Assembly: GCA_013204265.1 (NCBI GenBank)
Contig: JABMOG010000110.1
Location: 1 to 51,467 of the forward strand
Direction: 5' to 3'
Source of the DNA: Rhodospirillales bacterium
GTDB taxonomy: Bacteria > Pseudomonadota > Alphaproteobacteria > Rhodospirillales > Casp-alpha2
DNA length: 51,467 nt
Shown piece by piece: positions 1-51,467 of this stretch. How positions within the stretch are numbered: position 1 is the stretch's first letter; each line of letters starts with the position of its first letter. The position numbers and the translations under genes are program-made. A model generated the notes under the pieces. The model worked only from the letters and a program-made list of their open reading frames with translations. It did no database searches and was not told the origin of the DNA.

Positions 1-378
1 ATCAACAAGGCGCGAATCCCCGGCTGCACCTATTGCCACCCGCAAATTGCCAGCGTCGGCCTGACCGAAGCCAAGGCCAAAGAGGCAGGGTATGAATTAA
101 AGGTCGGACGTTTCCCGTTCATGGCCAACGGCAAGGCGATTGCGCTGGGCGCATCCGATGGGCTGATCAAAACTATTTTCGACGCCAAGACCGGGCAGCT
201 TCTGGGCGCGCATATGGTCGGGCACGAAGTCACCGAATTGATTCAGGGTTTCGTCATCGCCATGGGGCTGGAGACCACCGAAGAAGAATTGATGCACACC
301 ATCTTCCCGCACCCGACGCTGTCGGAAATGATGCATGAATCGGTGCTCGACGCCTATGGCCGACCGATCCATATCTGA
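1..378 (+). CDS. lpdA: Dihydrolipoyl dehydrogenase, C-terminal fragment (5' end outside window)
   Basis: Frame 1 reads INKARIPGCTYCHPQIASVGLTEAKAKEAGY...GAHMVGHEVTELIQGF...HTIFPHPTLSEMMHESVLDAYGRPIHI*, the typical LPD dimerisation domain with HPTLSE motif. Confidence 0.95.
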   Translation: MNKARIPGCTYCHPQIASVGLTEAKAKEAGYELKVGRFPFMANGKAIALGASDGLIKTIFDAKTGQLLGAHMVGHEVTELIQGFVIAMGLETTEEELMHTIFPHPTLSEMMHESVLDAYGRPIHI

Positions 379-382
379 CACC

Positions 383-826
383 ATGATACACATTCGGGAT
401 TTAACTGTTGCCGATCAGGACCGCTGGCGCGAATTATGGAAGGGCTACCTGACCTTCTATGGAACCGACGTTTCGCCAGCCGTTACCGATCAGACATGGA
501 ACCGTCTGGTGGAACCCGATGAGGCGGCGATGTTCTGCCTCGTCGCGCAAGTCGACACCGCCGTGGTGGGTTTCGTCAATTGTGTCCTGCACTTGAATAC
601 CTGGACCGAAAAACCCGTCTGCTATCTGGAAGACCTGTTCGTTGATCCCGATGTGCGTGGCCGTGGCGCGGGCCGGGCGTTAATCGAGGCCGTGCGGCAG
701 CGCGGACAAACCGATAACTGGCACCGGATATACTGGCGCACTCACAAGAACAACACCACGGCGCGCGCACTTTACGATACACTGGCCGTCGGCACCGATT
801 GGGTGACTTACGAGATTTCCTTATGA
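383..826 (+). CDS. GNAT family N-acetyltransferase
   Basis: [26 protein letters not shown]...[24 protein letters not shown]; acetyl-CoA binding motif; start set to 383, after the lpdA stop. Confidence 0.9.
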
Positions 827-1755
827 ACGTCGTCAACAAACAGCTGCGCCATCCTGAAAAGGCCAAGAACCCCGAAAATCCGGTTCTCCGCAAGCCATCG
901 TGGATCAGGGTCAAGGCGCCGACGTCGAAGGCCTACGGCGAAACCCGCAAGCTGATGCGCGAGAAGGGGCTGCATACCGTTTGCGAAGAAGCGGCGTGTC
1001 CCAACATCGGTGAATGCTGGTCCCACAAGCACGCCACCGTTATGATCCTCGGCGCGATCTGTACGCGGGCCTGCGCCTTTTGCAATGTCGCCACCGGCAA
1101 GCCCGGCGCGGTCGACGCGATGGAGCCGCAAAATCTCGCCGCCTCGGTCGCCGAAATGGGCATGAAGCATCTGGTAATCACCTCGGTCGACCGCGACGAC
1201 TTAGCCGACGGCGGCGCGAACCAGTTCGTCCAGTGCATTGAGCGCCTGCGCGAAACCTCGCCAGCAACCACCATTGAAATCCTGGTCCCGGATTTTCGCG
1301 GCAAGCCGGGCGCCCTGGAAGCCGTGGTTGCGGCCGGGCCGGACGTCTTCAACCATAACCTGGAAACCGTGCCCCGCCTGTACCCGGCCATTCGCCCCGG
1401 TGCGCGGTATGACCATTCGCTCGACCTGTTGGCGCGGGCGAAACAGCTATCGCCTGATATTTTCACTAAATCCGGCATCATGGTCGGCTTGGGTGAGACC
1501 AACGACGAGATCCTCGGCGTAATGGACGACCTGCGCCGGGCCGATGTGGATTTCCTGACCATCGGGCAGTACCTCGCGCCGACCCGCCGCCACGCCGCCG
1601 TTGAGCGGTTCGTGACGCCCGACGAATTCGAAGACCTCAAGCGGGCAGGGGAGGACAAGGGATTCTTATTGGTGGCGTCGTCGCCGCTGACCCGCTCGTC
1701 CTATCACGCCGACAAAGACTTCGAAGCCTTGGCGAAGGCGCGGCGGGCGCGTTAA
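823..1755 (+). CDS. lipA: Lipoyl synthase (radical SAM)
   Basis: [13 protein letters not shown] and [10 protein letters not shown] cysteine motifs, RSSYHAD C-terminus; start overlaps the GNAT stop (ATGA). Confidence 0.97.
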
Positions 1756-1763
1756 ATTCAGAC

Positions 1764-2213
1764 ATGCCCACCCACGCCGAAAAACGCCTTATCCACCACG
1801 CCCCGCAGCAGATGTTCGACCTGGTCGCCGACATTGAAAAATACCCGGAATTCCTGCCTTGGTGCGTCGCTACCCGGATCAGGGAAAAAGGCCAGGAAGA
1901 CGGCACCGACATGCTGATCGCAGATATGGTCATTGGCTACAAAGTGTTCCGAGAGAAATTTTCCACCAAGGTACTTTGCCAAGCACCACAGCGCATCGAC
2001 GTGACCTATTTCGACGGGCCGTTCAAATACCTGACCAACCACTGGGTATTCGAAGCGCAGGGTAATGACGCCTGCATGATTGATTTCTACGTCGATTTCG
2101 AATTCAAGTCGCGCTTCTTCCAGGCTGCCATCGGCACGGTCTTCAACGAAGCCGTCAAACGCATGATCCAGGCTTTTGAGAAACGCGCTGATGCGCTGTA
2201 CGGGAAAACGTAA
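1764..2213 (+). CDS. RatA/COQ10-type START-domain protein
   Basis: HAEKRLIHHAPQQMFDLVADIEKYPEFLPWC... typical of the COQ10/RatA family; follows lipA. Confidence 0.9.
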   Translation: MPTHAEKRLIHHAPQQMFDLVADIEKYPEFLPWCVATRIREKGQEDGTDMLIADMVIGYKVFREKFSTKVLCQAPQRIDVTYFDGPFKYLTNHWVFEAQGNDACMIDFYVDFEFKSRFFQAAIGTVFNEAVKRMIQAFEKRADALYGKT

Positions 2214-2215
2214 GC

Positions 2216-2959
2216 GTGGAAACCCCCGACAGCCTCATCATCATCGGCCTGACTTTTGTGCTGGCGGGGTTTGTGAAGGGCGTCATCGGACTGGGCTTGC
2301 CGACGGTGTCGCTGGCCCTGCTGACGGCCGGTTTCGGGCTGATCCCGGCGATGAGCCTGATGATCGTGCCGTCCCTTATCACCAATGTCTGGCAAGCCGG
2401 ACAGGGCGGCGCATTTCGCGAACTGGCCCGGCGTTTCTGGCTGATGATGGTGGCGGTCGTCGCCGGTGTCTGGTTCGGCGGTACCGTTCTGGTGGCCGGG
2501 GACACCACGCTGTTGACGGGATTGTTAGGCGCGTTGTTGTGTGTTTATGCGTTGACTGGCATGTCCCGGTTCCGGGTTCCCCCGCCGGGGCGGGCAGAAC
2601 CCTGGCTGTCGCCGGTCATGGGCGGGGTCACTGGAATTTTAACCGGACTGACCGGCTCCTTCGTCGTCCCCGGCGTACTCTACCTGCAATCCATAGGGCT
2701 TGATCGCAACGCGTTGATTCAGGCCATGGGGATGCTGTTTACCGTTTCCACCGCCGCGCTCGCCGTGGTTCTCGGCCATCACAAACTGATGTCCGTGGAA
2801 CTGGGGGTTTATTCTTTGGGCGGGGTTATCCCGGCGCTGGTCGGCATGGTGATCGGGCAAAAGGTTCGAAACCGGCTGTCGGAAGCCGTGTTTGCCAAAA
2901 TCTTTTTTGCCAGTCTGCTGATTCTCGGGGCCTATATCGCGGCGCGGGCTTTTTCTTAA
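2216..2959 (+). CDS. TauE/SafE family sulfite exporter-like membrane protein
   Basis: GTG start; multiple hydrophobic helices; GFVKGVIGLGLPTVSLALL and TGSFVVPGVLYLQ motifs. Confidence 0.88.
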   Translation: METPDSLIIIGLTFVLAGFVKGVIGLGLPTVSLALLTAGFGLIPAMSLMIVPSLITNVWQAGQGGAFRELARRFWLMMVAVVAGVWFGGTVLVAGDTTLLTGLLGALLCVYALTGMSRFRVPPPGRAEPWLSPVMGGVTGILTGLTGSFVVPGVLYLQSIGLDRNALIQAMGMLFTVSTAALAVVLGHHKLMSVELGVYSLGGVIPALVGMVIGQKVRNRLSEAVFAKIFFASLLILGAYIAARAFS

Positions 2960-3444
2960 CCCAACCCACACCGTACCAGCCGCAGCGCCGCCACAACCGT
3001 CTGCGCCCGCACCGCATCGCGGTCGCCGTCGAATACGTGGCGTTCGTGCAGGGTTTCCGCACTGCGGCGGGCACAGGCGATATGCACCAGGCCGACGGGT
3101 TTTTCGGCCGTGCCGCCGCCGGGGCCGGCGATACCGGTCACCGCAACAGAAATTTGTGCGGCGGAGTTTGTTAGCGCCCCTTCGGCCATGGCGCGGGCAA
3201 TGTCTTCGCTGACCGCGCCGACGGCTTCGATCAAATCCACCGCAACTCCCAACATTTCGTTCTTGGCGGCGTTGGTGTAGGTAACGAAGCCCCGGTCAAC
3301 GACATCGGAAGACCCCGCCACCGCCGTCAGGCAGCCCGCAATCAGACCACCGGTACACGATTCCGCCGTCACCAGCATCCAGCCCTGGGTCCTGCAGGCG
3401 TCGAGAACACCGCTGGCGGCGTCCAGTTGCTCAGGTGTGAACAT
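2956..3444 (-). CDS. CinA-family nicotinamide-nucleotide amidohydrolase
   Basis: TAESCTGGLIAGCLTAVAGSSDVVDRGFVTYTNAAKNEMLGV ... VAVTGIAGPGGGTAEKPVGLVHIA. Confidence 0.93.
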   Translation of the reverse strand: MFTPEQLDAASGVLDACRTQGWMLVTAESCTGGLIAGCLTAVAGSSDVVDRGFVTYTNAAKNEMLGVAVDLIEAVGAVSEDIARAMAEGALTNSAAQISVAVTGIAGPGGGTAEKPVGLVHIACARRSAETLHERHVFDGDRDAVRAQTVVAALRLVRCGLG

Positions 3445-3445
3445 T

Positions 3446-3955
3446 TCAAGCCCCCCTCATGGCGGCGATAGCAAAGAGCACGATAATGGCATAAACGGCG
3501 GCAAGAACATCATCAACCATGACACCGAGGCCGCCCTTGATGGACCGGTCCGCCCACGACACCGGCCATGGTTTGAAAATATCGAAGGCACGGAACAGCA
3601 CGAAGCCAAGGGCATATTCCAGCCATCCCGGCGGCACGGCCAGCAATACCAGCCATTGCCCGGCAATTTCGTCGATGACTACCTGTTTCGGATCCTCTGT
3701 GCCGTATTTGTCGATGCAGACCTCCGACGCCCAGACACCGGCGACAAACGCCACGGCGGCACCGACGGCCAACCCAACGTGGCCCCACATTTGAACGATT
3801 CCCCAGGCCAGCGCCACGGCCAGAATCGAGCCCCAAGTGCCGGGCGCACGCGGCAACAGTCCAGCCCCGAATCCGGTGGCGAGAAACACCGCCGGATGAC
3901 GCAGATTCCAGATTTTGGCGGTATGCGGTGCGGCTGGCGAATTATCAGAGTTCAT
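3446..3955 (-). CDS. pgpA: Phosphatidylglycerophosphatase A
   Basis: GAGLLPRAPGTWGSILAVALAW...YGTEDPKQVVIDEIAGQWLVL; ORF open to 3997, start at 3955 preferred. Confidence 0.9.
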   Translation of the reverse strand: MNSDNSPAAPHTAKIWNLRHPAVFLATGFGAGLLPRAPGTWGSILAVALAWGIVQMWGHVGLAVGAAVAFVAGVWASEVCIDKYGTEDPKQVVIDEIAGQWLVLLAVPPGWLEYALGFVLFRAFDIFKPWPVSWADRSIKGGLGVMVDDVLAAVYAIIVLFAIAAMRGA

Positions 3956-4364
3956 TGCGTATCCTAATACTCTTTTGACCTGGGTGCGCCCATTCAAAAC
4001 AAGCCATCCGTTGCCCTGGCCTCACGAAACCTAATCCCAGTGCCGCTCAAAGCAAAAACCAAGTTGAAATCTGCGGCAGAGATATTGGCTCGTTTTGGTC
4101 CTACCTAAGCCAAGTTACAAACATTAAAAAGGTCAAACCCCTACGCTGGCAACCAATTATACCTTGCAAGGATTCATGGTTCTCTTTACGTTCAACAAGA
4201 TTTCCGCGCCGTGTTTTAGGGTGGAAATCGGCTGAATTTTCTGCCATGGGTTCACGAGGAACCTGAAAATGGTATGATTTTTTTGAAACCCGAAGTTCCT
4301 CTCAAATCAAGAAGGGGAACCGGGGCAGGTGCTTTTTTAGGGGAGAGGGTTTTGGGGAGTTGTT

Positions 4365-5684
4365 ATGAAGCGCAGTAACCAACAGGTGAACTTCGGGGAT
4401 CGATTCCAGGCCCTGTTGATGCGTCTTTTTCCCGAACGGCAAATTCATCTACGGACGAAAGGCAAGGTTTCCTTCGTCCGCTTTACCCAGCGCACCCAGA
4501 TTGCAATTTCCCTGGCACTACTGTGCGCTCTCGGCTGGACGGCCTTCTCAAGCATCAGCTTCGCCCGAAACGAGACCGTACTTGCGGCCAAGGACAGTGA
4601 AATCGCCAATTCCAAGCAGTCCTACCGGAGCCTGCTGGGCGAAGTTTCCGAATATCAGAAAAAATTCACCGATCTGACGTCAGACCTGGAAGACAGCCAT
4701 TCGTTGATGATCGGATTGGTCGAGAAAAACGCCTCGTTGCGAAATAGCCTGTCCAAAGTATCTAAAAAACTGAATCTGACACAGTCGGAACGCGAACAAA
4801 TTGCCAGTGCGCGTGAGAACCTGAAGAAGAAGCTTAGCGCCATCGAAAGCAAGATGCGCAATATTTCGAACCAGAACTTTTCGCTGACCGATACCTTGAG
4901 CACCGCCGAATCCGATCTGCAAAAGGCCTTGTCCGGGCGCAACAAAGCCCTTTACGAAGGCACTCGCATGAGCCGCCGAATCAAGAATCTTGAGAACCAG
5001 CTCGTCGGCCTTCAAAAAACCGAGGAACAGGTTATCCAGCGTCTGACGGACACCACCACGAACTATATCGATACCATGGAAAAAGTCGTCTCGGTGGCCG
5101 ACATTGATCTGAAAAAACTTCTCAAGGATTTTGATCTGCCGAAAACCGCTCAAGGTGGTCCCTTCATCGCCGCTGTTCCGGATAATCTGCCCGGCAATGA
5201 AATGAAGGATAGCCTCGCCAACCTGGATATTCACCTGAGCCGCTGGGAAGCCCTGCAAGGGGTCATGAAAAAAATTCCGCTGGCCCCGCCGCTGCATACT
5301 TTTTACGTAACCAGCGGGTACGGCAAACGCCGCGACCCCATTAACAAGCGTTGGGCGGCCCATTATGGGCTGGATTTGGGCGGGCCGTTAAATTCTTCAG
5401 TATACTCACCCGCTGCAGGGGTGGTATCGTATGCTGGCTGGAAAGGTAAGTACGGTAAGCTGATTGAAATCGACCATGGCGCCGGACTGAAGACACGATA
5501 CGGGCACTTGAATAAAATTTTCGTCAAGAAAGGGCAGAAAATAAAATTCCTTCATAAAATCGGCTTGCTGGGAAGCACGGGAAGAAGTACGGGCGCGCAC
5601 CTGCATTATGAAGTCGTTTTCAGGGGGAAATCCAAGAATCCGATGAAATTTATAAAAGCAGGGCGGAATGTTTTCCAAGAGTAA
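4365..5684 (+). CDS. M23 family metallopeptidase with N-terminal TM and coiled coil
   Basis: TSGYGKRRDPINKRWAAHYGLDLGGPLNSSVYSPAAGVVSYAGWKGKYGKLIEIDHGAGLKTRYGHL...TGRSTGAHLHYEVVF. Confidence 0.93.
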   Translation: MKRSNQQVNFGDRFQALLMRLFPERQIHLRTKGKVSFVRFTQRTQIAISLALLCALGWTAFSSISFARNETVLAAKDSEIANSKQSYRSLLGEVSEYQKKFTDLTSDLEDSHSLMIGLVEKNASLRNSLSKVSKKLNLTQSEREQIASARENLKKKLSAIESKMRNISNQNFSLTDTLSTAESDLQKALSGRNKALYEGTRMSRRIKNLENQLVGLQKTEEQVIQRLTDTTTNYIDTMEKVVSVADIDLKKLLKDFDLPKTAQGGPFIAAVPDNLPGNEMKDSLANLDIHLSRWEALQGVMKKIPLAPPLHTFYVTSGYGKRRDPINKRWAAHYGLDLGGPLNSSVYSPAAGVVSYAGWKGKYGKLIEIDHGAGLKTRYGHLNKIFVKKGQKIKFLHKIGLLGSTGRSTGAHLHYEVVFRGKSKNPMKFIKAGRNVFQE

Positions 5685-6204
5685 AAAAGAACCGGGCAAC
5701 GACGTGGAAAAAACACCCATTACGAAGCCGTCACCGCCGTCGATCATTAGCGCTGATCTCAAGATCGTCGGCGACCTGAACAGCAATGGTGAAATTCAGA
5801 TTGACGGCGCCATTGACGGTGATATCCGCACCAAAACCCTGCTGGTCGGTGAAACTGCTAATATCAAAGGTGAAATCGTCGCCGATAGCGTTATTGTTCA
5901 TGGCGCGGTCAATGGCCAGATCAAGGCGCGCGACGTGACCTTGGCAAAAACGGCGCACATGGTCGGCGACATCCTGCACGAAAATCTGTCCATCGAAACC
6001 GGCGCCTTCCTCGAAGGGCACTGCAAACGCCTGGTCGAAAAACAACCCGCCGTGGAGGCCAAGGTCAACGTATTCGGGTCTGATGACGCCAACCGCCGGC
6101 TGGCCAAAATCAAAGAAGGCGGAGAACTCTCCACCGAGTCCAAAGGCAGCGCCCTTAAGCCGCCGCACGGCGATGAAAAGCCGAAAACCGCAATTTCAAG
6201 CTAG
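5668..6204 (+). CDS. Bactofilin (polymer-forming cytoskeletal protein)
   Basis: SIISADLKIVGDLNSNGEIQIDGAIDGDIRTKTLLVGETANIKGEIVADSVIVHGAVNGQIKARDVTLAKTAHMVGDI beta-helical repeats; overlaps the 3' end of the M23 gene. Confidence 0.95.
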   Translation: MFSKSKKEPGNDVEKTPITKPSPPSIISADLKIVGDLNSNGEIQIDGAIDGDIRTKTLLVGETANIKGEIVADSVIVHGAVNGQIKARDVTLAKTAHMVGDILHENLSIETGAFLEGHCKRLVEKQPAVEAKVNVFGSDDANRRLAKIKEGGELSTESKGSALKPPHGDEKPKTAISS

Positions 6205-7179
6205 GCCGTCACCGTTGCTGAGGGCTTGAGCAAAAACATCCCCATCAACGTTGCCGCCGGAACACACTACAGCCACCGTTTTACCTCGGGCATCAAACGC
6301 GCCGCTCAAAACCGCCGCCAGGGCAACTGCGCCGCCGGGCTCGACCACGATCTTCAGGTACCGGAATGCCGCAGCCATGGCGCGGGCGGCATCCAAATCG
6401 CTGACCACCAGCCCACCCTTTAAAAGCACCCTGTTGATAGAAAAGGTCAACTCACCCGGCGTCGGCAGCAATAGGGCGTCACAGAAAGATTGCGCCCCCG
6501 GCTCGATGGAACATCTCTCGCCGGCGGCCAGGGACCGCGCCGTGTCATCGAAGCCTTGCGGTTCGGCGGCATAAATTTCGACCCCAGGACAATCCTGGGA
6601 CAACGCCAGCGCCATGCCGGAAATAAGCCCACCACCGCCGCAGGGCGCAATTACCGCATCCATCTGGGCACCGATGTCTTTGACTTGAGCCGCCAGTTCC
6701 AGCCCGACAGTGCCCTGTCCGGCAATGATGTGGGGGTCGTCGTAGGATGGCACCAGAATAGCGCCGCGCTCGACCGCCAGGTGTTTACCGATTTCCTCGC
6801 GGTTTTCGCTGGCCCGGTCGTAGAGCACGATTTCCGCGCCGTAAGCCCGGGTGTTGTCGATTTTCATGGCCGGCGCATCTTTGGGCATGACGATCACCGC
6901 AGGCGTGCCCAACATTTGCGCCGCCAGGGCTACACCCTGGGCGTGGTTACCCGATGAGAAGGCAACGACGCCGGCTTTTAATTCATCCGCGCTCAGCCGG
7001 GAAATCCGGTTGTAAGCGCCCCGGAACTTAAACGCCCCGGCCCGTTGCAGGCATTCCGCCTTGACCAACAACCGCCCGCCCAGCTTTTCATTGAGTAGTG
7101 GACTTTCCAGCACCGGGGTCAGGACCGCACGGTCGCCGATCTGGCGCGCCGCCGCACAAACATCAGAATAAGTGGGCAT
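6196..7179 (-). CDS. Threonine/serine dehydratase-like PLP enzyme
   Basis: AGAFKFRGAYNRISRL (PLP Lys), SSGNHAQGVALAA, PCGGGGLISGMALAL. Confidence 0.92.
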   Translation of the reverse strand: MPTYSDVCAAARQIGDRAVLTPVLESPLLNEKLGGRLLVKAECLQRAGAFKFRGAYNRISRLSADELKAGVVAFSSGNHAQGVALAAQMLGTPAVIVMPKDAPAMKIDNTRAYGAEIVLYDRASENREEIGKHLAVERGAILVPSYDDPHIIAGQGTVGLELAAQVKDIGAQMDAVIAPCGGGGLISGMALALSQDCPGVEIYAAEPQGFDDTARSLAAGERCSIEPGAQSFCDALLLPTPGELTFSINRVLLKGGLVVSDLDAARAMAAAFRYLKIVVEPGGAVALAAVLSGAFDARGKTVAVVCSGGNVDGDVFAQALSNGDGLA

Positions 7180-8029
7180 CGATCACCTCCAAAACAGAGG
7201 GTTCGGATAACAACGGCGGGTGGCCGCGGTCTTCAACGGTGAAATGGGCCATGGCGGGCATAACTGCGCTCATCCGGTCCAGGGTCTCGGCGCTGAGAAT
7301 GCCGGACAACGCGCCGCGTAATGTAAGGACGCGAACTGGCCTGAGCGCCCGGAACAGCGGCCACAGGTCTTGTTTATGGCCCAACGCCTCTTTGAACTGT
7401 TTGACGATGGCTATATCGAAGGCATGTATGAATTTTCCATCCGCGTTTTCTTTATAGGTATTGCGGGCAATCTGAAGCCAGTCTTCGTCGGACCCGTTCG
7501 GCAGGTTGGGTAAAAACGCCCTGCGAACGTGTTCCGTCGCAGCATCCCAATCGGGCAGGGGGGTATCGTCCAACATGTACTCAATTATGCCGCCCAGACT
7601 GGTTTGGCCGATTTCAGGTCCGATATCGTTGAGCACAACGCTGGCCAGCGTCGTCGGCATAGCCACCGCCATCACCATGGCGACAAACCCGCCCAGCGAG
7701 GTGCCGATGACATGAACGTGGTGGACGCCTGAGGCGGCGAGAAGATGGCGGATGTCGTTGACGTAGGTGGCTGGGGTATAATTGTCCGGGTTGGGGTCGT
7801 AAGCGGACAAGCCTCGGCCCCGAAAATCAGGGCATAGCACCCGGTAACGTCGGCTCAAGCGTTTGGCCAGTTGGCCGAAGTCCTTCGAATTGCGGGTCAC
7901 ACCGGGGAGACACAAGACAGCGGTGCGCATTGAGGCGTTCTCGCCATCCGGTCCGGGGTAATCGCGGAAGAAAAGGCGAAGCCCGTCTTGCGACGTATAC
8001 CAGCGTTCCCGGTAGGCAGCCTCTGCCAT
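7163..8029 (-). CDS. Alpha/beta hydrolase
   Basis: VLCLPGVTRNSKDF...CPDFRGRGLS...HVIGTSLGGFVAMVMA nucleophile elbow GTSLGG. Confidence 0.9.
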   Translation of the reverse strand: MAEAAYRERWYTSQDGLRLFFRDYPGPDGENASMRTAVLCLPGVTRNSKDFGQLAKRLSRRYRVLCPDFRGRGLSAYDPNPDNYTPATYVNDIRHLLAASGVHHVHVIGTSLGGFVAMVMAVAMPTTLASVVLNDIGPEIGQTSLGGIIEYMLDDTPLPDWDAATEHVRRAFLPNLPNGSDEDWLQIARNTYKENADGKFIHAFDIAIVKQFKEALGHKQDLWPLFRALRPVRVLTLRGALSGILSAETLDRMSAVMPAMAHFTVEDRGHPPLLSEPSVLEVIDAHLF

Positions 8030-8035
8030 CTGCCC

Positions 8036-8719
8036 TCAGAGACCGAGTAACGCAGGCAGGTCAATGAGGGTCGTAATCTCATGCTCAGGTTGGCCCGGAA
8101 TACGTTCCTGGGGTTGGCCGAACCGATTGACCCAAACTACCCGGAAACCGAAATTGGCTGCTGCCGCCGCGTCCCAGGCATTGGACGACATGAAGCAGAT
8201 ACGCCCGGCTTCCACGCCCAGACCATCAACCGCCATCTGATAAACGCTGGGGTGGGGTTTGTAGACACCAATGGAATCAACGGAAAAAGAATCGTCCAGC
8301 ACACCATCGATGGCGGCGTTCTCTACCGCCGAGTTGAGCATTTTCGGCGACCCGTTGGACAAGATTGCTGTCTTCAGCCCGCCGCCTTTCAGCGTCGTCA
8401 ACACGCCCTTGACCTCGGGGTAGGCGTCGAGGCGCATGTAGATGTTCATTAGCCGTTCGCGCAACGCCGCATCTTCGATACCAAGCGCGGCCATTGCGTA
8501 ATCCAGCCCGTCGCCGGTGACCTGCCAGAATTCCACGTATTCCTGCATCAGGCTGCGCAGCCAGGTGTATTCGAGCTGCCGATTGCGCCACAATGCCGCC
8601 AAGGGTTCGGCCTTGTCGCCCAAGGCATCCTTACAGTGGGCGGCAGCGGAGGCGACGTCGAACAAGGTCCCGTAGGCGTCAAATACGCAAGCGCCGATAT
8701 CCTCGATTTTCGCGGCCAT
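8036..8719 (-). CDS. Haloacid dehalogenase type II (HAD superfamily)
   Basis: CVFDAYGTLFDV, AILSNGSPKML, GVYKPHPSVYQ, MSSNAWDAAAAANFGF; start set to 8719. Confidence 0.92.
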   Translation of the reverse strand: MAAKIEDIGACVFDAYGTLFDVASAAAHCKDALGDKAEPLAALWRNRQLEYTWLRSLMQEYVEFWQVTGDGLDYAMAALGIEDAALRERLMNIYMRLDAYPEVKGVLTTLKGGGLKTAILSNGSPKMLNSAVENAAIDGVLDDSFSVDSIGVYKPHPSVYQMAVDGLGVEAGRICFMSSNAWDAAAAANFGFRVVWVNRFGQPQERIPGQPEHEITTLIDLPALLGL

Positions 8720-8821
8720 AAGTGGTTTTCCTCCTGAAATTTTCCGGCCTCTCATGGGCCTGTCAGCGATTTATGCACCCCTTGAGTATGGCGTCAACCA
8801 CGCCATAGGGAACCTCACAGG

Positions 8822-10822
8822 TTATTGATGCAGGTCGTCTTCCAGGCGAAGGGCGACTTCGGTGTCGGCCAGCCGGTGACGGTAAACCTGCAGGTTTTCG
8901 AGCACGCGCTGCACATAATTTCTGGTCTCAGAGAAGGGAATACTTTCGACCCAATCGATGGAATCGACATCCGCTTCCCTGAGATCGCCGAATCGGCGCA
9001 ACCACTGTTGAGCCCGTTTGGGGCCGGCGTTGTAGGCCGCCAAGGCAAGAACGTAAGATCCGTTGAAGGTTTTCAACAAGTCTCCCAGATAGGCCTGGCC
9101 AAGGGTCAGATTATAGGCGGCGTCCGTGGTCAGGCGGTTTTTGGAAAAGGGGATTTGCAGTTGTTTGGCGACACGCGACGCCGTGTACGGCATCAATTGC
9201 ATCAATCCTTGTGCGCTGACGCGGCTGCGGGCACTGATGTGAAATGCACTTTCCTGGCGCACGATGGCCAGAACCAAAGGGGTTTCCGGCGCCGCAGCAC
9301 CTGCCCGGGCGTGCATCTTCGGCGGGATGATCGCGGGGAAGGCGGCTTCGGTGAATTTCAGGTTTTCGCGGCCTTCGCGTTTGGCAATCAGCAACGACAG
9401 GTCGGGCCGCCCGGCGGCTTGCGCCAACTCAATCGTCAACTGGCGCCAGCCCGATGCATCGTTCACTTCGTCGAGCCCCAGGATAAAGGGGCGCAATAAA
9501 TCGTCGGCCTCGACCTCCGCCAGCATGCGAACCGCGCGTTCCAGTTCATGACCGTTGAAGGCCTTAAAATCCCGGTCCGATGGAATCCGTTCCGGTGCCA
9601 ATTCGAGACCGTCACCAGGGTGCAAGTGGGCAATCGACAACTGCCCGTAATAGGTCGTCGGGTGCTGGGCGGCTATGCCGTGCCAAGTCCGGGCGGCTTC
9701 GGTTTTGCCCTGGGCTTTGAGTGTGCGCGCCATCCAGTACGCCCCGCGGGCGCGGCTGACCGGGTATTGAACCGCGTTGTACATTCGCTCGAAGTGGGCT
9801 TGCGCAAGCCCGGCATCGTCCAGGAAACGAAACGCGATCCAGCCGGACAGCCATTCGGCCTCGGCAAAAGCCGCCGCCGCGCCATTTCCATCCGGTTTCA
9901 GGCCGTGGTTCTGCGCCAATCGGTAGGCTTCGCTGATCAAGCCTTCGCGCAGGGTCGAGCGCGCAACACTTGAGCGTACGGCCCACCAGCGCACGGGCTG
10001 TCCCAGATCGCCGGGCGGGTTGTTGAGGATTTCCCGGGCCGCCGCATATTTACCCTTGCGATTGCGCCAGCGCAGACGCTCGTACTGTAAGCCGGGATCG
10101 CTTTTCAAGGCGCCAGGAACCTTGGCGATGGCCGTATCCACATTGCCCCGGTTATGTCGCAGATACATCCGGGCCAAACCCAACGCCCTGTAGTCGGCGG
10201 ACACCTTCCACAACATCCGCTTGGCCGGCCAGTAGCGGCCTTCCCATTGCAGACGATCCAGGCGCTTTCGATGGTCTTCACCGGTCAACAGGCCCCGGTG
10301 GCGTTTGTAGAGGGCATTTTCGCGAACCTTGGTGAAATTGCCATGGACCCAGGCATCGCGGACCATGGCGCGGCCTTCATCCCGGCGGCCTTTGAAAAGC
10401 AAAGCCTCGCCCAGCCGGGCCTTGCCGTACCCGGTCAGGGGCGGGCGCGCCCGGAACCACGCCAATATCGCCTCATCGGGGGTGTCGCGGCTCATGGCTT
10501 CTTCGGCGCGCCGTTGCAGGCTGGTCTGGTTCGGCCAGTCCGGATTGGCGGCCATGAAGGCGGCGATTTCTTCAAAGCCTACGTTGGGATCAGGGGTGGT
10601 AAACCGTGCCCAGGCTAAAATTTTCCGGGCCAGCGGGTTTTTAATTTTCCGCGCTATGGAGCGCGCCTCGATAAACTTGCCGTCCTCGACGGCCTTGAGC
10701 CCGGCGATAAGCGACCGAGCGTCCGCAGGCGCCAAGCTGGGCGCGGCCTCGACCGTGGTTGCAAAAACAACCAGGCATAACGCAAAACCAACAACAAGTT
10801 TTCCTGCCGCGCGAAGATTCAT
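8822..10822 (-). CDS. Lytic transglycosylase (SLT domain)
   Basis: LAIVRQESAFHISARSRVSAQGLMQLMPYTASRVAKQL...NLTLGQAYLGDLLKTFNGSYVLALAAYNAGP; N-terminal signal. Confidence 0.95.
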   Translation of the reverse strand: MNLRAAGKLVVGFALCLVVFATTVEAAPSLAPADARSLIAGLKAVEDGKFIEARSIARKIKNPLARKILAWARFTTPDPNVGFEEIAAFMAANPDWPNQTSLQRRAEEAMSRDTPDEAILAWFRARPPLTGYGKARLGEALLFKGRRDEGRAMVRDAWVHGNFTKVRENALYKRHRGLLTGEDHRKRLDRLQWEGRYWPAKRMLWKVSADYRALGLARMYLRHNRGNVDTAIAKVPGALKSDPGLQYERLRWRNRKGKYAAAREILNNPPGDLGQPVRWWAVRSSVARSTLREGLISEAYRLAQNHGLKPDGNGAAAAFAEAEWLSGWIAFRFLDDAGLAQAHFERMYNAVQYPVSRARGAYWMARTLKAQGKTEAARTWHGIAAQHPTTYYGQLSIAHLHPGDGLELAPERIPSDRDFKAFNGHELERAVRMLAEVEADDLLRPFILGLDEVNDASGWRQLTIELAQAAGRPDLSLLIAKREGRENLKFTEAAFPAIIPPKMHARAGAAAPETPLVLAIVRQESAFHISARSRVSAQGLMQLMPYTASRVAKQLQIPFSKNRLTTDAAYNLTLGQAYLGDLLKTFNGSYVLALAAYNAGPKRAQQWLRRFGDLREADVDSIDWVESIPFSETRNYVQRVLENLQVYRHRLADTEVALRLEDDLHQ

Positions 10823-10978
10823 TTTTGTGCCCCATATCGGCGATTGGCCGTTTAAGGAGTGTATAGTGAAGCGATGAACAAAACTTTACAAATCCGCCAC
10901 CTGGTTCCGGTGCTTGCCGCGTGCGCGTGATTGAGAGTATGTTCGCCGCTCTAACAAGGTAATTCAAGGGAGAGCACT

Positions 10979-11854
10979 ATGTTTCAGGGGTCCATGACCG
11001 CCCTGATCACACCGTTCAAGGACGGGAACATCGACGAGGACGCTTATCAGTCCTTTGTTGATTGGCAGATCAATGAGGGCACCGAGGTCCTGGTTCCGTG
11101 CGGCACGACCGGCGAGTCGCCGACGCTGAACCACAATGAACACATGCGGGTTACCGAATTGTGCATCGAAGCGGCGGCGGGCAGGGTGCCGGTGATGCCC
11201 GGCACCGGGTCCAACTCCACCGAGGAAGCCGTTCGCCTGACCCAGCACGCTAAAATTGCCGGGGCTGACGCAGCTTTGGTGGTAACGCCCTATTACAACA
11301 AGCCGACACCGGAAGGGCAGTACCGCCATTACAAGGCGATTTGCGACGCCGTCGATCTGCCGATTTTTATTTATAATATTCCCGGGCGCAGCGTCATCGA
11401 CATGAGCGTCGAAACCATGGCCCGGCTGGCCGAATTGCCGAATATCGTCGGCGTCAAGGATGCGACTTCGGATCTGGCCCGCCCGATTGCCACCCGGCTC
11501 GCCATTTCAAAAAAATTCTGCCAGTTGTCGGGCGAGGACGCGACCATCGTGCCGTTCCTAGCCGCCGGTGGGGTCGGCTGCATTTCCGTCACCGCCAACA
11601 TCGCGCCCCGCCTATGCGCCGACCTGCACACCGCCTGGCAGGGCGGCGACATGGGCACCGTCATGGACCTGCAGGATCGCCTGATGCCTCTGCACACGTC
11701 GATGTTCTGCGAAACCAGCCCCGGCCCTGTCAAATACGCCGCCCATCTGCTCGGCAAATGCAGTGATGAGGTCCGCCTGCCGGTTTGCGAAATCAGCGAG
11801 GCCTCAAAGCAGCAGGTAAAGCAAGCGATGGTCGGCGCCGGGTTGCTCAACTAA
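10979..11854 (+). CDS. dapA: 4-hydroxy-tetrahydrodipicolinate synthase
   Basis: [48 protein letters not shown]. Confidence 0.97.
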
Positions 11855-11871
11855 GCGCCCCCGGGACCACT

Positions 11872-12351
11872 ATGGCCGCCAAAAAGAAGAAGCAACCGTC
11901 CGGTAACATCGTTGCCCAGAATCGCAAAGCGCGCCGCGATTATTCCATCGTTGAAACTTTCGAGGCCGGGATCATGCTGCTCGGCACCGAGGTCAAGTCG
12001 TTGCGGGCTGGACGCGCCTCCATCGGCGAGGCCTACGCCGTCGATAAAAACAACGCCCTTTACCTCAGCAACGCTTTCATTCCGGCGTATGAATCGGCCG
12101 GCTACGCGACCCACGCGCCGCGCGCAGCCCGCAAGCTGCTGTTGCACCGCCGCGAAATCACCAAGCTGATGGCCGCCATCAACCGCAAGGGCATGACCCT
12201 GGTACCTTTAAGTATCTATTTCAATGATCGCGGCATCGCCAAGGTGCAACTGGCGCTGGCCGAAGGAAAACAGAAAGCCGACAAACGCCAGGCGTCGAAA
12301 GAACACGACTGGAAACGCCAGCAAGCAAGGCTGCTGCGCGACAAGGGATAG
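11872..12351 (+). CDS. smpB: SsrA-binding protein SmpB
   Basis: [45 protein letters not shown]-terminal ...[10 protein letters not shown]. Confidence 0.97.
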
Positions 12352-12356
12352 GAGGC

Positions 12357-12659
12357 CTAGGTTGGTTCGTTATAGGTGATGAGGGTCATGTCAACAGCCT
12401 CATCGCGAAGCGGAATCAACGCCTGATACTCAGCAGACTGATACCAGCTATTGAGAGCGTCCATGTCGGGAAAGCCGACGATGGAGACACCCTGATGGTT
12501 GACCTCGCCCGCCAGCGCCTGTTCAGCCTTGCCGCGCATTACCAGCTTACCGCCATAGGGCGCGAAGGTCTGGCCTGCTTTGGCACCGTATTCCTGAAAT
12601 TTCTCCGGGTCTTTGATGGCTGTCGTTACGACGAAAAATGCTGTCACTTTGAATTCCAT
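12357..12659 (-). CDS. DUF1330 family protein
   Basis: TAIKDPEKFQEYGAKAGQTFAPYGGKLVMRGK...GVSIVGFPDMDALNSWYQSAEYQALIPLRDEA. Confidence 0.9.
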   Translation of the reverse strand: MEFKVTAFFVVTTAIKDPEKFQEYGAKAGQTFAPYGGKLVMRGKAEQALAGEVNHQGVSIVGFPDMDALNSWYQSAEYQALIPLRDEAVDMTLITYNEPT

Positions 12660-12700
12660 TCATTACAAAAGTTGACCACGATCATCTTGATCACACAGGA

Positions 12701-12740
12701 ACAAAACATATCTTGTTAGTTTTGTCCACTTATGTATAAA
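12701..12740 (+). promoter_or_regulatory. Candidate tetR promoter (TTGTTA-N16-TATAAA) overlapped by inverted repeat ACAAAAC-N11-GTTTTGT
   Basis: TTGTTA 12713-12718, TATAAA 12735-12740; inverted repeat 12701-12707/12719-12725 in the divergent DUF1330/tetR intergenic region. Confidence 0.5.
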
Positions 12741-12783
12741 ATAGATTTGCGTTTTTAATATACGCCTATGAATGAGGTTTGCC

Positions 12784-13380
12784 ATGGCCCGGCCGTCAAA
12801 GTTCAATCGTCAGGAAGCGGTTGAATTTGTGATGAACGAGTTCTGGCGCAACGGATATGAGGCAAGCTCGGTAAAGTCGCTGTCAGAGAAACTCGGCATA
12901 ACGCGATCAAGTTTTTACAATGCCTTTGGTAGCCGCGAGGCGCTGTTCAAAGAAGCATTGGAACTCTATTTAAATCAGTCGCCGGATAAAGTCCTGGCGT
13001 TGGCCTCTCCGGGCGAACCCATCAAAGAACTGTTCGTTAAAACTTTTCGAGCCGCTTGCAAAGCACGTGCTTCTGACACGGAGGGGCGCGGCTGCATGGT
13101 TATCAACGGCGTGACCGAACTCTGCAATGTCCATGATGAGTTGGGACAGGTGATGGAAAATGCTGTTCTGGGAAACCTCACACGAATTGAACAATTACTC
13201 GAATGGGGCCTGGCGCAAGGGGAACTAGGCACCGGCACGGATATTCATGCCAAGGCCTTAGCACTCCAGAACCTCCTCATGGGCCTCAATGTCCTGTGCA
13301 AGGTGGTTACCCAGGAGGGCGAACTTTGGAAAGCCGCCGAAACCACCCTTAAGGGACTAGATCTGTTTGTTGAAGCCTGA
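12784..13380 (+). CDS. TetR/AcrR family transcriptional regulator
   Basis: MARPSKFNRQEAVEFVMNEFWRNGYEASSVKSLSEKLGITRSSFYNAFGSREALFKEAL HTH; ORF also open from 12772. Confidence 0.93.
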   Translation: MARPSKFNRQEAVEFVMNEFWRNGYEASSVKSLSEKLGITRSSFYNAFGSREALFKEALELYLNQSPDKVLALASPGEPIKELFVKTFRAACKARASDTEGRGCMVINGVTELCNVHDELGQVMENAVLGNLTRIEQLLEWGLAQGELGTGTDIHAKALALQNLLMGLNVLCKVVTQEGELWKAAETTLKGLDLFVEA

Positions 13381-13488
13381 GGCTGGCCCGGAACCCTTAG
13401 ACGCGGCTGCTGCGCGACAAAAAGGGGTAGGGGGCATGCCCGCTTTATGCCTCAAGCAACCCGCTTCGCCGGAACAATCTCTTAATTT

Positions 13489-14508
13489 TTATTCGCAAAG
13501 ATAAGGCCAAATGCGCTTTGTATCAGGCGGCAGGAATGTGTCGGCAGCCTTCATGTACGGCACCGGTACGTTCTTTTGATCTCCGGGCAAACTCAACAGG
13601 GATGGAGAATCATACGGAGGCGAATGGCGATAAAACGCGTTCGGGTCCATGAAATACCCGTCCTTCGGAGTCACGACCTCGCCGTCGTTGGACCATTCCG
13701 GATGCACACTGTAGAGGATGGCAAAATGTAGGGCGTCGCGGCGTTCTCTCTTGCCCATTACTCCGGTGTTGCTCGTTTTACCGATTTCATCGCCCATCTT
13801 GACCCGCGCGCCGATGGGCAGGGGAGACATCTCCCGAAGGTGGGTGTACTGGGAATAGATCCAGAACGTCAGGCCGGTCTGCTCCGGCGTATGGCGGACC
13901 ATGACCTCTATCCCTTTTTTGTTGTCGTCGTTCAGAAACCGTCCAACAACGACCCCGTCGGCAATAACCCGTATTGGCGTGCCTCTGGGCTGAGGAATGT
14001 CGATACCTTTGTGCAGTGCTGCCTTGCCGCGTTTGTAGGAATAGTCGATGGCCCATTTTTCGCTGTCGATTTCAGGACAATCGGCCCCGCCGATGAATTC
14101 CGGCTTGAGGCCCGTTTCGATCACGCCTCTGGCCTGTTGGATTGCCACATTATCCGAGGCGACACCGCCTCTATATTTGCCGACCATTTTGCGGATTATA
14201 TCATCGATCTCGCTGGACGACACGAAACCGTCAAGTTCTGCGCACTCGGCACAAGATTCGGAGACGGGGGCGACACCCTCGTCTTTCCTTTTGTCCTTCT
14301 TATCACGCGACTTTCGCTTCTTACGCTCACTGCGCCCCGCTAGGCGCAGGACCGGTTTTTGAAATGCAGAAAAAGCCCCGGCTCTGGGCGTTCCGTTTGA
14401 TGCCACCGAGGGTTCGTCAGGGACAAGAGCGACGGCCGGCCCAGCCATGCTAACCACACAAAACAGGGCAGTAAAAATGACGGGCAAATGGAGAAAGCGG
14501 TGGGACAT
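13489..14508 (-). CDS. M23 family peptidase, secreted
   Basis: Signal peptide; YSYKRGKAALHKGIDIPQPRGTPIRVIADGVVVGRF...YSQYTHL...GKTSNTGVMGKRERRDALHFAI. Confidence 0.85.
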   Translation of the reverse strand: MSHRFLHLPVIFTALFCVVSMAGPAVALVPDEPSVASNGTPRAGAFSAFQKPVLRLAGRSERKKRKSRDKKDKRKDEGVAPVSESCAECAELDGFVSSSEIDDIIRKMVGKYRGGVASDNVAIQQARGVIETGLKPEFIGGADCPEIDSEKWAIDYSYKRGKAALHKGIDIPQPRGTPIRVIADGVVVGRFLNDDNKKGIEVMVRHTPEQTGLTFWIYSQYTHLREMSPLPIGARVKMGDEIGKTSNTGVMGKRERRDALHFAILYSVHPEWSNDGEVVTPKDGYFMDPNAFYRHSPPYDSPSLLSLPGDQKNVPVPYMKAADTFLPPDTKRIWPYLCE

Positions 14509-14682
14509 TGGAGCACACTCCTTTCTTCAGCGCATTTCGCACCGCAAGTGGCGCTGGGTTGCAGCGGACGAGTATACCATTCATAGAATCGAATGTGGAT
14601 TATTTACACCTGCCGATCGCGCCAAGGCAGAAGAATGGCATATACTTATGATGGGACCACAAACGGGGCGAAGGATTGAGCC

Positions 14683-15519
14683 GTGAATGTAACTGTCACG
14701 CCGCTTAAACAAGGGTTCGGGGCCGAAATATCGGGTCTCGATTTGTCGCAACCGCTAACCGATGACGACCGCCGGGCCATTTACCAGGCCTTCCTGAAGC
14801 ATCACCTGGTTGTTTTCCACGACCAGAATTTGACCCCGGAGCACACCGTCAACGCCGCACGCATCCTCGGCGACGATTTGGAGCCGCATCTGTTTAAACA
14901 TTTTCACCACCCGGACACGCCGTTGATCATGGTTCTGTCCAATCGCCGCGAAGACGACGGCAGCCCGAAAGGCATGGCCGACGCCGGAACGTTTTGGCAT
15001 TCCGACGTGTCCTACAAACCCAACCCGGCCAAGGCGACGTTGCTGTATGCGCGGGAAATCCCGGACCATGGCGGCGATACCTTGTTCTGCAACCTGACCG
15101 CCGCCTATGAAGCCATGCCTGATGACATGAAAAAACGACTCGAAGGGCTAACTGCAATGCACGACTATAACCATGTGCCGCGCGACGTCTTCTCGAAGCT
15201 CAAATTAACTCCGCCGCCGCCATGCCCGCAACCGGTGGTGCGCACCCACCCGGAAACGGGACGCAAGGCGATCTACATCAACCCGGGCTACACCACCCAC
15301 ATCGAAGACATGATTGAGGACGAAAGTGCGGCGTTGATGAAAGATATCTTCCGCCACTGCTTAAGCGATCGTTTCCGCATGCGCTACAAATGGCGGGCCG
15401 GCGACGTCATCGCTTGGGATAACGCCGCGACAATGCATTCGGCGACGACGAAAAACCTCGACCCATCCAAACACCGCACCATCTGGCGCGCTACCATCTC
15501 GGGCAGCTCGGCGTTTTAA
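14683..15519 (+). CDS. TauD/TfdA family Fe(II)/2-oxoglutarate dioxygenase
   Basis: GTG start; GFGAEISGLDLSQPL, FWHSDVSYKPNPAKATLLYAREIPDHGGDTLFCN, RTHPETGRKAIYINPGYTTHI, DVIAWDNAATMHSAT. Confidence 0.95.
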   Translation: MNVTVTPLKQGFGAEISGLDLSQPLTDDDRRAIYQAFLKHHLVVFHDQNLTPEHTVNAARILGDDLEPHLFKHFHHPDTPLIMVLSNRREDDGSPKGMADAGTFWHSDVSYKPNPAKATLLYAREIPDHGGDTLFCNLTAAYEAMPDDMKKRLEGLTAMHDYNHVPRDVFSKLKLTPPPPCPQPVVRTHPETGRKAIYINPGYTTHIEDMIEDESAALMKDIFRHCLSDRFRMRYKWRAGDVIAWDNAATMHSATTKNLDPSKHRTIWRATISGSSAF

Positions 15520-15831
15520 CACTTTTCAAAAAAATAATTCCCCCGGCTTCTCCCCCGCACCGCACTGTACTCCTGCGCCCGGAAAAGGGCAGGACGGAAA
15601 AAATCCCGGCTCAAGAACGGCGCGACATAGAATTTTAAAAATTAGAATAAATTCATTGATTTCAAATAGTTAGAGAGCTAAACAATCTTCTGTCTGAAGG
15701 GTGTTTTTTGGCTTTTTTTGCGTCTGTTGATTTTTTTTCTTTACAGCAGATGAAATCGACTTTAATTGCCTTTTCTCCGGTCCTGTTTAAGGGCGGTTCA
15801 GGGTGAAACAGTCCGCAGGAGTTCCCATGAA

Positions 15832-17043
15832 ATGGACCAATTTAATTCTGCCAGATCGCTAGTTCGCGCACTAGGACCTTCCGTTTCCGTAACCTGCCTC
15901 AGGCCCGGCGCCGCCACCCGTGCAAGCCGTTATTTCACCAGGAATTTTCCTGGTGAAATCCTGTACGCGGTCAAGACCAATCCCCGTCCGGAAATCCTTG
16001 ATGCGGTCCATGCCGGGGGCGTCCGCCGTTTTGACGTCGCTTCGATCGCTGAAATTAAGCTCACGGCCGAACGTTTTCCGGAGGCGCACCTTTCGTACAT
16101 GCATCCCGTCAAGAACCGGGACGATATTCGGCTTGCCTATTTCCTCTATGGTATTCGCGACTTCGCCTTCGACACCGTGGACGAACTGAACAAGATTGTA
16201 TCGGCCACGGACGGCGCACCAGATCTTACCCTGATGCTGCGTCTCTCCGTTCCCAATTTCCATGCCGAACTGGACCTGTCGTCCAAATTCGGGATTGGCC
16301 ACGATAAGGCTGTTGCGCTTTTGCTGCGGAGCCGACCGCTGGCGCAACGGCTCGGGGTCTGTTTCCATGTCGGCTCCCAATGCATGAACCCGTCCGCCTA
16401 CAGCACCGCCATCCACCTGGTCAGAGACCTGATCATATCGTCCGGGATGCTGCTGGATGTGGTCGATATTGGTGGAGGTTTTCCGTCTCTTTATCCGGAT
16501 ATGTCTCCACCTCCCCTCAACGCCTACATGAGCGAGATTGCCAGGGCGCTGAAGACGCTGCCGGTCAGTGATACCTGCGAATTCTGGGCCGAACCAGGCC
16601 GGGCCCTGGTCGCGGAATCCGCATCTACCCTTGTCCGGGTTGAGCTTCGACGGGGCGAACGTCTGTACATCAACGACGGCACCTACGGCAGCCTTTTCGA
16701 CGCCGGCGTTCCCGGATTCATCTTCCCGGCACGCGCCATCCGGGCGAGCGGCAGGCTGTCGCCGATACAAATCCCGTATGCCTTCTACGGTCCGACTTGC
16801 GATGGTATGGATTTCATGAAGGGGCCTTTCCTGTTACCCGAGGACATGCGCGAGGGCGATTACATCGAAATCGGCCAGACCGGTGCCTATGGATGCACTA
16901 TGCGAACCAACTTTAACGGGTTCCATTCCGATGCTGTAGCCACCCTGACCGACGCGCCGTTGCTGACCCTGTATGGCCGCCAAGCCGCTGTGCGCGGGCC
17001 AGATAAACATGATATCCCGAACCTTCACTCCGAAGCCCTCTAA
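15832..17043 (+). CDS. Type III PLP-dependent decarboxylase (ornithine/lysine decarboxylase family)
   Basis: GEILYAVKTNPRPEILDAV (PLP Lys), HVGSQCMNPSAY, DIGGGFPSLYP, EPGRALVAES, YGPTCDGMD; ORF open from 15766. Confidence 0.93.
   Translation: MDQFNSARSLVRALGPSVSVTCLRPGAATRASRYFTRNFPGEILYAVKTNPRPEILDAVHAGGVRRFDVASIAEIKLTAERFPEAHLSYMHPVKNRDDIRLAYFLYGIRDFAFDTVDELNKIVSATDGAPDLTLMLRLSVPNFHAELDLSSKFGIGHDKAVALLLRSRPLAQRLGVCFHVGSQCMNPSAYSTAIHLVRDLIISSGMLLDVVDIGGGFPSLYPDMSPPPLNAYMSEIARALKTLPVSDTCEFWAEPGRALVAESASTLVRVELRRGERLYINDGTYGSLFDAGVPGFIFPARAIRASGRLSPIQIPYAFYGPTCDGMDFMKGPFLLPEDMREGDYIEIGQTGAYGCTMRTNFNGFHSDAVATLTDAPLLTLYGRQAAVRGPDKHDIPNLHSEAL
15932..15959. repeat. Perfect inverted repeat ATTTCACCAGGAA-TT-TTCCTGGTGAAAT within the decarboxylase gene
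   Basis: 13-bp arms (15932-15944 / 15947-15959) with 2-nt spacer, read directly. Confidence 0.95.
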
Positions 17044-17079
17044 GCCAAAGCCCCGTTAACAAAATCCCGGAAAAAGATC

Positions 17080-18126
17080 ATGACCGCGAAAGCCGACATC
17101 ACGGACAAGAAAGCTGACCTGCTCAACACGCCGGTCGAGCATATCGACATGACGTCTTTCGATGCCCGTCCCATCATTGACGCCATGGCGAAGATGTCCT
17201 TCACTTCGCGCGATCTGGCGCGGGCGTCGAATATTTACAACGCCATGCTCGCCGATGAAGATTGCTCGATCATCCTGACGTTGGCCGGTTCGACCTCGGC
17301 CGGCGGCTGCATGGACATCTATTCCGACCTGATAAAATACAACATGGTCGACGCCATTGTTTCGACCGGCGCCAGCATCGTCGATATGGATTTCTTCGAA
17401 GCCTTGGGCAACCGGCACTATCAGGGCAGCACCGAAGTTGACGACGGTTATTTGAGAAGCCTGTATATCGACCGCATCTATGACACCTACATCGACGAGG
17501 AAGGCCTCCAGGCCTGTGACCACGCCATTGCCGAAATCGCCGACGGGTTGGAGCCCCGCCCGTATACGTCGCGCGAATTCATCCGCGAAATGGGTGCATG
17601 GCTGGCTGGCGGAAAGGCCCGCAAAGAAGGCTCACTGGTGCAGGCGGCTTATGAAAACGACGTGCCTATCTTTTGCCCGGCCTTTACCGATTGCAGCGCC
17701 GGTTTCGGCCTCGTCGTACACCAGGACCGCAACCCCGAGAGCCACGTCACCATCGATTCCGCCCATGACTTCCGCGAACTGACGGATATCAAGATCAAGG
17801 CTGGCACCACCGGCTTGTTGATGATCGGCGGCGGTGTTCCTAAAAACTTCGCCCAGGACACCGTTGTTTGCGCGGAAATTCTCGGCCACGAAGTGGACAT
17901 GCACAAATACGCCGTGCAGATCACCGTTGCAGACGTGCGCGATGGGGCGTGCAGCAGCTCGACCCTCAAGGAAGCCTCGTCATGGGGCAAGGTGGATACC
18001 GCGCTCGAACAAATGGTTTTCGCCGAAGCCGGAAGCGTCATACCGCTTCTCGCCAGCGATGCCTACCACCGGGGGCACTGGAAAAACCGCCCGCGGCGGC
18101 GTTTCGCATCCCTGTTCGAGCGTTAA
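17080..18126 (+). CDS. Deoxyhypusine synthase-like protein (bacterial polyamine aminobutyl/guanidinobutyl transferase family)
   Basis: LTLAGSTSAGGCMDIYSDLIKYNMVDAIVSTGASIVDMDFFEALG; DGACSSSTLKEASSWGKVD containing the catalytic-type SWGK lysine. Confidence 0.93.
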   Translation: MTAKADITDKKADLLNTPVEHIDMTSFDARPIIDAMAKMSFTSRDLARASNIYNAMLADEDCSIILTLAGSTSAGGCMDIYSDLIKYNMVDAIVSTGASIVDMDFFEALGNRHYQGSTEVDDGYLRSLYIDRIYDTYIDEEGLQACDHAIAEIADGLEPRPYTSREFIREMGAWLAGGKARKEGSLVQAAYENDVPIFCPAFTDCSAGFGLVVHQDRNPESHVTIDSAHDFRELTDIKIKAGTTGLLMIGGGVPKNFAQDTVVCAEILGHEVDMHKYAVQITVADVRDGACSSSTLKEASSWGKVDTALEQMVFAEAGSVIPLLASDAYHRGHWKNRPRRRFASLFER

Positions 18127-18134
18127 TTCGTTCA

Positions 18135-19022
18135 ATGAAATTACTGCCCCCGAAAAAAGGATTTCTCGGACTGTCTGAGGAAGACGCGGCTGGATCTGCG
18201 GGTAAGCCGGGCGTCACGGTGGTTCCCTTCGGGCTGGAAGGCTCGGTCAGTTACGGCGGCGGGACGGCGCACGGGCCACAGGCTATCATTGATGCATCCC
18301 ATCAGGTCGAATTGTTCGACGAAGAATTATGGCGTGAACCGGTCCGCGAGTTTCAGGTGTCCACCCTGGCGCCCTTTGCCATCGCCGATGGCGTCGAAGC
18401 CGCCGTCGATCAGTTACAAGGGATTGTCGGTGGAATCCTCGACGAGGGACGCTTTCCTCTCGTTTTCGGCGGTGAACATTCCCTGACCGCCGGCGCCATC
18501 CGGCCCTTCGCCGCACGCCACGAGGATCTGGTCATTCTGCAATTCGACGCACATGCGGATTTGCGCGATGGCTATGAAGGCGAACACTATTCCCACGCCG
18601 CCGCTATGCGGCGATGCCTGGATAATCCCGGCCTGTCCCTGGTGTCGCTCGGTATCCGCAACATCTCAGTAGGCGAAGCCGCGTACTTGGACGGCAATCG
18701 CGACCGTATTCATGTGTACTGGGGCAAGGACAGGCGGGACTGGAACCTGGACGAAATTTTGTCCCACCTGACCGGGCGGTCGGTCTATTTGACCTTCGAT
18801 CTCGACGGGTTCGACGCCAGCCTGATGCCGGCCACCGGCACGCCCGAACCGGGCGGCATGTTTTGGGAAGACGTCATACCAGTCATCCGGGGGGCATGCG
18901 AAGTAGCTACCGTGGTCGGCGCCGATATCTGTGAGCTGGCGCCCATCGCAGGGTTTCACGCTTGCGACTTCCTGGCGGCGAAGCTTGCCCACAAAATTCT
19001 CGCCTACCGATTCGCCCTCTGA
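18135..19022 (+). CDS. Agmatinase/ureohydrolase family protein
   Basis: VFGGEHSLTAGAIRPFA, FDAHADLRDGYEGEHYSHAAAM, LTFDLDGFDASLMPATGTPEPGGMFWEDV; start at 18135 after the upstream gene. Confidence 0.93.
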   Translation: MKLLPPKKGFLGLSEEDAAGSAGKPGVTVVPFGLEGSVSYGGGTAHGPQAIIDASHQVELFDEELWREPVREFQVSTLAPFAIADGVEAAVDQLQGIVGGILDEGRFPLVFGGEHSLTAGAIRPFAARHEDLVILQFDAHADLRDGYEGEHYSHAAAMRRCLDNPGLSLVSLGIRNISVGEAAYLDGNRDRIHVYWGKDRRDWNLDEILSHLTGRSVYLTFDLDGFDASLMPATGTPEPGGMFWEDVIPVIRGACEVATVVGADICELAPIAGFHACDFLAAKLAHKILAYRFAL

Positions 19023-19150
19023 TCAAAGGAAATGGTGGGGTAGGGCAGATTGAAAGTCCCTGTTGGGTTACGGCATGATGGGTTTAAAGTGTGGATGCTC
19101 GTTCTGTTCCCTTGTGGATTTTCGAATGTCGCTGCTGACTGGCGCTGGTT

Positions 19151-19522
19151 TCAGCCGAGGTTTGCCAAGACCTCATAGAGTTCTTTGTTCGTAAATGGCT
19201 TGAGGAGCACAGAATGCGCGCCGGCTTTTTTAGCCGCTTTAAGAGCGTCTTTCATACCCTCGCCCATCCAGCCACCAGAGATGGCAATAATTTTTGCCTC
19301 CGGCCATTGTTCCAGAATCCGGGCAATGCCTTCAACACCGCCCATTCCCGGCATAAAGATGTCTATGAATATCGTGCGGATGGGCTGGTTCAGGGCAAAG
19401 GCCGCCTCGGCATTCTCCAATACGATCGTATCATAGCCATCATCTTCCAGAACTTGAGACAGAGCGTGCCGGACCAACGCGTCGTCATCGACTATAAATA
19501 CGCGTTCACGGGCGATCTTCAT
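19151..19522 (-). CDS. Single-domain response regulator (receiver only)
   Basis: RVFIVDDDALVRHALSQVLEDDGYDT...IRTIFIDIFMPGMGGVEGIARI...VLLKPFTNKEL. Confidence 0.92.
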   Translation of the reverse strand: MKIARERVFIVDDDALVRHALSQVLEDDGYDTIVLENAEAAFALNQPIRTIFIDIFMPGMGGVEGIARILEQWPEAKIIAISGGWMGEGMKDALKAAKKAGAHSVLLKPFTNKELYEVLANLG

Positions 19523-19541
19523 CGGTTTTCTCCCCTGTTTC

Positions 19542-20237
19542 TCATCGGCGCTGATATTGCGCCGCGCCGAACAGGTTTTTGCGCGCCTCTGCGTCTTTTT
19601 CGAAATTTTTGTTACGGCGCTCGGCCAGAACCTTGAGGGCGCGTTCTACGGCTGGCCGGGCGTTGATAGCCTCGAACCAGCGTTTGACGTTGGGGAAATC
19701 ATCCAGGTTTTGGCCTTGGCGCTCATACGACCGGGTCCACGGGAAAGTCGCCATATCGGCGATGGAATAGTCGCCGGCCAGATACTCGACCTCGCCCAGA
19801 CGTCGGTCGAGAACGCCGTACAAGCGTGCGGCCTCGTTAGTGTAACGCTCAATGGCATAGGGAATCTTCTCGGGCGCGTACTGGCGAAAATGATGGGCCT
19901 GGCCGAACATCGGGCCGACGCCGCCCATCTGGAACATCAGCCATTGGATGACCTGGTAGCGCGCCGCCATTTCCGAAGGCATGAAACGGCCGGTTTTCTC
20001 GGCCAGATACATCAGGATCGCGCCGGATTCAAAAAGGCTGTAGGGCTGTCCATCTGGTCCATCCGGGTCAACAATCGCCGGCATTTTGTTGTTAGGGCTG
20101 ATTTTCAGGTAGTCAGGATCAAACTGATCACCGGCGCCGATGTTGATCGGAAAAACAGTGTAGGGAAGCCCGGTTTCCTCAAGCATGATATGAACCTTGT
20201 GCCCGTTGGGCGTCGGCCAAGTGTATAGATCGATCAT
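19542..20237 (-). CDS. Glutathione S-transferase family protein
   Basis: MIDLYTWPTPNGHKVHIMLEETGLPYTVFPINI...SPNNKMPAIVDPDGPDGQPYSLFESGAILMYLAEKTG. Confidence 0.95.
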   Translation of the reverse strand: MIDLYTWPTPNGHKVHIMLEETGLPYTVFPINIGAGDQFDPDYLKISPNNKMPAIVDPDGPDGQPYSLFESGAILMYLAEKTGRFMPSEMAARYQVIQWLMFQMGGVGPMFGQAHHFRQYAPEKIPYAIERYTNEAARLYGVLDRRLGEVEYLAGDYSIADMATFPWTRSYERQGQNLDDFPNVKRWFEAINARPAVERALKVLAERRNKNFEKDAEARKNLFGAAQYQRR

Positions 20238-20312
20238 CTTTAATCCTTCGGTTTTCGGCGAGGCGCGTTCACGGTATAAGTAACCGCATCACATTTATCG
20301 GGAGAACGTTAC

Positions 20313-20564
20313 ATGGAAACACCGCTTTTACATCTGGTTTTCGGCGGAGAGGTCAAAGACCCCCAGGGCACCGATTTTATCGACCCCAATGGTTTGGACG
20401 TCATCGGCATCTTTCCCAACCACGATGCGGCGGTAAAGGCGTGGCGGGGCGCCAGTCAGGGCCGCGTCGATGAGGCCAATGTCAAATACGTCATCGTCCA
20501 TCTGCACCGCCTGTTGGACCCGGAACATCCGGTTGAATTCCACGAACGCACGGACGAACGCTAG
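20313..20564 (+). CDS. DUF4170 family protein
   Basis: HLVFGGEVKDPQGTDFIDPNGLDVIGIFPNHDAAVKAWRGASQGRVDEANVKYVIVHLHRLLDPE. Confidence 0.8.
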   Translation: METPLLHLVFGGEVKDPQGTDFIDPNGLDVIGIFPNHDAAVKAWRGASQGRVDEANVKYVIVHLHRLLDPEHPVEFHERTDER

Positions 20565-20620
20565 ATCAAACAGGGTATTGCCTAAATATTTTTGTTTCTG
20601 ATCAGGCGGAGAATAGTCCG

Positions 20621-20809
20621 TCAGACGGGCTCGATACTGTCTTTTTTCTGGAGTTCCTCGAGACGCGCTCGTACGGGCTCAACCGCCGAGGTTTCGATCC
20701 TCGCCTCCAAGGAAGCCGAAGCTGTTTGTGCGCGCAGGCGGTTTTTCTGTGCACGATATTTATCAAGGTCGACAATCTCAGCGGTCATGGACGTTCTCCT
20801 TGGCGCCAT
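20621..20809 (-). CDS. DUF4169-like small protein
   Basis: AEIVDLDKYRAQKNRLRAQTASASLEARI... short basic alphaproteobacterial protein. Confidence 0.65.
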   Translation of the reverse strand: MAPRRTSMTAEIVDLDKYRAQKNRLRAQTASASLEARIETSAVEPVRARLEELQKKDSIEPV

Positions 20810-20948
20810 TCAATGTAAAACGATATCGGATGCGAACGCGGGTGGGAAGGGTCCATCCTCACTTGGGCCGGGTTTTGCCTCGAAAAACCAAAATATTATC
20901 AAAATAGCGAGTGGTTGGCCCCACGAGTCCGGATTTTTCCAGGCTATT

Positions 20949-21608
20949 TCACCGGGAAAGTTGCTTGGTAATGCTCTCGAACACGGAATCAAACATGGAT
21001 TCGGTCAGCCTTCCGGTATTGGTGTTGTAGCGCGAGCAGTGATAGCTGTCTGCCAGGACGAGCCCTCCGGGAAGATCGTGAAACTGATTGTGACCGAATT
21101 TATAAGCGCTTTTTCGCTCACCCAGGGCCGCCAGCACCGCGCCGTGGGCGAGGGTACCCAACGCAAGGATCACTTTTAGCTGATTAAGCGCGGTAATTTC
21201 TTCTAACAAAAACCCGCGGCATGCGGCGACTTCCGCACCGACGGGTTTGTTTTCCGGTGGCACGCAGCGCACCGCATTGGTAATCCGGCAATTCACCAGA
21301 GTCAGGCCGTCGTTCGGCACGGCGCCATAATCGCCTTGGGTGAAACCGAATTTCCCAAGGCTGGCGTACAGAAGATCGCCTGCCGAATCGCCGGTGAACG
21401 GACGACCGGTCTGGTTCGCCCCGCGCAACCCCGGGGCCAGCCCGACGACCAGCAATTCCCCGTCCATCCCGCCGAACGAAGGCACCGGCGCATTATGCCA
21501 ACCGTGATGCGCGGCGCGGTTATTTTGACGAAATTCCATCAGCCGGGGACACAGGTCGCAATCCGCCGGTGGGTCGCTGGTGTGTCTGGAGCTTTCGGAA
21601 GCACTCAC
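20949..21608 (-). CDS. Uracil-DNA glycosylase (family 5 / UdgB-like)
   Basis: CDLCPRLMEFRQ...LLVVGLAPGLRGANQTGRPFTGDSAGDLLY...NCRITNAVRCVPPENKP. Confidence 0.88.
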   Translation of the reverse strand: MSASESSRHTSDPPADCDLCPRLMEFRQNNRAAHHGWHNAPVPSFGGMDGELLVVGLAPGLRGANQTGRPFTGDSAGDLLYASLGKFGFTQGDYGAVPNDGLTLVNCRITNAVRCVPPENKPVGAEVAACRGFLLEEITALNQLKVILALGTLAHGAVLAALGERKSAYKFGHNQFHDLPGGLVLADSYHCSRYNTNTGRLTESMFDSVFESITKQLSR

Positions 21609-21631
21609 TTTTAAGACTCTTCAGTCGAATT

Positions 21632-22243
21632 TCAGGCGATTTCCACCTGGGGGTCGAATTCTTCGACATTGGTGTCCAGGTCTTCCGGGAGATCATAAGG
21701 CTCCGTTCTCTGGCCACCCTGGCGCTGGATTTCGGACTTAATGTCCATCAGCTCGACAAAGTCATCGGCCTGACGGCGCAGTTCGTCGGCGATCATTGGC
21801 GGCCGGGAGCGCATGGTGCTGACCACGGTGACGCGCAGCCCCTTGCGCTGCACGAATTCCACAAGCCGCCGGAAATCGCCGTCGCCGGAAAAAATTACCG
21901 CATGGTCGATGCTGTCAGCCATTTCAATCAGGTCCACGGCCAATTCGATGTCCATGTTGCCCTTAACCTTTTTGCGCCCGGCTTCGTCGGTGAACTCCTT
22001 AGCCGGCTTGGTAATCATGGTGTAGCCGTTATAATCCAGCCAATCGACCAATGGACGGATCGGCGAATACTCTTGTTCTTCCAGCAATGCGGTGAAATAA
22101 AAAGCCCGGATCAACTGGCCCTGTTTGGCGAAATAGCTGAGTAGGCGCTTGTAATCAATATCAAAATCAAGCGCCTTGGCCGCCGCGTAAAGGTTTGATC
22201 CATCAATAAAAAGCGCTATACGCTCTTCAGGGTAAAAATTCAT
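21632..22243 (-). CDS. NYN domain protein (LabA/DUF88 family)
   Basis: MNFYPEERIALFIDGSNLYAAAKAL...GNMDIELAVDLIEMADSIDHAVIFSGDGDFRRLVEF; ORF open to 22309. Confidence 0.93.
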   Translation of the reverse strand: MNFYPEERIALFIDGSNLYAAAKALDFDIDYKRLLSYFAKQGQLIRAFYFTALLEEQEYSPIRPLVDWLDYNGYTMITKPAKEFTDEAGRKKVKGNMDIELAVDLIEMADSIDHAVIFSGDGDFRRLVEFVQRKGLRVTVVSTMRSRPPMIADELRRQADDFVELMDIKSEIQRQGGQRTEPYDLPEDLDTNVEEFDPQVEIA

Positions 22244-22454
22244 CGAACTAAAGCCCTTTCTGTATAAAATTAGGCATCCGAGATAAATAATTTTCGAATG
22301 CGTGGTCACCGGCGTTATAGTTTCGCCAAAATTGCGAAGCCTGAGGCCCGCCGGTTCCCTGCGGAAAATACCGCCCGACCTTTAAAATAACCGTCCCTTT
22401 TATAGTTAGGCCTTTGACCCTGCCTTACAAGAATGAATTACAGGAATAATCGTT

Positions 22455-23039
22455 TTGATTTTGATCGGTATCGGAGCAAATCTGCCTAGCCCGCGTCACG
22501 GCCCCCCTCGCGCCACCTGCGGCGCGGCGCTGGAATCCTTAAGTAACGCGGGCCTGACAATCGCTGCACGGTCACGTTGGTATAAAAGTGCACCGGTGCC
22601 CGTGTCCGACCAGCCATGGTTCGTCAACGCCGTCGCCCAGGTAAAAACGGCGATGGCCCCGGAGGCATTAATGGGCCTTTTACTTAATACCGAAGAAGCC
22701 CTTGGGCGCAGCCGAACGGAGCCCAATGCGCCGCGCACCGTTGATCTGGACCTGTTGGCCTACGGCGAGGCGACCTTGCCCCCGGAGGGAGGAGCCAAAG
22801 GCGCGCTGGGCTTGATTGTTCCCCATCCGCGCATGTTTGAGCGGGCATTTGTGTTGCTGCCTTTACGCGATATCGCCCCGAATTGGCACCACCCGGTGCT
22901 GGGTTTTGGGATGGACGAGATGATCGCCAATCTTCCCGAAGGCCAACGGTTTGAGCCCATGATGGATGCCGGCGGCGTCTTCGGCACCGAATGGCGGGAC
23001 AAAACCGCCCCTCAAAGCCCCGTTGATGAAATAGATTAA
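22455..23039 (+). CDS. folK: 2-amino-4-hydroxy-6-hydroxymethyldihydropteridine diphosphokinase
   Basis: MILIGIGANLPS...WYKSAPVPVSDQPWFVNAVAQV...RTEPNAPRTVDLDLLAYG...VPHPRMFERAFVLLPL. Confidence 0.95.
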   Translation: MILIGIGANLPSPRHGPPRATCGAALESLSNAGLTIAARSRWYKSAPVPVSDQPWFVNAVAQVKTAMAPEALMGLLLNTEEALGRSRTEPNAPRTVDLDLLAYGEATLPPEGGAKGALGLIVPHPRMFERAFVLLPLRDIAPNWHHPVLGFGMDEMIANLPEGQRFEPMMDAGGVFGTEWRDKTAPQSPVDEID

Positions 23040-23162
23040 GGCGCAATAACAAAACAAACGTGTTAAGTCTCCTTAACCTATTGTCTTGCTTTACCGTGTC
23101 CTGCAAAATATATAAACAGCACCCTTGATTAAGGTTCCTGTCAATACCCCTAGGAGTTCCCG

Positions 23163-23597
23163 ATGGCCCGAGTTACCGTCGAAGACTGTATCGTCAAGAT
23201 TCCCAACCGTTTTAAGCTTGTCATGATGGCATCGCAGCGCGCCCGCAACATTTCCGCTGGCTCTCAGTTGAACGTTGAGCGCGACAACGACAAAAACCCC
23301 GTCGTTGCGCTGCGTGAAATTGCCGAAAATCAGGTCGATCATGAGGAACTCGAAGAATCCCTGATCAAGGGCTTGCAGAAATTTGTCGAAATGGACGACC
23401 CGGAAGAAGCCGATCTCGACCTGATCGACGCTCAACCGGACCTCGAAGGCGAAAGCGCCAAAAACTATAGGGGTGAAGACGACCCCGAGGTGGACACCGG
23501 AGGTAGCGACAGCATCTCGGAAGTGAGTATGGACATGGGTGGTTCCAAGTACGAAGACATCACGCCTGAAGACCTGGAAGACAATAAAGGGGCTTAA
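23163..23597 (+). CDS. rpoZ: DNA-directed RNA polymerase omega subunit
   Basis: [55 protein letters not shown]; long acidic C-terminal tail. Confidence 0.97.
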
Positions 23598-23619
23598 CCT
23601 CTCTCAAACAAGGTGGCGG

Positions 23620-25782
23620 ATGATCCGGCAATTTGAACTGGTCGAACGGGTCAAGGCCTACGATCCCAGCGCCGACGAAGACGCGCTCAATCGCGCTTAT
23701 GTCTTCGCCATGAAGGTCCACGGATCGCAAATTCGACTGTCGGGCGATCCTTATTTCTCCCATCCTTTGGAAGTCGCCGGCATCCTGACCGAATACAAGG
23801 TCGATGTAGCTTCGATAATCACGGCGCTTTTGCACGATACCATTGAAGACACGGAAACCACCCTCGAAGATATCACCCGTCTTTTCGGCAAGGGTGTAGC
23901 CCAACTGGTCGACGGGGTGACCAAGCTGACGCGGATCGAATTTCAGTCCGATCAGGCGAAGCAGGCCGAAAACTTCCGCAAGTTCATTCTCGCCATGTCC
24001 GAGGATATCCGGGTCTTGTTGGTCAAGTTGGCCGACCGCCTGCACAACATGCGCACCTTGCATTTCATCGAAAAGCCGGAAAAACGCCGCCGCATCGCCG
24101 TCGAAACCATGGACATCTATGCGCCCCTGGCTGAGCGGATCGGCATGCAGGGAATGAAAAACGAGCTGGAAGACCTGGCCTTCGGGGAACTCAACCCGGA
24201 CGCCCGGAAATCCATTCTCAATCGGCTCGACTTTCTGCGCGAGAAGGGCGGCGATCTGGTGCCGCGCATTATCGCCGAATTGGAAAAGACACTGTCCGAC
24301 AACGGAATCCAGGCGAGCATCCGGGGGCGCGAAAAAACGCCGTTTTCCGTTTGGGAGAAAATGCAGGAAAAGGACTTAGGCTTCGAACAGTTGTCCGACA
24401 TCATGGCGTTTCGGGTTATTGTCGATAGCGTTGAAGACTGTTACCGCGCGCTCGGCATCGCGCACGGCGCCTATCCTGTGGTTCCGGGGCGTTTCAAGGA
24501 TTACCTCTCAACACCAAAACCCAACGGCTACCAGTCGCTGCACACCGGCGTTTTCGGACCGGAACGCCAGCGCATCGAACTGCAAATTCGCACCGCCGAC
24601 ATGCACGATGTCGCCGAACACGGCGTTGCCGCGCACTGGAACTACAAACAGAACGGTGTGTCCAAGACGGCCCCGCAATACCGCTGGCTGCGTGAACTTC
24701 TCGACATTTTAGAGCATGCCGAAGAGCCCGAGGAATTTCTTGAGCATACCAAACTGGAAATGTTCAAAGACCAGGTGTTTTGCTTCACGCCGCGCGGCGA
24801 TCTGATCAATCTTCCCAGGGGTGCCACACCAGTGGATTTTGCCTATGCGGTGCATTCCGAGGTCGGCGACCGCTGCGTCGGCGCCAAAATCAACGGGCGC
24901 ATGATGCCACTCAGAAGCGAACTCAGAAACGGTGACCAAGTGGAAATCATCACGTCGAAGGCGCAAACCCCATCTCCGACCTGGGAAAACTTCGCCGTCA
25001 CCGGCAAGGCGCGGGCGCGGGTGCGGCGCTACGTCCGCCTGCTGGAACGCGACGAATACACCAAATTGGGCCGCGCCATCCTGGAACGCGCTTTCCAGGA
25101 AGAGGGCCATGAATATTCCGACATGGCGCTGGGTGACGTATTAGCGGTCTTTCACTATCAAACCGCCGAAGACCTGTGCGCCGAGGTCGGTGCCGGCCAC
25201 CATACGGGCCGCGATGTCGTCGAAGCGGTTTACCCGGGAACCCGCAAAAGGAAAAAAGACTCGAAAGTCGTCGCACTTGGCAAAGCCCGCACCCGACTGG
25301 GGAAGGAGCAAGGCAGCGGCTCAGATCAGACCGGGGTCTCTATCAAGGGCTTAATTCCCGGCATGGCCATGCATTTTGCCGATTGCTGCCACCCCTTACC
25401 AGGGGACCGTATCGTCGGCATTGTCACCACCGGCAAAGGGGTGACGATCCACACCATCGACTGCGAAACGCTGGGTGAATTCGTTGATGCGTCAGAACGC
25501 TGGCTCGACGTGTCCTGGAACGTGGGCAATGAGGACAACACCGCGCATGTCGGGCGCATCCATTTGACGGTGCTCAACGTGCCGGGCAGCCTTGGCGATC
25601 TGTCGTCGGTAATTGCCAACAACGAAGGTAACATTTCCAATCTCAAAATCACCAATCGCTCGCCTCAGTTTTTTGAGATGCTGATCGATATCGAGGTCCG
25701 CGACGTTAAACATCTGACAGGTGTGATGGCGGCGCTGCGTGCCGATCCGGCGATTAATTCGGTGGAACGTGCGAGAGGCTGA
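23620..25782 (+). CDS. Bifunctional (p)ppGpp synthetase/hydrolase (Rel/SpoT)
   Basis: HD domain HPLEVAGILTEYKVD..LLHDTIEDTETT, synthetase, TGS and ACT domains; start at 23620. Confidence 0.97.
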   Translation: MIRQFELVERVKAYDPSADEDALNRAYVFAMKVHGSQIRLSGDPYFSHPLEVAGILTEYKVDVASIITALLHDTIEDTETTLEDITRLFGKGVAQLVDGVTKLTRIEFQSDQAKQAENFRKFILAMSEDIRVLLVKLADRLHNMRTLHFIEKPEKRRRIAVETMDIYAPLAERIGMQGMKNELEDLAFGELNPDARKSILNRLDFLREKGGDLVPRIIAELEKTLSDNGIQASIRGREKTPFSVWEKMQEKDLGFEQLSDIMAFRVIVDSVEDCYRALGIAHGAYPVVPGRFKDYLSTPKPNGYQSLHTGVFGPERQRIELQIRTADMHDVAEHGVAAHWNYKQNGVSKTAPQYRWLRELLDILEHAEEPEEFLEHTKLEMFKDQVFCFTPRGDLINLPRGATPVDFAYAVHSEVGDRCVGAKINGRMMPLRSELRNGDQVEIITSKAQTPSPTWENFAVTGKARARVRRYVRLLERDEYTKLGRAILERAFQEEGHEYSDMALGDVLAVFHYQTAEDLCAEVGAGHHTGRDVVEAVYPGTRKRKKDSKVVALGKARTRLGKEQGSGSDQTGVSIKGLIPGMAMHFADCCHPLPGDRIVGIVTTGKGVTIHTIDCETLGEFVDASERWLDVSWNVGNEDNTAHVGRIHLTVLNVPGSLGDLSSVIANNEGNISNLKITNRSPQFFEMLIDIEVRDVKHLTGVMAALRADPAINSVERARG

Positions 25783-25792
25783 ACCATAAAGC

Positions 25793-26386
25793 ATGTTCAA
25801 ACGCCGAAACCCATTGTCCGTGACCCGTAAGGTCTTCAATTTTTTCTGGCCCTCTATCGGCTGGCGCCGCGCTGGCGCGTATTCCCTGCACCGATTGGCA
25901 CGGCTTCCGGGGTCCGCCTATTCCATCGCCGGCGGCTTTGCCTGTGGCGCGGCGATCTCGTTTACACCGTTCGTCGGGCTGCATTTCATCCTGTCGGCGA
26001 TATTGGCATGGATCATTCGCGCCAATATTCTGGCATCGGCCATTGGCACGGCGGTTGGAAATCCGTGGACTTTTCCCTTTATTTGGACGTGGCTGTACCA
26101 GACCGGCACCTGGATGACGGCCGGCGAAGCGTTGAGTGGAGCCAAGGCCCCCCAGTTCAGCGAAATCTTCGGCCGTATGATAGAGGCCGTCCTCAATCTG
26201 GACATGGCCTACCTGATGGATACCGTGGCACCCATCTTCTGGCCCATGCTGGCCAGCAGCGTTCCCACTGGAATGGTGATATGGGGGGTGTTTTATCTAC
26301 CGTTGAAGTATGTTGTAGGGCGCTATCAGGATCGGCGAGCGCTTAAAATGGCCGGCAATACTGGAGGCCAGGAACCACTGCAATGA
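25793..26386 (+). CDS. DUF2062 membrane protein
   Basis: GSAYSIAGGFACGAAISFTPFVGLHFILSAILAWIIRANILASAIGTAVGNPWTFPFIW. Confidence 0.92.
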   Translation: MFKRRNPLSVTRKVFNFFWPSIGWRRAGAYSLHRLARLPGSAYSIAGGFACGAAISFTPFVGLHFILSAILAWIIRANILASAIGTAVGNPWTFPFIWTWLYQTGTWMTAGEALSGAKAPQFSEIFGRMIEAVLNLDMAYLMDTVAPIFWPMLASSVPTGMVIWGVFYLPLKYVVGRYQDRRALKMAGNTGGQEPLQ

Positions 26387-27126
26387 CCGGAAAATTAAGG
26401 CTTGGAGTCAACATCGATCACGTCGCGACAATCCGCAACGCGCGCGGCGGTGGCCACCCGGACCCAGTCCAGGCGGCGACTACGGCCGAGCGCGCCGGGG
26501 CTGATGGCATTACGGCGCATCTGCGCGAAGACCGCCGGCATATTTCCGACGACGATATCGCACGTCTGATGACCCAGTTACAGGTGCCGTTGAACCTGGA
26601 AATGGCGGCGACCTCGGAAATGCTCGACATCGCCCTTCGCCATAAACCGCACGCGGCCTGTATCGTGCCGGAAAAGCGCGAGGAGAGAACCACCGAAGGC
26701 GGTCTCAACGCCGCCGGCGGGCTCCAACATCTGGCGCCATACGTTTCGGCGTTAAATGATGCCGGAATTCGGGTGTCGCTGTTTATTGAACCTGAGCGCA
26801 GGCAACTGGAAGCCGCCGTAAGTTTGGGCGCGCCGGTGGTTGAGCTTCACACCGGGGCCTATTGCGACGCCATCGGCCTTGAGCAGGACCGACAGTTCCA
26901 GCGCATCGCCGACGCCGCCATCGCGGCCGGAGAACTGGGCCTGGAATGCCATGCCGGGCATGGATTGACTTTTGAGACGGTCGGACGGGTTGCCGCCTTG
27001 GCAAATGTGCGGGAACTCAATATCGGACATTTCCTGATCGGTGAAGCAATCTTCAGCGGCCTGGATAGTGCCATCAAACGCATGCGGTCGTTGATGGACC
27101 AGGCCCGCGCGGAACGGTCGGCCTGA
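26383..27126 (+). CDS. pdxJ: Pyridoxine 5'-phosphate synthase
   Basis: LRLGVNIDHVATIRNARGGGHPDPVQAATTAERAGADGITAHLREDRRHI. Confidence 0.98.
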   Translation: MTGKLRLGVNIDHVATIRNARGGGHPDPVQAATTAERAGADGITAHLREDRRHISDDDIARLMTQLQVPLNLEMAATSEMLDIALRHKPHAACIVPEKREERTTEGGLNAAGGLQHLAPYVSALNDAGIRVSLFIEPERRQLEAAVSLGAPVVELHTGAYCDAIGLEQDRQFQRIADAAIAAGELGLECHAGHGLTFETVGRVAALANVRELNIGHFLIGEAIFSGLDSAIKRMRSLMDQARAERSA

Positions 27127-27139
27127 CGGTGCGTGTCGG

Positions 27140-27541
27140 ATGATTATCGGCGTCGGCACGGACCTTTGCGATATTCGCAGGATCGAACGTACCCTTGAAC
27201 GTTTCGGGCAGCGCTTTGTTGAGCGTCTGTATGACGAAACCGAGCAAACGAAAGCCAACCGCAGGCCTAACCCGGCGGCATCCTATGCCCAAAGCTTTGC
27301 CGCCAAGGAGGCCTGCGCCAAGGCGCTTGGTACAGGATTCCGCCAAGGCGTGTTCTGGCGAGACCTGGTCGTTGCCAATCATCCGTCGGGGCAGCCTTAC
27401 ATGGTTCTGAGCGGCGGTGCCAAGGCGCGACTGGACAGCCTGGTGCCCGACGGCATGTCGGCCCGCATCGACATTTCGCAAACTGATGAATACCCGATGG
27501 CCCAGGCGGTGGTTATTATCTCCGCCGAACCGCAGAATTAG
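27140..27541 (+). CDS. acpS: Holo-[acyl-carrier-protein] synthase
   Basis: MIIGVGTDLCDIRRIERTLERFG...SFAAKEACAKALGTGF. Confidence 0.97.
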   Translation: MIIGVGTDLCDIRRIERTLERFGQRFVERLYDETEQTKANRRPNPAASYAQSFAAKEACAKALGTGFRQGVFWRDLVVANHPSGQPYMVLSGGAKARLDSLVPDGMSARIDISQTDEYPMAQAVVIISAEPQN

Positions 27542-27558
27542 GCGGAGGCTATTGTTTC

Positions 27559-27589
27559 TTGACAGTCGACCTGCGTAGGGGCCTTATCT
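27559..27589 (+). promoter_or_regulatory. Candidate sigma70-type promoter upstream of lepB
   Basis: TTGACA (27559-27564) followed about 17-19 nt later by CCTTATCT; lies in the acpS-lepB gap. Confidence 0.35.
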
Positions 27590-27641
27590 GCCCGCGAAGA
27601 GGTGAGACCCACATCACATTCATTTTAATACGGCGGAATTA

Positions 27642-28406
27642 ATGGCAGAAAAAGCAGATTCAATTTCTGAAGAAGAATCGATGCCCAAAAAAGAAACAGG
27701 CGGCTTCAGGGAAACTCTGACCACTGTAATCCTGGCAATTTTCATAGCCTTAGGCGTGCGCACGGTTGCCTACGAACCTTTTAACATTCCATCGGGCTCG
27801 ATGATCCCGACGCTGTTGATCGGCGATTATCTGTTCGTGTCCAAGGCTTCTTATGGATACAGCCGCCATTCCCTGCCGTTCAGTCTGCCTCTGATTCCGG
27901 GACGCATTTTCTTTGAAGAGCCCAAACGTGGCGACGTCATGGTGTTCAAACTGCCGACCGACAACAAAACCGATTACATTAAGCGCATTATCGGCCTGCC
28001 CGGCGACACCGTGCAGTTGAAGAACAGCGTCCTGTATATCAACGACAAGGCAGTCAAACGCGAACGGGCCGAAGATTTCATCGAACGCACGGACAGCAAA
28101 AATTTCTCCCGCACGCCGCAATACCTGGAAATTTTGCCGGGCGGTAAAAAGCATTACGTCCTGGAAGTGACGGACAACACCTTTTTCGACAACACGTCCG
28201 TCTACACAGTCCCCGAAGACCACTACTTCGCCATGGGCGATAACAGAGACAATTCTTCGGATAGCCGCGTTATCGGCTTTATTCCCAAGGTAAATCTGGT
28301 CGGGCGGGCGGAATTCCTGTTTTTCTCCGTCGACGGGGACGTCTGGAAATTTTGGGAATGGGCCGAATCACTCAGGTTTGAACGCTTTTTTCAGGGTATA
28401 GAATGA
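27642..28406 (+). CDS. lepB: Signal peptidase I
   Basis: PFNIPSGSMIPTLLIGDYLFVSK, KRGDVMVFKLP..DYIKRIIGLPGD, AMGDNRDNSSDSR. Confidence 0.97.
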   Translation: MAEKADSISEEESMPKKETGGFRETLTTVILAIFIALGVRTVAYEPFNIPSGSMIPTLLIGDYLFVSKASYGYSRHSLPFSLPLIPGRIFFEEPKRGDVMVFKLPTDNKTDYIKRIIGLPGDTVQLKNSVLYINDKAVKRERAEDFIERTDSKNFSRTPQYLEILPGGKKHYVLEVTDNTFFDNTSVYTVPEDHYFAMGDNRDNSSDSRVIGFIPKVNLVGRAEFLFFSVDGDVWKFWEWAESLRFERFFQGIE

Positions 28407-29113
28407 GCCGGGAAGGCCATAAAACCGATACAGAAATAGCCATGCCAGACTTTGGTGGTTTGCAGGAAAAACTCGGCCACCATTTCAACAATCCCGATCT
28501 TCTCCTCCAGGCTTTGACCCATTCGAGCGCCACCCGCAAGCGCGGGGAATCCAACGAACGGCTGGAATTTCTGGGCGACCGGGTTCTTGGGCTGGCCCTC
28601 GCCGAAATGCTGCTGGATTCCTTTCCCGGCGAAGCGGAAGGTAAAATCGCCTACCGCTTCTCAGCTCTCGCCCGCGCCGAATCCCTGGCCCGGGTCGCCG
28701 CCGATATCGACCTGGCCCCGCATATCCGCTTGGCCCGTGGGGATGAAGACATCGGCGGGCGAGACAATCCCAGCATACTCGCAGATTGCTGCGAAGCGGT
28801 CATCGCGGCGCTGTACCTGGATGGCGGCTTTGAGGCCGGTGAAAAATTCGTCCATCAACACTGGCGTCCCCTAATGTCCGAAGACCTGTCCCCACCCAAA
28901 GACGCCAAAACAATGTTGCAGGAATGGGCGCAGGCAAAGGGTTTGTCACTGCCGGTGTATCGGGTGACCGATTCGGACGGCCCGGCCCATGCTCCGCACT
29001 TCACGGTCGAAGCCTCGGTTCACGAAATGAGGCCGGCGACAGGCCAAGGCCCTTCGAAACAGATCGCCGAACAGGCCGCCGCCGAAAACCTAATGGACCG
29101 GATAAAGAGGTAA
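28403..29113 (+). CDS. rnc: Ribonuclease III
   Basis: NERLEFLGDRVLGLALAEML; dsRBD at C-terminus. Confidence 0.97.
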   Translation: MSREGHKTDTEIAMPDFGGLQEKLGHHFNNPDLLLQALTHSSATRKRGESNERLEFLGDRVLGLALAEMLLDSFPGEAEGKIAYRFSALARAESLARVAADIDLAPHIRLARGDEDIGGRDNPSILADCCEAVIAALYLDGGFEAGEKFVHQHWRPLMSEDLSPPKDAKTMLQEWAQAKGLSLPVYRVTDSDGPAHAPHFTVEASVHEMRPATGQGPSKQIAEQAAAENLMDRIKR

Positions 29114-29115
29114 CC

Positions 29116-30021
29116 ATGAATATGCCTGCAAATTCCCGCGCCGGTTTCGTCGCCATCGTCGGCGCGCCCAATGTCGGCAAGTCGACGCTGCTAAACCGGC
29201 TGGTCGGGACCAAAGTGTCGATAGTCTCGCCCAAGGTGCAAACGACCCGGTCCAGGGTACTCGGTATCTGCATCGAAGGCGAAGCCCAGATCATTTTCAT
29301 CGACACCCCCGGTATTTTTAAACCGAAACGCCGACTCGACCGGGCCATGGTCGCCGCCGCCTGGGGCGGGGCCGGGGATGCTGACGACATACTTCTACTA
29401 GTAGACGCAAGCCGAGGATTCGACGGCGATACCCGCGATATCGTCAAACGGCTGCATCAAACCGAACGCAAGGTGACGCTGGCGATAAACAAGGTCGATC
29501 TGGTGCCTAAACCAAAACTGCTGAAAATGGCGACCGAAATGGACGCAACGGGCGTATTTTCCGACATCTTCATGATTTCGGCTGAAATGGGTAGCGGCGT
29601 CGCCGATCTTATGGCGCATCTCACCGCACACGTTCCCAAGGGACCGTGGCTGTTTCCCGAAGACCAGATTTCCGATATGCCGGGCAGGCTGACGGCGGCC
29701 GAGATCACGCGGGAAAAACTGTACCTGCAATTGCATCACGAACTGCCTTACGCGGCGGCGGTGGAAACCGAAGGTTGGAAAGAAATCAAAGATGGTTCCG
29801 TGCGCATCGAACAAGTGATCTACGTCGAACGTCCGACCCAAAAAGCCATTGTTCTGGGTAAGGGGGGCAAGCGCATCAAAGCCCTGGGTCAAGCCGCGCG
29901 CGAGGAACTGGAGGAAATTTTCGAGCGCCGGGTGCACCTGTTCCTGTTCGTCAAGGTGCGCGAAAAGTGGGGCGACGACCCGGAACGCTACCGCGACTTA
30001 GGCCTCAACTTCGACGCCTGA
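29116..30021 (+). CDS. era: GTPase Era
   Basis: GFVAIVGAPNVGKSTLLNRLVGTKVSIVSPKVQTTRSRVLGI, KH domain; start at 29116 after rnc. Confidence 0.98.
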   Translation: MNMPANSRAGFVAIVGAPNVGKSTLLNRLVGTKVSIVSPKVQTTRSRVLGICIEGEAQIIFIDTPGIFKPKRRLDRAMVAAAWGGAGDADDILLLVDASRGFDGDTRDIVKRLHQTERKVTLAINKVDLVPKPKLLKMATEMDATGVFSDIFMISAEMGSGVADLMAHLTAHVPKGPWLFPEDQISDMPGRLTAAEITREKLYLQLHHELPYAAAVETEGWKEIKDGSVRIEQVIYVERPTQKAIVLGKGGKRIKALGQAAREELEEIFERRVHLFLFVKVREKWGDDPERYRDLGLNFDA

Positions 30022-30126
30022 CGCCAAGAGTCTCAATCCAGGAGGAAGCATTTTGTGCCAGACTTCTTTCACCAGGAGCCCCTCCGGCTGGGCAGGGTGG
30101 GGGGATTGTGCCATCTTCGGTTTGTC

Positions 30127-31113
30127 ATGAACGTGTTCAGAATTTCCCTAAAAAGCTCGGCGGCGATTTTTCTAAGCGCCGCCATACTTTGTTTGAGCGC
30201 AGTATCATCGGCGGACGACAAGACTTCTTTCGTGAAACCCACTGTCGTGCCATCGCTTGCGTTCAATCCGCTCTCGGAAGCAAAAATCAAACTGGGGCAG
30301 AGGTTGTTTTTTGAACGCCGTCTGTCTGGTGGTAATTCCATGTCTTGGGCATCTTGTCACCAGCCGGACTATTCCTGGACGGACCCCCGACGCTTCAGTC
30401 TGGGGGAAACCGGTGTGCCGCGACCGCGACGCACGCCGTCATTGCAAGACGTCGCATGGAACATCTTGTTTGCTCGTGACGGACGGGTCGAAACCCTGGA
30501 AGGATTTGTTCTTGGACCGATCACCCATGCCGAAGAAATGAACCAGGACATCGATTTATTAACTTCTGAACTCGAAGCCGAGACAGGTTATCCGGATTTG
30601 TTTGAAGCGGCATTTGGCGCCCGGCGAATTACCCTTGATGGAATAACGCAAAGTCTTGCGACATATGTGCGGACGCTGCGCTCCGCAATCTCTCCCTTTG
30701 ATCGCTGGATCAAAGGAGACACAACAGCGATGAGTGAAGCCGCACAATCGGGCTTTAACGTATTTTCGGGCGATGCCGGTTGCTCACAATGTCATACGGG
30801 GTGGCGGTTCACCGACCAACAGTTTCACGACATTGGTCTCAAAACTGACGATAAAGGACGCGGAAAACTCAAACCTGATGCCATTCTTTCCCAGTATGCG
30901 TTTAAAACGCCGTCCCTCAGGAATGTGGCTATCCGCCCTCCATATATGCATAACGGCTCCATTAGCAGCCTGGAGGAAGTGATGGACCATTATCAGGCAG
31001 GGTTCATCTCACGCCCGTCTTTATCGCCATTAATTCGGAGATTTAAACTAACTGATCAAGAAAAATTGAACATAATTGAGTTCCTCAAAAGCCTGACAGA
31101 TGATATTCGCTAA
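30127..31113 (+). CDS. MauG/cytochrome c peroxidase family protein, exported, atypical first haem motif
   Basis: Signal peptide; LGQRLFFERRLSGGNSMSWASCHQPDYSWTDPRRFSLG...CSQCHTGWRFTDQQFHDIGL...FKTPSLRNVAIRPPYMHNGSISSLEEVMDHYQAG. Confidence 0.92.
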   Translation: MNVFRISLKSSAAIFLSAAILCLSAVSSADDKTSFVKPTVVPSLAFNPLSEAKIKLGQRLFFERRLSGGNSMSWASCHQPDYSWTDPRRFSLGETGVPRPRRTPSLQDVAWNILFARDGRVETLEGFVLGPITHAEEMNQDIDLLTSELEAETGYPDLFEAAFGARRITLDGITQSLATYVRTLRSAISPFDRWIKGDTTAMSEAAQSGFNVFSGDAGCSQCHTGWRFTDQQFHDIGLKTDDKGRGKLKPDAILSQYAFKTPSLRNVAIRPPYMHNGSISSLEEVMDHYQAGFISRPSLSPLIRRFKLTDQEKLNIIEFLKSLTDDIR

Positions 31114-31174
31114 GATTATTAAAACTCAACCAATGGTCACGCAAATAACAACTGTAAATAAAGGCTTAGAGACC

Positions 31175-31648
31175 ATGATCACCAGACTTCTAAAAATCTC
31201 CTTTCTTTTAATCCCGGTATTAATGGTGCCGGTTTCCGGTCACCAGGCCAATGCCGCCATGACGCCTACTGGCGAAATGATTGTGGTGCCGGAATATTTA
31301 CATGCTGAAGAGATCGTCAAAAAAGGCGATTTTGAAAAAGCCATTTACTATTTAAATGCAACATTACGTCAGTATCCTAACCACGCCAGCGCTTTCAACT
31401 TGTTAGGGTATGTCCACCGGCGCTTGGGTAATTTTGACGAGTCAGAAAAATACTACGACGCGGCGCTAACCATTAACCCCAATCATACCGGGGCGCTGAA
31501 CTATATGGGACAATTGTTCTTGCAAACCGGCCGACCGGAAAAGGCAAAAGCTTTGCTCAAACGTTTAGTAGAAGCGTGCAAGGATGGCTGTAGAGATCTC
31601 GATGATCTTGAAAAAGCAGTGGCCACCGGGGTGGTTGGCAATTATTGA
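31175..31648 (+). CDS. Small exported tetratricopeptide repeat protein
   Basis: Signal peptide then GDFEKAIYYLNATLRQYPNHASAFNLLGYVHRRLGNFDESEKYYDAALTINPNHTGALNYMGQLFLQTGRPEKAKALL. Confidence 0.88.
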   Translation: MITRLLKISFLLIPVLMVPVSGHQANAAMTPTGEMIVVPEYLHAEEIVKKGDFEKAIYYLNATLRQYPNHASAFNLLGYVHRRLGNFDESEKYYDAALTINPNHTGALNYMGQLFLQTGRPEKAKALLKRLVEACKDGCRDLDDLEKAVATGVVGNY

Positions 31649-31690
31649 GGGCGAATAAAGCCGGGGCAATATAGGCGAATATAGAGACAA

Positions 31691-33400
31691 ATGAGGATTA
31701 GCCGACGCGGGCTACATCTGACGGCGGGCCTGACGATGTTTACTTATGTCATCAGCCACCTGCTTAACCACGCCTTTGCCGTAATTTCCATTGAAGCCGC
31801 GAACACGGCTCGAATTGTCTTTGTCGATCTCTGGACCAATCCGGTAGGCACGATCATTCTGGCCACGGCAGCACTGACCCACATAACCCTGGCCCTGGAG
31901 ACAACCTATTTGAGGCGCAGTCTGCGCATGCCCGTTTGGCAATGGACCCAACTTGTCTTGGGCTTGTCCATTCCACTGCTGTTAATCGAACATGCGTTGG
32001 CTACAGGCGGCGGTATTTTAAGAACTGGTTTGCAACCAAATTATGAATATGTGCTGGCGGTTTTCTGGTATTTCGCGCCCGGCAAAGGGTGGCTGCAGTT
32101 TATTTTACTGGTCGTTGCCTGGACCCATGCCACTTTTGGAATTCATCATTGGCTGAAGGTGAAATTTTGGTACCCGGTTTGGCAGCCACATATATACGGA
32201 ATTGCCCTAGTCATTCCGGTGATGGCGACAATGGGGTATGTCTCAGGCGGATTCGAGGTTCTGGAAAAAATTAAAGATCCGTTGTGGTTGATCCAGATGC
32301 TCAAGGATATCAAATACCCCGGTCCGGATTTTGATCAACAAACCGTGGCCCTGCGTAATCAGTGGATAGTCGGTTACACCGCGCTTGTTTGTATTATCTT
32401 TTTGGCGCGCCGGGCCCGGATTTTCCGCGCCGCCCGTAAGGAGGGAATTCGGGCTACGTATCCCAGTGGTCGGCGGGTTTTGGTGCCAGACGGAGCGACA
32501 CTTTTGGAAACCAGCCGGGCCGGCGGGATTCCACATGCCTCTGTATGCGGTGGCCGAGGGCGTTGTTCAACTTGCAGGGTGCTTATTCTTGAAAGCCCAC
32601 CGGGCAGCCTTGCCCCCCCGGATGCAATCGAAAAAAGTGTGTTGGATAAGCTCAAATTACCGCCCAATGTGCGCCTTGCCTGTCAGATCCGGCCTAAAGG
32701 TAATATCACCTGCGAACCTCTGTTGCCGCCGGATATCTCGGCAAGGGATGCCTTGTCGCCGAGCCAGTTCATGCACGGTCAGGAGATGGAACTCACGGTT
32801 ATGTTTGTCGATCTTCGCGGATTTACCAAACTGTCTGAGAGTAAACTGCCATTTGATGTGGTGTTTCTGTTGAACCAGTATTTCCAGTCCATGGGGACTG
32901 CCATCGAAGGTGCTGGCGGGCGCATCGACAAATTCATCGGGGATGGCATCATGGCGTTATTTGGCATTGAAGATGGCCAGGAGAATGGTGCTGAACAAGC
33001 GCTTATGGCCGCACAACAGATGTCTTTTCGCCTGCAACAGATGAACGATAGATTGAAGAACGATCTTGAGAAACCTTTGCGCCTCGGCATCGGCATTCAC
33101 CGGGGTATGGCCATTGTTGGCACCATGGGCCATGGAGCGGCCAGCCAAATCACCGCAATCGGTGACATGGTGAATACGACATCGCGGCTGGAGGCTCTAA
33201 CAAAGGACCTTGGGGTGCAATTGCTGGTCAGTTCTGCCGTTGAGGATTCCGTGGATATAGACTTGAGCGGCTTCGAGCTTGCCGAGGTTGAAGTGCGCGG
33301 TCGAAAGCAGTCCCTACGCGTCCGGAAAATTGACGATGCAGGAAACCTCAAGGCGCTATTTTCTGCCCGCCAGGATGAGCCCAATAGCGTTCCAACTTAA
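31691..33400 (+). CDS. Adenylate cyclase (class III) with N-terminal SDH-cytochrome-b-like membrane anchor and [2Fe-2S] ferredoxin domain
   Basis: About 6 hydrophobic helices with His; SVCGGRGRCSTCRV...LACQ (CX5CX2C..C); MFVDLRGFTKLSE, KFIGDGIMALFG, AIGDMVNTTSRLE. Confidence 0.92.
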   Translation: MRISRRGLHLTAGLTMFTYVISHLLNHAFAVISIEAANTARIVFVDLWTNPVGTIILATAALTHITLALETTYLRRSLRMPVWQWTQLVLGLSIPLLLIEHALATGGGILRTGLQPNYEYVLAVFWYFAPGKGWLQFILLVVAWTHATFGIHHWLKVKFWYPVWQPHIYGIALVIPVMATMGYVSGGFEVLEKIKDPLWLIQMLKDIKYPGPDFDQQTVALRNQWIVGYTALVCIIFLARRARIFRAARKEGIRATYPSGRRVLVPDGATLLETSRAGGIPHASVCGGRGRCSTCRVLILESPPGSLAPPDAIEKSVLDKLKLPPNVRLACQIRPKGNITCEPLLPPDISARDALSPSQFMHGQEMELTVMFVDLRGFTKLSESKLPFDVVFLLNQYFQSMGTAIEGAGGRIDKFIGDGIMALFGIEDGQENGAEQALMAAQQMSFRLQQMNDRLKNDLEKPLRLGIGIHRGMAIVGTMGHGAASQITAIGDMVNTTSRLEALTKDLGVQLLVSSAVEDSVDIDLSGFELAEVEVRGRKQSLRVRKIDDAGNLKALFSARQDEPNSVPT

Positions 33401-33443
33401 ACCATTGACGCCAAAACTTTACCGATGATTTAGATTCGTAAAT

Positions 33444-34187
33444 TCACCCGCCCCGTTGGCGCACCGCCATCGCCCAATCGACACACGCGCTGGCCAGGGC
33501 CGCCGTCGGGTCGATGCATCGTTCCGCGACCCAAGGGTCATTCATGTCCAGGCCGACCGGCAGCTCGGTGCATCCCAACACGACTTTTTCGGCCCCATTG
33601 TCGAGCAGGCGCTCGACCGCGTGGCGCATCATTTCCTTGGCCTCTGGAATCCGGTTTTCCTTTACCAGGGCAATGCCCGGAACGACGTGCGACGCGGTCA
33701 GGTCCGCATCGGCGACAAGGCAGCCGAACCCCCGTTCCAGAATCGGATCTTCGTAGAGGCGCCCTTCAACCGTCGCCCGGGTTCCCATCAGGCCGATGGT
33801 CGCACCGGAAAGACCCGCCGCCTCAAGCTCCGCGATCACCGCGTCGACAATATGTATAAAAGGAATGTCCAGCCCGGCGCTCAGTTCCGCATACCAGTAA
33901 TGGGCCGTATTGCACGGCATAGCGATAGCCTGCGCCCCGGCTGAAACGAGAAAGTCCCGGCGGTCCAGCATCGCCGCCAGCGGCGAGGAAGGGTCATCGT
34001 TCGCCAACCCCAATGCCCGCACAGGGATATTCGGCTCGGACGAGACCACGAGAGGGATATGTTCTGTGTCAACCCGGGCGGGCGTGCGCGAAATCAGCTT
34101 GGTCAGAAAGTCCGCCGTCGCCAACGGCCCCATGCCGCCCAGCACGCCCAGTAAATCGGGTCTTGATCGGGAATTTGTTAAAGTCAT
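33444..34187 (-). CDS. Aspartate/glutamate racemase family protein
   Basis: LLGVLGGMGPLATADFLTKLI, AIAMPCNTAHYWY, VVLGCTELPV. Confidence 0.95.
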   Translation of the reverse strand: MTLTNSRSRPDLLGVLGGMGPLATADFLTKLISRTPARVDTEHIPLVVSSEPNIPVRALGLANDDPSSPLAAMLDRRDFLVSAGAQAIAMPCNTAHYWYAELSAGLDIPFIHIVDAVIAELEAAGLSGATIGLMGTRATVEGRLYEDPILERGFGCLVADADLTASHVVPGIALVKENRIPEAKEMMRHAVERLLDNGAEKVVLGCTELPVGLDMNDPWVAERCIDPTAALASACVDWAMAVRQRGG

Positions 34188-34265
34188 GGCGTAATCTTAT
34201 ATGGCCGGTTGCCGCCCATTGCCAGCGGCTTTGTTCTGAGCGCGCCATACCGCTAGACTCTCCCC

Positions 34266-35012
34266 ATGGACTGGACAGACGACGGCATCGTTTTATCGGC
34301 AAGGAAGCACGGCGAATCATCGGTCATTGTTTCCCTGCTGACCCGCGAACATGGCCGGCACATGGGGCTTGTTCGCGGGGGTAATGGCAAACGGGCGCGC
34401 GGCATCCTGCAACCCGGAAACCGGGTCGAGGCCCGCTGGCAAGCACGCCTGTCGGAACACCTGGGGGCATTCAACTGCGAATTGACCGAAGCCTTCGCCG
34501 CCAAGGTCATGCGTGATGCTGTTAAATTGGCAGGGCTCAGTGCGGCCTGCGCGGTTGCCGAAGGCTCGCTGGCCGAGCGCGAATCCCACCCCCCCGTATT
34601 CGACGGGCTGTTGGCATTAATGCAGGTCATTGAGAATGACGACGGGCATGACCACTGGCCGTCGGCCTATGTGAAATGGGAATTGGGTGTGCTGGGCGAA
34701 GTTGGGTTCGCGCTCGATTTGAGCACGTGTGCGGCAACCGGAAGCAATGACCAGCTGGCGTACGTGTCGCCCAAATCAGGCCGTGCGGTTTCACTGGCCG
34801 CCGGTGAGCCTTATAAAACCAAAATGCTGACACTGCCGGAATTTTTGTTGCGCCCCGGAGGTGGAGGCACCCCGCAAGACATTTTGGCGGGGCTCAAGCT
34901 AACCGGCTATTTCCTGGATAAACACATCTTCCAACACACTGCCAAGGGGATGCCATCGGCGCGCCACAGGCTCGCGGAAAGGCTCCGGCCAAAACCGGCG
35001 GGCAATACGTGA
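34266..35012 (+). CDS. recO: DNA repair protein RecO
   Basis: MDWTDDGIVLSARKHGESSVIVSLLTREHGRHMGLVRGG. Confidence 0.97.
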   Translation: MDWTDDGIVLSARKHGESSVIVSLLTREHGRHMGLVRGGNGKRARGILQPGNRVEARWQARLSEHLGAFNCELTEAFAAKVMRDAVKLAGLSAACAVAEGSLAERESHPPVFDGLLALMQVIENDDGHDHWPSAYVKWELGVLGEVGFALDLSTCAATGSNDQLAYVSPKSGRAVSLAAGEPYKTKMLTLPEFLLRPGGGGTPQDILAGLKLTGYFLDKHIFQHTAKGMPSARHRLAERLRPKPAGNT

Positions 35013-35031
35013 AGAAGAGGCAGCCGGGCGC

Positions 35032-35313
35032 TTATTCTTCGGCGTCGGCGTCACCAGCGGGGGCTTCGGCGTCACCAGCGGAGGCTTCGGCGGGAGCCTC
35101 GCCCTGGCCCAGATCAACGATGTTCTCAGCGGATGTTTTGCCGTTGGCGCCTTCGACCAGTTCGTACTGAACCTTTTGACCTTCGTCGAGGGTTTCCATC
35201 CCGGCGTTTTGAACCGCGGAAATATGGACGAAGGCATCTTTCTCACCGTCTTCCGGTTCGATGAAGCCGTAACCCTTGGCGCGGTTAAACCACTTAACAG
35301 TTCCTGTAGGCAT
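35032..35313 (-). CDS. Cold-shock domain protein with acidic/Ala-rich tail
   Basis: MPTGTVKWFNRAKGYGFIEPEDGEKDAFVHISAVQ. Confidence 0.97.
   Translation of the reverse strand: MPTGTVKWFNRAKGYGFIEPEDGEKDAFVHISAVQNAGMETLDEGQKVQYELVEGANGKTSAENIVDLGQGEAPAEASAGDAEAPAGDADAEE
35046..35087. repeat. 21-bp tandem repeat x2 in the csp tail
   Basis: CGGCGTCACCAGCGGGGGCTT / CGGCGTCACCAGCGGAGGCTT (1 mismatch). Confidence 0.9.
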
Positions 35314-35622
35314 TACCTTAACTCTTCCTATCTCGACTTAAACGACCCCCCAGCTGACAGCAACCGCCACGGAAGGTTAGCCTAATAGAGTATACAAATT
35401 TCGAAAATAAAACACCCAATTTTCGAGCTCTCCTGGGTTTGCTCCAGGCAAAACTCTGCGTCCCAGATGTTTGTTTTCCAAGCCCCTTCGCAGCTTACAA
35501 ATAAGGAAAATTCTACGGTTACGGGATTATTCACCTGATTCCCACCGATTGACGATTTTCACCTATGAGATACTATATTTTGTGTTATATCGCTGTTATC
35601 ACTTTCAGGACTTTACCGCACC

Positions 35623-37887
35623 ATGGCCAAAGCCGACCCGACCGGAGAAATCCGCGACATCCGATTAGCCGACGCATTGAGCGAACGCTATCTGTCCTAT
35701 GCGCTCTCGACAATTGTTTCGCGTTCCCTGCCGGACGTTCGCGACGGACTGAAACCCGTCCACCGCCGACTGCTGTACGCCATGCGCAAATTGAAAATGG
35801 ACCCGGACGCGGGGTTCAAGAAATGTGCCCGCGTCGTTGGCGACGTCATCGGTAAATATCATCCGCACGGGGACGCCGCCGTCTATGACACCCTGGTGCG
35901 CCTCGCCCAGGAATTCGCCCAGCGCTATACGTTGGTCGACGGGCAAGGAAACTTCGGCAACATCGATGGCGATAACGCCGCCGCCATGCGTTACACTGAA
36001 GCCCGCCTGACCCAGGTTGCCTGGACCCTGCTCGACGGTATTGACGAAGACGCCGTCGACTTCCGTGATACCTACGACGGCGAGGACTCCGAGCCCGTCG
36101 TCCTGCCGGCCCGATTTCCCAATCTTCTGGCCAACGGCTCGGCAGGTATTGCCGTCGGCATGGCGACATCTATCCCGCCGCACAATATCGTCGAGTTGTG
36201 CAACGCGCTGGTCCATCTGATAAAATTTCCCAAGGTCACCTTTGATAAGTTGGTGGAGTTGGTTCCGGGACCGGACTTTCCCACCGGCGGCGTCCTGATT
36301 GAACCCCACGACAATATCGTCGAGGCCTACCGCACCGGGCGCGGCGGGTTTCGGCTACGCGCGAAGTGGGCCAAGGAAAATCTGCCGCACGGCCAATACC
36401 AGATCGTCATTAGCGAAATTCCTTACCAGATTCAAAAATCCCGGCTGATTGAAAAAATCGCCGAACTGGTGATTTCCAAAAAGCTTCCCATTCTGGCTGA
36501 CGTGCGTGACGAATCGAGCGAAGACATCCGCATTGTGCTGGAACCGAAAAGCCGCACCATCGACGCTGGCATGCTGATGGAACAACTGTTCCGCCTGACC
36601 GAACTGGAAACCCGGTTTCCGCTGAACATGAATGTGCTCGACGCCAACACCACGCCTGGCGTGATGAACCTGCGCCAGGTCCTGCAAGCCTTTCTCGATC
36701 ACCGCCACGAAGTTCTGGTCCGCTGCACCAAATACCGGCTGGGCAAAATCGAACACCGGCTGGAAATGCTCGAAGGCTTCCTGATTGCCTTTCTGAACCT
36801 CGATAAAATTATCAAAATTATCCGCAACGAAGACGAGCCAAAACAAAAGCTGATGACAGCTTTCACACTGACCGAGGGCCAGGCCGAAGCGATCCTGAAC
36901 ATGCGCCTCAGGCAATTGCGTAAGCTGGAAGAGATGGCCATAAAAACCGAACACGCTGCGCTGACGAAGGAAGGCAAAGACCTGCGCGCCTTGTTGCGCG
37001 ATCCTAAGCGGCGCTGGAAGGTGATCGGTGAGGAAATCGCCGATATCAAAACAACCTTCGGTTCGAAAACTCTGCTGGGCCGGCGGCGCACCGAAATCGG
37101 AAAGCCGCCGACGGCGGTGGTGGTGCCGCTGGATGCCATGATCGAACGCGAACCGATCACCGTACTGGCTTCGGAAAAAGGCTGGATCAGGACACAAAAA
37201 GGCCACGTCACCGAGACTTCGGACCTGAAATACAAGGAAGGTGACCGTGGGCGCTTCCTGTTGCACGCAGAGACCACGGACAAACTGTTGGTGTTCGCCA
37301 CTAATGGGCGGTTCTACACGCTCGGCTGCGACAAGCTGCCCGGAGGCCGCGGCCACGGCGAACCCTTGCGCCTGATGATCGACCTGACCGAAGGCCACGA
37401 CGTAGCCGCCATGTTCATCCATAAGCCCACCGAGCCCGGCGCCAAGGCGACCAAAGAGGCAGGACGGCGGCTGGTGGTTGCGTCGGAATCCGGGCGCGGG
37501 TTTATCGTCGAAGAAGAACACCTGATCGCCCAGACCCGCAACGGTCGGCAGGTCCTCAACCTGGGCAACGCCGAGGAAGCCCTGACCGCCATCATCATCG
37601 ATCCCAGCCACGGCCATCTGGCGGTATTGGGCGCCAATCGCAAGCTGCTGATTTTCCCGCTCGACGAATTGCCGGTGATGACCCGGGGGCGCGGCGTGAT
37701 CCTGCAACGGTACGCCAAGGGTGGGTTGGCCGACATAACGACGCTCAATGTCCGTGAGGGCTTAAGCTGGCGTTCCGGCCAACAGGGCGTGCGCACGGAA
37801 CCCGACATCAAGCGCTGGGTAGGCAAACGCTCGCAAACCGGGATGGTCGTACCCAAGGGCTTTTCCAGGGCCAATAAATTCAACTGA
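35623..37887 (+). CDS. parC: DNA topoisomerase IV subunit A
   Basis: SERYLSYALSTIVSRSLPDVRDGLKPVHRRLLYAM...ARVVGDVIGKYHPHGDAAVYDTLVRLAQ. Confidence 0.97.
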   Translation: MAKADPTGEIRDIRLADALSERYLSYALSTIVSRSLPDVRDGLKPVHRRLLYAMRKLKMDPDAGFKKCARVVGDVIGKYHPHGDAAVYDTLVRLAQEFAQRYTLVDGQGNFGNIDGDNAAAMRYTEARLTQVAWTLLDGIDEDAVDFRDTYDGEDSEPVVLPARFPNLLANGSAGIAVGMATSIPPHNIVELCNALVHLIKFPKVTFDKLVELVPGPDFPTGGVLIEPHDNIVEAYRTGRGGFRLRAKWAKENLPHGQYQIVISEIPYQIQKSRLIEKIAELVISKKLPILADVRDESSEDIRIVLEPKSRTIDAGMLMEQLFRLTELETRFPLNMNVLDANTTPGVMNLRQVLQAFLDHRHEVLVRCTKYRLGKIEHRLEMLEGFLIAFLNLDKIIKIIRNEDEPKQKLMTAFTLTEGQAEAILNMRLRQLRKLEEMAIKTEHAALTKEGKDLRALLRDPKRRWKVIGEEIADIKTTFGSKTLLGRRRTEIGKPPTAVVVPLDAMIEREPITVLASEKGWIRTQKGHVTETSDLKYKEGDRGRFLLHAETTDKLLVFATNGRFYTLGCDKLPGGRGHGEPLRLMIDLTEGHDVAAMFIHKPTEPGAKATKEAGRRLVVASESGRGFIVEEEHLIAQTRNGRQVLNLGNAEEALTAIIIDPSHGHLAVLGANRKLLIFPLDELPVMTRGRGVILQRYAKGGLADITTLNVREGLSWRSGQQGVRTEPDIKRWVGKRSQTGMVVPKGFSRANKFN

Positions 37888-37909
37888 GGTGGATGGCCCG
37901 AGCGGGTTT

Positions 37910-39010
37910 CTAATACTTGAACGGCAAAATTCTGGCGTTCCAGAAGGACTGTTCGCCGAGGTGCGACCAGGACAGCGCCTTGCCGCGGAATTTCTTAAAA
38001 TCGTCAAAGACCCGCCGGGTGAGGGCGTCGCCATCGGTTCCGAGCGCCGCCACCACTTCACCGGAAGCCGCACCGATGGCTTTCATGGTGCCGTCGTCAA
38101 AGCGGCGCATATCGACCTTGTGCACCTGCCGGAGGGTGAACAGTGCATCGGCATTGCGGGCCTGAAACTCAGCCCTGGAAACAGCATTTTCCGCCGCCAT
38201 CGCCTGGGAAACAATGATTTTCAGGTCATCATCAAGACGGTCCCACAGTTTTCGATTGACGCCGGACGACAGCGCCGTGCCCGGCTCATAAAAGCCGGGG
38301 TAATAGTAATGCTTGGCAACCTTGTAGAAACCCAGTTCGAGGTCGCCCCAGGGGCCAGCCCATTCGGTGGCATCGAGTTTGCCAGATTGCAGGGCTGAAA
38401 ATATCTCACCGCCCGACAGGGTCACCGGAATAGCGCCGAGGCGCGCCAGGACCTCGCCGCCTAATCCTGGAATGCGAATTTTTAATCCCTTGAAATCTTC
38501 GATGGTATTGATTTCCCGGTTGTACCAGCCGCCCATCTGGGCACCCGTGTTGCCGACCTGAAACGGTTTGATATTGAAGGCAGCAGAAGCCTCATCCCAA
38601 AGTTCCTGGCCGCCACCGTGATAAACCCACGCAGCCATTTCGCCCGCCGTCATGCCGAAGGGAACGGAGGCGAAAAAAATCAATGCCCGCGAGCGATGTT
38701 GAAAATAATATTCTATGGCGTGGTAAATATCCGCCGCCCCACCGGAAACCGCATCAAAGGTTTCCGAAGCCGGGACCAGTTCTCCGGCGGCATAAACCTT
38801 GACGTCGAGACGCCCCTGGCTCATGGCTGTGATGTTGTCGGCCAGCCGCTGGGCGCCGGTGCCGAGACCGGGAAAATCACGCGGCCAAGTGGTTACCATT
38901 TTCAGTCGGCGCAAACCTTGGGCGATGGCAGGCGCCGACAGGGCGGCACCGGCGACGGCCCCTGCCGCCACTCCCTGGGCCGTGCGGGTCAGAAAACGAC
39001 GCCGTTTCAT
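37910..39010 (-). CDS. TRAP transporter substrate-binding protein (DctP family)
   Basis: Tat-like MKRRRFLTRTAQGVAAGAVAGAALSAPAIAQ; RLKMVTTWPRDFPGLGTGAQRLADNI...FKGLKIRIPGLGGEVLARLGAIPVTLSGGEIFSALQSGKLDATEWAGP. Confidence 0.95.
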   Translation of the reverse strand: MKRRRFLTRTAQGVAAGAVAGAALSAPAIAQGLRRLKMVTTWPRDFPGLGTGAQRLADNITAMSQGRLDVKVYAAGELVPASETFDAVSGGAADIYHAIEYYFQHRSRALIFFASVPFGMTAGEMAAWVYHGGGQELWDEASAAFNIKPFQVGNTGAQMGGWYNREINTIEDFKGLKIRIPGLGGEVLARLGAIPVTLSGGEIFSALQSGKLDATEWAGPWGDLELGFYKVAKHYYYPGFYEPGTALSSGVNRKLWDRLDDDLKIIVSQAMAAENAVSRAEFQARNADALFTLRQVHKVDMRRFDDGTMKAIGAASGEVVAALGTDGDALTRRVFDDFKKFRGKALSWSHLGEQSFWNARILPFKY

Positions 39011-39080
39011 AGTTTAAAGTTCCCGGACAAAAATTTGATAAATATAAGAAAAACGGATGACAGCCCAAGTATTAAGCGGA

Positions 39081-39821
39081 TCAGGTGGCTTCGTCTTCAG
39101 AAGACGAAAAAAGCAGCCACTCATCAACGGTCCAGATTTCCAGAGGCTGGAACTTCGCCTTGTAGGACATTTTTGCACACCCGTCGATCCAGAACCCCAG
39201 GTAGACGTGTTGCAACCCTTGGGCGCGGGCCTGTTCGATCAGCCACAAAATCATATAGCTGCCCAAACTTCGTTGGCTCAGTGATGGCTGGAAAAAGCTA
39301 TAGACCGCCGACAGGCCAGTATCGACCCGGTCGATGAGGCAAACAGCCACCAGGCTCTGGTCCATCAGACGGAATTCCACCAGCTTCGTTTCGACGGGCG
39401 TATCTTCAACCAGTGACCTATAGTCGCGGTAATCCATCTTCGACATATCGCCGCCACTGTGCCGGGATTCCTGATAGTAAACAAACAGTTCAAACTGCTC
39501 CAACGTCGCGTGCGGCGAAACTTCTGTCACATTCAGGTCATTGTTGCGTTTCCAGATGCGGTGTTGCGAACGCGACCTTTTAAAGTCCGGGGCAAGAGTC
39601 CGCACCGCCTGACAGGCCTGACAATCCGGGCAGGCGGGGGCATAGGCGATATTGTGGCTGCGCCGGAACCCAGCCGCCGACAAACCATCGTGCAGGGCAA
39701 TGGCGTCGCGGCCCAAAAGTTCAGTGACGACACGGCGCTCTAAGCGGTTGGAAAGGTACGGGCAGGGAAGAGGCGCGGTCGAAAAGAAAAACCGGGTGTC
39801 GTGAATGGGGCTATGCTTCAT
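39081..39821 (-). CDS. bpt: Aspartate/glutamate leucyl- (arginyl-) transferase
   Basis: CPYLSNRLERRVVTELLG...LHDGLSAAGFRRSHNIAYAPACPDCQACQAVR. Confidence 0.93.
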   Translation of the reverse strand: MKHSPIHDTRFFFSTAPLPCPYLSNRLERRVVTELLGRDAIALHDGLSAAGFRRSHNIAYAPACPDCQACQAVRTLAPDFKRSRSQHRIWKRNNDLNVTEVSPHATLEQFELFVYYQESRHSGGDMSKMDYRDYRSLVEDTPVETKLVEFRLMDQSLVAVCLIDRVDTGLSAVYSFFQPSLSQRSLGSYMILWLIEQARAQGLQHVYLGFWIDGCAKMSYKAKFQPLEIWTVDEWLLFSSSEDEAT

Positions 39822-39930
39822 GATCTGCAGACTATCCGGATTTTTAAAACCGCAGGTATTTTACCTCAAGCCTCCGCCAAGGCCGAATGTTTTTTTGAAC
39901 CAGTTCCCCTAAGCGCATGGCACAGAGCCG

Positions 39931-41313
39931 TTATTGGGACTTTTCGAGTTGGTTTTTGCGGATAGCGTCGAGACCCGGCAGCGATTGTTTAGCGCCGCCC
40001 CCACCGGGCGCTGCGGGAATAAGGGGGATTGATCCCGCCCCATCCTGGAGTTGGCGCTTGCCGATACCTTCCAGTCCCGGCAGGGATTGCTGAGCCGCAC
40101 CCGCACCGGGCGCAGCGGGAATAAGTGGAATTGATCCTGCCCCCTTCTTGAGCTGGCGCCTGCGGATATTTTCCAGACCCGGAAGAGAGGGCGCTTTCTC
40201 TTCCGGCTTGATTTCAAGTTCTAAACCTTTGGGTTTTGCCGTCTGCTTGATGGGAGTTCGCGTTTTTGGCTCTTCCTTTTTCTTCTTAATGGGGCTTTTC
40301 AAACCTTCGCCTGCTTGGCGTTTTTTAATGTTATGAAGCCCCGGAAGCCCGCTTTCTTCTTTTTTCTTTTTTGCTTTCGCCTTCGCTTCTATTTTTGCTT
40401 TTTTAGCAGCCTCGCCATCTTGCTTCCGGCCGGTCCCGCGCAGCATGATGATAGACAGGCGGCGGTTGCGGGCATTCCCCGGATCGTCCAGAAGGAATGG
40501 ATCCGTCGCTGCCTTGCCGACCACTTTGGACACCTTTTCGTAGGGAATTTTGCTTGAAACCAACTCGCGGCGGGCCGCATTGGCGCGGTCGGCCGACAGT
40601 TCCCAGTTGGAATAACCGGTTTTGGAAATGAACCGTTGTGAATCCGTGTGGCCTGAAATGGAAATTTGTTGCGGCATCTTACCAATGACCTTGGCTACCA
40701 ATTGGATCAGGCGACGGGCGTGGGGAAGCATCTCGGCACCGCCACTGGAAAACATCGGTAAGCCGTCTTTGTCGAGCAGCTGAATCCGTAGTCCTTCAGG
40801 GGTGTTGTCGATCAACAGGCTTTCTTCCAAATCCTTGAATTCAGGCATTTCATGGAATTTCAACTCCAGTTCCTTCTGAGCCTCTTCGAATTGATCCTCT
40901 TCGGCCTTCTTTTGTTTTTCCTCCTCCAGTTCCTCTTCGGTTGGTTCTGACTTTTGTTCGCCGGCGGATTCAGCCCCGCCCGTTCCCGCCTTGGGCGGCG
41001 GCAGGTTGACGACGACGCTATCTTTCGAGGTTGAGCTTTTCGCAACGCCTTCCTCGGACGTAATCGTCGCGCCGGAAAGGATGTCGCCGCTGCCGCTGAC
41101 GGAACCAGCGACGCTGACCGGGGCGAAATAGTTTGAAATCCCCTCAAGCTGTTCCTGAGTTACGGAATTCAGCAGCCACAACAGCAAAAAAAACGCCATC
41201 ATGGCGGTCACAAAATCGGCATAGGCGATTTTCCAGGCGCCGCCATGAGAGGCGTGACCGCCCTTTACGACCTTTTTTATAATTATTGCTTGTTTTGATT
41301 TGTCGTCAGCCAT
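39931..41313 (-). CDS. motB: Flagellar motor protein MotB with extended repeat-containing C-terminus
   Basis: GGHASHGGAWKIAYADFVTAMMAFFLLLWLLN; OmpA-like ISISGHTDSQ...NWELSADRANAARREL...NARNRRLSIIML. Confidence 0.96.
   Translation of the reverse strand: MADDKSKQAIIIKKVVKGGHASHGGAWKIAYADFVTAMMAFFLLLWLLNSVTQEQLEGISNYFAPVSVAGSVSGSGDILSGATITSEEGVAKSSTSKDSVVVNLPPPKAGTGGAESAGEQKSEPTEEELEEEKQKKAEEDQFEEAQKELELKFHEMPEFKDLEESLLIDNTPEGLRIQLLDKDGLPMFSSGGAEMLPHARRLIQLVAKVIGKMPQQISISGHTDSQRFISKTGYSNWELSADRANAARRELVSSKIPYEKVSKVVGKAATDPFLLDDPGNARNRRLSIIMLRGTGRKQDGEAAKKAKIEAKAKAKKKKEESGLPGLHNIKKRQAGEGLKSPIKKKKEEPKTRTPIKQTAKPKGLELEIKPEEKAPSLPGLENIRRRQLKKGAGSIPLIPAAPGAGAAQQSLPGLEGIGKRQLQDGAGSIPLIPAAPGGGGAKQSLPGLDAIRKNQLEKSQ
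39934..40188. repeat. 102-bp (34-codon) in-frame tandem repeat, about 2.5 copies, in motB
   Basis: SLPGLENIRRRQLKKGAGSIPLIPAAPGAGAAQQ / SLPGLEGIGKRQLQDGAGSIPLIPAAPGGGGAKQ / SLPGLDAIRKNQLEKSQ*. Confidence 0.93.
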
Positions 41314-41338
41314 GCCTTGATTCCATTGGACCTTGGTA

Positions 41339-42193
41339 TCAGGTCGGCAGGTTGCCGATCATTTCCTCGACCTCGGCAAATGTAGGGCGAACATCGGCGG
41401 ATAGGGACTTTCGGGCGAATTCCACGGAAATCTGGGGCGCGTACCCCTGCATGTGACCAATGATGGCCGTTTTTATGCAACTCAGGTAGTTGGCATCGGC
41501 GCCAAAAGAATTTTCAAGGGCCTTGCCCATGGGTGAAATGAACCCATAAGACAAAAAGATACCGGCGAAGGTACCAACCAGGGCCGCGCCAATCAGGCCA
41601 CCGAGAATTTCCGGCGGCTCGGTAATCGAGCCCATGGTGACGATAATGCCCAAAACAGCAGCGACGATACCCAACGCCGGCATGGCGTCGCCCATACCCA
41701 GGACGGCCCCCGAAATGGCCGTGTCATCATGGTGGTGCAGGTCAAGTTCCGCTTCCATGACAGCCTCTATCTCGTGCGGGTTCGAGGCGCCAAGCGTCAG
41801 GATGCGCAGATAGTCACACAAAAATTCAACAGCGTGATGGTCCTTCAAAAAAATCGGGAAATTGCCAAATAACGGGCTGTCATTAGGCGCTTCGACATGG
41901 GTTTCCAACGCCAGGTCGCCCTTGGTTTTGGCCAGTTTGAATACTGAAAACAAAACGCCCAAAAGTTCTTCGTAGGCCGCCTTGTTGTATCTTGGCCCCG
42001 TAATCACGCGGGAAAAATTTTTAGCAACACCCATCACGACTGGTTTGGGATTGCCGATCATGAACGCACCAAACGCGCCGCCGAAAATAATGAGGAACTC
42101 GATCGGTTGCCACAAAATCGTCAGGTCGCCGTGAATGGAATAACCGCCAATGACGCACCCAACGACAACTAAAAAACCGACGATGAATAACAT
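41339..42193 (-). CDS. motA: Flagellar motor stator protein MotA
   Basis: MLFIVGFLVVVGCVIGGYSIHGDLTILWQPIEFLIIFGGAFGAFMIGN...DAMPALGIVAAVLGIIVTMG. Confidence 0.97.
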   Translation of the reverse strand: MLFIVGFLVVVGCVIGGYSIHGDLTILWQPIEFLIIFGGAFGAFMIGNPKPVVMGVAKNFSRVITGPRYNKAAYEELLGVLFSVFKLAKTKGDLALETHVEAPNDSPLFGNFPIFLKDHHAVEFLCDYLRILTLGASNPHEIEAVMEAELDLHHHDDTAISGAVLGMGDAMPALGIVAAVLGIIVTMGSITEPPEILGGLIGAALVGTFAGIFLSYGFISPMGKALENSFGADANYLSCIKTAIIGHMQGYAPQISVEFARKSLSADVRPTFAEVEEMIGNLPT

Positions 42194-42414
42194 TCAAGCC
42201 CTCAAGTCTTCATTTTGTTTACCCAACAGGCGGCACAGCTATTGGATCGTCCTATCAGAAAACTATCGCGTGAATCCAACTAGAACAACAATTTACTTTG
42301 CAGGAAGTTTGAGTCTGCATCCACCAAATTTCGCTTCCCCTTTCGGCTGGAACCCCATATTGATTCTGGGAAATAAATTTTTTGCCCATTTTCCTGTAAC
42401 AGGATCTACCAAAC

Positions 42415-42897
42415 GTGACCTTTGATTCCGAAAAATTTAAAAAAGCCCTGGGGTTCTTCGCCACCGGCGTCACCATTGTCACTGGCACCAGCCCCCATGG
42501 TGTGCCGGTCGGGGTCACCGTCAATGCCTTTGCGTCGGTTTCCCTGGACCCGCCTTTGGTGTTGGTCTGTCTCGATAAAAACACGGGTTGCCTGGAGGCT
42601 TTTTGTGAAGGGGAATGGTTTGCCGTCAACATACTGAATGAAAACCAGGGCGATCTGTCGAGCATGTTTGCCGGGCCGCAAGAACACAAGTTCAAGGACC
42701 AGGACTACCAGACCTGGGACAGCGATTGCCCGATTCTGCCAGATTGCCTAGCCAATCTGGAATGCCGACGCATCAACGTTTTTGAAGGCGGCGACCACGT
42801 TATTCTTGTCGGCCGGGTTGAAAACATCGAACACGCGGATGCAGGCCGCCCGCTGCTGTATTCTCAAAGCGCCTATGGCCGCCTTGGAGATGCCTGA
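42415..42897 (+). CDS. Flavin reductase family protein
   Basis: GTG start; KKALGFFATGVTIVTGTSPHGVPVGVTVNAFASVSLDPPLVLVCLDKN. Confidence 0.95.
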   Translation: MTFDSEKFKKALGFFATGVTIVTGTSPHGVPVGVTVNAFASVSLDPPLVLVCLDKNTGCLEAFCEGEWFAVNILNENQGDLSSMFAGPQEHKFKDQDYQTWDSDCPILPDCLANLECRRINVFEGGDHVILVGRVENIEHADAGRPLLYSQSAYGRLGDA

Positions 42898-43681
42898 GTC
42901 TGCTGGGCAACGTGCGGCGGCGCATAAGCGAATGCCCTTGGTTTTAGCCCTGGCTGCACAGGTTCTTGGCGGAATTTTAGTATTTGGAACGGCCTTCGTT
43001 ATCACTCGAATAACCGCGTGGCCGTTACCCCTGATAACCTTGTTGGTGATACACGGAGGTATCGCGGCGTTGCTGGGCAGGCGCATGGGATTGGCGAATT
43101 GGTGGATGCCCATTCAAGCGGCGTTTCCTTTTTGCGTTGCCGCCGCGCTGACATGGCAGGTACCAAGTTGGGTTTACCTGGTGGTGTTCGTGGGGTTGGT
43201 ATTGGTGTTCTGGAACAGCGCCCGAGGCGGCGTTCCCTTGTATCTTACCAACACCAGAACCAAGGCGGCGTTGGCGGCGTTGCTGCCTAAAGAGGCAAAT
43301 TTCCGTTTCGCCGATCTCGGGTGCGGTTTGGGCGGGCCGGTCCTGTCTCTGTCCCGGGTGCGCCCGGACGGATATTTTACAGGTTTCGAGACGGCGCCCG
43401 CTTTATTTCTGATGGCGTGGCTACGCCGTCGCCTCTCCGGAGGCGCCAACATCGAAATTATTTTCAGCGATTTCTGGTCGCAAAACTTGGGCGAATTCGA
43501 TGTCGTCTATTGCTTTTTGTCGCCGGTGCCGATGCCGGCGTTGTTCGAGAAGGCGCGGCTTCAAATGAAACCGGGCAGCCTTTTGGTTTCCAACAGTTTC
43601 GAGGTACCCGGCACACCTGCCGACGATATCCTTGAGGTTGACGACGCCCGGAATACGAAACTGCACCTGTGGCGAATGTAA
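42890..43681 (+). CDS. Membrane-anchored class I SAM-dependent methyltransferase
   Basis: N-terminal TM helices; FRFADLGCGLGGPVLSLSRVRPDGYFTGFETAPALFLMAWLR; overlaps the upstream stop. Confidence 0.82.
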   Translation: MPESAGQRAAAHKRMPLVLALAAQVLGGILVFGTAFVITRITAWPLPLITLLVIHGGIAALLGRRMGLANWWMPIQAAFPFCVAAALTWQVPSWVYLVVFVGLVLVFWNSARGGVPLYLTNTRTKAALAALLPKEANFRFADLGCGLGGPVLSLSRVRPDGYFTGFETAPALFLMAWLRRRLSGGANIEIIFSDFWSQNLGEFDVVYCFLSPVPMPALFEKARLQMKPGSLLVSNSFEVPGTPADDILEVDDARNTKLHLWRM

Positions 43682-43695
43682 GCAGGAAAGCGGCT

Positions 43696-44946
43696 TTAAG
43701 ACCCCAGGGACGTCGCTCCCATAAGACGGGCAGGAAACCCGGCCTCGATAAGGGCCTCCACGATTTGATTGACATGTTTCGCATCGAGGGTTTCGAGAAC
43801 CACATCGACCTCCGTCTGTTTGACCGGAATATCATAGAACAGGCGCTGGTGATTGATTTCGATGATGTTACCGCCTTGCTCGCCGATTAGGCCGGAAACC
43901 CGGGACAAAGCTCCGGGAATATCAATGATTCCGATACGCAACCGTACCAAACGTCCTTCGCGCACCAGCCCGCGCATCAGGATTGACGATAGCAGGCGGG
44001 AATCCATATTACCGCCGGACACCACCAGACCGACTTTCTTGGCCTTGAACCGTTCCGGGTTGTCCAAAACTGCCGCCAGGGAGGCGGCCCCGGCGCCTTC
44101 GGTGACAATGCGTTGAACTTCAAGGTAGGTCTGCACCGCCATTTCCAGGGCCGTCTCATCAACCAGAACCAAGGTTGAGACCAGCTCGGCGATTACCGGT
44201 TGGGTTAATTTTCCCGGTACCTTGACGGCGATACCCTCGGCAATGGTTTGGCCACCAATGCCGCCGCCACGGCCCGGAGTGGCTGGGGCGGGGCTGCCCA
44301 TTCCCAACGCCTGGGACATCGACGGATACAAGGCCGCCTCGACCCCGATGATTTCGATGTCGGGTTTTAGCGCCTTGGCCGCCACCGCAGTACCCGCCAT
44401 CAGCCCACCACCGCCGATGGGAACGACTAACATGTCGAGGTCGGGAACGTCGTTCAAAAATTCCAGTCCCACGGTGCCTTGTCCGGCGATGACCCGTTCA
44501 TCGTCATAGGGGTGAATGAAGGCCTGACCCTCGGCCTCGCATTGCTGCAAGGCGGCGGTGCGGGCTTCGGCAAGTCCTGCCCCGGACAACACCACCCTGG
44601 CGCCCAGCGCCTCGGTCCGCCCGACCTTGGTGAACGGCGTTCCTTCGGGCATGTAGATGGTCGCCGGAATTTCCAGATTGCGCGCATGATAGGCGACGCC
44701 CTGGGCGTGATTGCCGGCCGAAGCGGCGACCACGCCGACTTTTTTTTCTGCGTCCGACAGGCTATCGAGCTTGATCAATGCGCCACGAGGCTTGAACGAT
44801 CCGGTGACCTGCAGGTTTTCCAATTTCAGAACGATATCGGCGCCGCACAGTTCAGATAGGGCGGGCGAGGCCAAGCACGGTGTGCGCACCACCCGCCCTT
44901 CCAGTTGCCGGGCGGCGCCTCTAATATCATCGATGGTAACAGCCAA
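43696..44946 (-). CDS. Threonine ammonia-lyase with C-terminal ACT domain
   Basis: LQVTGSFKPRGALIKL, ASAGNHAQGVAYHA, PIGGGGLMAGTAVAA, C-terminal ACT GIIDIPGALSRVSGLIGEQGGNIIEINHQR. Confidence 0.95.
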   Translation of the reverse strand: MAVTIDDIRGAARQLEGRVVRTPCLASPALSELCGADIVLKLENLQVTGSFKPRGALIKLDSLSDAEKKVGVVAASAGNHAQGVAYHARNLEIPATIYMPEGTPFTKVGRTEALGARVVLSGAGLAEARTAALQQCEAEGQAFIHPYDDERVIAGQGTVGLEFLNDVPDLDMLVVPIGGGGLMAGTAVAAKALKPDIEIIGVEAALYPSMSQALGMGSPAPATPGRGGGIGGQTIAEGIAVKVPGKLTQPVIAELVSTLVLVDETALEMAVQTYLEVQRIVTEGAGAASLAAVLDNPERFKAKKVGLVVSGGNMDSRLLSSILMRGLVREGRLVRLRIGIIDIPGALSRVSGLIGEQGGNIIEINHQRLFYDIPVKQTEVDVVLETLDAKHVNQIVEALIEAGFPARLMGATSLGS

Positions 44947-44967
44947 AATCGTGTCCTTGTTTCAGGG

Positions 44968-47376
44968 TTAGCGGACCCGTGGTTGCGGCGTCAGCAGCAA
45001 GGTGGACTCACTGGAATTTTTCAAGGCGGCCAGGGTTTGTCCCATGCGCCGGTATAGACCGTTGCGCCAATCCTCCATCAAGTCCCGATAATGGCTGGAG
45101 TACGGATTGCCCGATTGCCCGGTGGCGATGATGAAGCGTGACCGGCGCAGGTCTTCGAGGTCATAAACAGCACGGAAACCGGCGCCGTGGACGTTTTCAA
45201 ACGGCCTTTGCGCGTTGTTGATGTGCATCGCCCCGCGCCCGATGGTGTAATTACCGCCATCGGAGGGAATTTCCAGGTCGACAATGCGGTTAAGCAATGG
45301 CACCGATGACAAAACCTTATGGGAAAACCGGGCCATGTGAACGCCCCCCCAGTTCCACAGCGCCATGTCCTTGCCGTACTTGGCCGTGAGTGTGTCGAGC
45401 GCTTGTTTGAGCGCGAACCGGATGCGGTCAGGGCAATCTTCAGGCTCAGGCGTATTGATGTTATCGCACCACCCTTTGTGCCGGGTCAGTACGGAGACAA
45501 TGAACTGCGGCCGCAGGGTCAAGTAGTCGTTAAAAAGTTCACCAAGTTCGTCGGCGTAAACGGCCCGGTTCAATTCAAGAAGCCAGGCCGTAAAGATTAG
45601 TGCCTGGGGTCCCTGGCGCGACATTTGAGCATTCCATTTTTCCAGTATGGCAAGCGCCCGGCGACCGAATTCATTATCCGGCTCGATGTCACGCATCAAG
45701 GGCAACAATTGCTTGGCCATTTCCGACACAGTGTCCTGCTGAATTTTGCCGGTGGCGTGAACCGACTGGGGCTTTGCGTCAATCAAATCCAAAATTCGCC
45801 GCGCCCGATACCCCGGAGCCCAGTCGAAGGATAAAAAGTAAGGGTAGTCCTTGTCTGTGATCGCGTTGTTGGAATTGACGATACGCCCGGACGGAGGATT
45901 CAAAACGCGCGGCAATTCATCGAACGGCACATAGCCGGTCCAGTCGGTCTCGCCATCCCAGCCCGGGCTCGGAACCAGGCCCCATCCTCCCTTGCGAATT
46001 GGCACCAGCCCCGGTGCCATGAAGCCAATGTCTCCTTTGGTGTCGGCGAACAGGAAATTGCTTTGCGGAGCTTGGAAACCCTTCAGCGCAGTCACGAACT
46101 GTTCCCAGTTTTTCGCCCGGTTGATCTGGTAAAAGGTATCCGCAGTCAAATTTTCGGGCTCCAGATAGGTAGCCGACAACGCCATAACCGCGCCTTTACC
46201 GGCGCTATTTGCGGCTGTGTCCAAAATGTCCGAAATAATCGGCCCGTGTTGGGATTCCCGCACGTTAAGGTGCACAGCAGGCCCGCCTTTGACGGCGATA
46301 GTTTCGCTGCGAGTCACAAAATCCTTCCACCCGTCAGGGGTTTTGTATTTTTTGCCGGTTTCGTCTAGCTGCTCCACGAATAAGTCCGTCTGGTCGCTTT
46401 GGGTGCTGGTCATGCCCCAGGCAATGGTCCCGTTATGGCCCAGAATGGTAAACGGAACGCCGGGCACGGTGGCGCCGATGACGGTAAGGTTCGGTGCTTC
46501 AATACGAGCCAGATACCACAGGATTGGTGCACCGAAGGCGAGGTGTGGATCATTGGCCAGAATGGCACCGCGATTGAGGGTGTGTTTGTTGGCGATGACC
46601 CAGGCATTGGACGCCCCCCGAGGCATTCCGCTCGGCCACGGCGCGAGGGCGGTCATCTTTTGCAGGTCCATGTCGCCGATCAAGGCGGCGGTTTTCTGTC
46701 TCACTTTTTCCAGCGTCCTTGGCATATCTTCGGGATAGATCGGCCACAATTCACCGACCTGTTGGGGCGAAAGTTTGCGGGCCAAACGGGCGCGCAGAAG
46801 TTCGTCGCGCCAGTTGAGCCCGAGCCAGGATGCCATGATTTTTCCCCAGACCAGGGAATCTGCAGGCCGCCAGGGTTCGGGTTTAAAACGAAAAAAAGCG
46901 AATTCCGGCGCCGGGACACCCCAAGGCAGACTCTGGCTTTGTTTGATCCGGGCATTAACGCCGGCGGCGTATACTACCAGCGCCTGACGGGTGGCCGGCG
47001 GCAGTTGGGCGACCTCTTTTTCAGCAAGGCGGTATAGGCCTAAGGTGCGCATCCATTTGTCCGACGCCAGCGCACGATCCCCGAAAATTTCCGACAGGCG
47101 CCCGGCGCCGAAACGGCGCATCATTTCCATCTGCCAGAATCGGTCCTGGGCATGAACATAACCAAGCGCGAAATAAGCGTCGTTGGCGGATTTTGCAAAA
47201 ATATTAGGGATGCCGTCCTTGTTGCGCTGAATATCGACCGGGGTTTCGAGAACCGGCACCTCGACCGTTTCGGCAACGCCGGGCAGGGTGGTTTGCAACC
47301 AACCCCATGTTCCGCCAGCGGCCAACGCCGTGATCAGAAAAAATCCCAGCAAGGAATACAGGATAAAACGCATCAT
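44968..47376 (-). CDS. Penicillin acylase family protein
   Basis: DIQRNKDGIPNIFAKSANDAYFALGYVHAQDRFWQMEMMRRFGAGRLSEIFG; GASNAWVIANKHT nucleophile region; FTILGHNGTIAWGMT. Confidence 0.95.
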   Translation of the reverse strand: MMRFILYSLLGFFLITALAAGGTWGWLQTTLPGVAETVEVPVLETPVDIQRNKDGIPNIFAKSANDAYFALGYVHAQDRFWQMEMMRRFGAGRLSEIFGDRALASDKWMRTLGLYRLAEKEVAQLPPATRQALVVYAAGVNARIKQSQSLPWGVPAPEFAFFRFKPEPWRPADSLVWGKIMASWLGLNWRDELLRARLARKLSPQQVGELWPIYPEDMPRTLEKVRQKTAALIGDMDLQKMTALAPWPSGMPRGASNAWVIANKHTLNRGAILANDPHLAFGAPILWYLARIEAPNLTVIGATVPGVPFTILGHNGTIAWGMTSTQSDQTDLFVEQLDETGKKYKTPDGWKDFVTRSETIAVKGGPAVHLNVRESQHGPIISDILDTAANSAGKGAVMALSATYLEPENLTADTFYQINRAKNWEQFVTALKGFQAPQSNFLFADTKGDIGFMAPGLVPIRKGGWGLVPSPGWDGETDWTGYVPFDELPRVLNPPSGRIVNSNNAITDKDYPYFLSFDWAPGYRARRILDLIDAKPQSVHATGKIQQDTVSEMAKQLLPLMRDIEPDNEFGRRALAILEKWNAQMSRQGPQALIFTAWLLELNRAVYADELGELFNDYLTLRPQFIVSVLTRHKGWCDNINTPEPEDCPDRIRFALKQALDTLTAKYGKDMALWNWGGVHMARFSHKVLSSVPLLNRIVDLEIPSDGGNYTIGRGAMHINNAQRPFENVHGAGFRAVYDLEDLRRSRFIIATGQSGNPYSSHYRDLMEDWRNGLYRRMGQTLAALKNSSESTLLLTPQPRVR

Positions 47377-47529
47377 TCCAAAACCCCAACCATCTTTTTG
47401 TCCGCTTCCGCAAACCGGCCTTCCAAGGATACGGTTGCCGCCTTCGGCGTTGTTCCTTTATAAGGGGGCAGGCGGCTTTCAGACACGCTTTTTCCTGATT
47501 CATAATAATAGACAAGGCTTTTAACATCG

Positions 47530-48747
47530 ATGACTGGTCCTTTGCATGGCTTGAGAGTATTCGATCTGACCCGGATTCTTGCCGGTCCCACCTGCACGCA
47601 AATTCTTGGCGATCTCGGTGCCGACATCATCAAGGTTGAACAAACCGGCAGCGGCGATGATACGCGCCGTTTCGCGCCTCCCTTCATCAAGGACCAAAAC
47701 GGCGACGATACCGCCGAGAGCGCCTATTTTTGCGGCGCCAACCGCAACAAGCGGTCGATAACACTCAACATCGCCGATGCGGAAGGCCAGGACCTGGCCC
47801 GCAGGCTGATCGCGTGTTCGGATGTGATGGTGGAAAACTTCAAGTTCGGAGGCTTGGCTAAATACGGGTTGTCTTATGATCAGTTGAAAGACGAAAATCC
47901 GGGCTTGGTATACTGTTCGATTACCGGTTTCGGCCATACCGGCCCCTATGCCGAGCGGCCCGGGTATGATGTGCTGATTCAGGCCATGGGCGGATTCATG
48001 AGCATTACCGGTGAGCCGGACGGAGAACCCCAAAAAGCCGGAATTCCCATTGCCGACCTGATGGCCGGCATGTATGCATCTGTCGCCATCAACGCCGCCC
48101 TCAGGCACCGCGAAAAAACCGGCGAAGGCCAGCACATTGATATCGGTATGCTCGACACCATGGCGGCGACGCTGTCGATCATGGGGTCGAATTTCCTGTC
48201 GACCGGGAAAGCCCCGCCACGGCTCGGCAATGCGCACCCCAATATCGTGCCGTATCAGGTTTTCGCCACCGCCGACGGCAGCATGGTGCTGGCCGCCGCC
48301 AACGATGCTCAATACCAGCGTTTCTGCGAATTCGCGGGTGTGCCCGAACTGGCCGTCGATGAAAATTACAAAACCAACGAGAAGCGGGTCCTTAACCGTA
48401 AGGAACTGGTTGAAAAACTACAGGCCGTGATTACTCAAAAGCCAACCCGTCACTGGACCGAGGGCCTAGAAAAGGTCAACGTCACCTGTGGTCCCATCAA
48501 CACCATCGACCAGGTGTTCGCCGACCCCCAGGTACAGGCCCGCGGCATGGAGATCGAAATGCCTCATGCTGCGACCGGCAACGCCCCGGTACACTTGATT
48601 GGCAGCCCCATCCGGATGTCGAAAACCGGCTCCGAATACCGCCATTCGCCGCCGATGTTGGGCGAACACACGGATGAGGTTTTGCACGAACTTCTGGGCA
48701 TTGATGCGGATGCCATTGCCGCATTGCGCGAACGGGGTGTGGTCTGA
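47530..48747 (+). CDS. CaiB/BaiF family CoA-transferase
   Basis: GPLHGLRVFDLTRILAGPTCTQILGDLGADIIKVEQ, YCSITGFGHTGPYAERPGYDVLIQAMGG. Confidence 0.96.
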   Translation: MTGPLHGLRVFDLTRILAGPTCTQILGDLGADIIKVEQTGSGDDTRRFAPPFIKDQNGDDTAESAYFCGANRNKRSITLNIADAEGQDLARRLIACSDVMVENFKFGGLAKYGLSYDQLKDENPGLVYCSITGFGHTGPYAERPGYDVLIQAMGGFMSITGEPDGEPQKAGIPIADLMAGMYASVAINAALRHREKTGEGQHIDIGMLDTMAATLSIMGSNFLSTGKAPPRLGNAHPNIVPYQVFATADGSMVLAAANDAQYQRFCEFAGVPELAVDENYKTNEKRVLNRKELVEKLQAVITQKPTRHWTEGLEKVNVTCGPINTIDQVFADPQVQARGMEIEMPHAATGNAPVHLIGSPIRMSKTGSEYRHSPPMLGEHTDEVLHELLGIDADAIAALRERGVV

Positions 48748-48895
48748 AACCTGTTTTTGGCCTCAGGCCTCAGTACAAAACGTCATACGTAGACGCATTT
48801 CAGACATACTGACGAAACAATCCAACGATAAATTTAGCATCGTCGAGATTGTAATGATTGCGTTCGACAGTTAATGAATGCGGGAGAGACTACTA

Positions 48896-49411
48896 ATGAC
48901 TGATGCCCTTATGGAAATGGAAACGGAAACAGAAATCGTGGCCGAAGAACAACAGAATCTGACCACCCATCCAGGCGAAGATCTTGAGGACTACGTTACC
49001 TTTACCATCGGCGACCAGATGTTCGGCATTCCCGTGCTCAGGGTTCAGGATATCCTGACTCCGAACCAGATAGCGCCGATCCCGCTCGCGCCCAAGGAAG
49101 TCCGGGGTTCGATTAACTTACGCGGACGCATCGTTACCGTTATCGACGTCCGGGTGCGCCTGGGGCTGCCGCCACGCAAAGACGTCGGCGGTAAAAGCAT
49201 GGGCGTCACCGTTGAGCAGAACCACGATCTTTACACGTTGCTGGTCGACGAAATCGGCGACGTTACTGGGTTGTCGACGAAATTATACGAAAAAAATCCC
49301 GGCACCCTGGACGCCAAATGGCGGGAATTTTGCAACGGTGTGTTCCGCCTCGACAAACAGCTGATGGTGGTTCTCGATATCGACAGCCTGCTGGATTTGG
49401 GCCACAAATAA
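48896..49411 (+). CDS. cheW: Chemotaxis protein CheW
   Basis: DYVTFTIGDQMFGIPVLRVQDILTPNQIAPIPLAPKEVRGSINLRGRIVTVIDVRVRLGL. Confidence 0.95.
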   Translation: MTDALMEMETETEIVAEEQQNLTTHPGEDLEDYVTFTIGDQMFGIPVLRVQDILTPNQIAPIPLAPKEVRGSINLRGRIVTVIDVRVRLGLPPRKDVGGKSMGVTVEQNHDLYTLLVDEIGDVTGLSTKLYEKNPGTLDAKWREFCNGVFRLDKQLMVVLDIDSLLDLGHK

Positions 49412-49419
49412 CTTAGGTT

Positions 49420-50478
<1,059 letters not shown>

Positions 50479-50561
50479 CTATTTCAAAAATGCTCTGCCC
50501 GGAGAGTAAATGCCTGGAATCCGGGTTTCAAGGTCTTTGACCTGACACTCAAAATAGCTTA

Positions 50562-50575
50562 CGTTTACGTAAACG
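50562..50575. promoter_or_regulatory. Perfect palindrome CGTTTACGTAAACG upstream of icmF; candidate operator
   Basis: Read directly: agcttaCGTTTACGTAAACGgaaa; about 65 nt upstream of the GTG start. Confidence 0.55.
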
Positions 50576-50639
50576 GAAAGCGTTTTTCGGCAAGCTCGAC
50601 ATTTGCCGTCGTTAACTGCCACCAATAGGAGTCTGAGCC

Positions 50640-51467
50640 GTGCCCCGTCAACCTGCCCCGGACGAACCTGTTGCTGTTGCAAGCCGTAAAAAAAAGCAAA
50701 AACGAGCCACAAAATCCCGAGTTTCGCCGCGCCCCTCCGGTAAAACGGTACATCCACCGGTCCGTTTCGTTACCGCCGCCAGCCTGTTTGACGGCCACGA
50801 CGCCGCCATCAACATCATGCGCCGTATCCTGCAAGGTGCCGGGGCCGAAGTAATCCACCTGGGGCACAACAGGTCCGTCGACGAGATCGTCACCGCCGCC
50901 ATCCAGGAGGACGTCCAGGGTATTGCCGTCAGTTCCTATCAGGGCGGGCATGTCGAATTCTTCAAATACATGATTGACCTGCTGGCTACCCGCGGTCGCC
51001 CGGAAATCAAGGTTTTCGGCGGCGGCGGCGGGGTCATAACGCCGGCCGAAATCCATGAGTTGACTGAATACGGGATATGCCGCATCTACACCCCCAATGA
51101 CGGTCGAAAAATGGGCCTCGATGGCATGATCCAGGAGATGATGGATCTGGCCGGTGCGGCACCCTCCGGAAAACACCTTAGCCCTGACCTGGAGGGGCTG
51201 AAAAAGGCTGATAATGCCGAACTGGCACGATTTATTACGGCGCTGGAGCTAGGCGTGCTGCCGAAAAGCCGCTTTGAGGCCATTCGCGCGCTGGCCACTA
51301 AAAGGGCCGAGGACGGAACACTCGCCCCGGTTCTCGGAATCACCGGCACCGGGGGGGCTGGAAAATCATCCCTGACCGACGAGTTGATCCTGCGCTTCCG
51401 GCTTTTTAGTGATGAGCCAAAAATCGCCGTCATTGCCATCGACCCATCGCGGCGGCGAAGCGGCGGC
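50640..51467 (+). CDS. icmF: Fused isobutyryl-CoA mutase-type protein: B12-binding domain plus G-protein chaperone domain (3' end outside window)
   Basis: Manual translation from GTG 50640: ...RFVTAASLFDGHDAAINIMRRILQGAGAEVIHLGHNRSVDEIV...KVFGGGGGVITPAEIHEL...GVLPKSRFEAIRALATKR...VLGITGTGGAGKSSLTDELILRF...; absent from the ORF track because it runs off the window. Confidence 0.88.
   Translation, partial: MPRQPAPDEPVAVASRKKKQKRATKSRVSPRPSGKTVHPPVRFVTAASLFDGHDAAINIMRRILQGAGAEVIHLGHNRSVDEIVTAAIQEDVQGIAVSSYQGGHVEFFKYMIDLLATRGRPEIKVFGGGGGVITPAEIHELTEYGICRIYTPNDGRKMGLDGMIQEMMDLAGAAPSGKHLSPDLEGLKKADNAELARFITALELGVLPKSRFEAIRALATKRAEDGTLAPVLGITGTGGAGKSSLTDELILRFRLFSDEPKIAVIAIDPSRRRSGG

Follow-up and report, generated by a model that had tools for sequence, protein, structure and literature searches.

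We report that three adjacent genes from a Rhodospirillales bacterium, encoding a CCP/MauG-family protein, a TPR protein and a CyaC-type class III cyclase, form a conserved, co-inherited unit (hereafter the trio), as shown by comparison of gene neighbourhoods and gene trees among alphaproteobacteria. These sequence comparisons make it highly probable that the trio is also a functional unit. Our preferred reading, to which we assign a probability slightly above 50%, is that a periplasmic haem/redox sensor and a TPR adaptor feed the CyaC-type cyclase, all three being inherited and transferred as one module. A new finding, and the most general one of this study, is that, on the basis of co-occurrence, CyaC-type cyclases are generally accompanied by members of the TPR family. 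The analysed DNA (the window) comprises 51,467 nucleotides (contig JABMOG010000110.1 of assembly GCA_013204265.1) and belongs to a draft alphaproteobacterial genome of 3.1 Mb in 371 contigs (90% complete, 6% contamination).

The three open reading frames are co-directional on the + strand and occupy positions 30127..31113 (CCP/MauG-family protein, hereafter CCP; 328 aa, Pfam CCP_MauG 5e-45), 31175..31648 (TPR protein; 157 aa) and 31691..33400 (cyclase; 569 aa). The gaps of 61 and 42 nt confirm a preliminary description of this DNA, in which a co-directional trio with short gaps of about 60 and 40 nt was noted; the TPR gene was likewise present as described there, except that its start is at 31175, the previously given 31174 being one base early. 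Both the CCP and the TPR protein have signal-peptide-like N-termini, as judged by eye, and are taken to be exported. A promoter/terminator scan, otherwise uninformative, revealed no terminator-like sites between the trio genes, and no mau gene is present among the immediate neighbours (era, TPR, cyclase, racemase and recO).

The cyclase gave Pfam matches to Guanylate_cyc (PF00211, 3.7e-20) and Fer2 (1.4e-9). In its AF2 model residues 5-248 contain six long helices, corresponding to a predicted membrane anchor (31691..32434, +), which is followed by the [2Fe-2S] ferredoxin domain (residues ~258-336; 32462..32698, +) and the class III cyclase domain (residues ~366-540; 32786..33310, +). In an alignment of 30 homologues the [2Fe-2S] ligands Cys286, Cys292, Cys295 and Cys331 are invariant, as are Asp374, Asp418, Asn495 and Arg499 of the cyclase domain; the window cyclase also has the adenylate-type pair Lys414 and Thr488, and the closest fold matches of this domain are solved class III cyclases. 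By these features the protein is a class III adenylate cyclase. With respect to the anchor, H64, H101 and H146 are invariant and H23 is nearly always present in the same alignment, and these four are the putative di-haem-b ligands. No Pfam family matched the membrane part (Sdh_cyt reached just E=0.94, in one homologue), and when the anchor sequence was compared with those of solved structures, including quinol-linked cytochrome b, nothing matched up to E=10. Of the earlier designation as an Fe-S/cytochrome-b-anchored cyclase, the Fe-S and cyclase parts therefore stand on their Pfam matches, while we infer the cytochrome-b-like anchor from the six predicted helices and the four (nearly) invariant His, since no Pfam family applies.

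CyaC of Sinorhizobium meliloti combines a six-helix anchor carrying two haems b with a [2Fe-2S] cluster, and oxidation by quinones activates it (PMC10463352). The window cyclase shares with CyaC the anchor-[2Fe-2S]-cyclase domain order and the four putative haem-b His, and its Lys414/Thr488/Asn495/Arg499 correspond, at a constant offset of 4, to Lys410/Thr484/Asn491/Arg495, i.e. the CyaC residues that were mutated (K410/T484 and N491/R495; PMC10463352). By all sequence features tested the window cyclase is CyaC-like, with predicted binding of haem and quinone, and the earlier suggestion of a redox-regulated CyaC type held up, as the six helices, four His, four [2Fe-2S] Cys and catalytic residues are intact. 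We consider it likely that the trio cyclase exerts CyaC-like redox control of cAMP, for which the genome encodes possible receivers (12 cNMP_binding matches). The trio cyclases form a clade of their own, and, unlike S. meliloti cyaC, which adjoins the TetR gene cycR, they are partnered by genes for a predicted exported CCP/MauG-family protein and a predicted exported TPR protein. Among other relatives, anchor-[2Fe-2S]-cyclases of the same order also form a large sister group, in which the adenine-binding Lys is replaced by Gln/Asn (AQFNGDG) and Thr usually by Ser (SALGD; L046:6699-8342, L047:5837-7456, L048-L056, L058 and L059). CyaC-type cyclases of 39-40% identity that have kept the four anchor His and the [2Fe-2S] Cys are present in Herpetosiphon (Chloroflexota; L040-L043, 6001-7623), far beyond the Proteobacteria.

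Cyclases were gathered from alphaproteobacteria (248 genomes of the order and 385 of the class). Six of them share at least 58% identity (those of the window, G023, G177, G031, G063 and G464, the last from another order), and CCP and TPR relatives adjoin the cyclase in every case; the proposed trio hinged on such conserved co-occurrence, which was thus borne out by the closest cyclases. The order CCP-TPR-cyclase is co-directional in the window, G023, G177 and G464, and the cyclase gene is convergent on CCP-TPR in G031 and G063; the CCP stop and the TPR start overlap by 4 nt in G063 and G464. A contig break interrupts the G023 trio, but the end of C42 encodes the beginning of the cyclase and overlaps C78 by 14 bases. 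The G177 trio (L094:4262-7255) is frame-broken in both the CCP and the cyclase, which suggests decay or assembly errors. No further common genes were found in the flanks across the six loci. In each tree the six trio members group together (CCP 94/94, just below the strict mark; cyclase, SH-aLRT 97; TPR 99/97), and it is the agreement in branching order among the three gene trees, with G063/G031 outermost, followed by G464 and then by the window, G023 and G177, that identifies the trio as co-inherited. Since G464, from another order, is nested among trios some of which belong to the family of the window, the data point to movement of the trio between bacteria as a whole unit.

At the examined loci of cyclases with 35-51% identity, the available flanking DNA contained no CCP, and the CCP was accordingly rejected as a general marker of CyaC-type cyclases. 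Overall, the comparison strengthens the proposed association of the three genes, with a narrow distribution: the CCP is restricted to the cyclase clade of at least 58% identity, whereas the TPR partner is widespread. A plasmid search returned many cyclase homologues of 41-42% identity, mostly from Rhizobium, and the trio was absent from the two plasmid neighbourhoods examined (one around a cyclase and one around a CCP). A search of the literature, mostly openly readable papers, gave no CCP/MauG-cyclase or TPR-CyaC module.

In this genome the trio is, on gene order and base composition, a recent arrival in the form of a low-G+C insertion between era and racemase/recO. Together with a reversed racemase gene it lies between era (ending at 30021) and recO (34266-35012); in G003, the nearest congener sampled (RecO 80%), era is directly followed by the racemase gene and recO and the trio is absent, and era adjoins recO in G001, G005, G008 and G023. 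The G+C content of the trio genes is 46-53% vs 58-63% for era, recO, the racemase gene and parC; values of 51-54%, likewise low, were also obtained for lepB and a distant gene. The 9-bp sequence TGACGCCAA is present at both edges, at 30019..30027 (+), overlapping the era stop codon, and at 33406..33414 (+), just past the cyclase gene, and this pair may be a trace of the insertion or due to chance. The racemase gene (33444-34187, - strand) scores as cysteate racemase CuyB (222 bits vs the NCBIfam cut-off of 190); it is also present in G003, and G001, G005 and G008 are without a racemase gene between era and recO.

The TPR protein matches TPR_2 (1.4e-17) with tandem repeats, and its model is helical (pLDDT ~96-98 over residues 41-150) with TPR proteins as fold matches; by model it shares the standard TPR helices of exported TPR proteins (Pfam TPR_2/TPR_19). 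Unlike other exported TPR proteins it belongs to a defined sub-family with a C-terminal C-x2-4-C motif, which is common to its TPR relatives (C-x3-C in the window, Cys135 and Cys139), and with a statistical tie to CyaC-type cyclases; no description of such a sub-family was found in a literature search. Specifically, a profile search of the class genomes detected the family in 63/80 cyclase-positive vs 13/80 cyclase-negative genomes (Fisher p 9e-16) and, among genomes of at least 2.5 Mb only, in 61/78 with vs 6/33 without the cyclase (p 5e-9), these p-values being indicative because related species are non-independent and the genome sets are not clade-matched. A TPR gene is located at most 500 nt from the cyclase gene in 19 of the cyclase-positive genomes vs 0.03 expected, in co-directional, convergent or divergent orientation. 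The family is not cyclase-specific, since members also adjoin unrelated genes, i.e. rsmB/guaA, a sulfite-oxidase-like gene and a gene for an exported glutathione peroxidase. Tad-pilus TPR proteins were rejected as the cause of the co-occurrence, the conserved other context being guaB-rsmB-guaA. As to these other contexts, the guaB-rsmB-TPR-guaA neighbourhood is conserved in several alphaproteobacteria (L208-L211 and L213). In G431 (L216:3549-5363) genes for a sulfite-oxidase-like molybdoenzyme and a glutathione peroxidase with a signal-like N-terminus are followed by the TPR gene, and the molybdoenzyme gene also adjoins the TPR gene in G292 and G295.

The CCP resembles the MauG/bCCP superfamily (PF03150), including BthA, in family sequence, predicted export, a CxxCH motif for haem 2 (CSQCH, residues 219-223) and the distal Pro and Glu (Pro131 and Glu137 by alignment), and the pocket Pro and Glu are likewise retained in the other trio CCPs. 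Like MauG and BthA, and differing from canonical bCCPs, which have Met, it carries a Tyr (Tyr289) in the Tyr/Met column for the ligand of the 6c haem; assigned by alignment, this corresponds to the Tyr-His haem of MauG, and the position is Tyr in all trio CCPs except the broken G177 copy. The top NCBIfam match is MauG, but the score of 308.5 bits for TIGR03791 is below the equivalog cut-off of 443.85. The window CCP also differs from MauG in its haem-1 motif, WASCH (residues 74-78; Trp codon TGG at 30346-30348), and in having Arg117 at the inter-haem Trp position. The word atypical, used for this dihaem peroxidase-like protein in the preliminary description, was apt as WASCH is not CxxCH. Unlike in MauG, bCCPs and BthA, the distal-pocket Gln (MauG Gln103) is replaced by Phe or Val in the six trio CCPs (Phe127 in the window), which in addition are encoded with a cyclase; nearly all other relatives have Gln. 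The window CCP thus has neither the two CxxCH motifs of bCCPs nor their combination of a Met-His haem, distal Gln/Pro/Glu and inter-haem Trp.

bCCPs, MauG and BthA share the distal Gln, Pro and Glu, a conservation taken to indicate that variation there is detrimental to peroxide binding, while BthA tolerates the absence of the inter-haem Trp (PMC6405878). Because the conserved Gln is replaced in all six, ordinary peroxidase function is improbable for the trio CCPs collectively, and the earlier notion of a peroxide sensor is not supported, the window copy also lacking the haem-1 Cys and the inter-haem Trp. Single-Cys haem c is known from euglenozoan mitochondria, and the native maturation system of E. 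coli does not mature the trypanosome protein (PMC8262978); by analogy, haem 1 of the window CCP, with its single-Cys motif, is probably absent or loosely held, and as a di-haem enzyme the protein is probably impaired. Two CxxCH motifs are intact in G023, G031, G063 and G464, and in the frame-broken G177 copy CSQNH is present and Tyr is replaced by His. The idea that WASCH is a special, conserved haem motif was rejected, since it is private to this genome (the nearest relative, G023, has CASCH); as TGG differs from a Cys codon at a single base, WASCH may reflect an erroneous base in the MAG. Comparison of the window and G023 genes indicates, qualitatively because silent sites are saturated, that amino-acid change is well below silent change, which suggests that the CCP has been under selection in the past. 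A CCP relative (51%) with normal Gln and CxxCH motifs is encoded on an Indioceanicola profundi plasmid (L232:5893-7242), with no cyclase or TPR gene nearby and a C-terminal extension that is cupredoxin-like by eye.

According to the preferred reading, the exported haem protein would sense the periplasmic redox state or a small ligand and would not be a housekeeping peroxidase. The TPR protein would dock the haem protein at the anchor's periplasmic side, or relay its signal there via the Cys pair, and the redox state of the anchor haem b, also set by quinone, would pass via the [2Fe-2S] domain and switch cAMP synthesis, which, as reported for S. meliloti CyaC, would probably be on when oxidised. 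Since the window CCP is probably impaired, in this genome the function may rest with the TPR protein and the cyclase. The intact anchor His, four Cys and catalytic Lys/Thr/Asn/Arg of the window cyclase argue for the module. Counting against it, most CyaC-type cyclases lack a CCP neighbour, the anchor lacks a sequence match to solved quinol-linked cytochrome b, the TPR family also occurs beside unrelated genes, and the input arm appears dispensable or degenerate in two of the six, given the haem-1/Trp defects in the window and the broken CCP in G177. The CCP as the periplasmic input has somewhat less than an even chance of being correct, and H2O2 is unlikely to be the natural signal. Only tentatively do we suggest the fuller picture of a trans-membrane redox signalling system not described before: a di-haem-b/[2Fe-2S] adenylate cyclase would be controlled from the periplasm by a TPR adaptor with a Cys pair and by a CCP/MauG-family haem protein that has been repurposed and is no peroxidase, the TPR protein being a general but overlooked CyaC partner across alphaproteobacteria.

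Other explanations of the trio were weighed. One, which we regard as rather unlikely, is that the TPR protein, as a periplasmic regulator, and the cyclase are the working pair, the CCP being a non-essential extra, confined to one clade and decaying here. TPR-cyclase adjacency extends far beyond the CCP clade and in several orientations, and the CCP is damaged in the window and G177 while the TPR protein and cyclase of the window are intact; however, the CCP is retained beside the pair in all six genomes, one of them from another order, the low level of amino-acid relative to silent change between the window and G023 CCPs suggests earlier selection on the CCP, and WASCH may be a single-base MAG error. 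Short operons can contain unrelated genes, and the three genes might merely be co-located with unrelated functions, but this is extremely improbable given their co-occurrence in 6/6 genomes despite rearrangement and with unrelated flanks.

It is also conceivable, if quite improbable, that the CCP is a MauG-like maturation enzyme, which would perform a one-time oxidation or cross-linking of the TPR protein (Cys pair) or the cyclase and provide no signal input. This would agree with the Tyr-ligand type and the top match to MauG, with the overlapping or abutting CCP and TPR genes, and with the modification of a partner protein by MauG itself (PMC6405878). Against it, the match falls well short of the MauG equivalog score and the distal Gln is absent, no substrate residues were identified, and most TPR-cyclase pairs are without a CCP. 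A quinol peroxidase, in which the anchor would hand quinol electrons to a peroxide-reducing CCP and cAMP control would follow passively from anchor oxidation, is very unlikely. The trio does encode both an anchor of haem/quinone type and a di-haem protein of the periplasm, and activation on oxidation, as for CyaC (PMC10463352), would couple peroxide to cAMP. Yet the peroxidatic pocket is altered in all six CCPs, and the window copy has lost the inter-haem Trp and the haem-1 Cys.

Only a minority of bacterial class III cyclases have, to our knowledge, a known signal, CyaC being one of few with a defined redox input, and our literature search found no periplasmic partner of CyaC. The co-inherited haem protein and the widespread TPR companion provide named candidate genes for a link from periplasmic redox to cAMP. 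Moreover, a branch of the CCP/MauG family that has lost a catalytic-pocket residue and yet been kept with a signalling enzyme is a candidate case of enzyme-to-sensor conversion. If the preferred reading is true, the trio would represent a new kind of switch from outside redox to cAMP.
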